DNA of 64,000 nucleotides from Amycolatopsis thermoflava N1165 (GTDB lineage: Bacteria; Actinomycetota; Actinomycetes; Mycobacteriales; Pseudonocardiaceae): NCBI RefSeq assembly GCF_000473265.1, contig NZ_KI421511.1:7209909-7273908 (forward strand). The letters run 5' to 3'. The notes below the pieces were generated by a model. It had not been told where the DNA came from and did no database searches. It saw only the letters and a program-made list of their open reading frames with translations. Shown piece after piece: positions 1 to 64,000 of the stretch. Position 1 is the first letter of the stretch. Every line of letters begins with the position of its first letter. The position numbers and the translations under genes are program-made.

Positions 1-279
1 GAAGTGCCGCGAATGGTCCTGCTGGTCGCCGGCGAGCACGCTGACCGCGTACCGCCCGGTGCGGCGCAGCAGGCCGGCCATGCGCGACCGGTGCCCGAGC
101 GACACCAGGACCAGTGGCGGCTCAAGCGAGACCGACAGGAAGCCGTTGGCGGTCATGCCGTGCACGTGCTCGCCGTCGACCGTCGTGACCACCGTGACGC
201 CGCTGGTGAACCGCCCCATGGTGCGGCGGAAGTGCGCCGGGTCGACGGCCGGGTGGTCATCGAGCGACGTCTCGGGCAC
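1..279 (-). CDS. Flavin reductase family protein (partial, C-terminus off the left edge)
   Basis: Reads leftward from a GTG at 277-279, with GGGAGG about 7 nt upstream; 93 codons are visible. The peptide carries the flavin reductase (FMN-binding split barrel) signature: FTSGVTVVTT, then GMTANGFLSVSLEPPLVLVS, then SRMAGLLRRTGRYAVSVLA. Members of this family use NAD(P)H to reduce FMN or FAD and usually feed reduced flavin to a two-component monooxygenase. The divergent IclR regulator and the inverted repeat between the two genes suggest a regulated catabolic gene. The partner oxygenase, if any, lies outside the window. Confidence 0.85.
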   Translation of the reverse strand, partial: MPETSLDDHPAVDPAHFRRTMGRFTSGVTVVTTVDGEHVHGMTANGFLSVSLEPPLVLVSLGHRSRMAGLLRRTGRYAVSVLAGDQQDHSRHF

Positions 280-307
280 GACGAAGCCTCCCCAGGCAGC
301 AGCTCTG

Positions 308-342
308 ATATCGAGCGTTGATCGGTGTTCTGAGCTCGATAT
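308..342. promoter_or_regulatory. Inverted repeat, candidate operator between flavin reductase and IclR genes
   Basis: Perfect 9-bp arms ATATCGAGC (308-316) and GCTCGATAT (334-342) are separated by 17 bp in the short divergent intergenic region. IclR-family proteins commonly bind palindromes in such regions. That the neighbouring IclR protein binds here is an inference. Confidence 0.5.
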
Positions 343-391
343 GCGAGCAGCCTAGCGTGTTAGAGTGACGCGGGCAACGAAGGGGAGCGGG

Positions 392-1084
392 GTGGAGACC
401 AAGCCGGGCGTTCGCGCGCAGACGCTGGACCGGGCGCTCGACGTGCTGGACGTCCTCGCCGACGGCCAGCCGCGCACGAGCCACCAGATCGCCGACGCCG
501 CCGGGTTGCACCGCTCGATCGTCTACCGGATCCTGCGCACGCTGGAGGACCGCCAGCTGGCGCGGCGCACCGCGGAAGGCCGCTACACGCTCGGGCTCGG
601 GCTGCTCGTGCTGTCGCGGACCGTCCTCGGCGACGCCCAGGCCCGCCTGCACGAGGTGCTCGGCGAGCTGGCCGACACCGTTGGCGCGACGGCGTTCTTC
701 GCGGTGCCACGAGGTGGTCAGGTCGTCGCCGTGGTGACCGTCGAACCGGATCGCCGCCGCGCCGCCGTCGCCTACCAGCCGTGGACGCGGGCGCCGCTGG
801 ACCGCGGGGCGTGCGGCCTGGCGATTCAGTCCACGGGTCCCGCACATCCGGACGAGCGTCCTGAGGTCGGCTGGGCGCGGCAGACCGGGTACGTCCGCAC
901 GGTCGGCGAGATCCACGCCGGGCTCACCGAGATCGCCGCGCCCGTCCGGCTCGCGCATGGCGCCGCGGGCAGCGTCGCCGTGGTGTTCGTGCCGGGCGGC
1001 GTGGACGAGGACCGGGCCGCCGAGGCGGTGCGGCGTACGGCGATCCGGCTCGGGCAGCCGGAGTCCGGGGTCTGGGAGCTGTAG
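392..1084 (+). CDS. IclR family transcriptional regulator
   Basis: About 230 residues. The N-terminal winged helix-turn-helix is clear (ALDVLDVLADGQPRTSHQIA, then GLHRSIVYRILRTLEDRQLA), followed by the wing RRTAEGRYTLGLGL and a C-terminal effector-binding domain of GAF type that is rather short for the family. I chose the GTG at 392 because GGGGAG sits 4-5 nt upstream; a GTG at 365 is in frame but lacks a ribosome site. It is divergent from the flavin reductase gene and probably controls it and/or itself through the 308-342 inverted repeat. The effector is unknown. Confidence 0.85.
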   Translation: METKPGVRAQTLDRALDVLDVLADGQPRTSHQIADAAGLHRSIVYRILRTLEDRQLARRTAEGRYTLGLGLLVLSRTVLGDAQARLHEVLGELADTVGATAFFAVPRGGQVVAVVTVEPDRRRAAVAYQPWTRAPLDRGACGLAIQSTGPAHPDERPEVGWARQTGYVRTVGEIHAGLTEIAAPVRLAHGAAGSVAVVFVPGGVDEDRAAEAVRRTAIRLGQPESGVWEL

Positions 1085-1115
1085 TTGACCTCCAGTTCGC
1101 TGGAGGTTCTACCGT
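1085..1115 (+). promoter_or_regulatory. MerR-type promoter with long-spacer palindrome
   Basis: TTGACC (1085-1090) and TACCGT (1110-1115) are separated by 19 bp. The palindrome ACCTCCAGTTCGCTGGAGGT (1088-1107) fills that spacer. The over-long spacer plus dyad is the hallmark of MerR/SoxR/CueR-activated promoters. The GTG start at 1122 is 6 nt after the -10, so the transcript may be leaderless. The same dyad could fold as a hairpin behind the IclR stop codon (1082-1084), so a terminator role is an alternative. Confidence 0.5.
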
Positions 1116-1121
1116 CGGCTC

Positions 1122-1574
1122 GTGATCAAGGAGTACAGCGACGAAGAAGTGGCCGCCCAGCCCATTGGGGCGTGGAGCGGCGAGGCGTACCGGCTCGTGG
1201 TCGGTGCATTGCGGGAGGCGCTCGCGGTCGAGGACCTCACCCAGCCGCACTGGTGGACGCTGAACCACGTCGCGGGCAGGCCGGGGGAGTGGACCCGTGC
1301 GGCGCTCGTCCGGCGCCTCGCCCGCTACGACGACCTTGGCATCGACTTCGACGCGGTCTTCGACGACCTCATCGCGCGGGGCTGGCTGGTCGAGCGGGAC
1401 GGCCTGACCCTCACCGAAGCGGGCGAGGCCGGCCGCCTGCGGGCCCGCGACCGCAACGCGCGCGTCCACGAGCGGATGCACGAGGGGGTGGACCGTGGCG
1501 ACTTCGTGACCACGATCAACGTCCTGCGGCGGATGGTAGCGAACCTCGGCGGCGACGGGAACCTGCCGGACTAG
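1122..1574 (+). CDS. MarR-like winged-helix protein
   Basis: 150 residues. The central part reads as a winged helix: LTQPHWWTLNHVAGRPGEWT, RAALVRRLARYDD, then FDDLIARGWLVERDGLTLTE as recognition helix and wing, followed by a long amphipathic helix around RARDRNARVHERM. This resembles the MarR-like proteins common in actinomycetes and is probably a DNA-binding regulator. The GTG start lacks a ribosome site but lies about 6 nt after a -10-like hexamer, which suggests leaderless translation. Its stop shares the tetranucleotide CTAG with the stop of the convergent PaaX gene. Confidence 0.65.
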   Translation: MIKEYSDEEVAAQPIGAWSGEAYRLVVGALREALAVEDLTQPHWWTLNHVAGRPGEWTRAALVRRLARYDDLGIDFDAVFDDLIARGWLVERDGLTLTEAGEAGRLRARDRNARVHERMHEGVDRGDFVTTINVLRRMVANLGGDGNLPD

Positions 1575-2449
1575 GCCGCTTCTTCCTCGCTCACCAGCGT
1601 GTCCCAGTGGCGCTGCGCGACCGGCCGCCATTCCACGTGCCTGCGGTGGAACAGCTCCGCCGCCTTGGCGCCGCTCCAGCCGTCGGGCAGCAGACGGCCC
1701 GGCAGGCGCGGGTCGAGGAACGGGAAGCGGCGCCACTCGTGCACCAGGCGGGTCTGCGCGTGCAGCACCGCCTCGCCCGACTCGGGGGCCAGCGCGGCGA
1801 ACTCGTCGATGAAGTCCTCGTAGCGCTCTTCCAGGGCCGTCAGGTCCCAGGCCCGCGCGACCATCGCGTCCTCGTCGCCGATCCGGCCGTACGACGCGAC
1901 GAACGACATCGCCTCCGCGTCCAGTCCCAGCTCACGCACGATGGAGTTCGCCTCGTCCTGCCGGCTCGGGTCGGGGCAGATCCACACTCCGGGCGTCGGC
2001 GACCCGAACCCGGCCCAGGTCAGCCGCGTGCGCAGGCTGTGCCGCAGGTCCCGCTTCGTCTCGGGCACCGACACCAGCAGCATCAGCCATGTGCCGTCCC
2101 AGGGCGTGTCCGCGCGGCCGAAGCCGTAGATCCGCTCGGCGCCCTCGGTCAGCAGCCGCCGTCCCGGCGCGGTCAGCGACCAGCGCACGCGCCGGCCCTG
2201 CCGCTGTGACACCAGCCAGCCCTCGGCCGCGGTGCGGGCCAGGGCCTGGCGGGCCGACTTCTCCTCGACGCCGAACATGCCGAGGACGTCGACGAGGGTG
2301 GAGGTCCACACCGGGCGGTCGCGGGGCAGCACGAACTCGCCGAGCACGGTCATCAGCACCGACCGCGCGCTCGTGTGGCTGACCTCGCGCCGCCTGCTCA
2401 CGGTGGGGCGGGCCGTGGTGTCCGCGATCGCGCTCACCTCCCCGCACAA
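1571..2449 (-). CDS. PaaX family transcriptional regulator
   Basis: 292 residues with the PaaX layout: an N-terminal winged helix (SARSVLMTVLGEFVLPRD, then WTSTLVDVLGMFGVEEKSAR, QALARTAAEGWLVSQRQGRR), a central Cas2-like domain starting around DTPWDGTWLMLLVSVPE, and a C-terminal conserved region ending in PFLDPRLPGRLLP. PaaX proteins repress phenylacetate and related degradation genes in response to CoA thioesters; no paa genes are visible here, so the target is unknown. The TTG at 2447-2449 has GAGG 5 nt upstream; an internal GTG at 2437 has no spaced ribosome site. Convergent with the MarR-like gene with a 4-bp overlap. Confidence 0.85.
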   Translation of the reverse strand: MCGEVSAIADTTARPTVSRRREVSHTSARSVLMTVLGEFVLPRDRPVWTSTLVDVLGMFGVEEKSARQALARTAAEGWLVSQRQGRRVRWSLTAPGRRLLTEGAERIYGFGRADTPWDGTWLMLLVSVPETKRDLRHSLRTRLTWAGFGSPTPGVWICPDPSRQDEANSIVRELGLDAEAMSFVASYGRIGDEDAMVARAWDLTALEERYEDFIDEFAALAPESGEAVLHAQTRLVHEWRRFPFLDPRLPGRLLPDGWSGAKAAELFHRRHVEWRPVAQRHWDTLVSEEEAA

Positions 2450-2516
2450 GCTGACCTCGACGCCATTGGCGTTGCTCAGGTTAGCTCACCCGGCACAGTT
2501 CGCGGTGCGCGGTAGG

Positions 2517-2744
2517 TCAATGGAGGAAATACGACAGGTCGTGCACCAAATCCCATTCGGCGCGGTGCGCCTCCGGTGGGCCCGTCCACGGTTCGTGAAT
2601 GATCTGCTCGTCGCGGGCGCATTGCCCGCAAAGCGGGTGGCCCTGCGCGTCGAAACACCATTCCTCGTCGGCGGGGGTCTGCTCGTGGGGAACGAGGCAG
2701 CCGAAGCAGCTGTCCGCGGGGCGAAAATCGATGTGCGTGGTCAT
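2517..2744 (-). CDS. Small cysteine-rich protein, putative zinc ribbon
   Basis: 75 residues from the ATG at 2742-2744 (MTTHIDFRPADSCFGCLVPH). The pairs CFGC and CGQC, about 35 residues apart, look like one zinc-binding treble-clef or ribbon. An in-frame ATG at 2813 would add 23 residues with three more cysteines (PCLPWCNCERR); neither start has a convincing ribosome site. No family was recognised. A short, acidic, histidine-bearing tail ends in HDLSYFLH. Confidence 0.45.
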   Translation of the reverse strand: MTTHIDFRPADSCFGCLVPHEQTPADEEWCFDAQGHPLCGQCARDEQIIHEPWTGPPEAHRAEWDLVHDLSYFLH

Positions 2745-2978
2745 GATCGCATCCCGTCGCTCGCAGTTGCACCATGGTAGGCACGGGCCGGAGCGGGCAC
2801 GAAGCATCGTCATCCGAATGTAGCAAACGGTTGTCTCGGCTGCTGAAACACTGTTGAACCTTTTATTGACGGGTGTGGTTCGCCCCTGTCGGAAACGCGT
2901 GGAAAATGATGCGGACCGGCCTTGATTCGAGGCGCACTGCCGCGCGTTCCGGAAAATGCTTGATCAATTTTCGCGGGC

Positions 2979-3689
2979 TCAGGCGATTTCGCTCGCCAGT
3001 AGGTCGCCGAGGTTCGCGCCCGGCCGCAACTCGGCCGGCTCGGAACCGCGGCGGAACAGGCGGGCGCCGCTTTCGTCGCCACCCAGGGTGAGGCTCTGGT
3101 CCTCGCGGCGCAACCAGGTGCCCTCGCGCAGCCCCAGCACCGGCACGTCGTTCTCCTCGAGGAACTGCTCGATGCGCTCCTCGCGGGTCTCGCCCATGTG
3201 CGTGGAGCCCGGGTCCGGGTCGAGGTAGTGCGGGTTGATCTGGAACGGCACGAACCCGGCCGCGTCGAACGTGGGCGGCTGCACGATCGGCATGTCGTTG
3301 GTGGTGCGGATGGTGGGGCAGGCGACGTTCGTGCCCGCGCTCGATCCGATGTAGACGGTGCCGTGCGCCACGCGGTCGCGGATCGGGGCGAGCAGTTCGC
3401 GGCGGTAGAGCTCGCGCAGGAGCCGGAACGTGTTGCCGCCCCCGGTGAACACGGCCTGCGCGGAGTTCAGCAACCGGATCGGATCATCCTGGTGGGCGCC
3501 GGCGACCTCGACGCCGAACGGGGCGAGCGCCTTGGCGACCGTGGCCGTGTAACCGTCGTGGTCGGCCAGCGCGAAGGGGACGAACACCAGGCGACGCACG
3601 TCCTGGAGCACTTCGCCCAGCGCGTCGGTGGCGTGCTCCAGGTAGCCGCGTCCGGGCGCGGTCGAGTTGGACAGCAGCAGCAGACGCAT
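2979..3689 (-). CDS. pepE: Peptidase E (alpha-aspartyl dipeptidase, family S51)
   Basis: 236 residues. The catalytic Ser lies in YIGSSAGTNVACPT, the class I glutamine-amidotransferase-like nucleophile elbow of S51 peptidases. Also present are the N-terminal MRLLLLSNST, the glycine-rich VFTGGGNTFRLLREL, the PFQINPHYLDP histidine motif and the LREGTWLRRE segment. These enzymes cleave dipeptides with N-terminal aspartate in the cytoplasm. The ATG at 3689 has AAAGGA 6-7 nt upstream. It stands alone, divergent from the next gene; length is normal for the family. Confidence 0.9.
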   Translation of the reverse strand: MRLLLLSNSTAPGRGYLEHATDALGEVLQDVRRLVFVPFALADHDGYTATVAKALAPFGVEVAGAHQDDPIRLLNSAQAVFTGGGNTFRLLRELYRRELLAPIRDRVAHGTVYIGSSAGTNVACPTIRTTNDMPIVQPPTFDAAGFVPFQINPHYLDPDPGSTHMGETREERIEQFLEENDVPVLGLREGTWLRREDQSLTLGGDESGARLFRRGSEPAELRPGANLGDLLASEIA

Positions 3690-3783
3690 CGATGATCCTT
3701 TCCGGCGCTCGATCCCCGAATGACTATCACGGGCGGTCCACGGAGTTGCCGCGGAAGTGAGCCCGGCCACTACGCTGGACGGT

Positions 3784-4215
3784 ATGGCAGATGGCGTTCT
3801 TCCCGACCCGTCCAGCCCGTTCGGGCAGCGGGTACGCGAACGGCTCGAGCACGAGCGGGTCGTCTGGTTCACGACAACCGGCGCCGACGGCACCCCGCAG
3901 CCGAACCCGGTGTGGTTCGTGTGGGACGACGGCGGGTTCCTGATCTACAACGCCGCGCACGCCAAACGGCTGTCCCACGTCCAGGAGCGGCCGCAGGTGG
4001 CGCTCCACTTCAACAGCAACGAGCAGGGCGGGGACATCGTGGTGTTCCGCGGCCTGGCCCACCCGGCCGACACACAACCCCCGGCCCACGAGAACCCCGC
4101 TTACGTAGCCAAGTACGGCGAAGCGATGGAGTCGATCAGCGGCAGCCTGGAGGCGTTCTCGAAGGCGTATCCGCAGGCACTGCGCGTGCAGGTGAACGCG
4201 GTACGCGGATACTGA
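3784..4215 (+). CDS. F420-type PNPOx-like oxidoreductase (TIGR03667-like)
   Basis: 143 residues of the pyridoxamine-phosphate-oxidase split-barrel fold: RVRERLEHERVVWFTTTGAD, then GTPQPNPVWFVWDDGGFLIY, KRLSHVQERPQVALHFN, and the C-terminal KAYPQALRVQVNAVRGY. This matches the Rv3369-like subgroup of flavin/deazaflavin reductases, which bind F420. The FO synthase gene fbiC at 45.4-48.0 kb shows the cofactor is made. Substrate unknown. The ATG at 3784 is preceded by CTGGACGGT and may be nearly leaderless. Confidence 0.8.
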   Translation: MADGVLPDPSSPFGQRVRERLEHERVVWFTTTGADGTPQPNPVWFVWDDGGFLIYNAAHAKRLSHVQERPQVALHFNSNEQGGDIVVFRGLAHPADTQPPAHENPAYVAKYGEAMESISGSLEAFSKAYPQALRVQVNAVRGY

Positions 4216-4248
4216 CGGCGAAAGCGCCAGGGCTCAAAACCCAAGGAA

Positions 4249-4399
4249 GCTGGGTGGTCATCCCGTCGCCTGACACCGGCGCCATCACCTTGAGCCAGGG
4301 CCGCAACCTCCGCGCCCGCGTGAGTTGACATGCCAACCTTGCGGCCCTGGGTCAAGGTGATATGCACAAAACCGGAAGGCGACGGGATGACCACCCAGC
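4249..4399. repeat. 151-bp nested two-arm inverted repeat
   Basis: Outer arms of 23 bp (4249-4271 and 4377-4399, beginning GCTGGGTGGTCATCCCGTCG) are perfectly complementary. Inner arms of 23 bp (4284-4306 and 4339-4361, beginning ATCACCTTGAGCCAGGG) differ at one base. They are joined by 12- and 15-nt bulges and a 32-nt loop. The structure begins 34 bp after the F420-type gene. It could be a MITE, a REP-like element or a structured RNA. The sequence TGGTCATCCCG of the arm recurs once more at 4432-4442. Confidence 0.75.
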
Positions 4400-4570
4400 C
4401 ACCCACCCGAGGTGAGATGACAACGGTCCCCTGGTCATCCCGGAGCCTGCCCGTCCGGCGAGGACTATCTTTTGATCTTTAAAGCCGCGCCTTCGCGCGG
4501 AAAATGCGCCTCACGGCGCTCGAATGGTCACCTTTCGACCACCCCCGCCCCCGATGCCTGATTGTGTTTC

Positions 4571-4770
4571 AGTCGCCGAGCAGGGTTGTCAAGGCGGGAA
4601 AGCGTGCCTTGACAACCCTGGTCGGCGACTAAAGATCGGCTGTGGATCGGGGGCGGGGGAGGTCTGGTTCGATGGTCGGTGCTGTTGCGTTGCCGGCTTG
4701 CGTGTCGCTGGTGGGGGAGGTCTGGTTGGGGTAGTCGCTTGCTTTTCGTTGCCGGCTTGCGTTGCCGGCC
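4571..4770 (+). repeat. Dispersed palindromic element, copy 1 (second copy at 57.9 kb)
   Basis: A long stem: AGTCGCCGA (4571-4579) pairs with TCGGCGACT (4622-4630), and CAGGGTTGTCAAGGC (4581-4595) pairs with GCCTTGACAACCCTG (4606-4620) around the loop GGGAAAGCGT. The central 26 bases (4588-4613) are identical to the reverse complement of 57918-57943, but the outer stems differ while still pairing. A G-rich tail with GGATCGGG and GCTTTTCGTTGCCGG is also shared. In this copy the tail contains direct repeats (GGGGGAGGTCTGGTT twice, GTTGCCGGCTTGCGT twice). It lies just before the 3' end of the Xre gene. Confidence 0.75.
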
Positions 4771-4789
4771 GGCGGTTTCTTGGTGGTGC

Positions 4790-5053
4790 TCACCGGTCCC
4801 GGTCGTCCAGCAGTTCCGCCGGGTGCACTCCCATTGCCTCGGCCAGGCGGAACAGTGTGTCGAGCGTGATGTTGCGCGTCGGGCGGGGGGAGCCTTGCGC
4901 GAGTCTCGAACGTTCGAGTTCGGCGATCACCGAGCGGGACACCCCGGCCCGGTCCGCGAGGTCGGCCTGGCTCAGGTCCCGGTCCCGCCGCAGCCGCCGG
5001 ACACGCGTTGCCAGTGCCCGCAGCCGGGCGTCCAGTGCCTCCTCCATCGTCAC
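4790..5053 (-). CDS. Xre-type helix-turn-helix regulator
   Basis: About 87 residues, almost entirely one Cro/C1-type HTH: RLRRDRDLSQADLADRAGVS, then RSVIAELERSRLAQG, NITLDTLFRLAEAMGVHPAE. The N-terminal helix is basic (ALDARLRALATRVRRLRRDR). I prefer the GTG at 5051-5053: TAGGCT lies about 8 nt upstream, which fits a leaderless promoter. An ATG at 5047 and a TTG at 5071 are also possible. It is divergent from the GntR gene, with only about 66 bp between the starts. Confidence 0.75.
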   Translation of the reverse strand: MTMEEALDARLRALATRVRRLRRDRDLSQADLADRAGVSRSVIAELERSRLAQGSPRPTRNITLDTLFRLAEAMGVHPAELLDDRDR

Positions 5054-5119
5054 AGCGACGCAGCCTACCAACGGTCCCGCCGAGCCGACTTTTTGTCTTT
5101 TCTATGCTACCGTGGAGGG

Positions 5120-5404
5120 GTGAACAGAGAACTCTCCGCCACCGGCCCCGCCTACCTCTACGACCTCGTCGCCGACGACCTGGCCCGTCGCATCGAGACG
5201 GGGGAGCTCGCGGTCAACACGCCGCTGCCGGCCGAACAGACGCTCGCCCGGCAGTACGGTGTCTCGCTCGGCACCTGCCGCCACGCGACGAAGGTCCTGC
5301 GCGACCGTGGGCTCGTGCGCACGATCCCGTCCAAGGGCACCTTCGTCGCCGAGCGGCCCAACCGCGCGGCCGTCTACTGCTTCGAGCCGTACCTCGTGGC
5401 CTAG
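5120..5404 (+). CDS. Short GntR-family DNA-binding protein
   Basis: 94 residues comprising only the GntR winged helix: LYDLVADDLARRIETGELA, TPLPAEQTLARQYGVSLGTC, RHATKVLRDRGLVRTIPSKG, TFVAERPN. There is no room for an effector domain, as in the short YtrA-like or HTH-only GntR proteins. The GTG at 5120 overlaps a GGAGGG ribosome site, and TATGCT (5103-5108) is a plausible -10. Divergent from the Xre gene; its stop shares CTAG (5401-5404) with the convergent DnaJ-NERD gene. Confidence 0.8.
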   Translation: MNRELSATGPAYLYDLVADDLARRIETGELAVNTPLPAEQTLARQYGVSLGTCRHATKVLRDRGLVRTIPSKGTFVAERPNRAAVYCFEPYLVA

Positions 5405-6456
5405 ACGACCTGTGCGCGCACCTTGCGCAGCAGCCGCACGTCCACGCGCGCCGGCTCGGCGGCCAGCCAGTCGCCGATCACCTGCACGAACTGGTCCGGC
5501 GTCATCGGCGGCGCGGGCACGTCGAAGTCCTCGTCGGTGGTGATCTCGCCCGTCCGGCTCGGGTACACGATCAACGCGCCCCGGATCTCCGCGCCCGGCA
5601 ACAACGCGCGGAAGGCGTCGAGAGCCTCCGGCAGCTGCGTCGCCCCGCCGCGGAAACGACGGTTGTCCCGCCACAGCTCCCCGTACTCGTCAGCCGCGTA
5701 GTGCCCGGGCAACCACGTCTTCGACTCGATCAACACCAGCCGCCGCCCCGCGAGCACAGCGTGATCGATGTCGGCGAACACCGAACCCGGCCAAGCCAGC
5801 CCATGGAAGATCCGCGCCCCCGGCAACCGGGTCAGGTACCGCTCCAGCAGCTCCGCCGTCAACCGCTCGCCCCACTGGTCCGGCTCCGAACCGGGCGCGC
5901 CGAACACGACCGTGCCACCGAACTCGTCATCCACCGCGCGCTCGGCCCGCGCCATCTCCCGGTGCTGCCGCACCAACCAGATCGCCACCGCCGACGCCAG
6001 CACCAGCCACACCGCGACAGCCAGCGCGCCCGCCATGATCGGCAGCACCACCAGCAGCAACCACGCCAGCAACAACGCCGCCGGAGCGTGCCCAGGCGCC
6101 GCCCGGTCCCCGGTCCGCGCCTTCTCCCGAGCCGCGTCCCACCACTCCAGCGCATCCGGGTCCAGCACCGGCAACTCGGCCGTGAAACTCGGGTCCTCAC
6201 CCAGCTTCCGCCCCGGCCGCCGCGCCCGCACCGGCGACGAGGTCGCGGCCGCACGATCCAGCGCCCGGTCGTACGCCGCGCGCTGCAACGGGTCCACCAG
6301 CACCTCGTAGGCCTGCCGCAACGCCTGGAACTCGTCGGGCGAACCACCGGCGTCCGGGTGCGCGGAGCGCGCCCGCTGCCGGTACGCGGACTTGATCTCC
6401 GACGTCGAGGCACGCCGGTCCACCCCGAGCAGGTCGTAGTAGCCCTCGCCACGCAC
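5401..6456 (-). CDS. DnaJ domain - transmembrane - NERD nuclease-domain fusion protein
   Basis: 351 residues in three parts. Residues 5-65 form a J domain (GYYDLLGVDRRASTSEIKSA, with the HPD triad at 33-35), the module that stimulates DnaK ATPase. About 125-165 are two closely spaced hydrophobic helices (LLLAWLLLVVLPIMAGALAV). From about 185 on is a NERD (nuclease-related) domain, with ARIFHGLAWP, the metal-binding-type DIDHAVL and IESKTW positions, then YGELWRDNRRF. The predicted arrangement is membrane-anchored, with J and NERD domains both in the cytoplasm. GTG start at 6456. Stop shared (CTAG) with the convergent GntR gene. Function unknown. Confidence 0.8.
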   Translation of the reverse strand: MRGEGYYDLLGVDRRASTSEIKSAYRQRARSAHPDAGGSPDEFQALRQAYEVLVDPLQRAAYDRALDRAAATSSPVRARRPGRKLGEDPSFTAELPVLDPDALEWWDAAREKARTGDRAAPGHAPAALLLAWLLLVVLPIMAGALAVAVWLVLASAVAIWLVRQHREMARAERAVDDEFGGTVVFGAPGSEPDQWGERLTAELLERYLTRLPGARIFHGLAWPGSVFADIDHAVLAGRRLVLIESKTWLPGHYAADEYGELWRDNRRFRGGATQLPEALDAFRALLPGAEIRGALIVYPSRTGEITTDEDFDVPAPPMTPDQFVQVIGDWLAAEPARVDVRLLRKVRAQVV

Positions 6457-6510
6457 GCGGTCACTTTATGTGGTCTCCGATTTCGCGCCACATGTGGCTA
6501 GAGTCAGCCG

Positions 6511-7083
6511 ATGGTCCTCGACATCACGGACAGGCTGGGCATCCGCACCGGCCGCCACGTCGCGCCCGCCGGGCTCGCCGCGATCGTCCTCGGGGCCGCC
6601 CTCTTCGTCCTCCCACCACACAGCACCCTCGCCGCGATCGCGCTCGCACTCACCGGCGGCGCGGCCTTCGCGCTCGGCACCGCCCGCCGCGCGAACGGCC
6701 GGTGGTGGGCCCTCGTCGCCGGCCTGATCAGCGCGGCACTCCTCTTCGCCGCGCTGACCGTCGCCGGCCGCGGGCTCGCCCTCCGCGCCTTCGGCCAGGC
6801 CGAGACGTGCACGGTCACCGACCGCGTCATGATCGAGACCGGCGCCCGCTACCACCACTACGGCTTCGTGCACACCCTCGCCTGCGGCAGCGGCACCCTG
6901 ACCATCCGCACCGACCCGGGCGACCGCGTGCCCGTCGGGACCGCGGTGCCGATCCTGACCAGCGATCTCATCGAACCGGACTTCGCCGACCGGCACTCCC
7001 TCCTGCTGGAGGTGCCTGCCGTGCTCGGGTCGATCGCCCTGACCGCCGTGCTCGTGCGGCGTTCCGTCAGGTCAGCGAACTAG
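6511..7083 (+). CDS. Membrane protein of unknown function
   Basis: 190 residues with three N-terminal membrane helices (VAPAGLAAIVLGAALFVLP, TLAAIALALTGGAAFALG, WWALVAGLISAALLFAALTV), an external or periplasm-facing domain with two cysteines (ETCTVTDRV, TLACGSGTLTI) and a C-terminal helix ending in RRSVRSAN. The two cysteines could form a disulfide outside the membrane. I do not recognise a family. It overlaps the convergent DUF2237 gene by 17 bp. Confidence 0.65.
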   Translation: MVLDITDRLGIRTGRHVAPAGLAAIVLGAALFVLPPHSTLAAIALALTGGAAFALGTARRANGRWWALVAGLISAALLFAALTVAGRGLALRAFGQAETCTVTDRVMIETGARYHHYGFVHTLACGSGTLTIRTDPGDRVPVGTAVPILTSDLIEPDFADRHSLLLEVPAVLGSIALTAVLVRRSVRSAN

Positions 7084-7459
7084 GGTCCGCCGGCACGTCC
7101 ACCGCGTGCCGCTGCAGCGCCTCCAACGGCACGACGTCCAGCGCCCGCTCGTGCGTGGACGCCAGCACCACCGGCGCGGCCACCCCCGCCTCGAACGCCT
7201 GCAGCCACCGCGCGGCAACCACGCACCAGCGGTCACCGGGCTGCAACCCGGGGAAGCCGTACTCCGGGCGCGGCGTGGACAGGTCGTTGCCGACCCCGCG
7301 CTGGTACTCCAGGAACTCCTTGGTCACCACGGTGCACACCGTGTGACTGCCGAGGTCGTCGTCACCGGTGGTGCAGCACCCGTCCCGGTAGAAACCCGTC
7401 ATCGGATCGGTGCCGCAGGGCTCGAGTTCGCCGCCCAGAACATTGCGATCGGTCGTCAT
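7067..7459 (-). CDS. DUF2237 family protein
   Basis: 130 residues with the DUF2237 pattern: NVLGGELEPCGTDPMTGFYR, DGCCTTGDDDLGSHTVCTVV, TKEFLEYQRGVGNDLSTPRP, and GDRWCVVAARWLQAFEAG, APVVLASTHERALDVVPLEAL. The family is widespread, single-domain and functionally uncharacterised; its conserved Cys and His residues are kept here. The ATG (7457-7459) overlaps the stop of the upstream GNAT gene by 4 bp, so the two are translationally coupled. Confidence 0.88.
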   Translation of the reverse strand: MTTDRNVLGGELEPCGTDPMTGFYRDGCCTTGDDDLGSHTVCTVVTKEFLEYQRGVGNDLSTPRPEYGFPGLQPGDRWCVVAARWLQAFEAGVAAPVVLASTHERALDVVPLEALQRHAVDVPADPSSLT

Positions 7460-7959
7460 GGCAGTCCGTGCTGTCGTATCCAATCGTCCTTGGCCAGAGC
7501 GTACTCGACGTCACCGTGTTCGGCCCCCGGAAGCGGGTCCGGCCAGTCCTCGTGGAACGTGCGCACGTACCGCAAACCGGACTTCTCCATCACCCGCCGC
7601 GACCCGGTGTTCACGGCCATGGTGAACGCCACGACCCGCTCGACCCCGCCCTCGGCGAACCCCCGGGCGATCAGCGCCCGCGCGCCCTCGGTCGCGTAGC
7701 CGCGGCCCCAGAACCGCCGCCGCAACCGGTAGCCGAGTTCCACCTCGCCGCCGCCGAGCGGGCGGAACTCGAACCAGCCGGTGAACTCGCCGCTCGCCTT
7801 CTCGACCGCGGCGAAGTACCCCTCCCGCCCGGCCACGTCCCCGGCGGCGGCGTCGCCCAGGTAACGCATGACCTCGGGGTCGCTGTTCAGGTCGGCCACG
7901 AGGTCCGCGTCGGCGGGCGTGAGGGGCCGCAGGATCAGCCGGTCGGTCTCCAGGCGCAC
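7456..7959 (-). CDS. GNAT family N-acetyltransferase (RimJ/RimL type)
   Basis: 167 residues: LETDRLILRPLTPADADLVA at the N-terminus, then VELGYRLRRRFWGRGYATEG (motif A, the acetyl-CoA pyrophosphate-binding loop RRFWGRGYATE), and VERVVAFTMAVNTGSRRVME followed by KSGLRYV (motif B). This is the RimJ/RimL subgroup, which acetylates protein N-termini or small molecules; the substrate cannot be read from sequence. GTG start at 7959. First gene of a two-gene unit with DUF2237. Confidence 0.85.
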   Translation of the reverse strand: MRLETDRLILRPLTPADADLVADLNSDPEVMRYLGDAAAGDVAGREGYFAAVEKASGEFTGWFEFRPLGGGEVELGYRLRRRFWGRGYATEGARALIARGFAEGGVERVVAFTMAVNTGSRRVMEKSGLRYVRTFHEDWPDPLPGAEHGDVEYALAKDDWIRQHGLP

Positions 7960-7966
7960 GCACCGA

Positions 7967-9355
7967 TCATGCCCGCACCCGCTCCGCCGAGTCCCGCCCG
8001 GCGCTGATCGCCGTCAGGGAACGGCCCGTCGTCGGGATGGCCAGGTAGAAGATGATCAGCGCGGCGAACACGTACCCGGCGGCGAGCACCAGCATCGACA
8101 CGTGCGGGCCCGCCGCGGCGACCGCCACCAGCACCACCGACTGCAGCACCCCGCCGGTCTGGCCCAGCCCGCCGGCCAGCGAACCGCCGCTCGCGCGGGC
8201 GTGCGTCGGGAACACCTCCGCCGCGTAGGAGAAGCCGGGCACGAACAGGATCGGCCCCGCGACCTGCGTCAGCACCGACCCGAGCACCACCGCGGCCGGG
8301 TGGCCGGAGGTGACCGTGACCAGCAGCGGGCTCAGCGTCGCCAGAGCCAGGCCCAGCACGATCAGCTTCTTGCGCTCCACCCGGTCGATCACGAACGGCA
8401 TGACGCAGTAGGTCGCGACCCCGGCCAGCGTCCCGATCGCCAGCAGCATCGTCCCGCTCGACAGGGACAGCCCGAACTCGGTGAGGATCGTCGGCTGGAA
8501 CGTGATCGTCGCCCGCACCGACCACTGCACCCCGAACCAGAACCCGATCACCACCAGCAGGCGCTGCAGGTAGGGCGGGCGGAACAACAGGCGCAGCGGG
8601 AACTTCTCGCCCTCGGCGTCCGGCGGCACGTCCGGGACCGCGGGCAGCGCGTGCCCGGCCGCCGCCATCCGGCGCTCCAGCGCGGTCGTGATGCGGTCGG
8701 CCTCGTCCAGCCGCCCGCGGGTGGCCAGCCAGCGCGGCGACTCCGGGATGATCGGCTCCCGGGTGAAGAACATCAGCACCAGCGCGACCGCCCCGACGCC
8801 GAACAGGATCCGCCACCCGACGTTCGCCACCGGCACCAGCGCGGTCGACAGGAACGCGGCGGCCACCGCGGCCACTCCGGACCAGAACACGTTGTAGGCG
8901 AGGTACTTCCCGCGCCGCGCGGCCGGGGAGAACTCCTGCACCAGCGCGGTCACCACCGCGATCCCGCCGCCGGTGGCGAACCCCGACAGCACGCGGAACA
9001 CCAGCAGCGACGGGGTGTCCCAGGCGATCGCGGTCAGCAGCGCGGTCACGGTCAACGCGCCGAGGCCGAGGAAGAACGACCGTTGCCTGCCCAGGATGTC
9101 GCCGAGGAACCCGAACAGGATCGCGCCGAGCGCGGTGGCCACGAGATTTCCGGTCAGCATGACCGTCACCTGGGTTGCCGTCAGGTGGAAGTGCTCTTTC
9201 AGCACGGGCAGCGAGTAGCCCACGATCGACACGTCATAGATGTCGACGAAGTACGCGATGCCGAGGATCGCGAACGCGGCCTTCGGCAGTCCCCAGCCGG
9301 GGAGGCGGTCGATGCGGGCGTTGATCACGGCGCTGCCGCGGAGATCGGCTGGCAA
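7967..9355 (-). CDS. MFS transporter, metabolite:H+ symporter type
   Basis: 462 residues with 12 predicted membrane helices. The MFS loop 2-3 motif appears as GFLGDILGRQRSFFLG, and PESPRWLATRGRLDEADRIT is the central-loop motif of sugar porter / aromatic acid symporter-like families. KEHFHLTATQ and IAYFVDIYDVSIVGYSLPVL match the substrate-pocket segments of organic-acid symporters. The TTG start at 9355 has GAAGGGA 8-9 nt upstream. It is divergent from the UGSC operon, about 103 bp away, so it may import the compound that operon works on (inference). Confidence 0.85.
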   Translation of the reverse strand: MPADLRGSAVINARIDRLPGWGLPKAAFAILGIAYFVDIYDVSIVGYSLPVLKEHFHLTATQVTVMLTGNLVATALGAILFGFLGDILGRQRSFFLGLGALTVTALLTAIAWDTPSLLVFRVLSGFATGGGIAVVTALVQEFSPAARRGKYLAYNVFWSGVAAVAAAFLSTALVPVANVGWRILFGVGAVALVLMFFTREPIIPESPRWLATRGRLDEADRITTALERRMAAAGHALPAVPDVPPDAEGEKFPLRLLFRPPYLQRLLVVIGFWFGVQWSVRATITFQPTILTEFGLSLSSGTMLLAIGTLAGVATYCVMPFVIDRVERKKLIVLGLALATLSPLLVTVTSGHPAAVVLGSVLTQVAGPILFVPGFSYAAEVFPTHARASGGSLAGGLGQTGGVLQSVVLVAVAAAGPHVSMLVLAAGYVFAALIIFYLAIPTTGRSLTAISAGRDSAERVRA

Positions 9356-9458
9356 GGCGGAGGTCCCTTCTTCCGGTGACGCGTCAGGCCATTACCGATC
9401 ACGGCCGCGGAACCGGCAAGCGGGGTCACCGCCCCACGGAAGACAAGGAGTCGCACCG

Positions 9459-10001
9459 ATGGTTGAGGCCATACTCGATCCGACGGGCGGACGGCGCGCC
9501 GTCGCACAGGGCGCCGCGGTGCTCACGCCGAACCGGCTCAAGCTGGCCGGCGCGACGATCGGGCTGCTGGAGAACACCAAGAAGAACGCGGCGCCGTTCC
9601 TCGCCGAACTGGGCAGGCTGCTCGTCGAGCGGCACGGCGCGGCCGGGGTGGTCGCCCGCACCAAGGCCGCGTTCGCCATGCCGATCCCCGAGGAGCAGCT
9701 GGCGGAGCTGGCCAGGACCTGCGACGCGGTGATCACCGGCGTCGGCGACTGCGGCTCGTGCAGCGCTTCCGCGGTCGCGGACGGGATCGCGTTCGAACGC
9801 CACGGCATCCCGGCGGCGGTGATCTGCAGCGACGCGTTCATCGTGACGGCCGACGCGATGGCCGGGATGCGTGACGCGACCGGTTACCGCTACGTCGTCA
9901 CGCCGCACCCGGTGGCGGTGCTCGGGCCGGACGAGGTCCGCAAGCGCGCCGAGGAGGCGCTCGACGACGTCGTCGCGATCCTGACCTCGGTGGCGTCGTG
10001 A
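9459..10001 (+). CDS. UGSC family (cysteine form of a selenoprotein family) thiol protein
   Basis: 180 residues. The signature GVGDCGSCSASAVADGI is the UGSC motif with cysteine in place of selenocysteine. It is followed by HGIPAAVICSDAFIV and a C-terminal YRYVVTPHPVAVLGPDEVRK. UGSC proteins were recognised in metagenomic selenoproteome work and have no firmly established reaction. The ATG at 9459 has AAGGAG 8 nt upstream. First gene of a tightly overlapping operon (GTGA and ATGA junctions follow), consistent with subunits of one enzyme. Confidence 0.8.
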   Translation: MVEAILDPTGGRRAVAQGAAVLTPNRLKLAGATIGLLENTKKNAAPFLAELGRLLVERHGAAGVVARTKAAFAMPIPEEQLAELARTCDAVITGVGDCGSCSASAVADGIAFERHGIPAAVICSDAFIVTADAMAGMRDATGYRYVVTPHPVAVLGPDEVRKRAEEALDDVVAILTSVAS

Positions 10002-11038
10002 CCGCGCCCGATCCCGTCGTCGCCCAGGAGGCGATCGAGTACTGCTACGAGCAGGGCTGGACCGACGGGCTCCCGGTGGTGCCCGCGTCGCGCCCATTGG
10101 TCGATGAGTTCCTGGCGCGCACGAGCCGCGCTCCGGAGGAGGTGATCGGCCGCGTCGAGCAGCTGGACCGCGAGTGCACCGTCGAGCAGGCCGCGATCAG
10201 CGCGGCGATGGCCGGGTGCCGTCCCGAGTACTTCCCGGTCGTGCTGGCCGCGTGGGACGCGCTGATGCTGGACCGCGCCGCCCGCGGCGGCGGCTGGCAG
10301 AGCACCAGCGGCCCGTCGCCGATGCTCGTCGTCAACGGGCCGGTGCGCCAGGAGCTCGGGTTCAACAGCACCGGCGGCGTGTTCGGGCCCGGCTTCCGTC
10401 CGAACGCGACAGTGCCGCGCGCGATCGGCCTGATGGTGCGCAACGCCTTCGGCATCCACCCGCACGTCCTCGAACAGGCGACCCAGGGGCTGCCGGGCCG
10501 GTGGCAGATCTGCTTCGGCGAGAACGAGGAGGAAAGCCCGTGGGAGCCGCTGTCGGTGTCGGCCGGGCTCGGGGACGGGGTCAGCGCGGTCACCGCGATG
10601 CTGCTGCGCACCGTCGAGTACGTCGACAACCGGCACACGCAGGACCACGAGCAGGTGCTGTGGGACCTGGCCGACACGATGTCCCGCACCGGCGCGCTGA
10701 TCTTCCGCGAGGCCTCCTACGGGCTGGTGCTCGGGCCGGAACACGCCCAGCTGCTCGCCAAGAACGGGATGTCCAAACAGGACGTGCAGGCGTGGATGAT
10801 CGAACACGTCGGACGCACCGGTCGGGATCTGCGGCGTGCCGGCAAGAGCGCGGGTGAGAAGCACGTGCGGGGCGCGTCCGAGTCCACTGACGGCGACGAC
10901 GAGTTCCAGCGGTTCCTGCCGTCGCCGCGGCACGTCCCGGTGGTCGTGGCGGGTTCCCGCAACGCGGCGATGTCGATGGTGGTGCGAGTGTTCGGCGAAT
11001 GGTCCGGCAAGGCGGTGGCGGTGGAGGGAACGGCATGA
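9998..11038 (+). CDS. Conserved partner protein of UGSC family (function unknown)
   Basis: 346 residues, soluble. It opens with EAIEYCYEQGWTDGLPVVPA, a segment I associate with proteins found beside UGSC genes. Other strong-looking motifs are DRECTVEQAAISAAMAGCRP, GPSPMLVVNGPVRQELGFNS, TGGVFGPGFRPNATVPRAIG and SPRHVPVVVAGSRNAAMSMV. Three cysteines (around positions 17, 60 and 73) could be redox-active or metal-binding. The GTG overlaps the upstream stop (GTGA), so translation is coupled to the UGSC gene. No catalytic family could be named. Confidence 0.65.
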   Translation: MTAPDPVVAQEAIEYCYEQGWTDGLPVVPASRPLVDEFLARTSRAPEEVIGRVEQLDRECTVEQAAISAAMAGCRPEYFPVVLAAWDALMLDRAARGGGWQSTSGPSPMLVVNGPVRQELGFNSTGGVFGPGFRPNATVPRAIGLMVRNAFGIHPHVLEQATQGLPGRWQICFGENEEESPWEPLSVSAGLGDGVSAVTAMLLRTVEYVDNRHTQDHEQVLWDLADTMSRTGALIFREASYGLVLGPEHAQLLAKNGMSKQDVQAWMIEHVGRTGRDLRRAGKSAGEKHVRGASESTDGDDEFQRFLPSPRHVPVVVAGSRNAAMSMVVRVFGEWSGKAVAVEGTA

Positions 11039-11271
11039 TCGACCAGACCGGCCTGGCGGCGATGCGCACGACGCTCGCCGCGGACGGCTACGCCCTCGAC
11101 GTCGCCGAGGAGGGCGGCCGGGTGGCGGTGCGGATCTCGGTGGCCGATCCGGCCGCGTGCGCGGACTGCCTGGCGCCGGAGCCGATCATGCGCGGCATCC
11201 TGCACCAGTCGCTCGGCGTGCCCGAGCAGGTGATCGACCTGACGTACCCGGGAGACGACGATGACCGGTGA
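11035..11271 (+). CDS. Small CxxC protein of the UGSC operon
   Basis: 78 residues: an N-terminal amphipathic part (GLAAMRTTLAADGYALDVAE), then a CxxC pair in AACADCLAPEPIMRGIL and a conserved-looking end LGVPEQVIDLTYPGDDD. The ADGYxLDV...V...CxxC layout loosely resembles NifU-C-like or thiol-carrier modules. ATGA overlap with the upstream gene and an 11-bp overlap with the downstream SDR gene place it firmly in the operon. It could be a sulfur or electron carrier for the UGSC protein; this is speculative. Confidence 0.6.
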   Translation: MIDQTGLAAMRTTLAADGYALDVAEEGGRVAVRISVADPAACADCLAPEPIMRGILHQSLGVPEQVIDLTYPGDDDDR

Positions 11272-12088
11272 CCCACTGGCCGCGGCGGGTCCAGTGTGGA
11301 TGGCCGGCCGCCGCGCGATCGTCAGCGGCGGCGGGCTGTCCGGTTCGGCGGGCGGCGTCGGCTACGCGGTGAGCCGCCTGTTCGCCGCGCAGGGCGCCCG
11401 GGTGGCGGTGCTGGACCGCGATCCGGCCGCGGGCAAGCGGACGGTGGCCGACATCGAGGCCGACGGCGGGGAGGCGATCTTCATCCAGGCCGACCTGACC
11501 CGGGACGAGGACTGCGAGCACGCCGTCGCCGCCACCGCCGAGGAGTTCGGCGGCGTGGACGCGCTGGTCAACAGCGCCGCCTCGGGAGATCGCGCCGGGG
11601 TCTTCGACGTCACGCCGGAACGGTGGGACGAGCTGATCGCGCTCAACCTCAAGACCGCCTGGATGATGACGCGCCACGCGGCGGAAGCGATGACCGGCGG
11701 CGGGGCGGTCGTGAACATCTCGTCCGCGGCGGTCACCGCGGCCGGGCCCGGCACGGTGTACGGCATCGGCAAGGCCGGTGTGGAGCACTTCACGCAGGGC
11801 GCCGCCTCGACGCTCGGACCGCGGGGGATCCGGGTCAACTGCGTGCGGGTCGGCGCGATCTGGTCCTCGATGGCGGCGCGCGACCTGCCCGAGGAGATGC
11901 GGGAGCTGCGGGCGAAGGGCGTGGCGCTGCAGACGGAGGGCACCGGGTGGGACATCGCGTACGCCGCGTTGTTCCTGGCCAGCGACCGCGCCCGGTGGGT
12001 GTCGGGCGCGGTCCTGCCGGTCGACGGAGGCGGCCCGCACCGCGCAGGCTTCCCGAGCCGCTCCGCCGACGCCGCCCGCAACCGCTAG
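11261..12088 (+). CDS. Short-chain dehydrogenase/reductase
   Basis: 275 residues of classical SDR type: the cofactor loop AIVSGGGLSGSAGGVGYAVS (the TGxxxGxG loop is modified to SGGGLSGSAGGVG), acidic VLDRD at the end of beta-2 favouring NAD, VNSAAS in place of NNAG, catalytic Ser in VNISSAAV, and YGIGKAG for YxxxK. The reaction is oxidation or reduction of an alcohol/ketone on an unknown substrate. It is the last gene of the UGSC operon. Its stop shares CTAG (12085-12088) with the convergent MHS permease gene. Confidence 0.85.
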   Translation: MTGDPLAAAGPVWMAGRRAIVSGGGLSGSAGGVGYAVSRLFAAQGARVAVLDRDPAAGKRTVADIEADGGEAIFIQADLTRDEDCEHAVAATAEEFGGVDALVNSAASGDRAGVFDVTPERWDELIALNLKTAWMMTRHAAEAMTGGGAVVNISSAAVTAAGPGTVYGIGKAGVEHFTQGAASTLGPRGIRVNCVRVGAIWSSMAARDLPEEMRELRAKGVALQTEGTGWDIAYAALFLASDRARWVSGAVLPVDGGGPHRAGFPSRSADAARNR

Positions 12089-13422
12089 GCGGGGGCCCCG
12101 CCCGGGGAGGCCACCGGTACCCGTCCGCCGTCGGCGTCCTTGCGGCCCAGGTCGGCGGTCGGGACCCGGTAGTTGTCCCGGCCGGTCAGCACCGCGATCA
12201 CGTTCACCAGGCACAGACCAGCGGTGAAGATCGCGACGCCCACCCAGTTCGCGCTCTTGTCGCCGGCGATGGCGGCGGCGATCGTCGGCGTGAACCCGGC
12301 GATCGCGAACCCGATCTGCGTGCCGATCGCCATGCCGGACAGCCGCACCCGCGCCGGGAACATCTCGCCGTAGAACGCCGGCCACACCGCGTTCGTCGCG
12401 CTGTAGACGACGCCGAACATCAGGATGCCCACGACGAACACGAGCACGTAGTTGCCCGAAGCGATCGCGCCGAGGTAGGCGAAGATCAGCACCCCGCAGC
12501 CCAGCGACCCGCCGATGAACACCGGTTTGCGCCCGACCTTGTCGGCCAGCATCGCCCACAGCGGGATCGCGCCGAGCGCGACGACGTTGGCGAGCACGCC
12601 GACCCACAGCATCGGGGTGCGCTCCAGGCCGGCGGAGTTGACCGCGTAGGACAGCGCGTAGACGGTGAAGACGGTGCTGACCGCGGCGATCACGGCCGCG
12701 AACACGACCCGCAGGACGTCGGCCCAGTGGTCGCGGAACAGCACCGCGACCGGCAGCTTCGCCTGCCCCTTGCCGGCCACCTCGCGCTCGAAGACCGGCG
12801 TCTCGTCCAGCTTGCGCCGGATGACGAACGCGGCGACGACGACCAGCGCGCTGGCCCAGAACGGCAACCGCCAGCCCCAGCTCTGCAGCGCGGCCGTCGG
12901 CATCGCGGCGACCGGCAGGAACACCGCGGTCGCCAGGATCTGCCCGGCCTGCGTGCCGGACAGCGTCCAGCTCGTGTAGTACGAGCGGCGGTTCTCCGGC
13001 GCGTGTTCGAGCGACATCGAGTTCGCCCCGGCCTGTTCACCTGCCGCGGACAGCCCCTGCAGCAGGCGCAGGACCACCAGCAGCACCGGGGCGAGCACGC
13101 CGACCTGCTCGTACGTCGGCAGGCAGCCGACCAGGAACGTCGAGGCGCCCATCAGCAGCACGGTGAAGACCAGGACCTTCTTGCGGCCGAACCGGTCGCC
13201 GATGTGGCCCAGGATGAACGCGCCGATCGGACGGGCGACGTAGCCCACCCCGAACGTGGCCAGCGCCAGCAGCGTGCCTGCCGCCGGGTCCGAGCTGGGG
13301 AAGAAGATCTTGCCGAAGACGAGTGCGGCGGCCGTGCCGTAGATGAAGAAGTCGTAGTACTCCAACGCGCTTCCGACCCAGGCGGCCACCGCTGCCTTGC
13401 GGGGCTTTCCGTGCTCGACCAC
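12085..13422 (-). CDS. MFS permease, metabolite:H+ symporter (MHS) family
   Basis: About 445 residues, 12 predicted helices. The MHS signatures are clear: ALEYYDFFIYGTAAALVFGK, FGVGYVARPIGAFILGHIGD, RFGRKKVL, LLQGLSAAGEQAGANSM and RRSYYTSWTLSGTQAGQILA. The family imports shikimate, proline/betaine, alpha-ketoglutarate, citrate and related acids. Adjacency to a dehydroshikimate-dehydratase-like gene favours a shikimate or quinate-type substrate (inference). The GTG at 13422 has AGGAG 8 nt upstream; a TTG at 13428 is too close to it. Confidence 0.87.
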   Translation of the reverse strand: MVEHGKPRKAAVAAWVGSALEYYDFFIYGTAAALVFGKIFFPSSDPAAGTLLALATFGVGYVARPIGAFILGHIGDRFGRKKVLVFTVLLMGASTFLVGCLPTYEQVGVLAPVLLVVLRLLQGLSAAGEQAGANSMSLEHAPENRRSYYTSWTLSGTQAGQILATAVFLPVAAMPTAALQSWGWRLPFWASALVVVAAFVIRRKLDETPVFEREVAGKGQAKLPVAVLFRDHWADVLRVVFAAVIAAVSTVFTVYALSYAVNSAGLERTPMLWVGVLANVVALGAIPLWAMLADKVGRKPVFIGGSLGCGVLIFAYLGAIASGNYVLVFVVGILMFGVVYSATNAVWPAFYGEMFPARVRLSGMAIGTQIGFAIAGFTPTIAAAIAGDKSANWVGVAIFTAGLCLVNVIAVLTGRDNYRVPTADLGRKDADGGRVPVASPGGAPA

Positions 13423-13463
13423 GTCCAACGCTCCTGTCGCTCCGTTGCGGACCGGGTTAATGT

Positions 13464-13488
13464 ACCGTCTGGTTACGTACCAGATGGT
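13464..13488. promoter_or_regulatory. TetR-type operator upstream of the MHS permease
   Basis: A 25-bp dyad: ACCGTCTGGT, spacer TACGT, ACCAGATGGT; arms of 10 bp with one mismatch. It lies 42 bp upstream of the permease start and 48 bp from the end of the TetR gene. A related sequence, ACCGACTGGTTCGACCA (14193-14209), lies between the TetR and dehydratase genes. Size and placement fit a TetR-family operator. Binding by the adjacent regulator is inferred. Confidence 0.6.
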
Positions 13489-13535
13489 GAGTTAGCCGGA
13501 CGAGGCTTGTCAACCCGGAGAAGGGGACGAAACGC

Positions 13536-14174
13536 TCAGTGCGCGGTCAGGTACTCGACCAGCAGGTCGCCGAGCATCTTGCGATAGTGCTCGCGCCGGC
13601 CGGGGTCGAGCATGTCGCGCTTGAAGATGGCGTTGAACGTGTGCCGGTTGGCGGTGCGGAAGATGCAGAACGCGCTGATCATCATGTGCACGTCCAGCGC
13701 GTCGACGTCCTCCCGGAACGCGCCGGCGGCCCGGCCGCGTTCCAGGATGCGGGTCAGCACGTCCAGCGCGGGGTTGGCGAGCGTCGAGAGCACCTCGGAA
13801 CGGCCGATGTGCTCGGCGTTGTGGATGTTCTCGATGCTGACCAGCCGGATGAAGTCCGGGTGCGACTCGTGGTGGTCGAAGGTCAGCTCGGCGAGCTGCC
13901 GCAGCGCCTCGACCGGGTCGAGGTGGTCGACGTCGAGTTCCTGCTCGCGGGCGCGGATGCCGGAGTAGGCGCGTTCGAGCACCGCGATGTAGAGGCCTTC
14001 CTTGCTGCCGAAGTAGTAGTAGAGCATCCGCTTGGTGGTGCGGGTCTTCGCGGCGATCTCGTTGACCCGCGCCCCGGCGTAGCCCTGGTCGGCGAACTCG
14101 CGGGTCGCCACGTCGAGGATCTCGGCGCGGGTGCGCTCGGCGTCGCGCAGGCGTTCGGCGCTTTCGGTCGGCAT
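13536..14174 (-). CDS. TetR family regulator of the catabolic block
   Basis: 212 residues. The N-terminal HTH is standard: AERTRAEILDVATREFADQG, YAGARVNEIAAKTRTTKRML, YYYFGSKEGLYIAVLERAYS. The C-terminal domain continues with FIRLVSIENIHNAEHI and FCIFRTANRHTFNAIFKRDM, resembling regulators of aromatic and hydroaromatic acid catabolism. The ATG at 14174 avoids a much longer, unlikely N-terminal extension. It is divergent from the dehydratase gene (65 bp apart), with operator-like sequence in both flanking regions, which suggests it represses both the dehydratase and the permease. Confidence 0.85.
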   Translation of the reverse strand: MPTESAERLRDAERTRAEILDVATREFADQGYAGARVNEIAAKTRTTKRMLYYYFGSKEGLYIAVLERAYSGIRAREQELDVDHLDPVEALRQLAELTFDHHESHPDFIRLVSIENIHNAEHIGRSEVLSTLANPALDVLTRILERGRAAGAFREDVDALDVHMMISAFCIFRTANRHTFNAIFKRDMLDPGRREHYRKMLGDLLVEYLTAH

Positions 14175-14192
14175 ATGCGCACCGTAGGACTC

Positions 14193-14209
14193 ACCGACTG
14201 GTTCGACCA
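14193..14209. promoter_or_regulatory. Second operator-like sequence for the TetR regulator
   Basis: ACCGACTGGTTCGACCA contains the dyad TGGTTCGACCA and matches the left half of the 13464-13488 operator (ACCG.CTGGTT). It lies in the 65-bp region between the TetR start and the dehydratase start. The weaker symmetry makes it less certain than the other site. Confidence 0.4.
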
Positions 14210-14239
14210 ACACCGGCCCGTGCGAGAGGAGTCCCGGCC

Positions 14240-15139
14240 ATGAGGCGAGGGATCGCGACCGTGTGCCTGTCCGGCACGCTCGAAGACAAGCTGACCGCGG
14301 CGGCGGCCGCCGGCTTCGACGGCGTCGAGATCTTCGAGAACGATCTGGTCGTCTCGCCGCTGTCGCCGGCCGAGGTCCGGCGCCGCTGCGACGACCTCGG
14401 GCTGTCGGTGGACCTGTACCAGCCGTTCCGGGACTTCGAGGCGGTGCCGCCGCCGGTGTTCGAGGCGAACCTGCGCCGCGCCGAGCGGAAGTTCGACGTG
14501 ATGGAGCAGCTCGGCGCCGACACGATGCTGGTGTGCTCCTCGGTGTCGCCGGACGCCGTCGACGACGACGATCTCGCCGCCGAACAATTGCATACACTCG
14601 GTGTACGAGCTGCTCAGCGCGGTATGCGCGTTGCGTACGAGGCGCTGGCGTGGGGCCGGTTCGTCGACACCTACGACCACTCGTGGCGGATCGTGCGGCG
14701 CGCCGACCACCCGGCGGTCGGCCTGTGCCTGGACAGCTTCCACGTGCTCTCCCGCGGCAGCGACCTCGCGCTGATCCGGACGATCCCGGGCGAGAAGATC
14801 TTCTTCCTGCAGCTGGCCGACGCGCCCCGGCTGCACATGGACGTCCTGCAGTGGAGCAGGCACCACCGGCTGTTCCCCGGGCAGGGCGCCTTCGATCTGA
14901 CCGCGTTCGTCGGGCACGTGCTCGCCACCGGCTACTCCGGGCCGCTGTCGCTGGAGGTCTTCAACGACGTGTTCCGGCAGGCCGATCCCCGTCGCGCGGC
15001 GGTCGACGCGATGCGGTCGCTGCTCGGGCTGGAGGAGTCGCTCGGGGAACCGGCGATCGCCGCGCCGGAACTGACCGGGCACGCGTTCACCGAGGTGCCG
15101 TGGACGAGGCCACCGGCCCGCAGCTGGCCGCGGCGCTGA
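14240..15139 (+). CDS. 3-dehydroshikimate-dehydratase-like protein, N-terminal domain (gene split by frameshift)
   Basis: 299 residues. A sugar-phosphate isomerase/epimerase-type TIM barrel: RGIATVCLSGTLEDKLTAAA, GFDGVEIFENDLVVSPLSPA, DLYQPFRDFEAVPP, RVAYEALAWGRFVDTYDHSW, VGLCLDSFHVLSRGSDLALI, FFLQLADAPRLHMDVLQWSR, and SLEVFNDVFRQADPRRAAVD. The E, D/H, H and E residues of these motifs are the usual metal ligands. In QuiC-type enzymes, which turn 3-dehydroshikimate into protocatechuate, this domain is fused to a C-terminal 4-hydroxyphenylpyruvate-dioxygenase-like domain. Here the reading frame breaks at about 15095-15100, after GHAFTEV, and ends in unrelated residues. GAGAGGAG precedes the ATG. 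Confidence 0.8.
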   Translation: MRRGIATVCLSGTLEDKLTAAAAAGFDGVEIFENDLVVSPLSPAEVRRRCDDLGLSVDLYQPFRDFEAVPPPVFEANLRRAERKFDVMEQLGADTMLVCSSVSPDAVDDDDLAAEQLHTLGVRAAQRGMRVAYEALAWGRFVDTYDHSWRIVRRADHPAVGLCLDSFHVLSRGSDLALIRTIPGEKIFFLQLADAPRLHMDVLQWSRHHRLFPGQGAFDLTAFVGHVLATGYSGPLSLEVFNDVFRQADPRRAAVDAMRSLLGLEESLGEPAIAAPELTGHAFTEVPWTRPPARSWPRR

Positions 15140-16026
15140 CCGCGATGGGCTTCGCGCACACCGGGCAGCACCGGTCGAAGCCCGTGCAGCTGTGGGCCCA
15201 GGGCGAGGCGCGGGTGCTGCTCAACGCGACCGGCGGGCCCACCGAGATCAGCGCGCTGGCGGTGGCGAGCGCGGACCCGGCGCGCTCGGCGGAGCGGGCG
15301 GAGTCGTTCCACGCGCCGGTGCTGCCCCGCGAGCACCGTGCGGGCGAGGCGGACCTGTCCGCGGTGGCCGCCCCGGACGGCACGGCGGTGTTCTTCTGCC
15401 GAGACGGCTGGCTGTCGGACTTCACGCCGACCGGTTCATCCGCCGCGGGCGCCGGGTTGCTGGGCACCGACCACGTGTCGTTGAGCCAGCCGTTCGACAA
15501 CTTCGACGAGGCCGCGTTGTTCTACCGCACGGTGCTCGGGCTGCACCCGGAGATGCCGACCGAGTTCGCCGCGCCGTTCGGCCTGATCCGCAGCCGGGCG
15601 GTCACCAACCCGGCCAACACGGTGCGGATCGCGCTGAACGTGGCGCTGCTGCGCCGCGGCGAGTGGGCGCCCGGCGTGCCCGACCCGCAGCACATCGCCT
15701 TCACCAGCGACGACGTGCTGGCCACGGCCAAGGCGATGCACGCGGCCGGCGCGCCGTTGCTGGAGATCCCGGCCAACTACTACGACGACCTGGACGCCCG
15801 GCTGGCCCCGCCGCCGGACCTGCTCGCCGCCCTGCGCGAGTACTCGGTGCTCTACGACCGCGACGAGCACGGCGAGTTCCTGCACTTCTACACCGAGGTT
15901 CTGGGTTCGCGGGTGTTCTTCGAGGTGGTCCAGCGCATCGGCGGCTACCGCGGCTACGGGGCCGCCAACGCGCCGGTGCGGATGGCCGCGCACCGGCGGC
16001 TGCGGCTGGCGCGTCAGTCCGGCTGA
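15100..16026 (+). CDS. 4-hydroxyphenylpyruvate-dioxygenase-like domain (C-terminal half of the split dehydratase gene)
   Basis: 308 residues if begun at the GTG at 15100. It reads VDEATGPQLAAALTAMGFAH, TGQHRSKPVQLWAQGEARVL, LGTDHVSLSQPFDNFDEAAL, FYRTVLGLHP, PQHIAFTSDDVLATAKAMHA, and HGEFLHFYTEVLGSRVFFEV. That is two VOC modules with the His/His/Glu ligand positions of the HPPD-like tail of QuiC-type proteins. It continues the preceding domain in the -1 frame: one extra G after GTG at 15097 would give EVAVDEA and join the two. This is therefore either a frameshift (real or sequencing) or an overlapping split gene. The stop is overlapped by the next convergent gene. Confidence 0.75.
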   Translation: MDEATGPQLAAALTAMGFAHTGQHRSKPVQLWAQGEARVLLNATGGPTEISALAVASADPARSAERAESFHAPVLPREHRAGEADLSAVAAPDGTAVFFCRDGWLSDFTPTGSSAAGAGLLGTDHVSLSQPFDNFDEAALFYRTVLGLHPEMPTEFAAPFGLIRSRAVTNPANTVRIALNVALLRRGEWAPGVPDPQHIAFTSDDVLATAKAMHAAGAPLLEIPANYYDDLDARLAPPPDLLAALREYSVLYDRDEHGEFLHFYTEVLGSRVFFEVVQRIGGYRGYGAANAPVRMAAHRRLRLARQSG

Positions 16027-16355
16027 GCGAAGACCTCGGGGTAGGCGGTGAACACCGGGTTCGCCGCCACCCAGTCCCACAGCTCGTCGGTGATGTCGCC
16101 GTAGATCTCCGCTTCCACCATGTCCGCGCACTCGCCGCCGCGCTCGAGCAGGGCCGCTCCGCGGTCGTTGTGCGCGAAGGCGGCGTCCACGTCGGCGTAC
16201 TCCTCGATGACGACGTAGCTGCCCGGCTCCCCGGAGAACCAGCGGTAGGTCAGCGTGCCCGGCTCGCTCGCGGCCTGGTCGCGCAGCGCGCGGGCGACCT
16301 CCTCGAACCCGTGGTGGTCGTGGACGTCGAAGCGGGCGCGCACGTAGAAGCTCAT
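16014..16355 (-). CDS. Antibiotic-biosynthesis-monooxygenase-like (ABM) protein
   Basis: 113 residues with the ferredoxin-like ABM/quinol monooxygenase pattern: SFYVRARFDVHDHHGFEEVA, RALRDQAASEPGTLTYRWFS, YVVIEEYADVDAAFAHNDRG, followed by an acidic tail. Such proteins act as cofactor-less oxygenases, or as stress proteins, on quinol-like compounds. The ATG at 16355 lies just upstream of the SigK gene on the other strand (83 bp gap). It overlaps the end of the HPPD-like gene by 13 bp. Confidence 0.7.
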   Translation of the reverse strand: MSFYVRARFDVHDHHGFEEVARALRDQAASEPGTLTYRWFSGEPGSYVVIEEYADVDAAFAHNDRGAALLERGGECADMVEAEIYGDITDELWDWVAANPVFTAYPEVFAQPD

Positions 16356-16438
16356 CCCCGAATCCAACCAGCGATCCGGCCCATCCGGTCCCGTTTCGGC
16401 GCCGAACACAGGGCGTCGGTGTGAGGGAGGATGACGGG

Positions 16439-17032
16439 ATGGACGATCCGGTCCGGGCGATGCGCCCGGCCGCGCCGGGGCAGGCGGGCCCCTCGCCCGA
16501 GGACCTGATGGCCCAGGTCGCACGGGGGAGCGAGGCGGCGTTCGAGCAGCTCTACGACGTCGTGGCCGGCCCGGTGTTCGGCGTGGTGCGGCGGGTGGTG
16601 CGCGACGTGGCCCAGTCCGAGGAGGTCGCGCAGGAGGTCCTGGTCGAACTGTGGCGCACCGCGGCGCGGTACGACCGCGGGCAGGGCAGCGTGCTGAACT
16701 GGTCGCTGACCTTGGCGCACCGCCGCGCGGTCGACCGGGTGCGGTCGGCGCAGGCGCGCACCGACCGCGAGCAGCGGGCCGGTGCGATGGCGCCGGGGCG
16801 GGAGTTCGACGAGGTGATGGAGGCGGTCACCGCCCGGCTGGAGCGGGAGCAGGTGCGCCGCTGCCTGAACGGGCTGACCGAGCTGCAACGCGAGTCGATC
16901 ATGCTGGCCTACTACGGCGGCCACACCTACCCGGAGGTCGCGGACCTGCTGCAGAGTCCACTCGGGACGGTCAAGACGAGGATGCGGGACGGCCTGATCC
17001 GCCTGCGCGACTGCCTGGGGGTGACGCGGTGA
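16439..17032 (+). CDS. sigK: ECF RNA polymerase sigma factor SigK
   Basis: 197 residues of ECF sigma type. Region 2: EAAFEQLYDVVAGPVFGVVR, SEEVAQEVLVELWRTAARYD, GQGSVLNWSLTLAHRRAVDR, VRSAQARTDREQRAG. Region 4: LTELQRESIMLAYYGGHTYP, EVADLLQSPLGTVKTRMRDG, LIRLRDCLG. The proline-rich start (MRPAAPGQAGPSPEDLMAQV) and the RskA-type anti-sigma gene directly downstream identify the SigK group. In mycobacteria SigK controls secreted antigens and is released by regulated proteolysis of RskA. The ATG at 16439 has GGAGG 8 nt upstream. Confidence 0.85.
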   Translation: MDDPVRAMRPAAPGQAGPSPEDLMAQVARGSEAAFEQLYDVVAGPVFGVVRRVVRDVAQSEEVAQEVLVELWRTAARYDRGQGSVLNWSLTLAHRRAVDRVRSAQARTDREQRAGAMAPGREFDEVMEAVTARLEREQVRRCLNGLTELQRESIMLAYYGGHTYPEVADLLQSPLGTVKTRMRDGLIRLRDCLGVTR

Positions 17033-17754
17033 ACCCGGACGTCCACATGCTGACCGGCGCGTACGCCCTGGACGCACTCGACGAGCTGGAGCGGCGCCGG
17101 TTCGAGGAGCACCTCGCCGGGTGCGCGGACTGCGAGCGAGAGGTGGCCGAACTGCGCGCGACGACGGCCCGGCTCGGGGCCGCGGTGTCCGAGACGCCGC
17201 CCGCGACGCTGCGGGGCCGGGTGCTGCGGGACGTGCGCGAGGTGCGGCAGGAGCCACCCGGCCGCCGGGCGCCGACACGGGGTTCCCGCAGCTGGACGAC
17301 ACGCTTTCTCGCGGCGGCGGCCGTGATCGCGATCGCCGTCGCCGCGGTCGCCGGGGTCCTCGCGGTGCGGGCGGACCGGCAGCTGGAGACCGCGCAGGCG
17401 CAGTACGCGGCAGTGACGCAGCTGCTGGCGGCGCCCGACGTGCAGACGCTGGACGGCGCGGACGCGGGCATCCCGGGCGAGGCGCGGATGGTGATGTCGC
17501 CAAGCCAGGACCGGGCGATGCTGATGATGACCGGAATGCCCGACCAGCCGGCCGACGTGACGTACCAGGCGTGGACGATCGACGCGGCGGGCCCGCACCC
17601 GGCCGGGGTGATGGGACACGCCGGGACGACCGGTGCGCCGCTGATGCTGGCGGGCCTGACGGGGGTGCGCACGGTCGCCGTGACGATCGAACCAGCCGGC
17701 GGCTCGGAGCAGCCGACCAGCGCGCCGGTGGTGCTGTTCACGATGCCGGCGTGA
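17029..17754 (+). CDS. rskA: Anti-sigma-K factor RskA
   Basis: 241 residues. The N-terminal anti-sigma domain has the zinc-binding HxxxCxxC motif (FEEHLAGCADCEREV) preceded by MLTGAYALDALDELERRRFE. One membrane helix (FLAAAAVIAIAVAAVAGVLA) follows at about residues 95-115. The extracytoplasmic RskA domain has MVMSPSQDRAMLMMTGMPD, QPADVTYQAWTID, VAVTIEPAGGSEQPTSAPVV. It sequesters SigK at the membrane until cleaved. The GTG at 17029 overlaps the sigK stop by 4 bp, ensuring coupled translation. Confidence 0.87.
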   Translation: MNPDVHMLTGAYALDALDELERRRFEEHLAGCADCEREVAELRATTARLGAAVSETPPATLRGRVLRDVREVRQEPPGRRAPTRGSRSWTTRFLAAAAVIAIAVAAVAGVLAVRADRQLETAQAQYAAVTQLLAAPDVQTLDGADAGIPGEARMVMSPSQDRAMLMMTGMPDQPADVTYQAWTIDAAGPHPAGVMGHAGTTGAPLMLAGLTGVRTVAVTIEPAGGSEQPTSAPVVLFTMPA

Positions 17755-18292
17755 CGGTGGGGCCGGGATGTGAGCCCGGGTGGTGGTGCCCGGTGGCCGG
17801 GGTGCTCCGGACACTGGGTGCCGCCGCACCCGCGGAAGCATTTCCACACCACGCAATGCCGAATTCACTGGGCGGCCGCCGCACGGCGAGCGGCTGGTGG
17901 CTGGCGCGGGTTGCGGCTCCGCGGTGCTCCGGCCACTGGGTGCCACCGCATGGCGGTGGCTCGTGTGTGGGGTGGCGGTTGCGGCGTGGTGGGGTCCCCG
18001 GTGCTGCGGCTGCTGTGCGTCGCCGCATCGGCGGGCGGTTGGTGAGTGGTCGGGGTGCTTCGGCCACCGCTCCGCGGTGGCTCGTGTGTGGGTGGCGGTT
18101 GCGGCGTGATGGTGGCCCGGGGTTGCCACGGCTGCTGAGCCTCGCCGCACCTGTGGGCGACCGGTGAGTGGCCCGGGGCGCTCCGGCCGCCGGGTGCCGC
18201 CGCACTCGCGGGCGGCTGGTGAGTGGGCGGCCACCGCCGCATCCATCAGCGCTGGCCAACACCCGACAGCGCTGGCGTCGGCGAGCGGGAAA
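17755..18292 (+). repeat. Gene-free G/T-rich region with degenerate repeats
   Basis: 538 bp without a convincing gene. The plus strand is strongly G-rich and contains degenerate tandem material. A block beginning GGTGGCTCGTGTGTGG and continuing with GTGGCGGTTGCGGCGTG occurs at about 17955-17988 and again at 18077-18111, about 122 bp apart. CACTGGGTGCC with GCCGCAC or ACCGCA recurs three times. Apparent reading frames here are repetitive and unlike proteins. Confidence 0.55.
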
Positions 18293-18751
18293 TCATCGCC
18301 GCAAGCGGCGTCGTCCGGTGAGGGGGCCCAGGCCGGACCGCCACCACGCCGGCCACGCGCCGGGCCGTCCCGCGACGGCCATCGCCACCGGCATCGAGTC
18401 GAAGAAGGAGTCCCGGCGCGTCACGCGGCCGTCGGCGGTCAGCCACAGCTCGTCCACGGCCCGGAAGGCGAGCGGCTTGCCGCGCAGGGTTCCGCTCAGC
18501 CGCAGCTCGATGAACAGCCGGTCCTCCCGGCCCGCCCACGACAGCACCTCGCCCCGCAGGTCCGGCAGGAACCCCAGCAGCCGCTCGGCCTCCCGCCCCC
18601 ACCCCTGCCTGCCCCGCGTCGGCGGCACCATCGGCTGGTTCAGCTCGACGTCTTCGGCCAGCAACGCGTCCCACGCCTGCGGGTGCGGCCGCGCCCAGCC
18701 CTCGGCGAAGGCCGCCACGGCCTTCTCGTGCACGGCGGTCCAGTCGGTCAT
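18293..18751 (-). CDS. NTF2-like / SnoaL-like protein
   Basis: 152 residues: MTDWTAVHEKAVAAFAEGWA, PQAWDALLAEDVELNQPMVP, FLPDLRGEVLSWAGREDRLF, IELRLSGTLRGKPLAFRAVD, ELWLTADGRVTRRDSFFDSM. This is the cone-shaped alpha+beta barrel used by ketosteroid isomerases, SnoaL cyclases and many uncharacterised nuclear-transport-factor-2-like proteins. AAGGAGG lies 6 nt before the ATG. A perfect 23-bp palindrome immediately upstream implies tight repression by a regulator that is not adjacent. The C-terminus ends in a basic stretch (GRRRLRR). Confidence 0.75.
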   Translation of the reverse strand: MTDWTAVHEKAVAAFAEGWARPHPQAWDALLAEDVELNQPMVPPTRGRQGWGREAERLLGFLPDLRGEVLSWAGREDRLFIELRLSGTLRGKPLAFRAVDELWLTADGRVTRRDSFFDSMPVAMAVAGRPGAWPAWWRSGLGPLTGRRRLRR

Positions 18752-18761
18752 CGTCGACCTC

Positions 18762-18784
18762 CTTCTTGCAACGGTTGCAAGAAG
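18762..18784. promoter_or_regulatory. Perfect 23-bp palindrome, TetR-type operator
   Basis: CTTCTTGCAAC (18762-18772), one central G (18773), GTTGCAAGAAG (18774-18784): 11-bp perfect arms. On the minus strand the -10-like TATACT is directly upstream, and the AAGGAGG ribosome site of the NTF2-like gene begins within the dyad's end, so a bound repressor would cover the transcription start. TTGCAAC-N-GTTGCAA is a common TetR/AcrR half-site type. No TetR gene lies next to it. Confidence 0.65.
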
Positions 18785-18827
18785 TATACGGTTCGAAAAC
18801 CGGGCAGGCTGAACTACCCTCGAATTC

Positions 18828-19274
18828 GTGCCAGTCGACGTGCGCACCGAAATCGTGGTCGCGCTGCCCAGGGAAAAGGTGGCGTCCTACGCGGGCGACC
18901 CGTCGAACGCGCCCGAGTGGTACGCCAACATCCTGGACGTCGAATGGGAAACCCGCCCACCGCTGCGCGAGGGCACCCGGCTCGGATTCGTGGCGCGTTT
19001 TCTCGGCCGGACCCGGCGGTACACGTACGAGGTGATCGAACTCGTGCCCGGCGAACGGCTCGTGATGCGCACGGCGCAGGGCCCGTTCCCCATGGAAACC
19101 ACCTACAGCTGGGAATCCCTGGACGCGGACAGCACCCGCATGGTGCTGCGCAACCGTGGCGAGCCGAGCGGATTCGCGAAGGTGGGCAGCCGGATGATGG
19201 CCGCGGCGGTGGAACGCGCGAATCGCAAGGATCTGCGCAGGCTGAAGAACCTGCTCGAAACCGGCCGACCCTAG
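18828..19274 (+). CDS. SRPBCC (START-like) family protein
   Basis: 148 residues of the polyketide-cyclase/dehydrase fold: VDVRTEIVVALPREKVASYA, GDPSNAPEWYANILDVEWET, GTRLGFVARFLGRTRRYTYE, VIELVPGERLVMRTAQGPFP, METTYSWESLDADSTRMVLR, and a C-terminal helix NRKDLRRLKNLLETG. It binds a hydrophobic ligand in a central cavity; the ligand is unknown. The GTG at 18828 starts close to the divergent NTF2-like promoter. Its stop TAG is overlapped by the GTG of the KTSC gene. Confidence 0.8.
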   Translation: MPVDVRTEIVVALPREKVASYAGDPSNAPEWYANILDVEWETRPPLREGTRLGFVARFLGRTRRYTYEVIELVPGERLVMRTAQGPFPMETTYSWESLDADSTRMVLRNRGEPSGFAKVGSRMMAAAVERANRKDLRRLKNLLETGRP

Positions 19275-19486
19275 TGCGCCGCCGCCCCGTTTCCTCCAGT
19301 GTGCTCGCTTCGGTCGGGTACGACGCGGCGCGCCGCATTCTGGAGGTGGAATTCCTGCACCACGGGATTTACCGGTACGTCGGCGTGGAAAGCGCTATCT
19401 TCCGCGCGTTGCTGGCCGCGGAGAGCAAGGGCCGCTACTTCCAGGCCCGCATCCGTGACCGCTACCCGCACGAGCGGCTCGCCTGA
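19274..19486 (+). CDS. KTSC domain protein
   Basis: 70 residues, essentially one KTSC domain: SSVLASVGYDAARRILEVEF, LHHGIYRYVGVESAIFRALL, AAESKGRYFQARIRDRYPHE. The domain is small, common in bacteria, sometimes fused to RNA-linked enzymes, and its role is not established. The GTG shares its G with the stop of the SRPBCC gene, so the two form a coupled pair. Confidence 0.78.
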   Translation: MRRRPVSSSVLASVGYDAARRILEVEFLHHGIYRYVGVESAIFRALLAAESKGRYFQARIRDRYPHERLA

Positions 19487-19487
19487 A

Positions 19488-19520
19488 CCGTTCGCCGGCC
19501 GTTCGCCTGCGCGTCGTCTG
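19488..19520 (+). promoter_or_regulatory. PHO-box-like direct repeats upstream of phoX
   Basis: Two consecutive 11-bp units, CCGTTCGCCGG (19488-19498) and CCGTTCGCCTG (19499-19509), are followed by a weaker third, CGCGTCGTCTG (19510-19520). PhoP in Streptomyces and relatives binds 11-bp direct repeat units built on GTTCACC. Position (about 80 bp before the phosphatase start) and the gene's function both fit phosphate control. Confidence 0.5.
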
Positions 19521-19588
19521 CGGTCCCCGCCCGGGTCGGAATCGGCGGTTTTGATCCCTTCGCACGGTTCCCACCACAGGAGGTCGTC

Positions 19589-20974
19589 ATGGCTCCACTT
19601 TCCCGGCGTGATCTGCTGCGCACCGGCGCGGCGAGCGGTCTGGGCGTCATCGTCGCGGGCAGCGTCGACGCGATCGCGGCGCCCGCCGCGGCCGCGCAGG
19701 TCGCCCGCGCCACCGGCTACGGCCCGCTCGTCGACGACCCCGCCGGCCTGCTGGCGCTGCCGAAGGGCTTCCGGTACAAGGTGATCGCGCAGTCCGGCGT
19801 GACGAAGCTGGAGACCGGGGAGTTCACCCCGAGCGACCCCGACGGCATGGCGTGCTTCCGCAGCGGCCGGGACTTCGTGCTGATCAACAACCACGAGATC
19901 GGCGGCAGCGAGCCGCACCGCACGCCCGCGCTGGCGGGCCTCACCTACGACCCGGGCGCCGGTGGCGGCACGACGACCATCGTGGTGGACCGGGAGGGCA
20001 ACCGGAAGAGCGAGTACGTCAGCCTGGCCGGCACGCACAACAACTGCGCGGGCGGCGAGACCCCCTGGGGCACCTGGCTGACCTGCGAGGAGACCGAGCA
20101 GCGCGCCGGTGGCGTGTACCAGAAGGACCACGGTTACGTGTTCGAGGTGGACGCGTTCGACCGCGACGCGAACCTCGAGCCGGTCCCGCTGAAGTTCCTC
20201 GGCCGCTACTCGCACGAGGCCGTCGCCGTCGACCCGAAGACCAGCGAGATCTACCTGACCGAGGACGCGAGCGGCCCGAACGGCCTGTACTTCCGCTGGG
20301 TGCCGCCGAAGGGTTTCCGCGGCGGCAAGGGCGCGCTGCGGGCGCTGGCGCTGTCCGCGGGCGGTGACACGGCGGGCAGGCTGCAGGCGATGAGCGCGTT
20401 CAAGGGCAGCAGGCACATCGACGACCTGTCCGAGGCGACCACGCCGGGCACCCGCTACAAGGTCCGCTGGGTCGACGTGCCCGACCGCGACGCACGCACC
20501 GTGTCGGTGCGCAAGCAGTTCGAGCCGGGCCAGGTGACCCACAGCCGCAAGCTGGAGGGCGCCTACTGGGGCGACGGTGGGGCGTACTTCGTCGCCAGCT
20601 ACGCCCGGATCAGCGACGGCAGCGTCAACGAGCACGACGGCCAGGTGTGGTTCTACGACCCGCGCGCCGAAACGATCGAGCTGAAGACGATCTACGGCGT
20701 GAACCCCGACCCGGACGCCGACACGGACTACGACGGGCCGGACAACATCACCGTGTCCCCGCACGGCGGCCTGATCCTCGCCGAGGACGGGGAGGGCCTG
20801 AGCCACCTCGTCGGCGTCACGCGGGACGGCAAGTCCTACCCGCTGGCGCGCAACGACCTCAACGACAGCGAGTTCACCGGGCCGGTGTTCAGCCAGGACG
20901 GGCGGATCCTGTTCGCCTGCATCCAGAGCCCTGGCCACGTCTTCGCGATCACCGGCCCCTGGGGCGACCGCTGA
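19589..20974 (+). CDS. phoX: PhoX-type (DUF839) exported phosphatase
   Basis: 461 residues. A Tat signal with twin arginines opens the protein (MAPLSRRDLLRTGAASGLGV), with a hydrophobic core and an AAAAA-type cleavage region near residue 35. The mature part has the PhoX pattern: KGFRYKVIAQSG, INNHEIGGSEPHRT, THNNCAGGETPWGTWLTCEE, GRYSHEAVAVDPKTSEIYLT, EDASGPNGLYFRW and PDNITVSPHGGLILAEDGEG. PhoX enzymes are Ca/Fe-dependent periplasmic or secreted alkaline phosphatases that scavenge phosphate. AGGAGG lies 6 nt before the ATG. The upstream PHO-box-like repeats suggest induction in low phosphate. Confidence 0.87.
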   Translation: MAPLSRRDLLRTGAASGLGVIVAGSVDAIAAPAAAAQVARATGYGPLVDDPAGLLALPKGFRYKVIAQSGVTKLETGEFTPSDPDGMACFRSGRDFVLINNHEIGGSEPHRTPALAGLTYDPGAGGGTTTIVVDREGNRKSEYVSLAGTHNNCAGGETPWGTWLTCEETEQRAGGVYQKDHGYVFEVDAFDRDANLEPVPLKFLGRYSHEAVAVDPKTSEIYLTEDASGPNGLYFRWVPPKGFRGGKGALRALALSAGGDTAGRLQAMSAFKGSRHIDDLSEATTPGTRYKVRWVDVPDRDARTVSVRKQFEPGQVTHSRKLEGAYWGDGGAYFVASYARISDGSVNEHDGQVWFYDPRAETIELKTIYGVNPDPDADTDYDGPDNITVSPHGGLILAEDGEGLSHLVGVTRDGKSYPLARNDLNDSEFTGPVFSQDGRILFACIQSPGHVFAITGPWGDR

Positions 20975-21000
20975 CCGGGTGATCCAGCTCATCACCGCTG

Positions 21001-21024
21001 GAGCCTCACACCGGTGTGAGGCTC
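21001..21024. promoter_or_regulatory. Perfect 24-bp palindrome in front of the class IV aminotransferase gene
   Basis: GAGCCTCACACC (21001-21012) followed by GGTGTGAGGCTC (21013-21024). TCTAGG or TAGGTT just after the dyad could be a -10 with the dyad as an over-long spacer, and the ATG at 21038 is only 7 nt further on. This is the geometry of a MerR-family-activated leaderless promoter. A hairpin terminator for phoX is possible, but there is no T-run. Confidence 0.55.
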
Positions 21025-21037
21025 TAGGTTCGGCGGC

Positions 21038-21829
21038 ATGAGCGTTTTCGTCGTCCACCGCAACGGCCGTCCGGCCACCACCGGAGATCTGGCCCCGCTC
21101 GCCTTCGCCGGGTACGCCCACTTCACGGCGATGCAGGTGCGCGGCGGCCGGATCCGCGGTCTCGACCTGCACCTGGACCGGCTGCGTGCCGCGTCGGCCG
21201 AGCTGTTCGGCCGCGCCCTGCCGGACGACGTGGTGCTCGCGCACCTGCGGGCCGCGTTGCGGGAGGGTCCGGCGGACGTCTCGCTGACCGCCACCGTGTA
21301 CTCGCCGGAGTTCTCGGCAGCGGACGCCTCGCCCGAACTGCTGGTCCGCACCGGGCCGGCCACCGACGGCCCGGCCGGCCCGCTGAGCCTGGCGACGTTC
21401 GAGTACGAGCGGGTTCTGCCCGCGTTCAAGCACGTCGGCGAGGTGGCCAAGACGTACTACCCGCGACAGGCGGTGGCGCGCGGCTTCGACGACGCCGCGT
21501 TCGTCGACCGCCACGGCCGGCTCACCGAGGCGTCCATCTGGAACCTGGCGTTCTGGGACGGAGCCTCGGTGGTCTGGCCGGACGCGGCGGTCCTGCGCGG
21601 CATCACGATGGGGATCCTGCGGCGGCAACTCGACCGGTTGGGCGTGCCGCAGCGATCGCAGATCCTGACCGCGGCCGATCTGCCCGCGATGCGCGGGGCG
21701 GTGGTCATGAACTCCTGGACACCCGGCGTGGCGGTGCGCCGGATCGACGACGTGGAGCTGGACACGCCGGAGTCCTTTGTGGAGCTGCTGCACCGCGCCT
21801 ACGCGGAGGAGCCGCTGGTCGCCCCGTGA
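21038..21829 (+). CDS. Aminotransferase class IV family protein
   Basis: 263 residues with the two-domain fold of 4-amino-4-deoxychorismate lyase and branched-chain aminotransferases: the N-terminal GYAHFTAMQVRGGRIRGLDL, HLDRLRAASAELFGRALPDD, and the C-terminal ARGFDDAAFVDRHGRLTEAS, IWNLAFWDGASVVWPDAAVL, RGITMGILRRQLDRLG. The PLP lysine is probably the K in GEVAKTYYPRQAV, where the family's Lys/Arg is expected. The reaction is unknown; this subgroup is common in actinomycetes. Its promoter sits in a perfect 24-bp palindrome, suggesting specific control. Confidence 0.78.
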   Translation: MSVFVVHRNGRPATTGDLAPLAFAGYAHFTAMQVRGGRIRGLDLHLDRLRAASAELFGRALPDDVVLAHLRAALREGPADVSLTATVYSPEFSAADASPELLVRTGPATDGPAGPLSLATFEYERVLPAFKHVGEVAKTYYPRQAVARGFDDAAFVDRHGRLTEASIWNLAFWDGASVVWPDAAVLRGITMGILRRQLDRLGVPQRSQILTAADLPAMRGAVVMNSWTPGVAVRRIDDVELDTPESFVELLHRAYAEEPLVAP

Positions 21830-21835
21830 CGGCGG

Positions 21836-22726
21836 TCAGCGCGCGAACCGCCGGGCGAACTCCGCCACACCGGTCGGCCGGACAGCGGGGTAGCGGTCGT
21901 TGTCGAGCGGCTCGAGCTTGGCTTTCCCGGTGACCATCGCCCAGACGTACTGCAGGGCGACGAAGTCGGCGGGACCGGTGGCGACGGCGCGGCGCCGCCG
22001 GATCTCGGCTTCGAGTTCGGAGACGTCGCCGCGCACGCGGAGTTCGAGACGCCTGCCCGAGCCGCGCTGCAACGCCTCGTGGAACTCCTTCATCGTCAGC
22101 ACGTCCCCGGCCACGCGAACCGGCCGCCCGGCGACGGCCGGATCGAGCGCCACTTCGGCGGTGTAGGCCGCGGTGTCCGCCACCGTGGTGAAGTCGCAGG
22201 GCTGGTCGCCGTCGCCCCAGTAGGCGAACGTGTCGTTGTCCCAGTCGACGATCTCCAGGAACGGCGCGGTCATCACCTCGGTGAACGCGCCGTTCAGGAC
22301 CGAGGTCACCTGCACGTGGGTGCCGGCGAACGCCTCGTGAGCCCGGCGCCGGTGGTCGAGGAAGACGTTGTCGCCGTCGTCGAGGCGGAACAGGTCGACG
22401 GCGAAGTCCGACGGGATCAGCCGCGGCACCCCGGCCTTCTCGGCGGCACGCAGCAGGGTCGTCTGCCCATCGACCACGACGTCTTCCCCGCCCTGCAGCG
22501 CGGAAATCGCCACGTCCGCGCCTTCGAGCAGCCGGGCGAGGCGTTCCGGCCCATCGGTGAGCGAGCCTTCCGCGATCATCACGCCCTTGTCCGCGAGCGC
22601 GTCGACCACCTCGCGCTTGCTGGAGGGCCGGACCAGCGCCCGGACGCGGACGTCCCGCTCCAGCAGGCTGTCCACGATCGCCCCGCCCAGCATGCCGGTC
22701 GCCCCGGCCACCAAAACCTCTGTCAC
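21836..22726 (-). CDS. NmrA-like NAD(P)-binding protein
   Basis: About 296 residues: the Rossmann loop VLVAGATGMLGGAIVDSLLE, VRALVRPSSKREVVDALAD, GADVAISALQGGEDVVVDGQ, LLRAAEKAGVPRLIPSDFAV, and the later DFTTVADTAAYTAEVALDP. The atypical SDR lacks YxxxK, as in NmrA and isoflavone-reductase-like proteins, which either sense NADP(H) or reduce small molecules. I use the GTG at 22726 because AGAGGA lies 6 nt upstream; a GTG at 22744 would also be in frame. Divergent from a MerR gene whose dyad lies in its promoter, so it is probably the MerR target. Confidence 0.82.
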   Translation of the reverse strand: MTEVLVAGATGMLGGAIVDSLLERDVRVRALVRPSSKREVVDALADKGVMIAEGSLTDGPERLARLLEGADVAISALQGGEDVVVDGQTTLLRAAEKAGVPRLIPSDFAVDLFRLDDGDNVFLDHRRRAHEAFAGTHVQVTSVLNGAFTEVMTAPFLEIVDWDNDTFAYWGDGDQPCDFTTVADTAAYTAEVALDPAVAGRPVRVAGDVLTMKEFHEALQRGSGRRLELRVRGDVSELEAEIRRRRAVATGPADFVALQYVWAMVTGKAKLEPLDNDRYPAVRPTGVAEFARRFAR

Positions 22727-22765
22727 TGCCGTTCCTCTCGTCACGTTGACGTGTCCGGCGTCGAA

Positions 22766-22797
22766 GCTAATCCTTGAAATCAGTTACAAGGTCAAGT
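22766..22797 (-). promoter_or_regulatory. MerR-type promoter for the NmrA-like gene
   Basis: On the minus strand TTGACC is followed by a 19-bp spacer and TTAGCT. The spacer holds the imperfect dyad CCTTGTAACTGATTTCAAGG (22772-22791). A 19-bp spacer with a dyad between -35 and -10 is diagnostic of MerR-family activation, and a MerR gene starts 22 bp away on the other strand. Confidence 0.7.
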
Positions 22798-22812
22798 CGC
22801 GGAGGCGGACGG

Positions 22813-23163
22813 ATGCGCATCGGTGAACTCGCGCGGCGAACCGGGGTGGACGAGCAGCTGCTGCGGTACTACGAAAAGCAGGGGTTGCTCCGGCCCGAGC
22901 GGACGCCGAACGGATACCGCGACTACGCCGAGGAGGACGTGACGGCGGTGCGCCGCATCCGCGAACTGCTCGCGGCCGGGCTGACGACGGCCGGGATAGC
23001 CGAGATCGGCACCTGCGTCCGGGGCGAACCGCCGACCCCCGCCTGCGATGGGGTGCTGGAGCGGCTCCGCGCGGAACGGTCTCGCATCGACGCCGCGATC
23101 GCCCGGTTGCAGGGCGCACGAACGGCACTGGACACGGTGATCGAGCGCCGCGACAGCGCCTGA
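22813..23163 (+). CDS. MerR family transcriptional regulator
   Basis: 116 residues. Winged helix at the N-terminus (MRIGELARRTGVDEQLLRYY, EKQGLLRPERTPNGYRDYAE, EDVTAVRRIRELLAAGLTTA), then GIAEIGTCVRGEPPTPACDG, then a dimerisation helix (LERLRAERSRIDAAIARLQG). Two cysteines in the linker (GTCVRG and PACDG) could sense thiol-reactive ligands. GGAGG precedes the ATG. Divergent from the NmrA-like gene, whose promoter dyad it most likely occupies. Confidence 0.85.
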   Translation: MRIGELARRTGVDEQLLRYYEKQGLLRPERTPNGYRDYAEEDVTAVRRIRELLAAGLTTAGIAEIGTCVRGEPPTPACDGVLERLRAERSRIDAAIARLQGARTALDTVIERRDSA

Positions 23164-23294
23164 CGTCCGGCGGGCGCTGTCGGCGAACTTTGGAGAACAG
23201 ACCTCAGCTGCCGAGGGACGAGCGCAGGCGGTCGAGAGCGTCCTGGTATTCCTCGTAGGCGTAGAAGCCGCCTGGGATCGTGGCGGCGTGGCAC

Positions 23295-23314
23295 TCAGCG
23301 TTCCGTAACGCTGA
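23295..23314 (-). terminator. Hairpin downstream of the tRNA gene
   Basis: TCAGCGTT (23295-23302), loop CCGT, AACGCTGA (23307-23314): an 8-bp perfect stem 33 nt beyond the tRNA 3' end on the minus strand. There is no U-tract, which is typical for actinomycete terminators. Confidence 0.45.
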
Positions 23315-23346
23315 TGGCAGGAGCGCGCGTGTAGGTAGGGATTGTG

Positions 23347-23420
23347 TGGGCCCGGAGAGACTCGAACTCTCACTGGCATGGACCTAAACCATGTGCCTCT
23401 GCCAATTGGGCTACGGGCCC
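23347..23420 (-). tRNA. tRNA with UAG anticodon (Leu by anticodon) but class I shape
   Basis: 74 nt. The acceptor stem GGGCCCG (23420-23414) pairs with CGGGCCC (23354-23348), the discriminator is A (23347), and no CCA is encoded. The anticodon stem CATGG/CCATG holds the loop TTTAGGT, giving anticodon TAG. The T arm is GAGAG-TTCGAGT-CTCTC. The D arm is GCC/GGC, with a mismatch at 13-22. The variable region is only CCAGT (5 nt), although bacterial tRNA-Leu normally carries a long variable arm. The anticodon therefore says Leu(CUA) while the body is class I. A DUF3618 gene follows on the other strand. Confidence 0.8.
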
Positions 23421-23521
23421 CGACGCCACCAGCCTAGCGCCCGGGCCTCGTACGGCGTGGCCGGTGCCGCCCGTCGCGGGGCGTGATCTACGGTTGTGCC
23501 CTGCGAAGGTGAGGAGGACCT

Positions 23522-23743
23522 GTGGCTCGCGACCCGGACACCATCGAGCGGGAGATCGTGAAGGCCCGCGAAGCGCTTGCGTCGACGTTGGATCAGCTGG
23601 GCGAGAAGGCCAGCCCCAAGCGGCTGGCCGACAACGCCAAAACGACCCTGCGCACGAAGTTCGACGACCCCAAAGTCAAGTTCCCGCTGATCGGGGTCGG
23701 CGTGCTCGTCGCCGCACTGCTGGTGCGCAAGCTCTTCCGCTGA
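23522..23743 (+). CDS. DUF3618 family protein
   Basis: 73 residues: ARDPDTIEREIVKAREALAS, TLDQLGEKASPKRLADNAKT, then a C-terminal membrane helix FPLIGVGVLVAALLVRKLFR. The pattern of an N-terminal charged amphipathic helix plus one membrane helix is the DUF3618 signature, a family found throughout actinobacteria and of unknown function. The GTG at 23522 has GAGGAGG 4 nt upstream. Confidence 0.85.
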   Translation: MARDPDTIEREIVKAREALASTLDQLGEKASPKRLADNAKTTLRTKFDDPKVKFPLIGVGVLVAALLVRKLFR

Positions 23744-23747
23744 GGGC

Positions 23748-24227
23748 TCAGGCCCGCGCGGCCGGCGTGCTCGCGGCCGCGGTCACCTTGATCGACGAGG
23801 TGGCCGCCGGCTGCGGCGCCGCCGGCTTCGCGGCCGTCAGCGCGTCCCCGATGTTCGCCGTCAGCTTCGCCTTCGGCTTCTTGTCCGGCTTGGGCGCCGG
23901 CTGCTCTGGTACTTCAGCCGGTGCCTCCTCCGCCGTCGACGCCTCCGCGGCCGCGGCCGGCTCCGGAACCTCGATCGGCGCCGGCTCGGGCCGCGACAGC
24001 CGCGCGGTCATGTACGCGGCCGTGAACTCCAGCGCGCTGCCGTTCAGCAGGTGGACGACGGTGGCCCCCTTCGCCTCCGCGCCCAGCTCCTCGACGAACT
24101 GGTCGACCCGGTCCCGCGCCGCGATGATGCCGGGCGCCCGCGCGGTCAGGCTCCTGCCCTGGCCGGTCACGGTGACCGCCCAGTCGTCGTCCTCCGGCAC
24201 GTAGATCGCCGTGATCGGTACCGCCAT
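23748..24227 (-). CDS. HicB-like N-terminal domain protein with Ala/Pro-rich tail
   Basis: 159 residues. The first 75 (VPITAIYVPEDDDWAVTVTG, QGRSLTARAPGIIAARDRVD, QFVEELGAEAKGATVVHLLN) look like the partial RNase-H-like fold of HicB antitoxins. The rest is low-complexity (PEPAPIEVPEPAAAAEASTA and repeats of P, A, E and K). There is no HTH and no HicA toxin gene beside it, so an orphan regulatory or scaffold protein is more likely than an antitoxin. The ATG at 24227 was chosen; a GTG 9 nt upstream is possible. Convergent with DUF3618, 4 bp apart. Confidence 0.6.
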   Translation of the reverse strand: MAVPITAIYVPEDDDWAVTVTGQGRSLTARAPGIIAARDRVDQFVEELGAEAKGATVVHLLNGSALEFTAAYMTARLSRPEPAPIEVPEPAAAAEASTAEEAPAEVPEQPAPKPDKKPKAKLTANIGDALTAAKPAAPQPAATSSIKVTAAASTPAARA

Positions 24228-24375
24228 GAGTCTCACACCCCTGCCGCTCTCGGCTGCAACTCCACTTTGAGGGAGCAATCCGAAGCCTCTTCATGACGCC
24301 GATCGCGTTCATCCGATCGGGCGTGCTTCTGCCGCCATTTGCCTAACGCTCTGTCAGCTTCTATCGATACATCAA

Positions 24376-24399
24376 CAGAACTCTGCGTGACAAGTTCTG
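24376..24399 (-). terminator. Putative terminator of the TetR gene
   Basis: CAGAACT (24376-24382) and AGTTCTG (24393-24399) form a 7-bp stem with a 10-nt loop. On the minus strand it is followed by TTGATGT, about 60 nt beyond the TetR stop. The surrounding 230-bp gap (24228-24457) is unusually A/T-rich for this window and shows no gene. Confidence 0.4.
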
Positions 24400-24457
24400 G
24401 GCGAAACTGTGCGATGCGTGACGACCGGATGGAGCAACCACCTGCGGATACGCGTGA

Positions 24458-25066
24458 TCACTGAGTGCGAAGGCCCAGTCCGGTCCACAAGACCTCCATC
24501 GCGAGGTCGGTCGCCAAATCGGGTGTCACCTCGTCGTGCTGCTCGCACCAGATGGCGAGCCGCTCGCACGCCCCGACGACGAGCTCGGCCGTCGCCTCCA
24601 GCAGGAGGTGCCCCGCCTCGCCTGCGTCGAAGTACTGCGCCATCAGTTTGGCGATGAGGTCCGTCTGCTGGCGCCGGGTGTCCTCCAGCGCGTCCGAGGC
24701 CGACGTCCCGATCAGGGCGAGCTCGTGACGCAACAGCGACCAGCCCTGCCGGCGCTCGCGCGCGAATACGAAGAACGCCCGCAATCCGCTGCGCAACGCC
24801 TCGCGCGCGTCCGTCTGGCCGGCCACCGCGCGTTCGGTCACCTCGCGCAGTTCGGCCCTGGCCTGCGCGACGCACGCCAGCAGCAGGCCCTCCTTCGAGT
24901 TGAAGTACTCGTAGAGCATCGGCTTGGACACGCCCACCCGCTCGGCGATCTCGTCCATCGACGCCGCGGCGAACCCGCGCTCGGCGAACACCGCTTCCGC
25001 GACCTCGAGCATCTGCTGCTCGCGCTGGGCTCGTGGCATGCGTTTGCGGCGGGTCGGCCCGGTCAT
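24458..25066 (-). CDS. TetR family regulator beside the Baeyer-Villiger monooxygenase
   Basis: 202 residues. HTH: PRAQREQQMLEVAEAVFAER, GFAAASMDEIAERVGVSKPM, LYEYFNSKEGLLLACVAQAR. Ligand domain: ALRSGLRAFFVFARERRQGW, SLLRHELALIGTSASDALED, YFDAGEAGHLLLEATAELVV. Arg/Lys-rich start (TGPTRRKRMPR). It is divergent from the monooxygenase gene with 82 bp between, so it probably represses that gene in response to its substrate. Confidence 0.85.
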   Translation of the reverse strand: MTGPTRRKRMPRAQREQQMLEVAEAVFAERGFAAASMDEIAERVGVSKPMLYEYFNSKEGLLLACVAQARAELREVTERAVAGQTDAREALRSGLRAFFVFARERRQGWSLLRHELALIGTSASDALEDTRRQQTDLIAKLMAQYFDAGEAGHLLLEATAELVVGACERLAIWCEQHDEVTPDLATDLAMEVLWTGLGLRTQ

Positions 25067-25081
25067 GAAACTGACTCTACC

Positions 25082-25121
25082 GGAGGTAACCTACTCCAAG
25101 TAAGATGGACTCGCGGTAACA
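25082..25121. promoter_or_regulatory. Operator-like repeats between TetR and monooxygenase genes
   Basis: GGAGGTAACCTACTCC (25082-25097) is an imperfect dyad (GGAG/CTCC), and GGTAACACCTA follows at about 25115-25125, so GGTAAC-CTA-type half-sites occur twice. TAAGAT between them may be the monooxygenase -10. Assignment to the TetR protein is inferred from position only. Confidence 0.35.
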
Positions 25122-25148
25122 CCTAATGCTCAGTGTGGAGGAAGGTAC

Positions 25149-26624
25149 ATGGCAGAGCACACGCAAACGGGCGTGATCATCGTCGGCACCGGGTTCTCCG
25201 GCCTGGGCATGGCGATCCAGCTGCGCAAGGAGGGGCGCGAGGACTTCGTCATCCTGGAGAAGGCGGACGATGTCGGCGGCACCTGGCGCGACAACACCTA
25301 CCCGGGCTGCGCCTGCGACATCCAGTCGCACATGTACTCGTTCTCCTTCGAGCAGAACCCGAACTGGAGCCGTTCGTTCTCGCCCCAGCCGGAGATCTGG
25401 GACTACCTGCGCGGCGTCGCGCGCAAGTACGACCTGTACGAGCGCACCCGGTTCGGCCAGGAGATGACCGGCGCCCGGTGGGATCCGGACGAGCACCGCT
25501 GGCACGTCACCACCAAGAACGGCGACACCTTCAGCGGCCGGTTCCTGGTCAACGGCGTCGGCGCGCTGCACCTGCCGCAGATCCCCGACCTCAAGGGCAT
25601 CGAGCGGTTCCAGGGCAAGACCTTCCACTCGGCGCAGTGGGACCACGACTACGACCTGCGCGGCAAGCGCGTCGCGGTCGTGGGCACCGGCGCGAGCGCG
25701 ATCCAGTTCATCCCGGCCATCGCGCCCGAGGTCGAGCAATTGCACGTCTTCCAGCGCACGCCTGCGTGGGTGATGCCGAAGCCGGACCACGCGATGCCGG
25801 AGTGGGCCAAGTCGGTGTTCGCGAAGATCCCCGGCACGCAGCGCGCCTACCGCAACCTCCTGTACTGGATGCTGGAGGCCCGCGCGATCGGCTTCAACGG
25901 CCACCAGGGCCTGATGAAGGTCGCGCAGAAGCTCGCGAAGTCCAACATCGACAAGCACATCGACGACCCGGCGCTGCGCGCGAAGCTGACGCCGGACTAC
26001 GTGATGGGCTGCAAGCGCGTGCTGATCTCCAACGACTACTACCCGGCGCTGAACCGGGACAACGTGGACGTGATCACGAACGGCGTCGCCGAGGTCACCG
26101 AGACCGGCGTGATCGACACGGCAGGCGTGGAGCGCGAGGTCGACGCGATCATCTTCGGCACCGGCTTCCACGTCACGGACGCCTTCGACAACCTGGACAT
26201 CATCGGGGTCGAGGGCCGCAAGCTCAACAAGGAGTGGGCCACCGAGGGGATGCGGACCCACCTCGGCATCACGGTCAACGGGTTCCCGAACATGTTCTTC
26301 CTGCTCGGGCCGAACACGGGACTGGGGCACAACTCGGTCGTGTTCATGATCGAGTCGCAGATCCGCTACGTCGCCGAAGCGATCCGGCTGGTCGAGCAGA
26401 CCGGCGCCGGTGCGCTGGAGCCGCGGGCCGAGGTGCAGGAGCGGTTCAACGCCGAGATCCAGCAGAAGCTGGCCAAGGGCGTGTGGACGCAGGGCGGCTG
26501 CAAGAGCTGGTACCTCGACGCGAAGGGCGTGAACCGGACGATCTGGCCCGGCTTCACCTGGCGGTACTGGCTGAACACGCGCAAGCTGCGGCCGTCCGAC
26601 TTCGAGCTGGTCGGCCGCGGCTGA
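25149..26624 (+). CDS. Flavin-containing Baeyer-Villiger monooxygenase
   Basis: 491 residues. The N-terminal FAD-binding motif is VIIVGTGFSGLGMAIQLRKE, followed by GGTWRDNTYPGCACDIQSHM. The Baeyer-Villiger fingerprint FxGxxxHxxxW is exact in RFQGKTFHSAQWDHDY. The second Rossmann motif for NADPH is RVAVVGTGASAIQFIPAI, then VFQRTPAWVMPKPD, and IIFGTGFHVTD near the C-terminus. These enzymes insert oxygen into ketones to make esters or lactones. GGAGG precedes the ATG. Substrate unknown; control by the divergent TetR is likely. Confidence 0.9.
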   Translation: MAEHTQTGVIIVGTGFSGLGMAIQLRKEGREDFVILEKADDVGGTWRDNTYPGCACDIQSHMYSFSFEQNPNWSRSFSPQPEIWDYLRGVARKYDLYERTRFGQEMTGARWDPDEHRWHVTTKNGDTFSGRFLVNGVGALHLPQIPDLKGIERFQGKTFHSAQWDHDYDLRGKRVAVVGTGASAIQFIPAIAPEVEQLHVFQRTPAWVMPKPDHAMPEWAKSVFAKIPGTQRAYRNLLYWMLEARAIGFNGHQGLMKVAQKLAKSNIDKHIDDPALRAKLTPDYVMGCKRVLISNDYYPALNRDNVDVITNGVAEVTETGVIDTAGVEREVDAIIFGTGFHVTDAFDNLDIIGVEGRKLNKEWATEGMRTHLGITVNGFPNMFFLLGPNTGLGHNSVVFMIESQIRYVAEAIRLVEQTGAGALEPRAEVQERFNAEIQQKLAKGVWTQGGCKSWYLDAKGVNRTIWPGFTWRYWLNTRKLRPSDFELVGRG

Positions 26625-26634
26625 CTCGCGTGAC

Positions 26635-26975
26635 GCCTTGCCGGAGTGCGGTCCGGATGGGGTCGCGCCCCGGCCGGGAGCGTCCGGTCAGTGCGGCGAG
26701 GTTGCGCGGCTGGGCCATCCACGCTGTGGCTGCCCGGTCGAGGCGTACCTCGTGCGCGGCGCCGGCTGGCGCGGTTTTGTCCTGCCGGCGTGCGATCCGG
26801 GTTGGGTCGCACGCCGGCAGGGAACGTCAGTCGTCCTCTACGCCGGAGATCGCGCGCAGGCGGTCCAGCAGTTCGGGTGCGGTGAGGTTGCACAGCTGGG
26901 CCATCCACGACATGGCCGCCCGGTCGAGGCGCACCTCGCGCGGGGCGCCCGGCTGGCGCAGTCTGCCCTCCGCCC
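26635..26975. repeat. Diverged tandem duplication at the end of the Xre gene
   Basis: Unit A covers about 26635-26785 and unit B about 26786-26975. Shared blocks include GGCTGGGCCATCCACG (26709 and 26894) and GCCCGGTCGAGGCG (26732 and 26917). Unit B holds about 40 bp that unit A lacks (the last codons of the intact gene). The divergence shows the event is not recent. Confidence 0.7.
26637..26780 (-). pseudogene. Duplicated 3' fragment of the Xre gene
   Basis: In the minus frame the stretch reads EVRLDRAATAWMAQPRNLAA, closely matching EVRLDRAAMSWMAQLCNLTA in the intact neighbour at 26827-27300. The flanking 3' sequence is duplicated too: TGCCGG.GTGCG.TCCGG with GGGTCGC occurs near 26640 and again near 26790. 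The two units are therefore tandem copies, and this one has lost the coding end and any start. Confidence 0.7.
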
Positions 26976-27300
26976 ACCGGCGCAGCGGCAGCAGCTCGGG
27001 CCGCTCATCGGCGACGATCCGCGTCAGGTCCAGGCGCACCTTGCCCGGCTCGTCGGCGAAGACGCGGCGGTGCACGCGGGCCAGCAGGTCCTGCGGCAGC
27101 TCGTCCATCGCGAGGCACAGCTCGACGAGCCGCACCACCGAGCACTGCCGCGTGCCCAGTTCGTAGGTCGCCAGCGTCTGCAGCGAGATGTCGCTCTGCA
27201 GGTGCTGGTTCAGCTCCTTGCGCGTCCAGCCTCGTCGCCGGCGCAGCTTGCGGAGTTCCTCCCCCAGGATTCGCTGGTAGAGGTCATTGTCGATGCGCAC
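26827..27300 (-). CDS. Xre family regulator with C-terminal extension
   Basis: 157 residues. HTH at about 10-65: LYQRILGEELRKLRRRRGWT, RKELNQHLQSDISLQTLATY, ELGTRQCSVVRLVELCLAMD, ELPQDLLARVHRRVF. The remainder (KVRLDLTRIVADERPELLPL, RRWAEGRLRQPG, REVRLDRAAMSWMAQLCNLT, APELLDRLRAISGVEDD) is typical of a group of regulators found in Pseudonocardiaceae. The GTG at 27300 has GGGGA next to it. Its 3' end has been duplicated downstream. Confidence 0.78.
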   Translation of the reverse strand: MRIDNDLYQRILGEELRKLRRRRGWTRKELNQHLQSDISLQTLATYELGTRQCSVVRLVELCLAMDELPQDLLARVHRRVFADEPGKVRLDLTRIVADERPELLPLRRWAEGRLRQPGAPREVRLDRAAMSWMAQLCNLTAPELLDRLRAISGVEDD

Positions 27301-27490
27301 TCCCCGTCCCCTGCCCTGACCTTGCGTCGCGCCGCACCCCTGCTCTGGCACGTCCGGTCGAACTCCAGCGGTGTTCACGGGTATGTAAGTCGCTGAGTGC
27401 GCGTTCCTTACGCGACTTTGCCCAGTCCGTTTCCGTTGACCACCGTTATTAGGCCGATCGGGCTAACCCGGGGTGCGCTGGACGGTGTGG

Positions 27491-29320
27491 TCAGTTGACG
27501 CAGGTGATGCCGTTGGCGGTGATCGGCTCGTCGCCGCCCGGCTCCGGGTTCTGAGTGGTCGCGGGCGGCGCGGCGGCTGCCTGCTGGACGACGCGCGACG
27601 GGGACGTCGAGTAGTCGCTGCCGACGAGCACGACGACGTGACCCTTGGTCACCGTCGGGTCCTGCTCGATCGTCGCGCCCGAGCCGAGCGCGTCGGCGAC
27701 CTGCTGGGCCGCCTCCTGGCCGCCCGCCGGGTACCGGACCACGGTCGACTTGCGCGACGTGGTGTTCGACGTCTGGCCACCGGTGAAGCCCTTACCGGTC
27801 AGGCTCTGCAGGACCGTGGACGCGAGACCTTCGCGGCCGGTTCCGTTCCGGACGTCCACAGTGGTCGCCGACTTCGCCGGGCCGGTCTCGGCGGGCGGCG
27901 CGGACTGGGCCGGGGCGGCGGTCAGGCCCTGCACGAACTCGCGGATCTGGCCGGGGTCCACCTGGATGGCCTGCCCGTCGTCCGGGGTGCTGTAGTCCAT
28001 GTTGACCACCGGGATGGTGCGGAACTCCAGCTGCCCGCCGGTGAGCCCCTTCATCTGCTGGGCGAACCCGAGGATGTCCCAGCCCTGGTTGAGCACCACG
28101 GACTTCTTGACCGCGTCCGTGAGGCTGTTTAGCTTGCCCGGATCGGCGAGGGTGCCCGCGGACAGCACCTTGCGCGCCATCCCGGCCATGAAGACCTGCT
28201 GGCGCACGACCCGGTCGAGGTCGCCGCGCGGAAGACCGTGCCGCTGGCGGACGAACTCGAGCGCCTCGACGCCGGAAATCGTGTGCTGTCCCTTGGTGAA
28301 CTTCGCGCCCGAGTACGGGTCGTTGACGTTCTCCTTCAGGCACACGTCCACGCCGCCGATGGCCTTGGTGATCTCGGAGAAGCCGAGCAGGTTGACCGAG
28401 GCGTAGTTGTCGATCGTCGAGCCGGTCAGCTGCTCGACGGTCTGGATGAGGGTCTTGGCCCCGGCCTGGTTGGACTGCACCTCGATGGACTTGGCGTCGG
28501 TCTCGCCCTCTTCCTGCAGTTTCCGGCGTTCCGCCGCCTTCGCCCGGGCGTACGCGGAGTTGATCTTGTGCTTGCCGAAGCCGGGGATGTTGACGTAGGA
28601 GTCGCGGGGCAGCGAGACCGCGACGGCTTTGCTGCCGTCGTTGGGGATGTGGACCATGATCAGCGTGTCGGTGTTCTCCTCGCCGTCCGCGACACCGGCG
28701 CGGAGCTGGGCGAGGAGGTCCTCCGGCAGCGGGTTGCCCTGCGCGTCGGTGCGGCTGTCCATGCCGACCAGCAGGATGTCGCGGGCCCCGTCGGCGGGCT
28801 GGTTCCCGTCGATCACGTCCGTGGTGGTGAGGCCGTTGACCAGGCCCTGCATCGCCGCCCACGCGTAGCCGGTGAGGCTCATGACCAGCAGGGACACCAG
28901 CCCCACGGCGACCTTCGCGCCCCGGCGCGACGAGCGCCTTGGCGGCGGTGGCGGCGGACGGCGGCGGATCTGGGCGGGCGCGGCCCGGTCGCGAGGGGCC
29001 GGTCCCCGCGCGGCCCGGCCGGCCGGTGGGCGGCCCGCCGACGTGCGGTTGCCCACCGGTTTGCCTGCGCGGTCGACGGGCGGGCGGCCCGCGGAGGTGC
29101 GGCCCGCGCGATCGGCCGGGGTGCGGCCCGCCCGGTCGCCCGGCACGCGGTCGGCGGGGGTGCGACCGGCTCGGTCGGGCGGGATGCGGTCGGCGGAGGA
29201 GCGCCCGGCTCGGTCGGACGGCGTGCGCCGGACCGGGCCTTCGTGGCGGGCGTCGATCTGGCGCGGCTGCCGCGGCCGTGCGGGCCGGCCGGTCCCACGA
29301 TCGTTCCGCGGGTCGTCCAC
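27491..29320 (-). CDS. LytR-CpsA-Psr (LCP) family cell-wall glycopolymer ligase with LytR_C domain
   Basis: About 609 residues. The cytoplasmic N-terminus (about 110 residues) is Arg/Pro-rich with the repeated block DRAGRTPADR. One membrane helix (VAVGLVSLLVMSLTGYAWAA) follows. The LCP catalytic domain contains DILLVGMDSRTD, DTLIMVHIPNDGSKAVAVSL, PRDSYVNIPGFGKHKINSAY, and FVRQRHGLPRGDLDRVVRQQ, with the Asp/Arg residues that bind the pyrophosphate of a lipid carrier. The C-terminal LytR_C domain contains VDVRNGTGREGLASTVLQSL, HVVVLVGSDY. LCP enzymes join arabinogalactan or teichoic-type polymers to peptidoglycan. The GTG at 29320 has AAAGGAG 8 nt upstream; an ATG 18 nt earlier has none. Confidence 0.9.
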   Translation of the reverse strand: MDDPRNDRGTGRPARPRQPRQIDARHEGPVRRTPSDRAGRSSADRIPPDRAGRTPADRVPGDRAGRTPADRAGRTSAGRPPVDRAGKPVGNRTSAGRPPAGRAARGPAPRDRAAPAQIRRRPPPPPPRRSSRRGAKVAVGLVSLLVMSLTGYAWAAMQGLVNGLTTTDVIDGNQPADGARDILLVGMDSRTDAQGNPLPEDLLAQLRAGVADGEENTDTLIMVHIPNDGSKAVAVSLPRDSYVNIPGFGKHKINSAYARAKAAERRKLQEEGETDAKSIEVQSNQAGAKTLIQTVEQLTGSTIDNYASVNLLGFSEITKAIGGVDVCLKENVNDPYSGAKFTKGQHTISGVEALEFVRQRHGLPRGDLDRVVRQQVFMAGMARKVLSAGTLADPGKLNSLTDAVKKSVVLNQGWDILGFAQQMKGLTGGQLEFRTIPVVNMDYSTPDDGQAIQVDPGQIREFVQGLTAAPAQSAPPAETGPAKSATTVDVRNGTGREGLASTVLQSLTGKGFTGGQTSNTTSRKSTVVRYPAGGQEAAQQVADALGSGATIEQDPTVTKGHVVVLVGSDYSTSPSRVVQQAAAAPPATTQNPEPGGDEPITANGITCVN

Positions 29321-29408
29321 GCCAGGTGCTCCTTTCATGGCCGTTATCGTTCACCTACTCGGCCGTAGCGTCGCATACGGCCGACGCGAAGTGGTTCACA
29401 ACACTCGG

Positions 29409-31571
29409 TTACGTGTTTTGCGCCACCGCCTTGGTGGATACGAGCGTGCTGGCCACCGCCGCCAGCGCGATCAGGGCCGTCACGCCGTGCACCGCCATCG
29501 TCACGGGGTCGGCCGCCGACAGCAGTGCCGGAACGCACGCGATGCCCGTGACGATCCACGTGCTGCGCGCGCCGCTGAGCCCTGTCCGCACTGTGTGCAG
29601 GAGGAATACCCCGATCAGCAGCTGGATAAGGTTCTGGATCGGGTCGACGGGCAGCCCCAGGATCGAGCCGTCGTCACCGCCGAACCGGGTCAGCGCGAAC
29701 CCGAACAGCCCGACCACGGCGAACCCGATCCCGAGCATGGTCGCCGCGTGCGCGAGCCAGCCGCCGGAGCCCGGGTGGTCCGCGACCGGGACAGCCGTCT
29801 CCCGCGGGTGGCGCTCGAACCACCAGAAGACCATCAGCGCGGGGACCGCGAGCAGCGCCAGCGCGAACCACGTGCGCGGGTCGCCGAGCCAGCCGAAGAT
29901 CGCCGCCGGGTGGCCCGGCAGGTAGACCAGCGCGACGACGAGCAGCATCGCGGCGAGGAAGCCCAGGTACAGGCTCATGGGCGCGCGCATCGCCAGGCGG
30001 GCGGCGCCGGCGCACCGGGTGGTCAGGCGGGCGAGCGGCTTCGCGGCCAGGCCGAGCAGGCCGATCTGGGTGGCGCCGAGCAGCAGGACCGGCAGGGTGG
30101 GCCCGGACAACGCGGGCGGCGCGCCCGGCGCGCCGAGCAGGTCGCGACTGAGCCCGCCAACCGTGGTGAGCAGGGCGAGACCGGTGGCCCCCGCCGCCGC
30201 GACGCCCACCAGGAGCAGGCGGTTCGACGTGCGGATCCGCCCGAACGCGACCTGCTGGGCGAGCAGGGCCAGGCCGAACGCCGCCAGGTAGCGCGGGATG
30301 GGCGAGCCGAGGGCCCGTGCCGCCATCTCGGCCAGCACGACGAAGGCGAGCAGGCCCGCGACCGAGGCCGCCGCGGCTCGCCGGTGCAGGGCGAGCATCA
30401 GCGGCGTGGCGACCACCGTCAGCAGGTAGATGCCCAGCAGCCACAGCGGGTGCAGGGCGATGCGCATGATCGCGGCGTTCGTGCCCTCGGGGATGCCGAG
30501 CAGTTCGAGCGCGAGCGGGACGAGCAGCGCCACCACGACGAAGATCAGGGCCGGGCGCAGCAGCCAGCTCGCCCGGTGGGCGAGGTACTGGCGGTACCCG
30601 CCGCCGCTGTCCCTGGTGGCGCGCCAGCCCGCCGCGTTGGCGCGGCCGCCGGCGAAGAAGAACACCGGGGCGAGTTGAGCCACCCACGTGAGCGGCCACA
30701 GCCAGTCCGCGCCCACGCCGGCCCACCGGGCCAGCGCGATGGCCGATTCGCCGAGGATCAGCAGCACCAGGCTGCCCACGCCGAGCGTCACCCACGGGGA
30801 CAGCGGCGCCGGCGGGGCCCTGGTGGCCGGTGGCGGGGGCGTGGCGACGCGGGCGTGCCGGTGCTGCAGCCAGCCGCGCAGCCGGAAGATCAACAGGCAC
30901 CCGATCACGGCGACGCCGGCCAGCAGCGGTCCGATCGGGTCGCCGACCGGCGGGCCCCAGCGCTGGTGCCAGGAGTTCACGACGAGCCCGGCGGAGTAGA
31001 GGCTCGCGACGACGCGGCAGGTGCGCGGCGAGTCGACCGGGTTGATGACGCAGGCCGCGTGCATGTCGTCGGACAGGCGCTGGTCCAGCGCCTCGCGGAC
31101 GTCCTGGCCGAGGGGGTGGCCGACCGCGGCCGCGTAGCGGAGGAGGTCGTAGCCGAGGTCGTGCGCCTTGCACGGGACCGCGTAGTCCCACTTCGTGTTG
31201 TCGTCGCCCCACGGGGTCGAGCAGCCGCCGTCGACGTGGACCGCGCGGACCGTGCCGTCCCGCGCCCGCATCTGGCCGGGGACGACGCCGGTGACCTGGG
31301 TGAAGTCGGCAGGCAGGAGGTCGAGCGCGGTCGCCTGCGGGCCGGGGTGGACGAGCGCCTCGATGGCCTGCTGGGCGGCCAGGGCGCCGCCGGTGGGCGG
31401 CCCCGCGTCCGGCGGGGAGGCCGGCCGCGACGCGACGAACCCGAAGGTGACGACGGCCAGCGACAGCACCAGCAGCCAGGCGGAGGTGGCCAGGCGGCGG
31501 CGCACCCGGGGCACCCGTGTGGTGCCCGGCCCGGGTGGCGGGTGGTCGGTGAAGGTCGCTGGGCTGATCAT
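29409..31571 (-). CDS. Prokaryotic phospholipase A2 domain fused to a polytopic acyltransferase-like membrane domain
   Basis: 720 residues. After a basic start and one membrane helix (about 28-47), residues 85-200 form a prokaryotic-type phospholipase A2: CSTPWGDDNTKWDYAVPC (Cys117-Cys134), the catalytic His137-Asp138 pair in KAHDLGYDLLRYA, then Cys174 and Cys185. About 215-640 is a many-helix domain of acyltransferase-3/OpgC character (PWVTLGVGSLVLLILGESAI, APVFFFAGGRANAAGW, HPLWLLGIYLLTVVATPLML, ALLAQQVAFGRIR). The C-terminal helices (DPIQNLIQLLIGVFLLHTVR) resemble DUF4383. The PLA2 part would face outside. It could release acyl chains that the membrane part transfers; no experimental function is known to me. 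Confidence 0.75.
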   Translation of the reverse strand: MISPATFTDHPPPGPGTTRVPRVRRRLATSAWLLVLSLAVVTFGFVASRPASPPDAGPPTGGALAAQQAIEALVHPGPQATALDLLPADFTQVTGVVPGQMRARDGTVRAVHVDGGCSTPWGDDNTKWDYAVPCKAHDLGYDLLRYAAAVGHPLGQDVREALDQRLSDDMHAACVINPVDSPRTCRVVASLYSAGLVVNSWHQRWGPPVGDPIGPLLAGVAVIGCLLIFRLRGWLQHRHARVATPPPPATRAPPAPLSPWVTLGVGSLVLLILGESAIALARWAGVGADWLWPLTWVAQLAPVFFFAGGRANAAGWRATRDSGGGYRQYLAHRASWLLRPALIFVVVALLVPLALELLGIPEGTNAAIMRIALHPLWLLGIYLLTVVATPLMLALHRRAAAASVAGLLAFVVLAEMAARALGSPIPRYLAAFGLALLAQQVAFGRIRTSNRLLLVGVAAAGATGLALLTTVGGLSRDLLGAPGAPPALSGPTLPVLLLGATQIGLLGLAAKPLARLTTRCAGAARLAMRAPMSLYLGFLAAMLLVVALVYLPGHPAAIFGWLGDPRTWFALALLAVPALMVFWWFERHPRETAVPVADHPGSGGWLAHAATMLGIGFAVVGLFGFALTRFGGDDGSILGLPVDPIQNLIQLLIGVFLLHTVRTGLSGARSTWIVTGIACVPALLSAADPVTMAVHGVTALIALAAVASTLVSTKAVAQNT

Positions 31572-32070
31572 CGCCTCCCAGAGTGGCAGGGGAGCGGCCT
31601 CTGCGGCCACCAGGGAATTCCCTGATCGTGGATTCCGGAGTGCGCCACTCTAGTGGGTGAGGGGTCGCAGGTTTAGGAGTCGGGGGGCCGGGGTAAGGCG
31701 AACGCCCTGGTGGGGCGGGTGTGGTCCGGGCGGGGGCCGTTCGGGGCGCGCGAGAGGGCCTTTCGTGGGGTGTGGGTGGGTCAGTCGTGGGTGGGTGAGT
31801 GGGCCGCTCGTGGGGGCGGTGTCCGTCGGGGCGCGTGGAGCGTGGTGGTCGCCGTGGTGCTCGTGTGGCGGCGGAGTGGAGTTTGGCCCGGTGGGTGGAA
31901 TCGCCGTGGCGGCGCGCGCGTGCTCGGGAGTGAGGCGGGGCGTGGATGAGTGGCGCGTCCGGGCGTGGCGGAAAAGGCCGGATGCGGGCGTGTGGGCAAG
32001 TCGGCTCGTATGAGTGGATTCGCGAGCGCGAGTGGAACAGAGGGGCCTCGCCGGGGCGTCCGTCGATCGC
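31572..32070. other. Gene-free region, G/T-rich on the plus strand
   Basis: About 500 bp between the start of the PLA2-fusion gene and the end of the GGDEF gene, both on the minus strand. It holds the palindrome AGGGAATTCCCT near 31613-31624 (possible promoter element of the fusion gene). From about 31650 it becomes a strongly G/T-rich low-complexity stretch (GTGGGTGGGT, GTGGGTGGGTGAGTGGG) without a protein-like frame. Confidence 0.5.
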
Positions 32071-33540
32071 TCAGTGCGTGATGTGCTTGGCTTCGCGCGG
32101 GGGTTGCGGCAGCGGCGCGGAGTCGCGGGCGGCTCGGGCTATCCGGACCTGGTTGCGGCCGCCCTCCTTCGCCTCGTAGACCGCCGCGTCCGCGGCCTGC
32201 ATCAGCGTGGGCAGGGTGTCGCCGTGGTCGGGGAACACCGCGACCCCGATGGAGGCCGTCCGCTCCGACACCAACGTCTGGTCACCGCGCTTGTTGGTCG
32301 TCCTGATCTGCAGCCCGGCCACCGCGGAGCGGATGCGCTCCCCGGCGACCGTGGCCGCCGCCTGGTCCGTGTCCGGCAGCAGCACCAGGAACTCCTCACC
32401 GCCGAAGCGGCCCACCACGTCGCTCGGCCGGGTCACCTCGTCCAGCAGCTGCGCCAGGTTCCGCAGCACGTCGTCGCCGGCCGGGTGGCCGAACGTGTCG
32501 TTGATCCACTTGAAGTGGTCCAGGTCGATCATCAGGATGGCCAGCGGATCGGCCGCCTTCGTCGCCCTGGTCAGGGCCCGCTCGGCCGACTCCGTCCACC
32601 CGCGCATGTTCGCGACCTGCGTCTTCGGGTCGGTCCGCACGTCGGCCTGCAGCTGCTCGATCTCGGCGAGCCGGTTGAAGACCACCGTCACCACGGCCAT
32701 GATCGCGACCGTCGGCGGCATGATCACCAGCAGGATCGCCGTCACTGCGCCGAGGCCGATCGTGATCGCCTCCAGCACGTTGTCCGCCGGGCTGCCCAGC
32801 ACCGTCCGCGCGTTCGCCTTGTCCGGCGCGGCCAGCGCGATCACGGATCCGATGTAGAGGATCTGCACGCCCTCGTAGATGAGCCCGGCCACCAGCATCC
32901 AGCCGAACTCCGTGAGCGAGCCCGCGACGTCCAGCGAACCCCAGTCGTGCGGACCCAGCTCCACGTAGACCTGGTGGGCTAGCGTCGCCGCCAGCATGTG
33001 GGCCACCGTGGAGTACACGAAGTTGTGCGCAGGCCGCCGCGCGACGAACCAGCGCTGTACCCGGACCAGGCCGACGACCAAGATCGTCAACGGCACCGGG
33101 AGAATAATCGCGGCCGGCACGACCCAGACCGCGGTCAGGTCGATCAGGACCCGCCCGCCCGCATTTCGCCGACGTTCTTCCTGCCGCCGGGTCAGTTGAA
33201 TGTGCGCCGTCGCGCCCACCGTGAGAATCGCGAAGCGCAGCCAATCGAGACCGCTCGGCAGGCTCGCGTTCACGAATGCGACGACCAGCCACGCGACCGC
33301 AATCAGTTCGGTGACGAGCAGGAAAACGATGAAACGCTTCGGCCGCCGCCACAATGCCCAATTCTGCGGCAGCATGGCGCGGCGTGTGCTCGATGCATCA
33401 CGCTTTGTGTTCGCCTCCGCCCTCTCGGGCGCGGCTTGGCGGGGTACCGAATTTCGCTCCTCGATGGACTGAATGCCCTCCCTGAGGTCCGGATCGCCGT
33501 GGAGTGTAGGCGATCGCCGACGCGCGTGGTGCGGAGGCAT
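32071..33540 (-). CDS. Membrane-bound diguanylate cyclase (GGDEF)
   Basis: About 489 residues. The N-terminal cytoplasmic part is followed by about six membrane helices (FIVFLLVTELIAVAWLVVAF, WLRFAILTVGATAH, VWVVPAAIILPVPLTILVVG, and others up to VVTVVFNRLAEIEQ). The C-terminal GGDEF domain is complete: RTDPKTQVANMRGW, LAILMIDLDHFKWINDTFGH, DVVGRFGGEEFLVLLPDTD (active site GGEEF), ASIGVAVFPDHGDTLP, AADAAVYEAKEGGRNQV. It should make cyclic di-GMP from GTP in response to a membrane signal. No RxxD inhibitory site is evident. The ATG at 33540 has GGGAAGG 7 nt upstream; an ATG at 33561 is also in frame. Confidence 0.88.
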   Translation of the reverse strand: MPPHHARRRSPTLHGDPDLREGIQSIEERNSVPRQAAPERAEANTKRDASSTRRAMLPQNWALWRRPKRFIVFLLVTELIAVAWLVVAFVNASLPSGLDWLRFAILTVGATAHIQLTRRQEERRRNAGGRVLIDLTAVWVVPAAIILPVPLTILVVGLVRVQRWFVARRPAHNFVYSTVAHMLAATLAHQVYVELGPHDWGSLDVAGSLTEFGWMLVAGLIYEGVQILYIGSVIALAAPDKANARTVLGSPADNVLEAITIGLGAVTAILLVIMPPTVAIMAVVTVVFNRLAEIEQLQADVRTDPKTQVANMRGWTESAERALTRATKAADPLAILMIDLDHFKWINDTFGHPAGDDVLRNLAQLLDEVTRPSDVVGRFGGEEFLVLLPDTDQAAATVAGERIRSAVAGLQIRTTNKRGDQTLVSERTASIGVAVFPDHGDTLPTLMQAADAAVYEAKEGGRNQVRIARAARDSAPLPQPPREAKHITH

Positions 33541-33724
33541 CGGCTCACCTTCCCTCGACATCGCGTACCGCCGCCGGGTAACTTTGCTGTGCCCGGAACG
33601 ACGCCGGGTACTTTCCATCAACAGGTATCATCTCACCGCACGCGAAGCGTCGCGTACCGCCGCCACGAGCGGCCGCGCGGACGCAACGCGTCCCGGCCAC
33701 AGGCACCGAATGGAGGTGTTCCTC

Positions 33725-33745
33725 GTGTCTGACCGCGACTTCTGA
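33725..33745 (+). CDS. Micro-ORF 1: M-S-D-R-D-F
   Basis: GTG TCT GAC CGC GAC TTC TGA: six codons plus stop. GGAGG (33713-33717) lies 7 nt before the GTG. An in-frame ATG at 33710 would give MEVFLVSDRDF. This is the first of three near-identical units, each exactly 73 bp from the next, in the gap between a GGDEF gene and a convergent MFS gene. The peptide is far too short for ordinary gene finders. Reality as a translated gene is inferred from the repeated ribosome site, start, sequence and stop. Confidence 0.5.
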   Translation: MSDRDF

Positions 33746-33797
33746 TCCCCTGGCCTGAATAGCGTTCGTTTTCGTTCCCGCGGGAGAGGTGTTCGTC

Positions 33798-33818
33798 GTG
33801 CGCGACCGCGACTTCTGA
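33798..33818 (+). CDS. Micro-ORF 2: M-R-D-R-D-F
   Basis: GTG CGC GAC CGC GAC TTC TGA, start exactly 73 bp after micro-ORF 1. AGAGG lies 8 nt before the GTG. The preceding codons in frame read GEVFVV, matching EVFLV in front of unit 1. The intervening 52 bp are only partly similar to the next spacer (a CGTT/TTTCG-rich stretch recurs), so selection seems to be on the short coding block and its ribosome site. Confidence 0.5.
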   Translation: MRDRDF

Positions 33819-33870
33819 GGTGCCCTCGATTTGTGTTTGTTTCCGACCGAATAACGTGAGGTGAATCGTC

Positions 33871-33891
33871 GTGCGCGACCGTGACTTCTGA
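33871..33891 (+). CDS. Micro-ORF 3: M-R-D-R-D-F
   Basis: GTG CGC GAC CGT GAC TTC TGA, again 73 bp after unit 2. It encodes the same peptide as unit 2 with a synonymous CGC-to-CGT change. GAGG (33858-33861) lies 9 nt before the GTG. An in-frame TGA at 33862-33864 blocks any longer N-terminus, so in this copy translation can only begin at or just before the GTG. It ends 27 bp before the stop of the convergent MFS gene. Confidence 0.5.
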   Translation: MRDRDF

Positions 33892-33917
33892 TCTTCCGAA
33901 TGCAGCCGCCGCTGCCG

Positions 33918-35135
33918 TCAGCCGGTGCGGGCCGCATCGCTGTCCGTGCCAAGCACCCGGCCCCACGCCACCGCGAGGGGTACGCCGAGGACCACTCCGG
34001 CCGCGCCCGCGATCATGATGGCCGTGGTCGCCGCGCCGGACCACTGCGCGAGCATGCCGCCGAACGCGACCCCGACGCCCTGCGCGACCCGCAGGCCGGT
34101 CCGGTACAGCCCGCCGGCGCCACCGCGAAGCTCGTTGGGCACCCACGTGATGAACGTGGCCCCGACGGTGATGATGTACGCGCCCGCCGCGCCGGCCAGT
34201 GCGAGGACGACGAGGGCGAGCACCAGGTCCGGGCGCAGCCCGAACGCGAGCAGCAGTGCCGTCGGCACGACCGCGAGCACGCCGACCGTGCGGCGGCGGG
34301 CCGAGGCCGAGACGTAGCGGGACAGGACGAACACGCCCAGCGCGAACCCCAGCGGGTCCGCGGCCAGCAGCCACCCCACGGCCTGGTCGGGCGCGCCGAT
34401 TTCGCGCGCCAGCGGGGCGGCCAGGCCTGCCGGCACCATGGCCAGCCCGACCAGCCAGGACAGGCCGAGCAGCACGCGCAGCCTGCGCTGCGAGGCGACC
34501 CAGTTGATGGCGCCGAACCAGGAGCCGTCGCCGTCGCCCGCGGCGGGGCGCGGGCGCACCCAGTGGTGCAGGGCCACCGCGCTGATCGCGAACGTCAGCG
34601 CGTCCAGGGCCAGCGCCAGCGACGGGCCCGCGGCGGTGACGATCACGCCGCCCAGCGCGAGCCCGGCCAGCATCGTGGTGTTCGTGGTGATGCCGCGGAT
34701 GTCCTGGCTGCGCAGGTACAGCTCGTCGTCGGTGAAGATCTCGCGGGTCAGCGCGTTCTGCGCCGCGTTGGACGGCGCGCCCGCCAGCCGCGCGAGCATG
34801 ACCAGCACGCACAACCACACCACCGGCATGCCCGGCACGGCCATGATCGCGATGAAGAACGCCTGCAGCGCGGCGGTGACCACGAGGATCGTGCGGCGCG
34901 GGTAGCGGTCGGCCAGCTGGGCCAGCCCGAGCCCGCCGGCCAGCGCGGGCAGGAACGTCAGGGCGTAGGCGACCGCGGACCACAGCGCCGAGCCGGTGCG
35001 GTGGTAGACGGTGAGGGCCAGCGCGACCGTGGTCAGCTGGTCACCGAGCACCGACTGGGCCTCGGCCAGCCACACGGTGCGGAACTCGCGGTTGGCGAGC
35101 GCCGCACCCATGGATGGGCGAGTCGTGGTCTTCAC
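33918..35135 (-). CDS. MFS exporter (MFS_3 / EntS-like)
   Basis: 405 residues, 12 predicted helices: FRTVWLAEAQSVLGDQLTTV, YALTFLPALAGGLGLAQLAD, RYPRRTILVVTAALQAFFIA, RLAGAPSNAAQNALTREIFT, LYLRSQDIRGITTNTTMLAG. This layout (starting ANREFRTVW and with the VGDQLTTVALALTVY helix) is typical of EntS-like and macrolide-type exporters. The GTG at 35135 has GGGGAG 4 nt upstream. It is convergent with the micro-ORF triplet, so export of those peptides is conceivable but unsupported. A long 413-bp upstream region holds a clean inverted repeat. Confidence 0.82.
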   Translation of the reverse strand: MKTTTRPSMGAALANREFRTVWLAEAQSVLGDQLTTVALALTVYHRTGSALWSAVAYALTFLPALAGGLGLAQLADRYPRRTILVVTAALQAFFIAIMAVPGMPVVWLCVLVMLARLAGAPSNAAQNALTREIFTDDELYLRSQDIRGITTNTTMLAGLALGGVIVTAAGPSLALALDALTFAISAVALHHWVRPRPAAGDGDGSWFGAINWVASQRRLRVLLGLSWLVGLAMVPAGLAAPLAREIGAPDQAVGWLLAADPLGFALGVFVLSRYVSASARRRTVGVLAVVPTALLLAFGLRPDLVLALVVLALAGAAGAYIITVGATFITWVPNELRGGAGGLYRTGLRVAQGVGVAFGGMLAQWSGAATTAIMIAGAAGVVLGVPLAVAWGRVLGTDSDAARTG

Positions 35136-35285
35136 ACCTCTCCCCACTTCCCCCTCGTCGGCTGGTTGCCTGCGCTCACTGACTCTGTCGCTGCGCGCCC
35201 GGTTCCTGTGACGCCGATCACCCGAATGACACATTCCGCAACTATCAGTATGCCGCTCACTACACGCAGGCGAACAGTCACAGCG

Positions 35286-35318
35286 CGACCGTATCTCCTC
35301 AATGGGCCCATACGGTCG
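35286..35318. promoter_or_regulatory. Inverted repeat in the MFS/SDR divergent region
   Basis: CGACCGTAT (35286-35294) and ATACGGTCG (35310-35318): 9-bp perfect arms, 15-bp spacer, in the 413-bp gap between divergent genes. A second dyad, TAACC-TTCG-GGTTA (35328-35341), follows and could form a tight hairpin. The rest of the gap shows no gene. No regulator gene is adjacent. Confidence 0.5.
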
Positions 35319-35548
35319 TAGACCTTCTAACCTTCGGGTTACGACGAACGGTGGAAGTTTCCGTCCCGCATGACCCGTGGTGCGGTCAGCCCGGCCGATC
35401 AGACATCACTCGTTCAGCGCAGTGGACGGACCGTTCGTCGGTGCGCGGTCACCGCTGAGCAGTTCCGGCGCGAAGACTGGGAACACAGGCCAGGGAGACA
35501 GCCGAGGACGGGCTGGAGCTCGGGGACTGGCCGGTGGGGAGAGAACCG

Positions 35549-36442
35549 ATGAGCATGCTGATGCAGGACCGCGCCGTCGTGGTGACCGGCGCCGGACGGG
35601 GTCTCGGTGAGGCCTTCGCGGTGCACCTCGCGCAGGCCGGCGCGGCGGTCGTGGTCAACGACGTCGACGCCGAGCTGGCCGAACGCACCGCGGCGAACAT
35701 CCGCGCGCACGGCGGGCGGGCGGTGGCCAGCGGGCACAGCGTCGCCGACCCGGCGCAGGCGACGGCGATCGTCGACCTGTGCGTGTCCGAGTTCGGCGCG
35801 ATCGACGGACTGGTGAACAACGCCGGTCTCAACTACGAGGCGCTGCCCTGGGAGGAGGACCTCGACGAGGTCCGGGAACTGGTCGAGGTCAACGTCCTCG
35901 GCGTGATGTACACCGGGATCGCGGCCGTGCAGGCCATGGTCGCGGCAGGCCGCGGCGGGTCGATCGTCAACATCTCCTCCGGCGCCTCGCTCGGCCAGCG
36001 CAAGCTCGGCGTGTACGCGGCGAGCAAGGGGGCGGTGGCTTCGCTCACCTACTCCTGGGCGCTCGACCTGGAGGAGTCCGGCATCCGCGTCAACGCCGTC
36101 TGCCCGTTGGCCCACACCCGGATGGTCTGGAAGTCGGAGCGCTCGCTGCGCAACTGTCCCCCCGATCGGACGCCGTCGCGCATCGCGCCCGTCGTGCTGT
36201 TCCTGCTGAGCGACGCGGCGGAGGGCATCACGGGGCAGCTCGTGCGGTGCAACGGGCCGCAGCTGCACATCGTCGGGCAGCCCTACTTGAAGGCGCCGAT
36301 CCTCGAACGGCAGACGTGGGACACCGACACGGTGCGGCAGGCGTTCGACGAGGTGTTCAGCGCCCACCTCGAGCCCTACGGCCTGGAGAAGCGTGTGCCA
36401 CCCCGTCTGAGGAAGTGGACCACGCCTCTCCGCTCGGCCTAG
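35549..36442 (+). CDS. SDR family oxidoreductase
   Basis: 297 residues: TGxxxGxG loop in AVVVTGAGRGLGEAFAVHLA, NAD-type VVVNDVDAELAE, GLVNNAGLNYEALPWEEDLD, catalytic Ser in IVNISSGASLGQ, YAASKGAVASL for YxxxK, and an unusual long C-terminal part (PQLHIVGQPYLKAPILERQT, EVFSAHLEPYGLEKRVPPRL). The closest group by reading is multifunctional/FabG-like dehydrogenases that act on acyl or steroid-like substrates. The ATG at 35549 has GGGGAGAG 5 nt upstream. Convergent with the acyl-CoA synthetase gene, 4 bp apart. Confidence 0.85.
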   Translation: MSMLMQDRAVVVTGAGRGLGEAFAVHLAQAGAAVVVNDVDAELAERTAANIRAHGGRAVASGHSVADPAQATAIVDLCVSEFGAIDGLVNNAGLNYEALPWEEDLDEVRELVEVNVLGVMYTGIAAVQAMVAAGRGGSIVNISSGASLGQRKLGVYAASKGAVASLTYSWALDLEESGIRVNAVCPLAHTRMVWKSERSLRNCPPDRTPSRIAPVVLFLLSDAAEGITGQLVRCNGPQLHIVGQPYLKAPILERQTWDTDTVRQAFDEVFSAHLEPYGLEKRVPPRLRKWTTPLRSA

Positions 36443-36446
36443 GTGT

Positions 36447-38285
36447 CTACTGGTCCGCCGTGTAGAGGGCGGCGATGTCGTTCGCGTAGCGGTCGTTGAT
36501 GATCCGGCGCTTCAGCTTGAGCGTCGGGGTGACCTCGCCGCTCTCCGGCGTCCACGGCTTGGCCAGCACCTGGTACTTCTTGATCTGCTCGACGCGGGCC
36601 AGCCGCGCGTTCGCCGCCTCGACCGCGCGCTGGATCTCCTCCCGCACGGCCGGGTGCTCGGCCAGCACCACCGGGTCGCTGCCCTCGATGCCCTGCTGCG
36701 CGGCCCACGCCGGCAGGAACTCGTCGTCGACCACGATCAGCGCCGTGACATATGGCTTGTCGTTGCCGATCGCGACCGCCTGGCCGATCAGCGGGTGCTC
36801 CTTGAGCAGCCCCTCGATGCGGGTCGGCGCGATGTTCTTGCCGCCCGAGGTGATGATCAGCTCCTTCTTGCGGTCGGTGATCGTGACGAAGCCGTCGGAG
36901 TCGATGGTGCCGATGTCGCCGGTGTGGAACCAGCCGTCCTCGTCCAGCGCGGAGGCGATCGTCCCGTCCTCCTGCAGGTAGCCCATGAACACCAGCGGGC
37001 CGCGCACCAGCAGCTCGCCGTCGGCGTCCACCTTGATCTCGGTGTCGGCCAGCGCTCGCCCCACGCTGCCGGCGCGGAACGCCTTCGCCGAGTTCGACGT
37101 GATCGCGCCGGAGGTTTCCGACAGGCCCCACACCTCGTGGATCTCCACGCCCAGCCCGGCGAGGAAGTACAGCACCTCGACCGGCAACGCGGCCGCGCCG
37201 CTGGAGCAGAAGTGCAGCTTGTCGAACCCGAGCAGCGCCCGGACCGGGGCGAGCACCGTGCGGTCGGCCTCGGCGATCTTCTCGGCGAGGTCGGCGGGCA
37301 CCTCCTGGCCGGCGTTGCGCAGCTTGTACCCCTGCTGCAGCAGGTCGCTGGCGGAGAGCAGCGCTTCGCGCCGGTCCTCGGGCAGGTTGGGCAGCATCGC
37401 CTTGAGCCCCGCGGCGATCTTCTCCCACACCCGCGGCACGCCGAAGAAGCCCTGCGGGTGGACCCGGCCGAGCGCGCCCGCGACCTGCGTCGGATCGGCG
37501 AGGGTGTGCACGTGGCCGGCGTAGACGATCGGCATGTAGATCGAGATCTCCCGCTCGGCGATGTGGGCGAGCGGCAGGTAGGCGATGTTCGACGGGTGCA
37601 TCGGCGACTCGTGCAGCGCGTGCACGGCGTAGGCCTCGAAGATCACGTTGTGGTGGGACAGCACCACGCCCTTCGGGTCGCCGGTGGTGCCCGAGGTGTA
37701 GATCATCGCGATCGGGTCCTCCGGGCGCACGTCCGCCCAGCCGTCCTCGAACGCCTGCGGGTCGGCCTGGTGCAGCTCGGCGCCGCGGGCGCGCAGTTCG
37801 GCGAGGCTGACGAACCGCTCGTCGCCCGCGGGGACCGCGTCCTGGTCGATCATCACGATGCGGCGCAGCGCGGGCAGCTCGTGCAGGACCTGCTGCCAGC
37901 GCTTGAGCTCGTCCGTGCCCTGGAGCACGACGACCGGGGTGCCGCTGTGGCGGGCGACGTAGGAGATCTGCTCCGGGCTCAGGGTCGCGTACGCGGTGCA
38001 CGAGATGGCGCCGAGGTGCGTGGCGGCGAGGTCGGCGATCAGGTGGTCCGGGGTGCTCGGCGCCATGATCAGCATCCGCTCACCGCGGCGCAGGCCGAGG
38101 TCGGCCAGGCCGCGGGAGACCGCGGCGATCTCGTCGCGGAACGCCGACCAGGTCAGCGTCGGGCGGTCCGGGTCGTCCAGTGACGTGAGCGCCGGCAGGT
38201 CGCCGTACTCCGCGGCGTTGCGGCGGAGGAGCATGGGGATGGTCAAGCCCTCGGCCTGCTCAGCGACGGACGGTTGGCTGGTCAA
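36447..38285 (-). CDS. Long-chain acyl-CoA synthetase (AMP-forming, FadD15-like)
   Basis: 612 residues. The adenylate-forming P-loop is PIAMIYTSGTTGDPKGVVLS, followed by AYLPLAHIAEREISIYMPIV, HEVWGLSETSGAITSNS (motif A5), DEDGWFHTGDIGTIDSDGFV (A7) and TDRKKELIITSGGKNIAPTR (A8 hinge). The C-terminal lysine is in GEVTPTLKLKRRII. The length and the GGKNIAPTRIE form place it with FadD15-type long-chain fatty acid:CoA ligases. The TTG start at 38285 has AGGAGG 6 nt upstream. Divergent from kynureninase. Confidence 0.9.
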   Translation of the reverse strand: MTSQPSVAEQAEGLTIPMLLRRNAAEYGDLPALTSLDDPDRPTLTWSAFRDEIAAVSRGLADLGLRRGERMLIMAPSTPDHLIADLAATHLGAISCTAYATLSPEQISYVARHSGTPVVVLQGTDELKRWQQVLHELPALRRIVMIDQDAVPAGDERFVSLAELRARGAELHQADPQAFEDGWADVRPEDPIAMIYTSGTTGDPKGVVLSHHNVIFEAYAVHALHESPMHPSNIAYLPLAHIAEREISIYMPIVYAGHVHTLADPTQVAGALGRVHPQGFFGVPRVWEKIAAGLKAMLPNLPEDRREALLSASDLLQQGYKLRNAGQEVPADLAEKIAEADRTVLAPVRALLGFDKLHFCSSGAAALPVEVLYFLAGLGVEIHEVWGLSETSGAITSNSAKAFRAGSVGRALADTEIKVDADGELLVRGPLVFMGYLQEDGTIASALDEDGWFHTGDIGTIDSDGFVTITDRKKELIITSGGKNIAPTRIEGLLKEHPLIGQAVAIGNDKPYVTALIVVDDEFLPAWAAQQGIEGSDPVVLAEHPAVREEIQRAVEAANARLARVEQIKKYQVLAKPWTPESGEVTPTLKLKRRIINDRYANDIAALYTADQ

Positions 38286-38366
38286 CTGCGACCTCCTCGT
38301 GATCAGCTGGCGGAGACACCACCCTATGTGACCGCCAACACAGGGCGATAGAGAGAAAGGGACACG

Positions 38367-39533
38367 ATGTCGCTGCGAGACGAAGCGGCCGAGCTCGACG
38401 CGCTGGACCCGCTGGCGGGCAAGCGGGCGGAGTTCGATCTCGACCCGGACGTGTCCTATCTGGACGGAAATTCACTGGGCGCCCCGCCGCGCGGGGTCGC
38501 GCCGCGGCTCGCGGAGGTCGTCGGCGAGCAGTGGGCCGGGCGGCTGATCCGGTCCTGGGACGAAGGCTGGTGGGACGCGCCGGAGCGGATCGGCGACCGC
38601 ATCGCGCCGTTGATCGGGGCGGGGCCGGGCCAGGTGGTGGTCGGCGACTCGACGACGGTGAACCTGTTCAAGGCGGTGGTCGCGGCGGCGCGGTTGAACC
38701 CGGGACGGCCGGAGATCCTGGTCGACGCGGGCACGTTCCCCACGGACGGCTACATCGCCGAGAGCGCGGCGCGCATGACCGGTCACTCCGTGCGGCGGGT
38801 GCCGGTCGGGACGCTGGCGTCGGAGGTCGGTCCGCGCACGGCCGTGGTGCTGGTCAACCACGTCGACTACGTGACCGGGGAGCTGCACGACCTGCCGGGC
38901 ATCACGGCGGCGGTGCACGCGGCCGGGGCGGTCGTGGTGTGGGACCTGTGCCATTCGGTGGGGGCGGTGCCGGTGCCGCTGGACGCTGCCGGTGTCGACC
39001 TGGCGGTGGGGTGCACGTACAAGTTCCTCAACGGCGGGCCCGGGGCGCCGGCTTTCCTGTATGTGGCACGGAAGTGGCTCGACGAGTTCGACCAGCCGCT
39101 GACCGGATGGGCCGGGCATGCGGATCCGTTCGGGATGACCCCGGCTTATGCCGGACGGGCGGGAATCAGCCGCGGCCGGACCGGGACGCCGGACATCCTG
39201 TCGATGCTGGCACTGGACGCCGCGCTGGACGTATGGCGCGACGTGACGATCGACCAGGTCCGCGCGAAGGGGCTCGCGCTGGGGGACTTCTTCCTGCGAT
39301 GCCTGGACTCCCTGGTGCCGGGCGCGCGGGTGGTGACGCCGCGGTCACACGCGCGGGGGAACCAGGTGTCGGTCGCGTGGCCGGACGCCAAGGCGGCGAT
39401 GGGGAAGCTGATCGCGCGCGGGGTCATCGGGGACTTCCGGCCGCCAGAGGTGCTGCGGTTCGGGTTGGCCGGGTTGTACGTGCGGTACGTGGACGTGCTG
39501 CGCGCGGCGGAGGAGTTGCGTGGGTTGCGGTAG
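38367..39533 (+). CDS. kynU: Kynureninase
   Basis: 388 residues of fold-type I PLP enzyme: DPDVSYLDGNSLGAPPRGVA, SWDEGWWDAPERIGDRIAPL, IGAGPGQVVVGDSTTVNLFK, VNHVDYVTGELHDLPGITAA, VVWDLCHSVGAVPVPLDAAG, and the PLP-lysine site GCTYKFLNGGPGAPAFLYV. It cleaves kynurenine (or 3-hydroxykynurenine) to anthranilate (or its hydroxy form) and alanine in tryptophan catabolism. AAAGGG precedes the ATG. No other kynurenine-pathway gene is in the window, so it acts with genes elsewhere. Confidence 0.9.
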   Translation: MSLRDEAAELDALDPLAGKRAEFDLDPDVSYLDGNSLGAPPRGVAPRLAEVVGEQWAGRLIRSWDEGWWDAPERIGDRIAPLIGAGPGQVVVGDSTTVNLFKAVVAAARLNPGRPEILVDAGTFPTDGYIAESAARMTGHSVRRVPVGTLASEVGPRTAVVLVNHVDYVTGELHDLPGITAAVHAAGAVVVWDLCHSVGAVPVPLDAAGVDLAVGCTYKFLNGGPGAPAFLYVARKWLDEFDQPLTGWAGHADPFGMTPAYAGRAGISRGRTGTPDILSMLALDAALDVWRDVTIDQVRAKGLALGDFFLRCLDSLVPGARVVTPRSHARGNQVSVAWPDAKAAMGKLIARGVIGDFRPPEVLRFGLAGLYVRYVDVLRAAEELRGLR

Positions 39534-39588
39534 GGGGTGATTGGCCGGTGGGGTTCGTGGTGGGCGGTGAGGGGGTCGGTCGCGCGGC

Positions 39589-39662
39589 GTTGAACGGTCA
39601 TTTCAACGATGCGCGAGGTGGGGTCAGGGTGGAGCCGCGGTGGTTGAAAGGTCCTTTCAACC
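39589..39662. repeat. Two related short palindromes downstream of kynU
   Basis: GTTGAACGGTCATTTCAAC (39589-39607) and GTTGAAAGGTCCTTTCAAC (39643-39661) differ at two positions. The second extends to the perfect dyad GGTTGAAAGG-T-CCTTTCAACC (39642-39662). Start-to-start distance is 54 bp. They may be terminators of kynU, or binding sites for a dimeric protein. Confidence 0.6.
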
Positions 39663-39766
39663 GGGTGTGAGGGAGCATTTCGGGCGAGGGGCGGGGTCGC
39701 GGGGTGGGGCCGCACGCAGGCGGCTCGGCGCTGCGGCGAGGCGGCGCGGTGAGGTGCGGCGAGGCG

Positions 39767-39895
39767 CCGCGGCGTGCAAGCGAGGCACCGCGGCGTGGCG
39801 CCCCGGCCCGCAAAGCGAGGCACCGGCGAGACACCCGCGGCGTGGCGCCCCGGCGCGCAAGCGAGGCACCGGCGAGACAGCGCGGCGCCCAAGCG
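39767..39895. repeat. Tandem repeat of about 46-47 bp
   Basis: Two nearly full units (39788-39834 and 39835-39880), each starting CCGCGGCGTGGCGCCCCGGC and ending GAGGCACCGGCGAGACA, are flanked by partial copies (39767-39787 and 39881-39895). The surrounding gene-free stretch from 39534 is G-rich on the plus strand. The array abuts the stop codon of the VOC gene. Confidence 0.65.
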
Positions 39896-40516
39896 TCAGT
39901 CCCGCCCCTGCCAGGTCGTGACACACGCTTCGTTCCCCTCGGCGTCGGCCAGTACCCAGAATGCCGGTGCCGCCTCGTCGGAGCGTAGGACGCCTCCGGC
40001 GGCGAGCGCGCGCTCGATCCGGCGCGGCGCCTCGTCGTGGGGGACGGACACGTCGATGTGCATCCGGTTGCGTTGGGGGCGCGGGGCGTCCATTTGCTGG
40101 AACCAGATCGACGGTCCCTGACCCCGCGGGTCGACCACCTCGGGCGGTCGCGGGCCGTCGACGTAGTCCATCACCGCCCGCCAGAACGGCACGATCCGCG
40201 CGGCGTCGAGCGTGTCGATCGCGATTTCCAGCACCTGCGCGTCCCCCGGAGACGGCTCGTATCCCAGATCCCGGACCAGCTCGGAGATGCGCCGGGCCAG
40301 GCCGATCTCCCGCGCGGTCACCGGGGCGAGCGCCAGCCTTACCCGACCGGGCCGGATGTCGACCGCCACCTCGTCCGCCACCGACAGCACCCGCTGCGCC
40401 ACAACCCCCGCGTCGCGCGCCGACGGCACCGACACCGCTGTCGACAAACCCGCCAGGACGTACCGCCAGCCGGCGTCACGTACCGCGTCCGAGATCTCCG
40501 CCCCAGTGAGCCCCAT
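39896..40516 (-). CDS. VOC-family protein with pterin-dehydratase-like N-terminal domain
   Basis: 206 residues in two parts. Residues 1-90 (TGAEISDAVRDAGWRYVLAG, LSTAVSVPSARDAGVVAQRV, RVRLALAPVTAREIGLARRI) resemble the pterin-4a-carbinolamine dehydratase fold. Residues about 95-206 (DAQVLEIAIDTLDAARIVPF, WRAVMDYVDGPRPPEVVDPR, GPSIWFQQMDAPRPQRNRMH, IDVSVPHDEAPRRIERALAA, FWVLADAEGNEACVTTWQGR) are a glyoxalase-like VOC domain. The fusion is common in actinomycetes, with no assigned reaction. The ATG at 40516 follows GGGGGTAGG. Confidence 0.78.
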   Translation of the reverse strand: MGLTGAEISDAVRDAGWRYVLAGLSTAVSVPSARDAGVVAQRVLSVADEVAVDIRPGRVRLALAPVTAREIGLARRISELVRDLGYEPSPGDAQVLEIAIDTLDAARIVPFWRAVMDYVDGPRPPEVVDPRGQGPSIWFQQMDAPRPQRNRMHIDVSVPHDEAPRRIERALAAGGVLRSDEAAPAFWVLADAEGNEACVTTWQGRD

Positions 40517-40557
40517 CCGGCGAAACCTACCCCCACCGTCCACAACAGACAATAGTT

Positions 40558-40598
40558 GGCCGGAGCAGCGGGAGGGGTGGGAGGCCGCTGCTCCGGCC
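40558..40598 (-). terminator. Strong hairpin downstream of devR
   Basis: GGCCGGAGCAGCGG (40558-40571) and CCGCTGCTCCGGCC (40585-40598): a perfect 14-bp stem with a 13-nt loop, 55 bp beyond the response-regulator stop on the minus strand. There is no U-tract, as usual in high-GC actinomycetes. Confidence 0.6.
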
Positions 40599-40653
40599 GG
40601 TTATCTCAGCTCGCGGCGACCGGCGCGGCCGAGAATCTTCTGTTCTGACCTCT

Positions 40654-41349
40654 TCACCTTCGCCGATCACGTGCGCCGCGAACAGGGTCCAATGGCCCTG
40701 TTTGCCGACGGGAAATGTCACGCCGCCGGGTGGCGTACACGGCGGCTTCGGTGCGCCGCTCGAAGCCGAGTTTGTGCAGCACCGACGACACGTAGTTCTT
40801 GACCGTCTTCTCGGCCAGGTGCAGCTGCTCGCCGATCTGCCGGTTGGTCAGCCCGTCCGCGATCAGCTCCAGCACCCGCCGCTCCTGCGGGCTGAGCTGC
40901 GCATACCCCGGATCCGCCGCGCCCCCGCCGCGCATCCGGTTCAGCACCGTGGCGGTCAGCTCCGGGTCCAGCAACGACGCACCCGCCGCCACCCGACGGA
41001 CCGCGTCCACCAAGTTCATCCCGGACACCTGCTTCAGCAGATAACCCGCGGCACCAGCCATGATCGCCCCGAACAGGGCCTCGTCGTCCGAGTACGACGT
41101 CAGCATGAGGCACGCCGGCGCCGGCTCCACCGACGACCGGATCTCGCGGCACACCCCGATCCCCTCGCCGTCCGGCAGGCGCACATCGAGGATCGCCACG
41201 TCCGGCGTGAGCGGCGGAATCCGGTGCAGGGCCTCGGCGACGGTGCTCGCCTCACCGACCACCCGGATGTCGCCTTCGGACTCCAGCACGGTCCGCAAAC
41301 CGGTCCGCACCAGCTCGTGGTCGTCCAGCAGGAAAACCGAGACCGTCAT
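40654..41349 (-). CDS. devR: NarL/DevR-type response regulator
   Basis: 231 residues. Receiver domain: VSVFLLDDHELVRTGLRTVL (DD acid pair), DVAILDVRLPDGEGIGVCRE (phospho-Asp), CLMLTSYSDDEALFGAIMAG, AAGYLLKQVSGMNLVDAVRR (Lys). LuxR-type HTH: YAQLSPQERRVLELIADGLT, NRQIGEQLHLAEKTVKNYVS, SVLHKLGFERRTEAAVYATR. The LLKQVSGMNLVDAVRRVAAG, SLLDPELTATVLNRMR segment is typical of the DosR/DevR group, which controls hypoxia or nitrosative-stress dormancy genes. The ATG overlaps the kinase stop by 4 bp. Confidence 0.85.
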   Translation of the reverse strand: MTVSVFLLDDHELVRTGLRTVLESEGDIRVVGEASTVAEALHRIPPLTPDVAILDVRLPDGEGIGVCREIRSSVEPAPACLMLTSYSDDEALFGAIMAGAAGYLLKQVSGMNLVDAVRRVAAGASLLDPELTATVLNRMRGGGAADPGYAQLSPQERRVLELIADGLTNRQIGEQLHLAEKTVKNYVSSVLHKLGFERRTEAAVYATRRRDISRRQTGPLDPVRGARDRRR

Positions 41350-42854
41350 CGCACCCTCCCCGCGCCGTTGAGCTCGGCCGTCCACACGAGCTTCGTCCCG
41401 CGCTCGCCGCTCCGGGCGACCGAACAGCGACCGCGCCACCGCGCCGCCCGCTCACCCAGGTTGACCAGCCCGCTGCGCCGCCCGGGCTCGTCCGGGATTC
41501 CGACACCGTCGTCGGTGACGGTCAGCGTCAGCGACCGGCCGGCCAGGTCCACCGCCACCTCCACCGACACCGCCTCTGCCTTGGCGTGGCGGGCGACGTT
41601 CGACAACGCTTCCCGCACCGTCGCCGTGAGGTCGGCGCGCACCGGGGGCGGCACCGCCGAATCGACCGGCCCGGTGAACCCGAGCCGGGGCGTGAACCCG
41701 AGTGCGGGCGTGCAGTCCTGCGCCAGCCGCAGCAGCTCCGCGCGCACACCTTCGGCGGCCTCGTCGGGCTGGGTCAGCGAGAAGATGCTGTTGCGGATCT
41801 CGCGGATGGTGCGGTCCAGCTCCTGCACGAAACCGCTCAGCCGGTCCGCGACCTCGGGCTGCGTCACGAGCGGCCGCAGCCCCTCCAGGCCCAGCCCGGT
41901 CGCGAACAGCCGCTGGATGACCAGGTCGTGCAGGTCGCGGGCGATGCGGTCGCGTTCGGTGAACACGGCCAGCCGCTGCCGGTCCTCCTCGGCGCGGGCG
42001 AACTCCATCGCCAGCGCCGCGTGCCCGGCGAACGTGCTGGCCAGGGCGACCTCGTCGTCGGTGAACGGCTCGGCGCCGCCGAACTTCGCGACCAGCAGCA
42101 CGCCGAGGGTCTCCCCGCCGACGATCAACGGCACGGCGACCGCCGAGTCCAGCTCGGTGACCTGCTCCGGCATCCGGATGTTGACCTTGGCCTGCTCCTT
42201 GGCGGCGTAGCGGCCGTAGTTGCGCACGACCACCGCTTCCCCGGAGCTGAACGCCGCACCGCTGGCCGTGCCGTCGACCGGCACCGTCAACCCGGCCAGG
42301 CCGGGCGGGGCGTCCTCGCCGGCGGCGACGACCTCGAACACCAGCGTGCCGGGGTCGTCCTCGCGCGGGACGGCGACCGCGGCGGCCGTGGCGCCCGCGA
42401 CCGCCCGGGCGTGCTCGGCGATCAGCCGAAGTGTGCGCTGCGGGTCCTCGCCGGTCAGCAGGGCCGCGGTGACCTCGTGCGAAGCCTCCAGCCAGCGCTC
42501 CCGGCTGCGCGTCCGCTCGTACAGAGTGGCGTTGTCGATCGCCATGCCGGCCGCGGCGACGAGCGTGACCACGGCTTCCCGGTCGCCACCGGTGAACCCG
42601 CCCTCCTTGCCGGTGAGCCGCAGCTCGCCGAACCGCCCGCCGCGGGCGTGCAGCGGCATGGTCAGCGACGCGCCGGGCGCGGCCGGATCGCCGGCGCGCA
42701 CGGGCGCGGCGTCCGGCACCTGGATCACGGCGTGCGCGGCGCCGGTGAGGTCGCACGCGCTGGTGACGATCTTGGACAGGATCTCGGGCAGGCTGAGGTC
42801 AGCCGCGACCCCGACGACGGCCTCGACAAGTCCGCGAACGCCCGGTCCGATCAC
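41346..42854 (-). CDS. devS: GAF-domain sensor histidine kinase (DevS/DosT-like)
   Basis: About 502 residues: two GAF domains (LPEILSKIVTSACDLTGAAH to TLYERTRSRERWLEASH; then DPQRTLRLIAEHARAVAG to MEFARAEEDRQRL), a dimerisation/phosphoacceptor region with the H box ERDRIARDLHDLVIQRLFAT, and an ATPase domain (VREALSNVARHAKAEAVSVE, TVTDDGVGIPDEPGRRSGLV, NLGERAARWRG). In mycobacterial DevS the first GAF binds heme; here the segment that would carry the ligand His looks shortened, so heme binding is uncertain. The GTG at 42854 has GGAAGG 7 nt upstream. Operon with devR. Confidence 0.85.
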   Translation of the reverse strand: MIGPGVRGLVEAVVGVAADLSLPEILSKIVTSACDLTGAAHAVIQVPDAAPVRAGDPAAPGASLTMPLHARGGRFGELRLTGKEGGFTGGDREAVVTLVAAAGMAIDNATLYERTRSRERWLEASHEVTAALLTGEDPQRTLRLIAEHARAVAGATAAAVAVPREDDPGTLVFEVVAAGEDAPPGLAGLTVPVDGTASGAAFSSGEAVVVRNYGRYAAKEQAKVNIRMPEQVTELDSAVAVPLIVGGETLGVLLVAKFGGAEPFTDDEVALASTFAGHAALAMEFARAEEDRQRLAVFTERDRIARDLHDLVIQRLFATGLGLEGLRPLVTQPEVADRLSGFVQELDRTIREIRNSIFSLTQPDEAAEGVRAELLRLAQDCTPALGFTPRLGFTGPVDSAVPPPVRADLTATVREALSNVARHAKAEAVSVEVAVDLAGRSLTLTVTDDGVGIPDEPGRRSGLVNLGERAARWRGRCSVARSGERGTKLVWTAELNGAGRVR

Positions 42855-42874
42855 CCACTGCCCTTCCGGCAGCC

Positions 42875-43252
42875 CTACCCCACGAGCCGCCGACCCGAGA
42901 CTACTTCCAGCGGGATGCGGATCCAACGGTCATCGGCGGTGCTCGCCGGCCACGCCCTGGCGCGTTCCCGGGTGGCCCGCGCCCGGCCGAGCACCGTCAC
43001 CCACCAGCCGGACCCGAGGTCCGGGGCGAAGGCGTCGGCCTCGAACGCGACCACCCCGTCGTGCGCCGCGGCGAACAGCGGGCTCGCGGCGGGCGCGCCG
43101 AAGTTGACGGCGTCGTCCGCCAGCACGAACCGGACCGGCTGGACGGCGGGCAGACCGCGCGTGGTGAACACGACCCGCCCGATCCCGGCGGTGGCGAGCA
43201 GCTCCAGGCACTGCGCCCGCCCCAGCACTTCCAGTCCGAACGGATCGAGCAT
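42875..43252 (-). CDS. PNPOx-like flavin/F420-binding protein
   Basis: 125 residues from the ATG at 43252 (MLDPFGLEVLGRAQCLELLA), then TAGIGRVVFTTRGLPAVQPV, RFVLADDAVNFGAPAASPLF, HDGVVAFEADAFAPDLGSGW, WVTVLGRARATRERARAW. This is the split-barrel domain of the pyridoxamine-phosphate-oxidase superfamily, Rv2074/nitroreductase-like group, often found with DevR regulons. A GTG at 43303 would extend it by 17 residues. It lies 20 bp upstream of the kinase start, so it is likely the first gene of the devS-devR operon. Confidence 0.75.
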   Translation of the reverse strand: MLDPFGLEVLGRAQCLELLATAGIGRVVFTTRGLPAVQPVRFVLADDAVNFGAPAASPLFAAAHDGVVAFEADAFAPDLGSGWWVTVLGRARATRERARAWPASTADDRWIRIPLEVVSGRRLVG

Positions 43253-43324
43253 CGGAGCGACCGGTCTTTCGCGCGCGGGGAACGTCACGGCCACCACGAT
43301 CACCCCGGCCGGTGATGGACGGTA

Positions 43325-43338
43325 GGGCCATTGGACCC
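43325..43338. promoter_or_regulatory. DosR-box-like site upstream of the PNPOx-devS-devR operon
   Basis: GGGCCATTGGACCC matches the quasi-palindromic core GGGNC-YWWRGNCCC of DevR/DosR sites at 13 of 14 positions. It lies in front of the operon that encodes a DevR homologue and would allow autoregulation. The match is by eye. Confidence 0.45.
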
Positions 43339-43736
43339 GGGGGATCCGGGTCTGCCAGGGATGGTCGCGGCGGGCGGTTGGCGGTGCCGGGGCAGCGGTG
43401 GGTGGCGCGGGTTACGGCGGCGGTGCGGCGCCGGGGTTGGTGAGGTTTGGGTTGCGGCGGCGGTGTCGGGACAGCGGTGGGTGGGCGCGGGTTGCGGCGG
43501 TGATGCTGGAGCTGCGGTGGGTGAGGAGCGGGTTGTTTTGCAGGGGCTGGGCGCGGGTTGCGGCGGGGAGGGCGGAGCCGCGGTGTGGTTGTTAACGGGG
43601 TGCCGGTGGGGCCGGTCTCGCCGGGGATGATTGCGGCGTTGTCGACCGGGGTGCGGGGTGCGGCGGTGGATGCCGGGTCCGCGGTGGGTGCGGTGTGGGT
43701 CGTGTCGGGGTCGCCGCGGGTGCCGGTGGGTCCGGT
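43339..43736. other. Gene-free G-rich region with degenerate repeats
   Basis: About 400 bp, strongly G-rich on the plus strand. Related blocks containing CAGCGGTGGGTGG, GCGCGGGTT and CGGCGGCGGTG recur (around 43393-43425 and 43468-43502, with weaker copies after). A reading frame at 43558-43740 (ending SGSPRVPVGPV) is open but repetitive, and I do not call it a gene. Confidence 0.45.
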
Positions 43737-44555
43737 CTAGCCGAGGACGGTCGCGGCGAGGTCGTCGGCCAGTGCGCGGCTCGCGGCGGCGATTCCGGAC
43801 CAGCGGCGGGTCAGGTCCGGGTCGATCTCAAGCGGGCGGCCGCGCACGTCGATCACCGCGCCGCCGGCCGCGGGCACCGTGACCATCGCCGTCGCGAGGT
43901 CGACCAGCCGGTGGGTGTCCGAGCCCGGGTCGCAGAACGCGTCCACCGAGCCCTCGGCGACCAGCGCGCACTCCAGCACCGTGGTGGACAGGATCCGCAC
44001 GCGCTGGGCCTTGTCCGCGACGCGCATCCAGGCCTCGGCGTTGCGCTTGTGCGGGCGGAGCAGGTTGACCGTCGCGCCGGTCAGGGCCGTGCGGCCGGTG
44101 GTGCGGAACGGGACCGGCTCGCCGGCGCGGGCGTGCCAGGCGCGGCCGGTGTCCAGCCACACGGTGAGCGCCTCGGTCGCCCGGCCGTCGACCGCGACCG
44201 TGCCGCCGAAGCAGCTCAGCGGCACCCCGTTGGCGGCGTTGTTGGAGCCGTCGACCGGGTCGACGACGAGCGTCACCGCGGAGCCGTTGTCGACGAAACC
44301 GACCTCCTCGCTGAGCAGGTTGACGCGGTGCCGGTCCGCCTCCTCGGCGATCGCGGCCTCGACGATCTCGTCCACGCGCATCGTCGGGGTGCCGTCCGCG
44401 CCGTCGGCGACCTTCTCGGCCAGCTCCGCGCGGGTGTGCCTGCGGCGGGCGTCCCCGTAGGCGGCGCTGGCGGCGCGGGCCATCGCGGCGAGTGCGGGGT
44501 GGACGTTCTCGGGAAGGCCCGGGGCGGGCACCGGCCACGCGATCTTCGTGCTCAT
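43737..44555 (-). CDS. Inositol monophosphatase family protein
   Basis: 272 residues. The metal/phosphate motif is VVDPVDGSNNAANGVPLSCF (DPxDGxxN), with an upstream LLSEEVGF (the EE metal ligand, usually GEE) and a C-terminal DPGSDTHRLVDLATAMVTVP for the WDxAAG motif, here altered (HRLVDLA), with AAGGAVIDVRG following. Members hydrolyse inositol phosphates, fructose-1,6-bisphosphate or PAP with Mg. The altered second motif suggests a non-classical substrate. ATG at 44555; divergent from the FBP-type gene. Confidence 0.82.
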   Translation of the reverse strand: MSTKIAWPVPAPGLPENVHPALAAMARAASAAYGDARRRHTRAELAEKVADGADGTPTMRVDEIVEAAIAEEADRHRVNLLSEEVGFVDNGSAVTLVVDPVDGSNNAANGVPLSCFGGTVAVDGRATEALTVWLDTGRAWHARAGEPVPFRTTGRTALTGATVNLLRPHKRNAEAWMRVADKAQRVRILSTTVLECALVAEGSVDAFCDPGSDTHRLVDLATAMVTVPAAGGAVIDVRGRPLEIDPDLTRRWSGIAAASRALADDLAATVLG

Positions 44556-44612
44556 CACACTCGATCCTAAATGACTTGCCCGGTCACGGCGGTGCGACGG
44601 ATCATTCCCGCC

Positions 44613-45116
44613 GTGCAACCCCTTGACGAGAACCGCATCCGCAAGTCGTTCGTGAACTGCTCGAAGGGGGAGGCGCAACGGCTGGCGCTGCCTGCGGGAC
44701 TGGCCGGGCTCGACTGGTCCGAAGTGGACTTTCTCGGGTGGCGGGACCCGCGTGCCGCGCAGAACGCCTACCTCGTCGCGCCTTACGGGGACGAGGTGGT
44801 CGGGGTGGCGTTGCGGGCCGCGGCGAAGCACCGGAGCTCCGTGAAGTCCTCGCTGTGTGCCTTCTGCGGAACGATCCACGCGGCGACGAACGTGTCGCTG
44901 TTCGCCGCCCGGCGGGTCGGCGCGGCAGGGAAGCAGGGCAACACCGTCGGCACGTACGTGTGCGCCGACCTGGCCTGCGGGCTGTACCTGCGGGGCAAGC
45001 GCCGCCCGGCGGTGCACAACCCGGTGGACCGCGCGCCGCTTGCGGAGCGGGTGGAGCGGATGCTGGCCAACGTGGCGCGCTTCCTGGACGAGGTGACGAC
45101 CGACAACGCCGGCTGA
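44613..45116 (+). CDS. FBP-domain zinc protein
   Basis: 167 residues: QPLDENRIRKSFVNCSKGEA, QRLALPAGLAGLDWSEVDFL, GWRDPRAAQNAYLVAPYGDE, SSLCAFCGTIHAATNVSLFA, ARRVGAAGKQGNTVGTYVCA, DLACGLYLRGKRRPAVHNPV. The C-terminal half is the treble-clef FBP domain, related to the zinc-binding part of fibronectin-binding-annotated proteins and elongation-factor-G-binding proteins. The Cys residues CAFC and CADLAC would hold zinc. Such proteins may bind EF-G, as FusB does; this is by family only. The GTG at 44613 was chosen because the homologous-looking region begins there. Confidence 0.78.
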   Translation: MQPLDENRIRKSFVNCSKGEAQRLALPAGLAGLDWSEVDFLGWRDPRAAQNAYLVAPYGDEVVGVALRAAAKHRSSVKSSLCAFCGTIHAATNVSLFAARRVGAAGKQGNTVGTYVCADLACGLYLRGKRRPAVHNPVDRAPLAERVERMLANVARFLDEVTTDNAG

Positions 45117-45342
45117 CGCCGCGGTGCCCGGAGGGGTGAACCACCGCGGGTACGGGGAACCACTGCCACAGGTGGGGAACTCGATGCCGGTGAACTCGCC
45201 GCGCACGGAGCGCGGCGGCACGGTCAAGGGCGAACTCGCCGCGCCAGCTGGCAAAACCCGCTCGGCGGCAGGGGGACCCTGTGCGGCGCGTGGTGGTTGC
45301 GGCGGGTGGAGGAGCGGACTCGGTGCGGCGCGGGGAGGGGCG

Positions 45343-45376
45343 GGGAGGGGCGAACACGGCGGCGCGTGTCCGCCCC
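45343..45376. terminator. Bidirectional terminator hairpin between FBP-type gene and fbiC
   Basis: GAGGGGCG-A-ACACG (45343-45356) pairs with CGTGT-C-CGCCCCTC (45363-45376), with one A.C mismatch in a 13-bp stem. It lies between two convergent genes, 10 bp from the fbiC stop. The preceding 45117-45342 shows no gene. Confidence 0.6.
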
Positions 45377-45386
45377 TCCGCAGCAC

Positions 45387-47978
45387 TCAGCTCACGATCG
45401 GCAGCGACAGCGGCCGGCGGACGGCCTGCGCGACGCCGTCGGAGGCGAGCGCCGCCGCCACGCGGTCCGGCGATGGGCGGCCGTACGTGGTCGTCCGCTG
45501 GACCAGCGGGCGGCCGATCGGGGCGACCATCGCCTCCAGTTCGCTGATCGTCTTGTACGAGCCGTTGTCCGCGCCCGCCATGCGGCTGATCGTCTCCTCC
45601 ATCAGCGTGCCGCCGAGGTCGTTCACGCCGCCGTTCAGCACGTCCCGGCAGGTGTCCTCGCCCAGCTTCACCCACGAGCACTGGATGTTGTCGATCAGGC
45701 CGTGCAGCAGGATCCGCGCCAGCGCGTGCACTGCCCGGTTCTCGCGCTTCGTCGGGCCCGGGCGGGACAGCCCGGCCAGGTAGATCGGCGCGTTCTGGTG
45801 GATGAACGGCAGCAGCACGAACTCGGTGAACCCGCGCCGACCGGTCTTCTCCAGCGCCCGCCGCTGCAGGTCGGCGATCAGCTTGATGTGCCCGACCCAG
45901 TGGGCGGGCGTGTCGACGTGCCCGTACATCATCGTCGAGGTCGTCGGGATGCCCAGCTCGTGCGCGGTCGAGATCACCTCGATCCAGCTCGACGCGGGCA
46001 GCTTGCCCTTGGTGAGCACCCATCGCACGTCGTCGTCCAGGATCTCGGCCGCCGTGCCCGGCAGCGAGTCCACACCGGACTCGTGCGCGCGCGTCAGCCA
46101 GTCCCGGATGGACAGGTTCGTCCTGGACGCGCCGTTCACGACCTCCATCGGGCTGTAGGAGTGCAGGTGGATGTCCGGCTGCCGCCGCTTCACCTCGGCC
46201 GCCAGGTCGAAGTACGCCGTGCCGGGCATGTCCGGGTGGATCCCGCCCTGCATGCAGATCTCCGTCGCCCCGGCCTCCCACGCCTGGTCGACGCGGTCAC
46301 CGACCTGCGACAGCGACAGCGTGTAGGCGTCGGCGTCCGTGCGGCGCTGCGCGAAGGCGCAGAACCGGCAGCCGGTGTAGCAGACGTTGGTGAAGTTGAT
46401 GTTCCGCGTCACCACGAACGTGACGTCGTCGCCGTTGACGTCCCGGCGCAGCCCGTCCGCCAGCGAGGCGAGTGCCTCCAGTTCGGCGCCGTCCGCGTGC
46501 AGCAGCGCCAGAGCGTCCTCATCGGACAGACCGGCCGGGTCGCGTTCCGCGCGGCGCAACGCTTCCGCGATGTCGGTGTCCATCCGGCGCGGCGCGGTCG
46601 GAACCTGCGAAGCGAGTTCCTTCCAGTCGCCGTACACCGAGTCGAAGTCGCTGCGCCGGTCCTCGGTGCGACCCGTGGTGTCGACCTCGACGTGCAGGTC
46701 GGTGCGGCCGGTGCCGGCCTGGTCCTGCCAGCCGCCGTCCGGCTCCTGCCACGGGCGGCCCTCCAGGACCGCGTCCTCGCGCGCCAGGCCGGTCTTCGGA
46801 TCGGCCAGCGCGGCGACGTGCCCGGCGACGCGCGGATCCAGCCACGGCTCACCGGCGAGCAGGTACTCGGGATAGATCGTCAGCCGCTCGCGCAGCGTGT
46901 AACCGGCCTTCTCGGTCTGCCGGGCCAGCTCGTCGATCTGCGGCCAGGCGCGCTCGGGGTTGACGTGGTCGGGCGTGAGCGGCGAAACCCCGCCCCAGTC
47001 GTCGATCCCGGCACGCACCATGAGGTCGTACTGGCTGCCGATCAGGTTCGGCGGCGCCTGGATGCGCATCTTCGGGCCGAACACGAGCCGCGCGACGGCG
47101 ATCGTCGCGGCCAGCTCCTGCAGGTCGGCGTCCGGCGTGGCGCGCATCTTGGTGTCCGGCTTGGCGCGGAAGTTCTGCACGATGACTTCCTGGATACCGC
47201 CGTACTGGCGCGCCACCTTGCGGATCGCGAACAGGGCGTCCGCGCGCTCTTCGTAGTTCTCGCCGATGCCGATCAGGATGCCGGTGGTGAACGGCACGGA
47301 CGTCCGGCCGGCGTCCTCCAGCACCCGCAGCCGCACTGCCGGGTCCTTGTCCGGCGAGCCGTAGTGCGGGCCGCCGCGCTCGCTCCACAGCCTGGTCGCG
47401 GTGGTCTCCAGCATCATGCCCATCGACGGCGCGACCGGCTTGAGGCGCTGCAGGTCCTGCCAGCTCATGACGCCGGGGTTGAGGTGCGGCAGCAGACCGG
47501 TCTGCTCCAGCACCAGGATCGCCATCGCGCGCACGTAGGACAGCGTGTCGTCGTAGCCGTGCGCGTCCAGCCACTCGCGGGCCTGCTTCCAGCGGTCCTC
47601 GGGGCGGTCGCCGAGGGTGAACAGGGCTTCCTTGCAGCCCATCGCCGCTCCCTGCCGCGCGATCTCCAGCACCTCGTCCGGCGACAGGAACGGGGCGTCC
47701 AGTTTGCCCGGAACCGTCGCGAAAGTGCAGTATCCGCAGCGGTCGCGGCACAGCCGGGTGAGTGGGATGAACACCTTGCGGCTGTAGGTGATGACGCCTT
47801 CGCGGCCGGCTTCGGCCAGTCCGGCGTCGCGAACTCGGGAGGCGTGCTCGGACAGCGTTTCGAGGTCTTCGTCGCGCGCGTGCAACAGCACGGTCGCCTC
47901 GGTGATGTCGAGGGTCTTGCCGTCGCGGGCACGGGCCAGCGCGCGGCGCATCGCGGAGGCGGTGGGAGCGGATGCCAT
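45387..47978 (-). CDS. fbiC: FO synthase FbiC (fused CofG/CofH)
   Basis: 863 residues, two radical-SAM halves in one chain. The N-terminal CofG-like half has the cluster CRDRCGYC (Cys77, 81, 84), then [20 protein letters not shown]. The C-terminal CofH-like half has CYTGCRFC (about residue 540) and [20 protein letters not shown], then [19 protein letters not shown]. FbiC joins tyrosine and 5-amino-6-ribitylamino-uracil to make FO, the deazaflavin core of F420. This explains the F420-type proteins in the window. ATG at 47978 ([12 protein letters not shown]). Divergent from the transposase-derived gene. Confidence 0.95.
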
Positions 47979-48090
47979 ACCGGAAACGCTAGGACCGGCC
48001 CGGCCCGCGGTGCCAGGACCAGACCGCGCAAGATCGGCCACACCGGGTGGCGGGAACCCTGTTTCCGCTGCTCACCACGGCCGTGGTCGT

Positions 48091-48118
48091 TGCGCCGCGG
48101 CCGGTGCCGGCGTATTAC
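48091..48118 (+). promoter_or_regulatory. Promoter of the transposase-derived gene (leaderless)
   Basis: TTGCGC, an 18-bp spacer and TATTAC (48113-48118) lie immediately upstream of the GTG at 48126. The 7-nt distance from the -10 to the start implies a leaderless transcript driven by a host-type promoter. Confidence 0.5.
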
Positions 48119-48125
48119 CTAAAGT

Positions 48126-49712
48126 GTGGCTTCGGTGATCGGCAAGCGGGTCGGCGGCAAGACCTACTACTACCTCGCGCACACCGGGCGGGTGAACGGC
48201 GCGCCGCGGATCACGTCGCAGCGTTATCTCGGCACCGCCGAGGACATTGCGGCAGCTCTGGACGGTGCGGCCGGTTCACCCGACGGTACGCGGCACCTGG
48301 CGTTCGGTGACGTCGCTGCCGTCTGGTCCACCCTGGAGCGGCTCCAGGTGCGCTCGGCGATCGACGATGTTCTCGGATCGCGCAGGGCGAAAGTGTCGAT
48401 CGGGACGTACTTCGCGTTGTCGGTGCTGCACCGCGCGACCGCGCCGGGCACGGATCTGGCCCAGTGGTGGGCGGAGAGCGCGGCGAGCCGGTTCGTGCGG
48501 CCGCGGATCGCCGCCGCCGCCGTGCAGGACGACGAGTTCTGGCGCGCCACGCGGCGGCTGACGCGGGCGCAGCTGGAGCGGATCGAGGAGGCGGTGTCCG
48601 CGCGCGTGCGGGAACAACTGCCGGAGCCGATCCTGCTCGCGGTGGACGTGCCGAACTTCGCGACCTACGCGGAATCGGAAACCGCGGCGGCGTCCCCGGC
48701 CGGGTTGAGCACGGTGGTCACGCGGGACGGCGCGATCCCGCTGGCGTCGAGCGTGTACCGCCGGGAGGGCGCGGTGCCGTTCGGGGTGTCGGCCGACCGG
48801 CTGGCGTCACGGGTGGCCGGCCCGGTGACGCTGGTGTTCGAGACGGGCCAGCACGCGCAGCTCGACCTCGACGACGGCAGGCACTTCGTCGGCGCGTTGC
48901 CGCTGGGCGACTACCCGGAGCTGCTGGCGCGCCCGGCGTCGGCGCGCCGGTCGGTCGGCCCGGATCGCTTTGCCGGGGTGACGGCGCTCGACACGCACGC
49001 CGTGGTGTCCGGCACGACCCGGCGGGTGGTGCTGACGCACTCGGCGAAGCTGCACGCGGCGCAGGCGCGCGGGTTCGCACAGGCGCTGAGCAGCGCGACG
49101 CGGCAGCTCGACGGTCTCGCGCTGGCGCTGGCGGCGGGCACCAACCGGCGGCCCCGCGAGCAGGTGCTGACCGAGATCGCGCGGATCACCCGGGTGCGGT
49201 GGGTCGACCGTGTGCTGTCCACGCGGCTGACCGGCACGCGCCCGTCCGAGCTGCGGCTGGAGTGGCGGGTCGACGAGAACGCCCGGTCGCGCCTGGACGA
49301 GGAGTACTTCGGCAAGCAGCTGCTGGTGACCGACCACGACTGGCCGGTCGCCGACGTGATCACCGCGTACCGGGCGCGCTACCACCTGGACTCGACGTTC
49401 CGGCAGCTCAACGGCCCGTTCGTGGCCGCGTCCGCGCCGCGGCGGCACTGGACCGAGCACCGGATCGCGGTGCACTCGCTGGTGAGCGTGCTGGCGACGG
49501 CGGTGACGCACGTGATGCGGCAGGAGGCTGACCGGGCCGGGCTGGACCTGTCGGTGCGTGAGCTGCTGGACCTGCTGTCGCGCATCGGGGAGACGGTGCT
49601 GCGGTACCCGTCGACCGGCGGCCGCCCGCGCACCCGGCGGCTGCTGACCTGCCGGGACGCGGTGCAGCAGAAGCTGTTCGACCTGTTCGGCCTGGACGCC
49701 TACGCGCCCTGA
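48126..49712 (+). CDS. IS1634-like transposase homologue, probably domesticated
   Basis: 528 residues with the full-length DDE architecture of IS1634/IS4-type transposases: GGKTYYYLAHTGRVNGAPRI, QRYLGTAEDIAAAL, LLAVDVPNFATYAESE (first acid, D174), IPLASSVYRREGAVPFG, VTLVFETGQHAQLDL, and VADVITAYRARYHLDSTFRQ. Where active relatives have a second Asp (V-x-D-R/K-G) this protein has VFETG, and where they have the catalytic Glu (IE-x-x-F-R) it has LDSTFRQL. The frame is intact, no terminal inverted repeats were found, and the gene has its own leaderless promoter between two housekeeping genes. A cellular DNA-binding role is plausible. Confidence 0.75.
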   Translation: MASVIGKRVGGKTYYYLAHTGRVNGAPRITSQRYLGTAEDIAAALDGAAGSPDGTRHLAFGDVAAVWSTLERLQVRSAIDDVLGSRRAKVSIGTYFALSVLHRATAPGTDLAQWWAESAASRFVRPRIAAAAVQDDEFWRATRRLTRAQLERIEEAVSARVREQLPEPILLAVDVPNFATYAESETAAASPAGLSTVVTRDGAIPLASSVYRREGAVPFGVSADRLASRVAGPVTLVFETGQHAQLDLDDGRHFVGALPLGDYPELLARPASARRSVGPDRFAGVTALDTHAVVSGTTRRVVLTHSAKLHAAQARGFAQALSSATRQLDGLALALAAGTNRRPREQVLTEIARITRVRWVDRVLSTRLTGTRPSELRLEWRVDENARSRLDEEYFGKQLLVTDHDWPVADVITAYRARYHLDSTFRQLNGPFVAASAPRRHWTEHRIAVHSLVSVLATAVTHVMRQEADRAGLDLSVRELLDLLSRIGETVLRYPSTGGRPRTRRLLTCRDAVQQKLFDLFGLDAYAP

Positions 49713-49752
49713 GCGCGGAACTCGCGGCTATGCGGGACTCGCAGCGCTGATC

Positions 49753-51354
49753 TCACTCCTCGGTCAGCAGGTGTTTTTCGCGGACCGCGGGCAGCGACAG
49801 CGAGCGGTAGCCTGCCTCGTCGAACAACACGGTGACCTTCTCGGCCTCCCGGCGCACGACCTGGCCGGTGCCCCACTCCGCGTGGCGCACCGACGCGCCG
49901 GGCTGGAACTCGCCGTCGGACGGGGTCAGCTCGGCCGCCGTGCCCGCGTCGCAGGTGTCGCAGAACCCGCACGGTTCGTCCAGCGTCTCGCCGAAGTAGC
50001 CGAGCAGGAACTGGCGGCGGCACGCGGACGTCTCGGCGTACTCGCGCATCACCTCGACGCGGGACCGGTCGAGCTTCTTGCGCTGCTCGGACACCTCCGC
50101 GGCGCGCTCGGTCGCCTCCTCCGGATCGGTGTCGGCGTAGCTGAACTTCCCCTGCCCGGTCTCCTCGACCAGGCCGGTCTGCTCCAGCAGGTTCAGGTTG
50201 TTCATCGTCCGGCGGTGCGACTGGTCCACCTCGCCGTCGATCTCCTGCGGGCTGGCCGGGCCGTCCTGCTCGCGCAGGGACTCGGCGAGCTCGGCGATGC
50301 CGTCGTCGTCGAAGCGCCGCGCGGTGAGGAACTTCTGCATGCCCAGGTCCTCCGGCCGGTAGAACAGCAGCGCGTCGGCGCGTTCGCCGTCCCGGCCGGC
50401 GCGGCCGATCTGCTGGTAGTACGAATCGACGGAATCCGGCACCGACGCGTGCACGGCGAACCGCACGTTCGGCTTGTCGATGCCCATGCCGAACGCCGAC
50501 GTGGCGACGACGACGTCCACCCGGTCGGCGAGGAAGTCCTCGTGCACGCGCTTGCGGTCGGCCGCCTTCATCCCGGCGTGGTAGGCCACCGCGCCCAGCT
50601 CCTCGGCGTAGCGCTCGCTGTCCTTGCGGGTCGTGGCGTAGACGAGGCCGGGTTTCTCCGCGTCCCGCACCCACTGCAGCACGGCGGCGCGCTTGTCCTC
50701 CTCGGTGGTGGCGCGGTGCACCGCGAGGTGGAGGTTCGGCCGGTCGAACCCGGACACCACGCGCACCGGGTCGCGCAGGCCGAGGTGCTCGACGATGTCG
50801 TCCCGCACCGGCCCGCCCGCGGTGGCCGTCAGCGCTAGCACGCGCGGGCGCCCGAGCCGCTCGATGGCGTGCCCGAGCCGGAGGTAGTCCGGGCGGAAGT
50901 CGTGGCCCCACGCGGACACGCAGTGCGCCTCGTCGACGACGAACAGGCTCGGCCGGATCTCGTCGAGCTGCTCCAGCACCTCGTCCTTGGCCAGCTGCTC
51001 CGGCGCGAGGAACAGGTATTCGGCGTCACCGCGGGTGACCGCGTCCCAGGCCTTGTCCGTGGTGCGCGCGGGCTGCGTGGAGTTGACCGCGACCGCGTCC
51101 GGGGCGTCGCTGTCCTCGATCTGCCCCACCTGGTCCCGCTGCAACGCGGTCAGCGGCGACACGACGAGCGTCGGTCCGTCCATCAGCAGCGCGGGGATCT
51201 GGTAGATCGCGGACTTGCCGGATCCGGTCGGCATGACGGCGAGGACGTCGTGCCCGTCGAGCAGCGCTGCCATCGCGGTCAGCTGGTCGTCGCGCAGCTC
51301 CGCCCAGCCGAAGGTGTCGCGTGCGGTCCGGCGGAGTTCGTCGTGTCTGGACAC
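49753..51354 (-). CDS. recQ: ATP-dependent DNA helicase RecQ
   Basis: 533 residues. Motif 0/I: GWAELRDDQLTAMAALLDGH, AVMPTGSGKSAIYQIPALLM (Walker A). VVSPLTALQRDQV, LFVVDEAHCVSAWGHDFRPD (DEAH), ALTATAGGPV (III), VYATTRKDSERYAEELG (IV), VDVVVATSAFGMGIDKPNVR (V), DSYYQQIGRAGRDGERADAL (VI). The zinc domain CRRQFLLGYFGE...CGFCDTC is present; no HRDC domain is visible, but a C-terminal part (GASVRHAEWGTGQVVRREAE) is like the SH3-type tail of actinobacterial RecQ. It unwinds DNA in recombinational repair. GTG start at 51354. Confidence 0.92.
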   Translation of the reverse strand: MSRHDELRRTARDTFGWAELRDDQLTAMAALLDGHDVLAVMPTGSGKSAIYQIPALLMDGPTLVVSPLTALQRDQVGQIEDSDAPDAVAVNSTQPARTTDKAWDAVTRGDAEYLFLAPEQLAKDEVLEQLDEIRPSLFVVDEAHCVSAWGHDFRPDYLRLGHAIERLGRPRVLALTATAGGPVRDDIVEHLGLRDPVRVVSGFDRPNLHLAVHRATTEEDKRAAVLQWVRDAEKPGLVYATTRKDSERYAEELGAVAYHAGMKAADRKRVHEDFLADRVDVVVATSAFGMGIDKPNVRFAVHASVPDSVDSYYQQIGRAGRDGERADALLFYRPEDLGMQKFLTARRFDDDGIAELAESLREQDGPASPQEIDGEVDQSHRRTMNNLNLLEQTGLVEETGQGKFSYADTDPEEATERAAEVSEQRKKLDRSRVEVMREYAETSACRRQFLLGYFGETLDEPCGFCDTCDAGTAAELTPSDGEFQPGASVRHAEWGTGQVVRREAEKVTVLFDEAGYRSLSLPAVREKHLLTEE

Positions 51355-51405
51355 CGGCGGGGTGTTCCCGCATCCGTGGGGCCGGAAACGTCGTAGGCTG
51401 CGGGC

Positions 51406-51936
51406 ATGCTGGAGGGGTACACCGCACGGGACGAGACCGAGAACGCCGACGTGGCACGGATCCGGGAGGTGCTGGCCACCGCGGCGGACCCGTTCTCGCG
51501 GCAGATTCCCTTGCACGTCACGGGATCCGCGGTGATCGTGCACCCGGAGAGCCGCCGCGTGCTGCTGCGCTGGCACCAGCGTCAGCAGGCGTGGCTGCAG
51601 GTCGGCGGGCACGGCGACCCGGGTGAGACGGACCCGCTGGTGATCGCGCTGCGGGAAGGGCGCGAGGAGACCGGGCTGACCGATCTGCGGCCGTGGCCGA
51701 CCGCGGACCTGCTGCACGCGGTGGTCGTCCCGGTGCCCGCGAAAGGCGCCGAGCCCGCGCACGAGCACGCGGACCTGCGGTTCGTGCTGGCGACCGGGCA
51801 GCCGGAAGCGGCGCGGCCGGAGAAGCCGGACGCGCCGCTGAAGTGGCTTCCGCTCGACGAAGCGATCGACGCCGTCTCGGAGGACAACCTGCGCGAGACG
51901 CTGCGCCGCGTTCAGGAGCGGCTCCAGGTGTGCTGA
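51406..51936 (+). CDS. Nudix hydrolase
   Basis: 176 residues. The Nudix box GX5EX7REUXEEXGU is intact in GHGDPGETDPLVIALREGRE followed by ETGL. Before it are IPLHVTGSAVIVHPESRRVL and LRWHQRQQAWLQVGG, and after it LLHAVVVPVPAKGAEPAHEH, ADLRFVLATGQ. It hydrolyses a nucleoside-diphosphate-linked compound with Mg; the substrate is not deducible. ATG start at 51406, divergent from recQ by 51 bp. Confidence 0.87.
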   Translation: MLEGYTARDETENADVARIREVLATAADPFSRQIPLHVTGSAVIVHPESRRVLLRWHQRQQAWLQVGGHGDPGETDPLVIALREGREETGLTDLRPWPTADLLHAVVVPVPAKGAEPAHEHADLRFVLATGQPEAARPEKPDAPLKWLPLDEAIDAVSEDNLRETLRRVQERLQVC

Positions 51937-52040
51937 TCCGGGGATGTTGGTGACGGGCTGACACAGGCCACTCACACCAACGTCGCCGCTGAGCGAGCCA
52001 CGCCGCTACCACCGCGACCGCGGGGGCGGGTGGAGCTGCT

Positions 52041-52367
52041 CTAGGAGCGTCCCCGGTGCGGGGTCTGGTCGGCGACGCCGTGGCGCAGCGGGGTGTTCGG
52101 CTCGGCCGCCGTCTGCTGCTTGGCGGGTGAGCCCCCGGCGTGGCCGGTCACCTCGGGGATCTTGGTGTGCTCGCCGTGCGACGGCTCGGCGCCCTCGTGG
52201 AGCTGGCGCTTGCGCACGCGCATCAGCTCCAGCACCGGCAGCCGGTTGGCGTGCTTCAGCTCGTAGGACATCAGCTGGTCGAGCTGCTCCTCGTCGAGCG
52301 ACCGGATGCGGTGCTGCAGCGACGCCAGTGGCAGCTCGTCGTACTCGGGCAGCGGTAGTTCGGACAT
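52041..52367 (-). CDS. Small conserved actinobacterial protein (DUF8129-like)
   Basis: 108 residues: SELPLPEYDELPLASLQHRI, RSLDEEQLDQLMSYELKHAN, RLPVLELMRVRKRQLHEGAE. The first 65 residues form two predicted helices of a type I have seen at the start or end of several actinobacterial proteins (DUF8129-like). The rest is disordered (PSHGEHTKIPEVTGHAGGSP). Function unknown. ATG at 52367; divergent from the copper-protein gene. Confidence 0.65.
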   Translation of the reverse strand: MSELPLPEYDELPLASLQHRIRSLDEEQLDQLMSYELKHANRLPVLELMRVRKRQLHEGAEPSHGEHTKIPEVTGHAGGSPAKQQTAAEPNTPLRHGVADQTPHRGRS

Positions 52368-52450
52368 GTGCCAAGGCCTACCCGGGCCGCGCCCGCGCAA
52401 ACGGTTGGACGCGGCCCGGCCGGGTATGCGCCGGGGGAGAGGAGGACGTG

Positions 52451-52855
52451 ATGACCAACGCCCTGCGCATGGTGCGGACCCACCCCGCCGACCTGGGCGG
52501 CCTCGACCCGGAGGCCATCGCCGCGTGCCTGGAGGAGTGCGTGTCCTGCGCGCAGACTTGCACGGCCTGCGCCGACGCCTGCCTGTCCGAACCGGATCCG
52601 GCTCCGATGGTGCGGTGCATCAAGCTCGACCAGGACTGCGCCGCCGTGTGCGCCGCGACCGCCCAGGTGCTGTCCCGCCGCGGTGACCCCGCCGGAATCG
52701 TCTCCGAGCTGCTCGCGCTGTGCGAGAAGGCCTGCCGGGCGTGCGCCGAGGAGTGCGAGAAGCACGCCCGGCACCACGAGCACTGCGCGGTGTGCGCGGA
52801 GGCCTGCCGCAGCTGTGCGGACGCCTGCCGGCAGTTGCGCCAGCACCTAGGTTGA
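52451..52855 (+). CDS. Four-helix bundle copper-binding protein (DUF326/Csp-like)
   Basis: 134 residues with 17 cysteines, most in CxxxC or CxxC spacing on amphipathic helices: IAACLEECVSCAQTCTACAD, ACLSEPDP, VRCIKLDQDCAAVCAATAQV, LCEKACRACAEECEKHARHH, EHCAVCAEACRSCADACRQL. This is the layout of the copper storage proteins (Csp) and DUF326, which bind many Cu(I) ions inside a four-helix bundle. No signal peptide, so cytosolic (Csp3-like). The ATG has AGGAGG 5 nt upstream. Its 3' end overlaps the convergent glucosidase gene by 9 bp. Confidence 0.85.
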   Translation: MTNALRMVRTHPADLGGLDPEAIAACLEECVSCAQTCTACADACLSEPDPAPMVRCIKLDQDCAAVCAATAQVLSRRGDPAGIVSELLALCEKACRACAEECEKHARHHEHCAVCAEACRSCADACRQLRQHLG

Positions 52856-54373
52856 CAGCCACACGGCGGAGTCGGGGGCGAGTTCGTCCGCCGGTTCGGC
52901 GCTGGCCAGCAGGATCTTCCGGTGCGGCGGCAGCGCGACCGGTGCCGAGCCCAGGTTGACCACGCACACCACTCCCGGCTCGCGCCGGAAGGCCAGCACG
53001 TCCGGCGCACTGTCCAACCAGGACAGTTCCCCGTCCCCGAGTGCGGGGTGTTCCTTGCGGATCCGCAGCGCGTCCCGGTAGAGGCACAGCATCGAGTCCG
53101 GGTCGTCCTCCTGCGCGGCGACCGTCTTCGCGGCCCAGTGCGCGGGTTGCGGCAGCCACGGCGTGCCGGCCGAGAACCCGAACGGCGGCTCCGAGCCGGA
53201 CCACGGGAGCGGCACCCGGCACCCGTCGCGACCGCGTTTGGTGTGCCCGGACCGTTCCCACGTCGGGTCCTGCAGCACCTCCTCCGGCAGGTCCTCGACC
53301 TCCTCCAGCCCCAGCTCCTCGCCCTGGTAGAGGTATGCGCCGCCGGGCAGCGCGAGCATCAGCAGCAACGCGGCACGCGCCCGCGGCAGCCCGCCGCCGT
53401 ACCGCGTGACGTGCCGTTTGACGTCGTGGTTGGACAGCACCCAGGTGGCCGGCGCGCCCACCGCGGCGAGCGCGGCGATGCTGGAGTCGATCACCGACCG
53501 CAGCTTCGCCGCGTCCCACGGGCAGCGCAGGAAGTCGAAGTTGAACGCGGTGTGCAGCTCGTCCGGCCGCACGTACCGGGCCAGCCGCCGCGGGCTGTCC
53601 ACCCAGGCTTCGGCCACGAAGATCCGGTCGTCGCCGTAGTGGCGGGCGAGTTCGCGCCAGGACCGGAAGATCTCGTGCACGCCGGGCCGGTCCCAGTGCG
53701 GATGGTCGCTGCGGTCCGGCGGCTCGACCAGGCCCTCGTGGTCCAGGCCGAGGTCGGGCAGCGCCGGGTCCTTGACCATGCCGTGCGCGACGTCGATGCG
53801 GAACCCGTCCACCCCGCGGTCGAGCCAGAACCGCAGGACGTCCAGGAACTCCGCGCGCACCTCCGGGTGGTCCCAGTTCAGGTCCGGTTGCGCGGGGTCG
53901 AACAGGTGCAGGTACCACTGGCCGTCGTCGACCCGGGTCCACGCGGACCCGCCGAAGACGCTGCGCCAGTCGTTGGGCTCGTCGCGGAACACGTACCGAT
54001 CCCGCTCCGGCGAGCCACGCCCGGCGGCCAGCGCGGCCTGGAACCACGGGTGCCGGTCGCTGGTGTGGTTGGGCACGATGTCGACGATGATCCGCAGGCC
54101 GTGCCGGTGCGCTTCGTCGATCAGGGCTTCGGCGTCGGCGAGCGTGCCGAACACCGGGTCGATGTCGCGGTAGTCGGCCACGTCGTAGCCGCCGTCCGCC
54201 ATCGGGGACGGGTACCACGGGGTGATCCACAGCGCGTCCACGCCGAGGCCGGACAGGTAGGGGAGTTTCGCGCGGAGGCCGACCAGGTCCCCGACACCGT
54301 CGCCGGTGCCGTCCGCGAAGCTGCGGATGTAGACCTGGTAGATGACGGCGTCCCGCCACCACTGGCCGCTCAC
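52847..54373 (-). CDS. GH13 alpha-glucosidase
   Basis: 508 residues: WWRDAVIYQVYIRSFADGTG, GVDALWITPWYPSPMADGGY (region I vicinity), IIVDIVPNHTSDRHPWFQAA, nucleophile Asp in GVDGFRIDVAHGMV, acid/base Glu in IFVAEAWVD, transition-state Asp in WVLSNHDVKRHVTRYGG, and LPGGAYLYQGEELGLEEVED. This set matches bacterial alpha-glucosidase / oligo-1,6-glucosidase enzymes (GH13, subfamily 23/30-like) acting on maltose, trehalose-like or isomalto sugars inside the cell. The GTG at 54373 overlaps the stop of the upstream gene by 4 bp. Confidence 0.9.
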   Translation of the reverse strand: MSGQWWRDAVIYQVYIRSFADGTGDGVGDLVGLRAKLPYLSGLGVDALWITPWYPSPMADGGYDVADYRDIDPVFGTLADAEALIDEAHRHGLRIIVDIVPNHTSDRHPWFQAALAAGRGSPERDRYVFRDEPNDWRSVFGGSAWTRVDDGQWYLHLFDPAQPDLNWDHPEVRAEFLDVLRFWLDRGVDGFRIDVAHGMVKDPALPDLGLDHEGLVEPPDRSDHPHWDRPGVHEIFRSWRELARHYGDDRIFVAEAWVDSPRRLARYVRPDELHTAFNFDFLRCPWDAAKLRSVIDSSIAALAAVGAPATWVLSNHDVKRHVTRYGGGLPRARAALLLMLALPGGAYLYQGEELGLEEVEDLPEEVLQDPTWERSGHTKRGRDGCRVPLPWSGSEPPFGFSAGTPWLPQPAHWAAKTVAAQEDDPDSMLCLYRDALRIRKEHPALGDGELSWLDSAPDVLAFRREPGVVCVVNLGSAPVALPPHRKILLASAEPADELAPDSAVWLST

Positions 54374-54810
54374 GTCTGCGGCAGGTCGTGGGCCCAGGAC
54401 ACCAGGTGGATCAGCGCGTCGATCTGACCGCACGGATCCGGGTCCCCGGCGATGAACTCCAGCTGCGCCGCCAGCCCCGCGCCGTCCTGGTTGAGCTCGG
54501 CGAGCACGGCGCGCAGGACGGCCCGCAGCGGCGGCTGCAGGTCGTCGATCGGCACGGCCTCGTCGGTCTCGTCGGACAGGGCGATGGTGAACAGGTCCGC
54601 GCCCTCCGGCGCCGCGCGGGCCCGCACCTCGCGGGCGATCACCGCGACCAGCTCCGCGCACAGCGGCCGGAGCAGGCCGGCGTCCGGCGCGTCGGCGCCG
54701 ATCATCCTGGGCAGCACGCGGGACACGGAGTCCAGGTCGTGCCGGTCGAGGCCGTCCACGAGCTGATCGGCCAGGCGCCGCACGTCTCGCTGGGTGTTTT
54801 CGTGGCTCAT
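54370..54810 (-). CDS. Hypothetical protein upstream of the glucosidase
   Basis: 146 residues, acidic and helical: SHENTQRDVRRLADQLVDGL, RHDLDSVSRVLPRMIGADAP, LLRPLCAELVAVIAREVRAR, DDLQPPLRAVLRAVLAELNQ, CGQIDALIHLVSWAHDLPQT. No known domain was recognised. Translational overlap (GTGA) with the glucosidase gene suggests a shared transcript but not a shared function. Confidence 0.6.
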   Translation of the reverse strand: MSHENTQRDVRRLADQLVDGLDRHDLDSVSRVLPRMIGADAPDAGLLRPLCAELVAVIAREVRARAAPEGADLFTIALSDETDEAVPIDDLQPPLRAVLRAVLAELNQDGAGLAAQLEFIAGDPDPCGQIDALIHLVSWAHDLPQT

Positions 54811-54847
54811 CGGAAGCGAGGATTCCCCTGCTCGGAGGTGCCGAAAC

Positions 54848-56053
54848 TCACGGCCAGCGTTGGGCGGCCGGACGGCCCAGCGGCGGGCTGGACGGGCTGC
54901 GCGCGACCGCGACGTCCGCGCCGCCGTGCCAGTCCACGCCGAGACCGCGCAACGTCACCGCGCGGCTGATGTCGGACGGCGACACGATCCCGACGAGCCG
55001 GTCGGCGTCGAACACCAGCGCCCGCCCGTCCGCGCACCCGGACATCCTCGGCAGCAACGCCAGCAGCGGCTCGTCCGGGGTGGCGCGCGGGATTTCCGTT
55101 GGCGGGCAGGCGATTTCCCCGAGCAGGGCGTTCGGGCGCTGCTCCGGCGGCACGGCCCGCATGCGGGTCAGCGTGACGAGCCCGGCGAACCGGCCGACCG
55201 GGTCGACGAGCGGGTAGGCCGAATGCTGGCGCAGCATGGCGTTGTCCCGCAGGAAGGCCGCCACGGTGGTGGCGGCGGGCGCGGTGGCCGGGCGCATGGT
55301 CATCACGTCCCGCACCCGCATCGCGGCGAGGCTGGTGCCGAGTTCGGCGTCGCGTTCTTCGGCCAGCGCCAGGTTGACGATGAACAGCCCGACCAGCAAC
55401 GGCCACACGCCGAGCCCGATCGGCCCGCGGAGCAGGGTCACCACGCCGAGGGCGCAGACGGCGAAGCCGAGGACGCGGGCGGCGCGGGCGCTGCCGAGCG
55501 TGGCGCGGTGCCGGTCGTGCCACGCGGCCCACAGGATCGACCGCAGCACGCGGCAACCGTCCAGCGGCGCCACCGGGATCAGGTTGAACACACCCAGCAC
55601 GAGGTTCAGCACCGCGAGGTAGCCGAGCACCGCGCCGGACAGCGAATCGCCCATCGGCGACGTCATCCAGGTGGCGAAGCCGAAAATCGCCGCCAGCAGC
55701 AGGCTCATCAACGGTCCGGCGAACGCGACGCGGAACTCCACCCCGGGCGACCGCGGTTCGCCGCGCAGCCGCGTGACACCGCCGAGCAGCCACAGGGTCA
55801 CCTCGCGGACCTCGAGGCCGGATCGCCGCGCGACGAGTGCGTGCGGGAGTTCGTGGGCGCACAGCGACACCACGAACAGCGCGGCGGTGATCAGGCTCGC
55901 CACGATGTAGGCGAACACCCCCTGCACCGGCGCGAGTGGCGCCCACTGGGTGAACGGCAGTGCCACGACCAGCACCCCGGCCATCGCGAAGACGCTCCAA
56001 TGCAGACCCACCCGGATGCCTTCGAACCGGCCCAGCCACACGGTCGTCGCCAT
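54848..56053 (-). CDS. Site-2 protease (M50) with CBS domain pair
   Basis: 401 residues. Six membrane helices with the zinc site HELPH in VVSLCAHELPHALVARRSGL (HExxH) and the second ligand motif VFNLIPVAPLDGCRVLRSIL, in which the usual PLDGGR is DGCR. The C-terminal third holds two CBS repeats (AAMRVRDVMTMRPATAPAAT; IACPPTEIPRATPDEPLLAL, VGIVSPSDISRAVTLRG). This is the Rv2625c/rip3-like type, which cleaves membrane-bound substrates, with the CBS pair sensing adenylates. In mycobacteria the homologue is in the DosR regulon, interesting given devRS here. The ATG at 56053 has GGGGAG 6 nt upstream. Confidence 0.87.
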   Translation of the reverse strand: MATTVWLGRFEGIRVGLHWSVFAMAGVLVVALPFTQWAPLAPVQGVFAYIVASLITAALFVVSLCAHELPHALVARRSGLEVREVTLWLLGGVTRLRGEPRSPGVEFRVAFAGPLMSLLLAAIFGFATWMTSPMGDSLSGAVLGYLAVLNLVLGVFNLIPVAPLDGCRVLRSILWAAWHDRHRATLGSARAARVLGFAVCALGVVTLLRGPIGLGVWPLLVGLFIVNLALAEERDAELGTSLAAMRVRDVMTMRPATAPAATTVAAFLRDNAMLRQHSAYPLVDPVGRFAGLVTLTRMRAVPPEQRPNALLGEIACPPTEIPRATPDEPLLALLPRMSGCADGRALVFDADRLVGIVSPSDISRAVTLRGLGVDWHGGADVAVARSPSSPPLGRPAAQRWP

Positions 56054-56200
56054 CGCCCACTCCCCTCTCGCGCGTAAGTCCCCGTGAACACCTACCCGCG
56101 TTGATCCTCCGTTGAACGTTTTGCCCGGCACGGTTTGGTTTCGGGGCGGAAGGGGAAAGCTGAACCAGTACGACCGGCGTCAGACAGGGGACCGGCGAAG

Positions 56201-56590
56201 ATGGACGTGTCACGGAACAGCGAGGTGGCGGCCAGCTGCGGCGGGCTGGCGGAACAGGCCCAGCTGGCGACGCGCGGGTTGTACCACCGCGCCTCCGGGG
56301 TGGGCGGCGAAACCGGCATCGACGGCGCCGCGGAGATCTACCAGGTGCTCGGATCGCTCAAGTTGCTCTCCCAGAACGTCGCCCGCAGTCTGCCCGAACT
56401 AGGCACGTGGCTGGAACGGCAGCTGTGGCTGGGGAACCTGGATGTGCCGGGTGATCAGGGCGGGTACGAAACGCTGATCACGTCGGTCTTCGACGCCACG
56501 GCCGCGCTGGCCAGGGCGCAGGAGGTCACGGTGCGGTTGTGCCAGGAGCTCGCCACCGCGCAGGCCGCGGCCAAGGAGCTCTCGTATTGA
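56201..56590 (+). CDS. Small protein paired with erythromycin esterase gene
   Basis: 129 residues: DVSRNSEVAASCGGLAEQAQ, LATRGLYHRASGVGGETGID, EIYQVLGSLKLLSQNVARSL, LGTWLERQLWLGNLDVPGDQ, ATAALARAQEVTVRLCQELA. Helical, no signal peptide; the long helices with small residues resemble ESX-like or coiled-coil proteins in size only. No family was recognised. The stop overlaps the TTG start of the erythromycin-esterase gene, so the two are translationally coupled. Confidence 0.6.
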   Translation: MDVSRNSEVAASCGGLAEQAQLATRGLYHRASGVGGETGIDGAAEIYQVLGSLKLLSQNVARSLPELGTWLERQLWLGNLDVPGDQGGYETLITSVFDATAALARAQEVTVRLCQELATAQAAAKELSY

Positions 56591-57816
56591 CCCCGCGCGA
56601 GGACGCCATCGGGCTGCGCCGGGTGGAGGACCTCGACCCGCTGATCGACCGCGTCGGCGACGCGCGTTTGGTCCTGCTGGGCGAGGCTTCGCACGGCACC
56701 GCCGACTTCTACCGGTGGCGGGCGGAGATCACCAAGCGGCTGATCGTGGAGCGGGGCTTCTCGTTCGTCGCCGTGGAGGGCGACTGGCCGGACTGCCACC
56801 GCGTGCACTGCTGCGTGGCGGGCGGGCGCGGTGATCCGGAGGCCGTGCTGTCCGGTTTCGACCGGTGGCCGCGCTGGATGTGGGCCAACGACGACGTGGT
56901 GGAATTCGCCAGGTGGCTGACGGCGTACAATGCGGCGCGGTTCGGCGACCGTCCGGTGGGTTTCCATGGTCTGGACGTCTACAGCCTGTGGGATTCGCTG
57001 CGGGAGATCCTGGGGTACCTGCGCGAGCACCAGCCGGGCCAGGTGGAGACGGCGCTTTCCGCGATGCGCTGCTTCGAGCCGTTCGCCGAGGACCCGCACG
57101 ACTACGCGTACTCGACGCGGCTGGTGCCGGAAAACTGCGAAAGCGACGTGCTGCGGCTGCTCGCCTCGCTGCGGGAGACCGGCGATGTGCCCGGTTTGGA
57201 CGCCGGTTTCGTGGCGCGGCAGAACGCCGAGGTGGTCGCCGGGGCGGAGCGCTACTACCGGACGATGGTCCGCGGCGATGTCGAATCGTGGAACGTGCGG
57301 GACGAGCACATGACCGACACGCTCGACCGGCTGCTGGAGGCGTACGGCCCGTCGGCGAAGGCCGTGGTGTGGGCGCACAACACACACGTCGGCGACGCGC
57401 GGGCGACGGACATGGCCGCGGCCGGGATGCTGAACGTGGGGCAGCTGGTGCGGGAACGCCACCCCGGCGAGTCGTTCACGGTGGGCTTCGGCACGCACCG
57501 GGGCACCGTGATGGCCGGCTCGCGGTGGGGCGCGCCGCCGGAGGACATGCCGGTGCCGCCCGCACGGGAGGACACCGTGGAGTCGCTGCTGCACTCGGCC
57601 GTCCCCGACACCGATTCGCTCTTCCTGCTCGATGAGGCCGGTGAGTGGGCCTCGCAGGTGCGGGGACACCGGGCGATCGGCGTCGTGTACGACCCGCGGT
57701 CGGAGTGGCGCGGGAATTACGTGCCGACGATGCTTTCGCGACGGTATGACGCGTTCTTGTTCTGCGATTTCTCCAGCGCCGTGGTGCCCTTGCATGCTCC
57801 GGTGGGGGTTTCTTAG
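56587..57816 (+). CDS. Erythromycin esterase family protein
   Basis: 409 residues. The signature is at the N-terminus (RLVLLGEASHGTADFYRWRA, EITKRLIVERGFSFVAVEGD), then WMWANDDVVEFARWLTAYNA, GFHGLDVYSLWDSLREILGY, AVVWAHNTHVGDARATDMAA and the C-terminal FVGFGTHRGTVMA-like block (TVGFGTHRGTVMAGSRWGAP). Conserved His/Glu residues act in ester hydrolysis; the family ranges from macrolide-lactone esterases to phosphoribosyltransferase-associated proteins, so drug resistance is not implied. The TTG at 56587 has AAGGAG 6 nt upstream and overlaps the previous stop. Confidence 0.85.
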   Translation: MTPREDAIGLRRVEDLDPLIDRVGDARLVLLGEASHGTADFYRWRAEITKRLIVERGFSFVAVEGDWPDCHRVHCCVAGGRGDPEAVLSGFDRWPRWMWANDDVVEFARWLTAYNAARFGDRPVGFHGLDVYSLWDSLREILGYLREHQPGQVETALSAMRCFEPFAEDPHDYAYSTRLVPENCESDVLRLLASLRETGDVPGLDAGFVARQNAEVVAGAERYYRTMVRGDVESWNVRDEHMTDTLDRLLEAYGPSAKAVVWAHNTHVGDARATDMAAAGMLNVGQLVRERHPGESFTVGFGTHRGTVMAGSRWGAPPEDMPVPPAREDTVESLLHSAVPDTDSLFLLDEAGEWASQVRGHRAIGVVYDPRSEWRGNYVPTMLSRRYDAFLFCDFSSAVVPLHAPVGVS

Positions 57817-57835
57817 CCGGCCACCTGTCCGCCAC

Positions 57836-57961
57836 CCGGCAACGAAAAGCAACCACCCCACGAGCCAGCCCCCTCCCGCAACCCGATCCCCAGCCAAATC
57901 GGTTGCCGAGCCACCGGGTCAAGGCACGCTTTCCCGCCTTGACGCGGTGTCTCGGCAACCG
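57836..57961 (-). repeat. Dispersed palindromic element, copy 2
   Basis: On the plus strand CGGTTGCCGAG (57900-57910) pairs with CTCGGCAACCG (57951-57961), and CACCG (57912-57916) pairs with CGGTG (57945-57949). The core at 57918-57943 is the exact reverse complement of 4588-4613. The tail (57836-57899) read on the minus strand matches the tail of copy 1: GGATCGGG near the stem and GTTGCTTTTCGTTGCCGG at the far end. It lies just beyond the esterase stop codon, in a gap of 231 bp without a gene. Confidence 0.75.
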
Positions 57962-58047
57962 AACACTGAGAGATCGGGTTCGGGAGGGCACTTCTCATCC
58001 GGGCGAAGCGAAGCGAAGCCGGCGCCCTGAACACCCGCGTAGCGGCC

Positions 58048-58260
58048 CTAAGGCTCCCGAGGAGCAGGCAACTCCGGCAAAGGAGTGTGCGCGCGGCAGT
58101 TGGTGCACACCAGCAGGGTCGCCAGCGGCTCGTCGGCCTCGTTGACGAGTTTGGCGATGCGCAGGGCGGAGTAACCGCATTCTTCGCACGGCACGGGTGG
58201 CGCCGCGCGGTCCGGGGCTATCAGTATCCGGGTTGCCGGTCTGGGCTGGCTGAGGGTCAT
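58048..58260 (-). CDS. Small zinc-ribbon protein
   Basis: 70 residues with two CxxC pairs: PVPCEECGYSALRIAKLVNE and LATLLVCTNCRAHTPLPELP. This is a typical short zinc ribbon. Function unknown. Its ATG overlaps the stop of the PfkB kinase gene by 4 bp, so it is the second gene of that operon. Confidence 0.6.
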   Translation of the reverse strand: MTLSQPRPATRILIAPDRAAPPVPCEECGYSALRIAKLVNEADEPLATLLVCTNCRAHTPLPELPAPREP

Positions 58261-59162
58261 GGCTGCTTCCGCGACTCGAGGATGCCGGGGGTCAGCCGGG
58301 GTCGGCCCCCGGCGTGTTCGGTTGTGCTCGCCGCTGCCTCGACCGCCGCTCGTGCGGCGGTGCGCAGGTCCTGTCCGCGCGACAACGCGCAGGTCAGGGT
58401 CGCGACCAGGGCATCTCCCGCACCGGTGGTGTCGACGACGTGCGCGTCGCCGTGCGGGAGGAACTCGTAGCCGGCCCGGCTGACGAACACGTTGCCGTGA
58501 CCGGCCACCTCAAGTACTGCCAAGTCGAGCCCGTGCGCGAGCAGCATAACGCCCGCTTTGACCCCTTCGGCCACATTCTCGACGGGCTGTCCGGTGAGAA
58601 TTTCCGCCTCCCTGGCGTCGGCGCGGAGGACGTCCGCGCACGGCAGCAGGTCCTTGTCCGCGGGCACACCGTCCAGCACCACCCGGGCGCCGGCTTCGCG
58701 GGCGAGCCGGGCCGCGGCCATCGACGCCCGGGCCGGTTGCTGCAATTGGACGATGACCGAGGATGCCTCCCGGAGCAGTGCGGCCGAGGAGAGCACATCG
58801 TGTTCGGCCACCTGCACGTCTTCGGGGATGTCCTCCAGGTAGCGCCACTGGCCGTGGTCGTCGACGACGTTCACGACGAGCGCCGACCGGGCGTGTTCCC
58901 GCACCACGCAGTGCGAGACGTCGATGCCATCGGCGGCGGCGTGGGTCAGCAGGTCGTGCCCGGCGCGGTCGTCGCCGACCACCGCGAGCAACGCGACCGG
59001 CACACCGAGCTGGGCGACGCCGACGGCCTGGTTCGCGCCCTTGCCGCCGAGCACCTCGTCGCGGGAGCGCACCGCGGCCGACGTCCCGGCCTCCGGGGCG
59101 TCACCCACGCGCAGGACGAGGTCACGGGCGATCTGCCCGACCACGACCACCTCTGGTGTCAC
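58257..59162 (-). CDS. PfkB-family sugar kinase (ribokinase-like)
   Basis: 301 residues: VVVVGQIARDLVLRVGDAPE, VLGGKGANQAVGVAQLGVPV (GGKGANQA substrate loop), ALLAVVGDDRAGHDLLTHAA, ILTGQPVENVAEGVKAG, and the catalytic-base motif DTTGAGDALVATLTCALSRG. The pattern is closest to ribokinase, phosphorylating ribose or another sugar with ATP. No transporter or repressor for ribose is adjacent, so the substrate is uncertain. Confidence 0.85.
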   Translation of the reverse strand: MTPEVVVVGQIARDLVLRVGDAPEAGTSAAVRSRDEVLGGKGANQAVGVAQLGVPVALLAVVGDDRAGHDLLTHAAADGIDVSHCVVREHARSALVVNVVDDHGQWRYLEDIPEDVQVAEHDVLSSAALLREASSVIVQLQQPARASMAAARLAREAGARVVLDGVPADKDLLPCADVLRADAREAEILTGQPVENVAEGVKAGVMLLAHGLDLAVLEVAGHGNVFVSRAGYEFLPHGDAHVVDTTGAGDALVATLTCALSRGQDLRTAARAAVEAAASTTEHAGGRPRLTPGILESRKQP

Positions 59163-59252
59163 GGCCGGAGCAGTACCCGATACCGATTCGCACTAATCAA
59201 CCCGAACGGGCGGCACCCGTTCGCGACGCGCTGACCTGCGCTTTCCCGCCCG

Positions 59253-59423
59253 TCAGGGGGCGACGGCGACCTCGCCGGTGAGAGCGCCTTCCAGCGGCTG
59301 CGTCGCCTGTTCGTCCTCGGGCCGCGCGTGCCGGCCGCGGGCGGCGTGCCTGGCTTCGGTGACGAGGGCCGGACCGCCCCACTTCAGGTCCGTGCCCGCG
59401 TCGTCGATGCGGTGCCTGCCCAT
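59253..59423 (-). CDS. Very small conserved-looking basic protein
   Basis: 56 residues: MGRHRIDDAGTDLKWGGPAL, VTEARHAARGRHARPEDEQA, TQPLEGALTGEVAVAP. A good ribosome site (GGGAGGG, 5 nt from the ATG at 59423) supports it. No cysteine, no membrane helix. It stands alone between the kinase operon and a membrane-protein gene. Confidence 0.45.
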   Translation of the reverse strand: MGRHRIDDAGTDLKWGGPALVTEARHAARGRHARPEDEQATQPLEGALTGEVAVAP

Positions 59424-59499
59424 GGTTTCCCTCCCCGATCGAGCGCTGACGCCGGGATACCCCCTGGCCGTTCCGCATACACCTCCCCCTGGCGGGTGG

Positions 59500-59973
59500 T
59501 CAGCGGCGGCGTTTCCGCACGGTGGCGGCGAAGGTTGCGGCGGTGACGAAGCCGTAGGCGAGGTGCGGGACCACGTCGCCGGCCCAGTCGGCGAAGCTCC
59601 AGCGGCGCGGGTCGGTGATGCGCAGAACGGTCATCGGCCCGTTGGCGGCGACCAGTGCGGCGCCGGTCGCCGCGAGGCCACCGGTGAGCGTGCCCGGTCG
59701 CCAGCCCGCGCCGTGCGCCGCCCCGTAGGCGGCGCCGACCGCGGTTCCGGTGAGCAGCCCGAGCAGCCCGCCGATGCCGCTCTCCCGCGCCTTTTTCCGC
59801 TGCTCGTCGCCGGGGATGTGGACGCCGACGAGGTGCGTGACCTGCTCGACCGTCTGCTCCGGGGTCGAGCTCGCCGGCCGCCCGCGGACGGCCATGTCGG
59901 CGTAAGTCACGGCGTTCAGCGCGGTGGCCCCGGCCGCCCCGGCGGCGGCGCCCCGCAGGATCGAAGACAGCAT
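59500..59973 (-). CDS. Membrane protein of unknown function
   Basis: 157 residues: SSILRGAAAGAAGATALNAV, TYADMAVRGRPASSTPEQTV, GGLLGLLTGTAVGAAYGAAH, LTGGLAATGAALVAANGPMT, VVPHLAYGFVTAATFAATVR, ending in KRRR. Several short Gly/Ala-rich membrane helices. No known family; proteins with this look are frequent in actinobacteria. It is divergent from a TetR gene, 48 bp apart, and might be its target. Confidence 0.6.
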   Translation of the reverse strand: MLSSILRGAAAGAAGATALNAVTYADMAVRGRPASSTPEQTVEQVTHLVGVHIPGDEQRKKARESGIGGLLGLLTGTAVGAAYGAAHGAGWRPGTLTGGLAATGAALVAANGPMTVLRITDPRRWSFADWAGDVVPHLAYGFVTAATFAATVRKRRR

Positions 59974-60021
59974 TCCGGGCGGATACCCGGCCGCTCGGAC
60001 GGCAACCTCTAGGATCGGGGC

Positions 60022-60615
60022 ATGTCCCGGCCGACGACCTTCACCGAGCGTGCCCGCCGGGAGCAGATCATCGAGTGCACCATCGACCTGATCTCGACCA
60101 AGGGCTACCGCGGCACGTCGCTGTCCGCCATCGCCGAGGCGGCCGGGATCTCGAAGGCCGCGGTGCTGTACCACTTCTCGTCGAAGGAGAATCTCGCCCA
60201 GGCGGCGCTGGAGCAGGTGTTCGAGCAATTCGGCGACTACGTGCGGGCCCGCGTCGACCGCCAGCCCGACGCCCGGTCCGCGATCACTGCCTACGTGCGA
60301 GCCATGATCAGCTACCAGTCGGCGCACCGGCGGCACGTCCGGCTCATCACCGAGGTGCTGCTCGACGACGCGAACGGGACGAAGCTCAAGGCGCCCGGCT
60401 CGCACGACGCCGGCGGCCGCTGGCAGGGCCTGGCCGAGCTGCTGGAGGACGGCCAGCGCGCCGGGGAGCTACGCGAGTTCGACACGACGACGGTCGCCCT
60501 GGCCATCGGCGGCGCGATCGACGGTGTGGTGTCGCACTGGCTCGCGCACCCGGAACTGGACCTGGACGCGGCCGCCGACGAGGTGGAGCGGTTCGTGCTG
60601 GCGGCGATCACCTAA
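60022..60615 (+). CDS. TetR family regulator
   Basis: 197 residues. HTH: FTERARREQIIECTIDLIST, KGYRGTSLSAIAEAAGISKA, AVLYHFSSKENLAQAALEQV. Ligand domain: ITAYVRAMISYQSAHRRHVR, LITEVLLDDANG, LAELLEDGQRAGELREFDTT. It is convergent with the FAD monooxygenase gene (4-bp overlap of stops, CTAA). The strong TetR-type dyad in front of the monooxygenase (61825-61860) is the best candidate for its binding site. Confidence 0.85.
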   Translation: MSRPTTFTERARREQIIECTIDLISTKGYRGTSLSAIAEAAGISKAAVLYHFSSKENLAQAALEQVFEQFGDYVRARVDRQPDARSAITAYVRAMISYQSAHRRHVRLITEVLLDDANGTKLKAPGSHDAGGRWQGLAELLEDGQRAGELREFDTTTVALAIGGAIDGVVSHWLAHPELDLDAAADEVERFVLAAIT

Positions 60616-61814
60616 CGCCGCGCGAAGGCCGGCGCGTGTTCCGGCCGGACGCCGATCCCGCCGAGGTAGGCCGCGACCACCGCGAGGAGCGGGAACCGCT
60701 GCACCGCGCGCAACGGGGGCGGCACGCGGGTCAGGGTGCCCTCAAGTGCCGGCTTCAGCAGCATCTCGTGCTCGCCGAGCTGGGCCCGCTGCGCCACTCG
60801 CGTCGGCCACTCACGTCGCTTTTGGACCTTCGCCAGATCCTGTGTGGACACCCGGCCCGCGGACAGCGGGCCGGCGAGGATCCGGGCGGCCGCCACGGCG
60901 TCCTGCACCGCCAGGTTCACGCCCACCCCGCCGACCGGTGACATGGTGTGCGCGGCGTCGCCGAGGCACAGCAGACCGTCCACGTGCCACTGCGGCAGCC
61001 GGCCCATCGAGGTTTCCAGCAGCTTGACGTCGTCCCACGACCGGATCTCGTCCAGCACCGCACCGTCCCAGCCGAACAGTTCCGCGAGCCGCCCGCGGAA
61101 CCAGTCGAGGCCGCGGGCGCGCAGCCGGGCGTCCTCGCCCTTCGGGATGAGGTACGAGGTCTGGTGGTAGTCGCCGCGGTCCATCGTCACCGCGACCTGC
61201 CCGTTGCCGAACACACCGAACACCCGGCCGTCGCGTTCGTCGTGCGGGGGCGCGGGAATCCGCACCTGCCACACGTCCATCGGCAGCGGGAACTCGTCGG
61301 GACGCAACCCGGCGGCCTGCCGCACCACCGAATCCCGCCCGTCGCAGGCGACCACCAGGTCCGCGGACAGCTCACCATCGCCGTCGGAGTCCCGGTAGGT
61401 CACCCCGGTCACGCGGCCGTCCGTCCTGCGCAGACCGGTCACCTCGGTGCCCATCCGCAGGTCCAGCGGCTCGGCCGCGGCCAGCAGGTCGAGGAAGTCC
61501 CACTGCGGGACCATCCTGATGTGCTTGTGCCGTCCGGGCAGGCGGCCGAAGTTGGCCGCCACCACGGTTTCCCCGGCCACCCGCATCCGCATCTCGGTCA
61601 GCTCGGGGCCCGGCAGCTCGGCGAACTTCCGGCCCAGGCCCAGCTCGTCCAGAAGGCGCAGAGTGGACGGATGAACGGTGTCCCCGCGGAAGTCGCGCAG
61701 GAAATCCCGGTGCTTCTCCAGCACGGCCACCTTGACTCCGGCCCTGGCCAGCAGGACGCTGAGCATCACCCCGGCCGGGCCCCCGCCAACAACGCAGCAC
61801 GTCACGTGTTCCAT
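60612..61814 (-). CDS. FAD-dependent aromatic-type monooxygenase
   Basis: 400 residues: GxGxxG dinucleotide motif in CCVVGGGPAGVMLSVLLARA, EKHRDFLRDFRGDTVHPSTL, the DG motif DLVVACDGRDSVVRQAAGLR, and the GD motif GLLCLGDAAHTMSPVGGVGV followed by NLAVQDAVAAARIL. These are the three fingerprints of PHBH-type flavin monooxygenases (p-hydroxybenzoate hydroxylase, PgaE-like). It hydroxylates an aromatic or polyketide-like compound; the substrate is unknown. ATG at 61814; a 36-bp dyad sits 11 bp upstream. Confidence 0.88.
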   Translation of the reverse strand: MEHVTCCVVGGGPAGVMLSVLLARAGVKVAVLEKHRDFLRDFRGDTVHPSTLRLLDELGLGRKFAELPGPELTEMRMRVAGETVVAANFGRLPGRHKHIRMVPQWDFLDLLAAAEPLDLRMGTEVTGLRRTDGRVTGVTYRDSDGDGELSADLVVACDGRDSVVRQAAGLRPDEFPLPMDVWQVRIPAPPHDERDGRVFGVFGNGQVAVTMDRGDYHQTSYLIPKGEDARLRARGLDWFRGRLAELFGWDGAVLDEIRSWDDVKLLETSMGRLPQWHVDGLLCLGDAAHTMSPVGGVGVNLAVQDAVAAARILAGPLSAGRVSTQDLAKVQKRREWPTRVAQRAQLGEHEMLLKPALEGTLTRVPPPLRAVQRFPLLAVVAAYLGGIGVRPEHAPAFARR

Positions 61815-61824
61815 GCGGACGATG

Positions 61825-61860
61825 CTAACCGATCGGTCAGGGGTCTGACCGACCGGTTAG
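61825..61860. promoter_or_regulatory. 36-bp dyad operator before the FAD monooxygenase
   Basis: CTAACCGATCGGTCAG (61825-61840), spacer GGGT, CTGACCGACCGGTTAG (61845-61860): 16-bp arms, one mismatch. Each arm contains a smaller palindrome of CCG.TCGG type, as in double TetR sites. It overlaps the expected promoter of the monooxygenase and lies between it and the GT4 gene. Confidence 0.65.
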
Positions 61861-61919
61861 GTGTTGGGTGATCGCGGAACGGGTAGCTGTGTCCGGTATG
61901 CCGACTACGTGAGGTGGCG

Positions 61920-62945
61920 ATGGAACGCCTGAACGTGGCGCTGGTGGTGGACAACGAGGCGTTCGGCGGCGCGGAGGTCTACGTCCGGCGGCTGCTGCGG
62001 TGCCTGCCGTCGTGGGTCGCGCCGAGCCTCGTCGTGGGCGAGCCGCTCGCCGGTGCGTTCCCGGAACGCGTGCCGAAGCAGATCGTGGCGACGGCGGTGC
62101 GGAGCGTGTGGGCCCCGCAGGTCGAGAACGCGCTGCGAGCGCTTTCGCCGGACGTCGTGCACGTCAACCTGGCCGACGCCGGGTCGAACCTGGCCGCCGT
62201 GCAGGCCGCGGAGTCGGTGGCGCCGACCGTGGCGACGCTGCACCGGGTCGGCGGTGCGCCGCAGTCGAGCGCGGTGTGGGACTGCTACCGGCGGCTGGCC
62301 GGGGCGCTGGCGCCGTCGCGGATCGTCGAGGCGAGGCTGCGGGACCTGGGCACGCCGGCGGAGCGGGTGACCCGTATCCGGCCTGGTGTGGACATCCCGG
62401 CCGAGCCGGTCGAGCCGTCGGACCGGACGCCGGTCGTGATCGGCGCGATCGGCGGGGCGACCGGCCTGGACCTGCTGACCGCCGTGGCCACGCTGCGGCG
62501 GCGGGGGCGCGCGGTGCGGGTGCTGGTCGCCGGGGACGGGCGGGACCTGGCGGAGCGGGCGCGCGGTCTGCCGGTGCGGTTCCTCGGGCGGCTGCGGGAC
62601 GTGAGCGCTTTCCTGCGCGGGCTGGACGTGTTCTGCCTGCCGTCCCGGCGGGACACGTTGTCGCTGGCGGTGCTGGAGGCGATGGCGCACGGGGTGCCGT
62701 GCGTGACGACCGCGGTCGGGGAGGTGGTGGACGAACTGGCCGGCGCGGCGATGATCGTCCCGCCCGGCGACGGGCCGGCACTGGCCGCGGCGCTGGACCG
62801 GGTGAGCACGGACGTCGCGCTGCGCCGCAAACTCGCCCACGCTGCCCGCGAAAAGGCCGAGCAGGATTTCGACGTGCGACGCATGGCCTCGGAAACGGCG
62901 GACGCCCTGGCCGCGGCGCACAACCTGAGCAGTTCGGCACGCTGA
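61920..62945 (+). CDS. GT4-type glycosyltransferase
   Basis: 341 residues. Two Rossmann-like domains: N-terminal LNVALVVDNEAFGGAEVYVR, RLLRCLPSWVAPSLVVGEPL, DVVHVNLADAGSNLAAVQAA, and C-terminal IGAIGGATGLDLLTAVATLR, VRVLVAGDGRDLAERARGLP, VRFLGRLRDVSAFLRGLDVF, CLPSRRDTLSLAVLEAMAHG, VPCVTTAVGEVVDELAGAAM. The E-x7-E-type donor site appears as DTLSLAVLE. It transfers a sugar to an unknown acceptor. ATG at 61920, with GAGG 5 nt upstream. Confidence 0.85.
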   Translation: MERLNVALVVDNEAFGGAEVYVRRLLRCLPSWVAPSLVVGEPLAGAFPERVPKQIVATAVRSVWAPQVENALRALSPDVVHVNLADAGSNLAAVQAAESVAPTVATLHRVGGAPQSSAVWDCYRRLAGALAPSRIVEARLRDLGTPAERVTRIRPGVDIPAEPVEPSDRTPVVIGAIGGATGLDLLTAVATLRRRGRAVRVLVAGDGRDLAERARGLPVRFLGRLRDVSAFLRGLDVFCLPSRRDTLSLAVLEAMAHGVPCVTTAVGEVVDELAGAAMIVPPGDGPALAAALDRVSTDVALRRKLAHAAREKAEQDFDVRRMASETADALAAAHNLSSSAR

Positions 62946-63018
62946 CCGCCGCGGCGGCGCGGGGGCGGGCGCGTTCTGCGTCGCTGGTCGGGCGGGGCAG
63001 GCGTGCGATGCTGGCGCC

Positions 63019-63504
63019 ATGACGATGACCCTCAGCGAGGCGGACTTCGCCGCGCCGATCGACCAGCGCTTCTTCGATGACTACGAGCCCGGCGCGGTCT
63101 ACGAGTACGGGCACCTCTCGGTCACCGAGAAGGAGATCCTGGATTTCGCCGCCCAGTTCGACCCGCAGCCGATCCACACCCAGCCGGAGTGGGCGACCAC
63201 CGGCCCGTTCGGCGGGCTCATCGCCAGCGGCTGGCACACGACCGGCCTCATGATGCGCCTGTTCGCCGACCACTACCTCTCCCGCAACGCCAGCCTCGCG
63301 TCACCGGGCGTGGACGAACTGCGCTGGCCCGCGCCGGTCCGGCCGGGTGACTCGCTGCGGCTGCGTGCCACAGTCGTGTCCGCGCGGGCGTCCCGCTCCA
63401 AGCCGGACCGCGGCCTCGTCCACACCCGTGGCGAGCTGCTCAACCAGGACGACCAGGTCGTGCTGAGCCTCGTCGCCATGAATCTCGTCGGCCGCCGTCC
63501 CTGA
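63019..63504 (+). CDS. MaoC-like dehydratase
   Basis: 161 residues of the hot-dog fold: RFFDDYEPGAVYEYGHLSVT, EKEILDFAAQFDPQPIHTQP (the D..H catalytic pair in FDPQPIH), FGGLIASGWHTTGLMMRLFA, RWPAPVRPGDSLRLRATVVS, HTRGELLNQDDQVVLSLVAM. The family hydrates 2-enoyl-CoA or related acyl-thioesters. ATG at 63019. Confidence 0.88.
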   Translation: MTMTLSEADFAAPIDQRFFDDYEPGAVYEYGHLSVTEKEILDFAAQFDPQPIHTQPEWATTGPFGGLIASGWHTTGLMMRLFADHYLSRNASLASPGVDELRWPAPVRPGDSLRLRATVVSARASRSKPDRGLVHTRGELLNQDDQVVLSLVAMNLVGRRP

Positions 63505-63564
63505 ACGGGTTTCGCCACGTTCGGTGGGGCTATCCGGGGGGCAATTCGTCCCAAAGGAGTAGTC

Positions 63565-64000
63565 ATGACCGGGCGTTCCGCAACCGCGACCAGGGTCCGC
63601 AGGCCCGTGCAGACCGCGGCCACCACCGTCGCCGCCGTGTTCCTGCTCGTCGGGATCCTCGGGTTCATCCCGGGGATCACCTCGAACTACGGCGACCTCA
63701 CCTTCGCCGGCCACCACTCCGGCGCGATGCTGCTCGGGGTCTTCGCGGTGTCCATCCTGCACAACATCGTGCACCTGCTGTTCGGCATCGTGGGGCTCGC
63801 GCTGGCCCGCACCCCGGGCGGCGCCCGCGGGTTCCTCGTGCTGGGTGGCTTCGTCTACCTGCTGCTGTGGGTCTACGGACTGGTCATCGACCAGGACAGC
63901 GGCGCCAACTTCGTGCCGCTGAACAACGCCGACAACTGGCTCCACCTGGGCCTCGGCGTCGGCATGATCGCGCTGGGCTGGGGTCTCACCGGCGTCGAGC
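63565..64000 (+). CDS. DUF4383 membrane protein (partial, C-terminus off the right edge)
   Basis: 145 residues visible: RPVQTAATTVAAVFLLVGIL, GFIPGITSNYGDLTFAGHHS, GAMLLGVFAVSILHNIVHLL, FGIVGLALARTPGGARGFLV, LGGFVYLLLWVYGLVIDQDS, ADNWLHLGLGVGMIALGWGL. Four membrane helices with the HNxxHL pattern (ILHNIVHLLFGIVGLA) of DUF4383. Function unknown. AAAGGAG lies 6-7 nt before the ATG. The C-terminal helices of the PLA2 fusion protein at 29.4-31.6 kb show the same type of motif. Confidence 0.82.
   Translation, partial: MTGRSATATRVRRPVQTAATTVAAVFLLVGILGFIPGITSNYGDLTFAGHHSGAMLLGVFAVSILHNIVHLLFGIVGLALARTPGGARGFLVLGGFVYLLLWVYGLVIDQDSGANFVPLNNADNWLHLGLGVGMIALGWGLTGVE

Follow-up and report, generated by a model that had tools for sequence, protein, structure and literature searches.

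Tandem micro-ORFs beside a divergent membrane diguanylate cyclase gene in Amycolatopsis thermoflava and other Pseudonocardiaceae, a candidate peptide signalling module

The micro-ORF locus of A. thermoflava

Three micro-ORFs of six codons each lie in tandem in the window, by which we mean the whole stretch of 64,000 nucleotides of A. thermoflava N1165 that was analysed, between a divergent gene for a membrane protein with a GGDEF domain and a convergent gene of the MFS transporter family (Table 1). The first-pass annotation had described three GTG starts at a spacing of exactly 73 bp, with the products VSDRDF, VRDRDF and VRDRDF all ended by TGA, and our reading agrees with it on each of these points. 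The purine-rich ribosome sites (about 7 nt before each of the three GTGs) were found again as well, together with the synonymous CGC-to-CGT change in copy 3 and the in-frame TGA just upstream of its start. Concerning the neighbours, the convergent MFS gene noted at that time is indeed present, but the divergent membrane GGDEF gene, present at 20 of 20 loci picked by the micro-ORF pattern, had been missed.

Table 1. Features of the micro-ORF locus, with positions counted in the window
Feature	Position	Strand	Basis
Membrane diguanylate cyclase, GGEEF motif, proposed peptide sensor	32071..33540	-	Pfam GGDEF E 5.3e-45
GGDEF catalytic domain of the cyclase	32149..32634	-	
N-terminal multi-helix membrane domain of the cyclase	32638..33366	-	predicted; AlphaFold model all-helical
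Conserved GGTATCATCTCACCGC, candidate promoter (-10) or regulator site for transcription of the array	33624..33639	+	inferred
GGAGGT, ribosome site of micro-ORF 1	33712..33717	+	sequence
Micro-ORF 1, GTG-Ser-Asp-Arg-Asp-Phe-TGA	33725..33745	+	identical in 9/9 DRDF-type genus genomes
AGAGGT, ribosome site of micro-ORF 2	33785..33790	+	sequence
Micro-ORF 2, GTG-Arg-Asp-Arg-Asp-Phe-TGA	33798..33818	+	synonymous change only, 9 genomes
GAGGTG, ribosome site of micro-ORF 3	33858..33863	+	sequence; overlaps in-frame TGA 33862-33864
Micro-ORF 3, GTG-Arg-Asp-Arg-Asp-Phe-TGA	33871..33891	+	synonymous change only, 9 genomes
MFS transporter, EntS-like, proposed exporter	33918..35234	-	PF07690/PF05977; convergent with the array

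The GTG-started pattern has three matches in the 8.7-Mb genome, all at the array, and the reversed pattern has none. When ATG was also permitted, one additional isolated match appeared in this genome (L090), which we judged to be due to chance because it contains a CGG codon and no such cyclase gene lies within its 16 kb. RNA folding of the window array revealed nothing unusual (z 0.45), and Rfam returned tRNAs only, one in the window and a single one among six further loci.

Transcription of the array may start from the conserved GGTATCAT site. In 111 of 143 loci the motif GSTAYSAT lies no more than 220 nt ahead of the first copy, against 0 occurrences in the reversed control. On the minus strand, positions 33545-33631 hold a 28-codon ORF (MIPVDGKYPASFRAQQSYPAAVRDVEGR) terminating within the ribosome site of the proposed receptor gene; from this ORF up to 33640 the sequence hardly varies among 9 genomes, and the stretch carries the repeats GCCGGGTAACTTT / GCCGGGTACTTT and is a candidate leader ORF, operator or promoter.

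The divergent gene, whose start codon at 33540 was chosen by us, codes for a protein that is predicted to be an active diguanylate cyclase on the basis of its intact GGEEF domain. The same motif is intact in all 31 aligned receptors, themselves partly picked by such a motif, and one Trp is invariant among these 31 (TAVW in the window, TSVW in the consensus). The AlphaFold model of the N-terminal domain, calculated on a receptor sequence with one additional residue ahead of Met, is all-helical with pLDDT mostly 85 or more. This domain has no Pfam match above the cut-off and no PDB sequence match, and in a structure comparison with the cyclase model the match list was filled by GGDEF domains.

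Conservation of the micro-ORFs in the genus and the family

Micro-ORFs occupy the same locus in 19/19 genomes of the genus. Exactly three DRDF copies are present in nine of them, the window's own genome counted, while the ten genomes without DRDF carry other versions, namely four to six copies of x-NRDF (eight genomes), four copies of x-SRDF (one) or four copies of RDREA (one). By aligning the nine DRDF-form genomes, we found that first and second codon positions vary at 0/30 sites, third positions at 2/15, start and stop codons at 0/18 and ribosome sites at 4/36, against 40 of 84 positions in the spacers.

At the level of the family, the ATG-or-GTG pattern matched in 32 of 390 genomes and the reversed pattern in none. 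Nineteen of these places, together with the isolated ATG match and the window, made a set of 21 loci picked by the micro-ORF pattern, and in 20 of them, all but the isolated ATG match, the micro-ORFs and one orthologous GGDEF gene are immediate divergent neighbours. A search with the receptor N-domain reached 266 of the 390 genomes at E<=1e-20, distant relatives among them; it gave 147 places down to E 5e-37, of which 146 (145 genomes) were examined and one, G335, was left out. At least one micro-ORF of the family was found at 143 of these 146 receptor loci, with 1 to 11 copies each, and at least two at 124. As the 146 regions were selected via the receptor, its presence is tested only by the 20 pattern-picked loci. 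The three loci without a family micro-ORF are two loci of G201 and that of G058 (L233). The latter carries MSDRDRDA, and there, as in MQNQGWNQGW at L317, the core is doubled within one ORF.

Several controls were performed on these regions. Among the ribosome-site-led ORFs of 5-6 codons at the 146 receptor loci, 422 of 434 fit the family, defined, after the data had been seen, by R at -3 and D, E or A at -2; the corresponding values are 0/9 for the reverse complement, 1/31 for reversed and 0/32 for complemented readings. A pair of copies within 130 nt is present at 120/146 loci and in 0/730 shuffles (blocks of two bases). Multi-copy arrays were absent elsewhere in 578 kb of neighbourhoods, in the 64-kb window and in 172 kb of viral contigs, and no array accompanies any of the 8 remaining GGDEF domains in the genome of the window within 1.5 kb each side, a span that may miss some gene starts. 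To see whether the module extends beyond the order, 246 genomes of the phylum were searched with a profile, which gave 10 at E<=1e-8 (own included), L331-L339 (foreign) and L340 (own) being without repeated micro-ORF; in Nonomuraea gerenzanensis there is a single candidate, VRGVTWT.

CRISPR or other repeats were considered as a source of such patterns and rejected. A tandem pattern scan of genome contigs yielded 36 stretches, 11 actinobacterial, 24 alphaproteobacterial and 1 from Eubacteriales. The actinobacterial ones belong to named Pseudonocardiaceae genera and one MAG, and of the 25 others five were read, four being CRISPR-like repeats with a 66-bp period and one another repeat.

The 73-bp spacing is exact in the window, but across the 146 loci copies are mostly 65-80 bp and up to 250 bp apart. 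The spacing modulo 3 is distributed as 99/90/86, and every copy is therefore a separate ORF. In order to quantify selection, we compared 271 pairs of neighbours separated by 30-130 nt, unfiltered for similarity and amounting to 1084 codons, and counted 273 synonymous and 25 nonsynonymous codon differences where about 20% synonymous would be expected; this unfiltered count is quoted in place of an earlier codon test that took copies selected for similarity. More specifically, differing bases at codon positions 1, 2 and 3 of the same pairs number 35, 34 and 280. In 308 pairs chosen by similarity, identity is 0.88 in the ORF, 0.31 in the 20 nt after the stop and 0.30 in the stretch from -40 to -20. 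The idea that this is a multi-copy micro-peptide locus overlooked by gene finders is borne out in this way: relatives keep frame, start, stop, ribosome site and peptide while the spacers drift, the opposite of a nucleotide repeat in which frame is not conserved. Conservation shows the micro-ORFs to be independent translation units, and their products are almost certainly functional peptides. Of the 624 Arg codons in the micro-ORFs, 333 are CGT, compared with 9 of 237 in six genes of the window.

Conservation is concentrated at the end of the peptide. Between adjacent copies (256 pairs), position 2 differs in 132 pairs and positions 3, 4, 5 and 6 in 1, 0, 0 and 6, the two zeros at positions 4 and 5 resulting from the family definition, which fixes these positions. 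With position 2 free and positions 3-6 nearly fixed, the C-terminal tetrapeptide is the unit, and conservation shows these four residues to be the functional part. The core at the main locus is [DNSGAE]-R-[DEA]-x, and it takes 21 versions between loci or lineages. In contrast, within the multi-copy arrays a single tetrapeptide is used in 117 of 124, yet the core codons are nucleotide-identical in just 14 of 124, so that recent copying does not explain the uniformity; start codons, too, differ within 64 of the 124.

The copies can also be followed individually between species. By aligning the 50 nt upstream of each copy in nine DRDF and seven of eight NRDF genus genomes (the six-copy one left out), we found that DRDF copies 1, 2 and 3 are the positional orthologues of NRDF copies 1, 3 and 4, with mean alignment scores of 17.5, 19.0 and 17.2 against 4.2-7.6 for all other pairings. 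All three copies therefore made the change between D and N in step, with their spacers staying distinct. Conversion confined to the ORF itself could in principle have produced this in-step change, but nucleotide-identical core codons are limited to the 14 arrays mentioned above.

Receptors, transporters and related modules

In the receptor tree, peptide type tracks receptor clade and not genus. G002, from the window's own genus, clusters with the DREA receptors of another genus (SH-aLRT 99), and G014 is a less sure case across genera (88), in a quick tree of 90 out of 138 sequences after thinning, in which branches are long and the outgroup was not recovered as one group. Linkage by itself would make peptide and receptor histories agree, so that this tree says little about binding. 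When receptor residues covarying with the peptide were sought, there were 2-4 independent changes to draw on, and the search had no power.

An MFS homologue was detected by tblastn in 134/146 main loci. Ten of the 11 loci without MFS have 0-1 copies, compared with 12 of the 135 with it (G107 being counted with MFS by its neighbourhood), an association with Fisher p 7e-9 in which phylogeny is not corrected for. One MFS family recurs in 18 of 21 neighbourhoods that were selected by receptor and not by MFS, other families included; the gene is inverted at L349, L350 and L359, is found beyond the receptor gene at L360 and is lacking at L341, L346 and L357. At L346, whose receptor is accompanied by five copies of RGWHWTR, DUF885 and S49 peptidase genes stand at the usual place of the MFS gene, and processing or breakdown of the putative signal by a peptidase is conceivable. 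At a few loci, for example L075, L350 and L357, the array is followed by a same-strand gene. Beyond the cyclase gene of the window, a large protein is encoded at 29409-31610 on the minus strand, with a prokaryotic phospholipase A2 match at the cut-off score and a long hydrophobic remainder, and its relatives occur near the array in 14/21 neighbourhoods.

The module recurs, with different peptides, both in other families and next to related cyclases in the same genome. Divergent arrays next to related or distant receptors encode (R)SRDW (15-16 copies), TVVNWS (7), NWSW-type peptides (5), RGWHWT(R/K) (5) and RNRES (5), and further arrays of this kind encode RNRAW (4), SNHGW (3), LxNW(R/N)WP (2-3) and QGWSF (3). 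Forty further receptor stretches, which include places met before and others truncated where a contig stops, were sorted by our own judgement into 16 with at least two near-identical copies, 14 with a single candidate and 10 with none convincing. In G128, G154 and G389, every related-cyclase locus that shows a candidate uses a code of its own, and at L342 the whole module is present twice in a row. On plasmid p1 of Pseudonocardia sp. DSM 110487 (L361, NZ_CP080522.1, about 65.8-66.9 kb), three MRNHNW ORFs lie beside a GGDEF gene, in a gap without listed genes and with no adjacent MFS gene. A DUF6545 gene and helix-turn-helix genes are close to this MRNHNW array.

Interpretation, alternatives and known systems

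Taken together, we consider it somewhat probable that the locus produces a leaderless micropeptide signal which the divergent cyclase senses and for which the MFS protein is the probable exporter. Each micro-ORF would be a separately translated gene giving a leaderless hexapeptide, fMet-x-Asp-Arg-Asp-Phe; several copies, probably carried on one transcript starting near 33635, would raise output. The peptide may be the private ligand of the adjacent cyclase and, when bound by the multi-helix N-domain, would act as a switch of c-di-GMP synthesis. With the MFS protein as likely exporter, the peptide would thus be a cell-cell or self-monitoring signal. Lineages and related cyclases use distinct tetrapeptide codes, the copies within an array changing together.

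Peptides acting inside the producer, on the cyclase or a membrane partner, would need no export and could be tiny regulatory subunits that report translation or the array promoter. The missing leader or signal sequence, the loci lacking MFS and the position of the cyclase as adjacent divergent gene at the 20 pattern-picked loci are all consistent with this, but we hold it to be unlikely, given that the MFS recurs in the neighbourhoods, those of other families too, and that a code changing from species to species fits a communication signal better.

It is quite improbable that the peptide is an exported effector, such as a tiny antimicrobial, a metal-binding peptide or a signal aimed at other organisms, with the cyclase only controlling production and the MFS exporting it. 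Such an effector would agree with the EntS-like family of the exporter and with the multiple copies, strong ribosome sites and many CGT codons, but it would not need the locus-specific codes of G128, G154 and G389, nor a peptide code that shifts with cyclase lineage.

The first-pass annotation had also hinted at RiPP precursors of the biarylitide kind, that is, five- to six-codon genes with a product that is cross-linked or otherwise modified. Biarylitide precursors are 18-bp genes that can be multi-copy (PMC13417212), and W, H or Y occur in several of the codes. This hint finds no support: the adjoining genes are the cyclase and the MFS, no modifying enzyme was identified among the recurring neighbours (most single neighbours being outside the Pfam scan), and Phe is the single aromatic residue of the main code, DRDF, which makes the RiPP origin very doubtful.

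A cis-acting translation device, either stalling or drop-off mini-genes or a translation-sensing leader, would account for the extreme shortness of the ORFs, for their strong ribosome sites and for the few same-strand genes following an array, but it is scarcely credible, as in the window and at most loci the next gene is on the opposite strand, the last sense codon and the code vary widely while copies within an array agree, and neither the fold nor Rfam singled out the window array. Chance, a DNA repeat or gene conversion with no coding meaning can be practically dismissed, since a tandem repeat does exist but changes fall on third codon positions, the spacers are unrelated and start codons differ inside arrays.

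Genes of about 20 bp escape annotation, yet strong selection on the peptide has preserved this one throughout a bacterial family. Pseudonocardiaceae are known for antibiotic producers, and c-di-GMP controls actinomycete development. If the peptide is truly a signal, orphan membrane diguanylate cyclases would gain a testable ligand, peptide signalling would be tied to c-di-GMP, and one code per receptor would offer a simple genomic key to many further pairs. Synthetic hexapeptides provide a cheap test of the signalling idea.

The window protein resembles membrane-bound diguanylate cyclases, in which unclassified or MASE-type N-domains occur, in its order of domains, with a helical membrane N-domain preceding a canonical GGEEF domain; it differs in that its N-domain is without Pfam match above the cut-off or PDB sequence match, and in its genetic linkage to micro-ORF arrays. 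No paper describing a module of micro-ORFs and cyclase was found in the open PMC literature, judged by titles and abstract starts. To our knowledge, no known kind unites tandem micro-ORFs with a diguanylate cyclase. Whether it represents a new class of signalling module seems to us evenly balanced; such a class would comprise tandem mini-genes (5-10 codons), a leaderless linear micropeptide with a private code of the last ~4 residues, a dedicated membrane diguanylate cyclase and an MFS exporter, with several channels per actinomycete genome, through which peptide signalling would feed c-di-GMP directly.

Among peptide systems, biarylitide precursors (bytA) are described as the smallest known RiPP genes, five-codon, missed by annotation and sometimes in several copies (PMC13417212). 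The micro-ORFs are equally small, missed by annotation and multi-copy, but biarylitides need a cross-linking P450 and aromatic residues, neither of which was found as a feature of this locus. No cross-linking cytochrome P450 adjoins the window array, where the two flanking genes are GGDEF and MFS, and DRDF, NRDF, SRDF, GRDF and DREA have at most one aromatic residue, some other-family codes having two W.

The LCP or SIP-RopB systems of Streptococcus pyogenes and Firmicute relatives rely on an ultrasmall ORF that lacks both leader and processing sequence and that, in the cases described, is divergent from the receptor gene, with distinct codes in related species and, in one case, a putative ABC transporter convergent downstream (PMC10518010). 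Likewise, the ORFs studied here, of 5-10 codons, have their own ribosome site and no room for a leader, and the array is divergent from the GGDEF gene, the putative receptor, at 20/20 pattern-picked loci. In contrast, the LCP partner is a cytosolic regulator of the RopB clan whereas here it would be a membrane diguanylate cyclase, and the LCP peptide is hydrophobic, aliphatic and aromatic, whereas that of our main locus is hydrophilic; here also, the peptides have 5-10 residues, the ORFs are repeated up to 16 times and the hosts are actinomycetes. Membership in LCP/SIP fails because receptor class and peptide chemistry differ. The module may work like these Firmicute systems, which appear to be functionally the nearest, and, counting the signalling principle alone, it would be a variant of leaderless peptide signalling.
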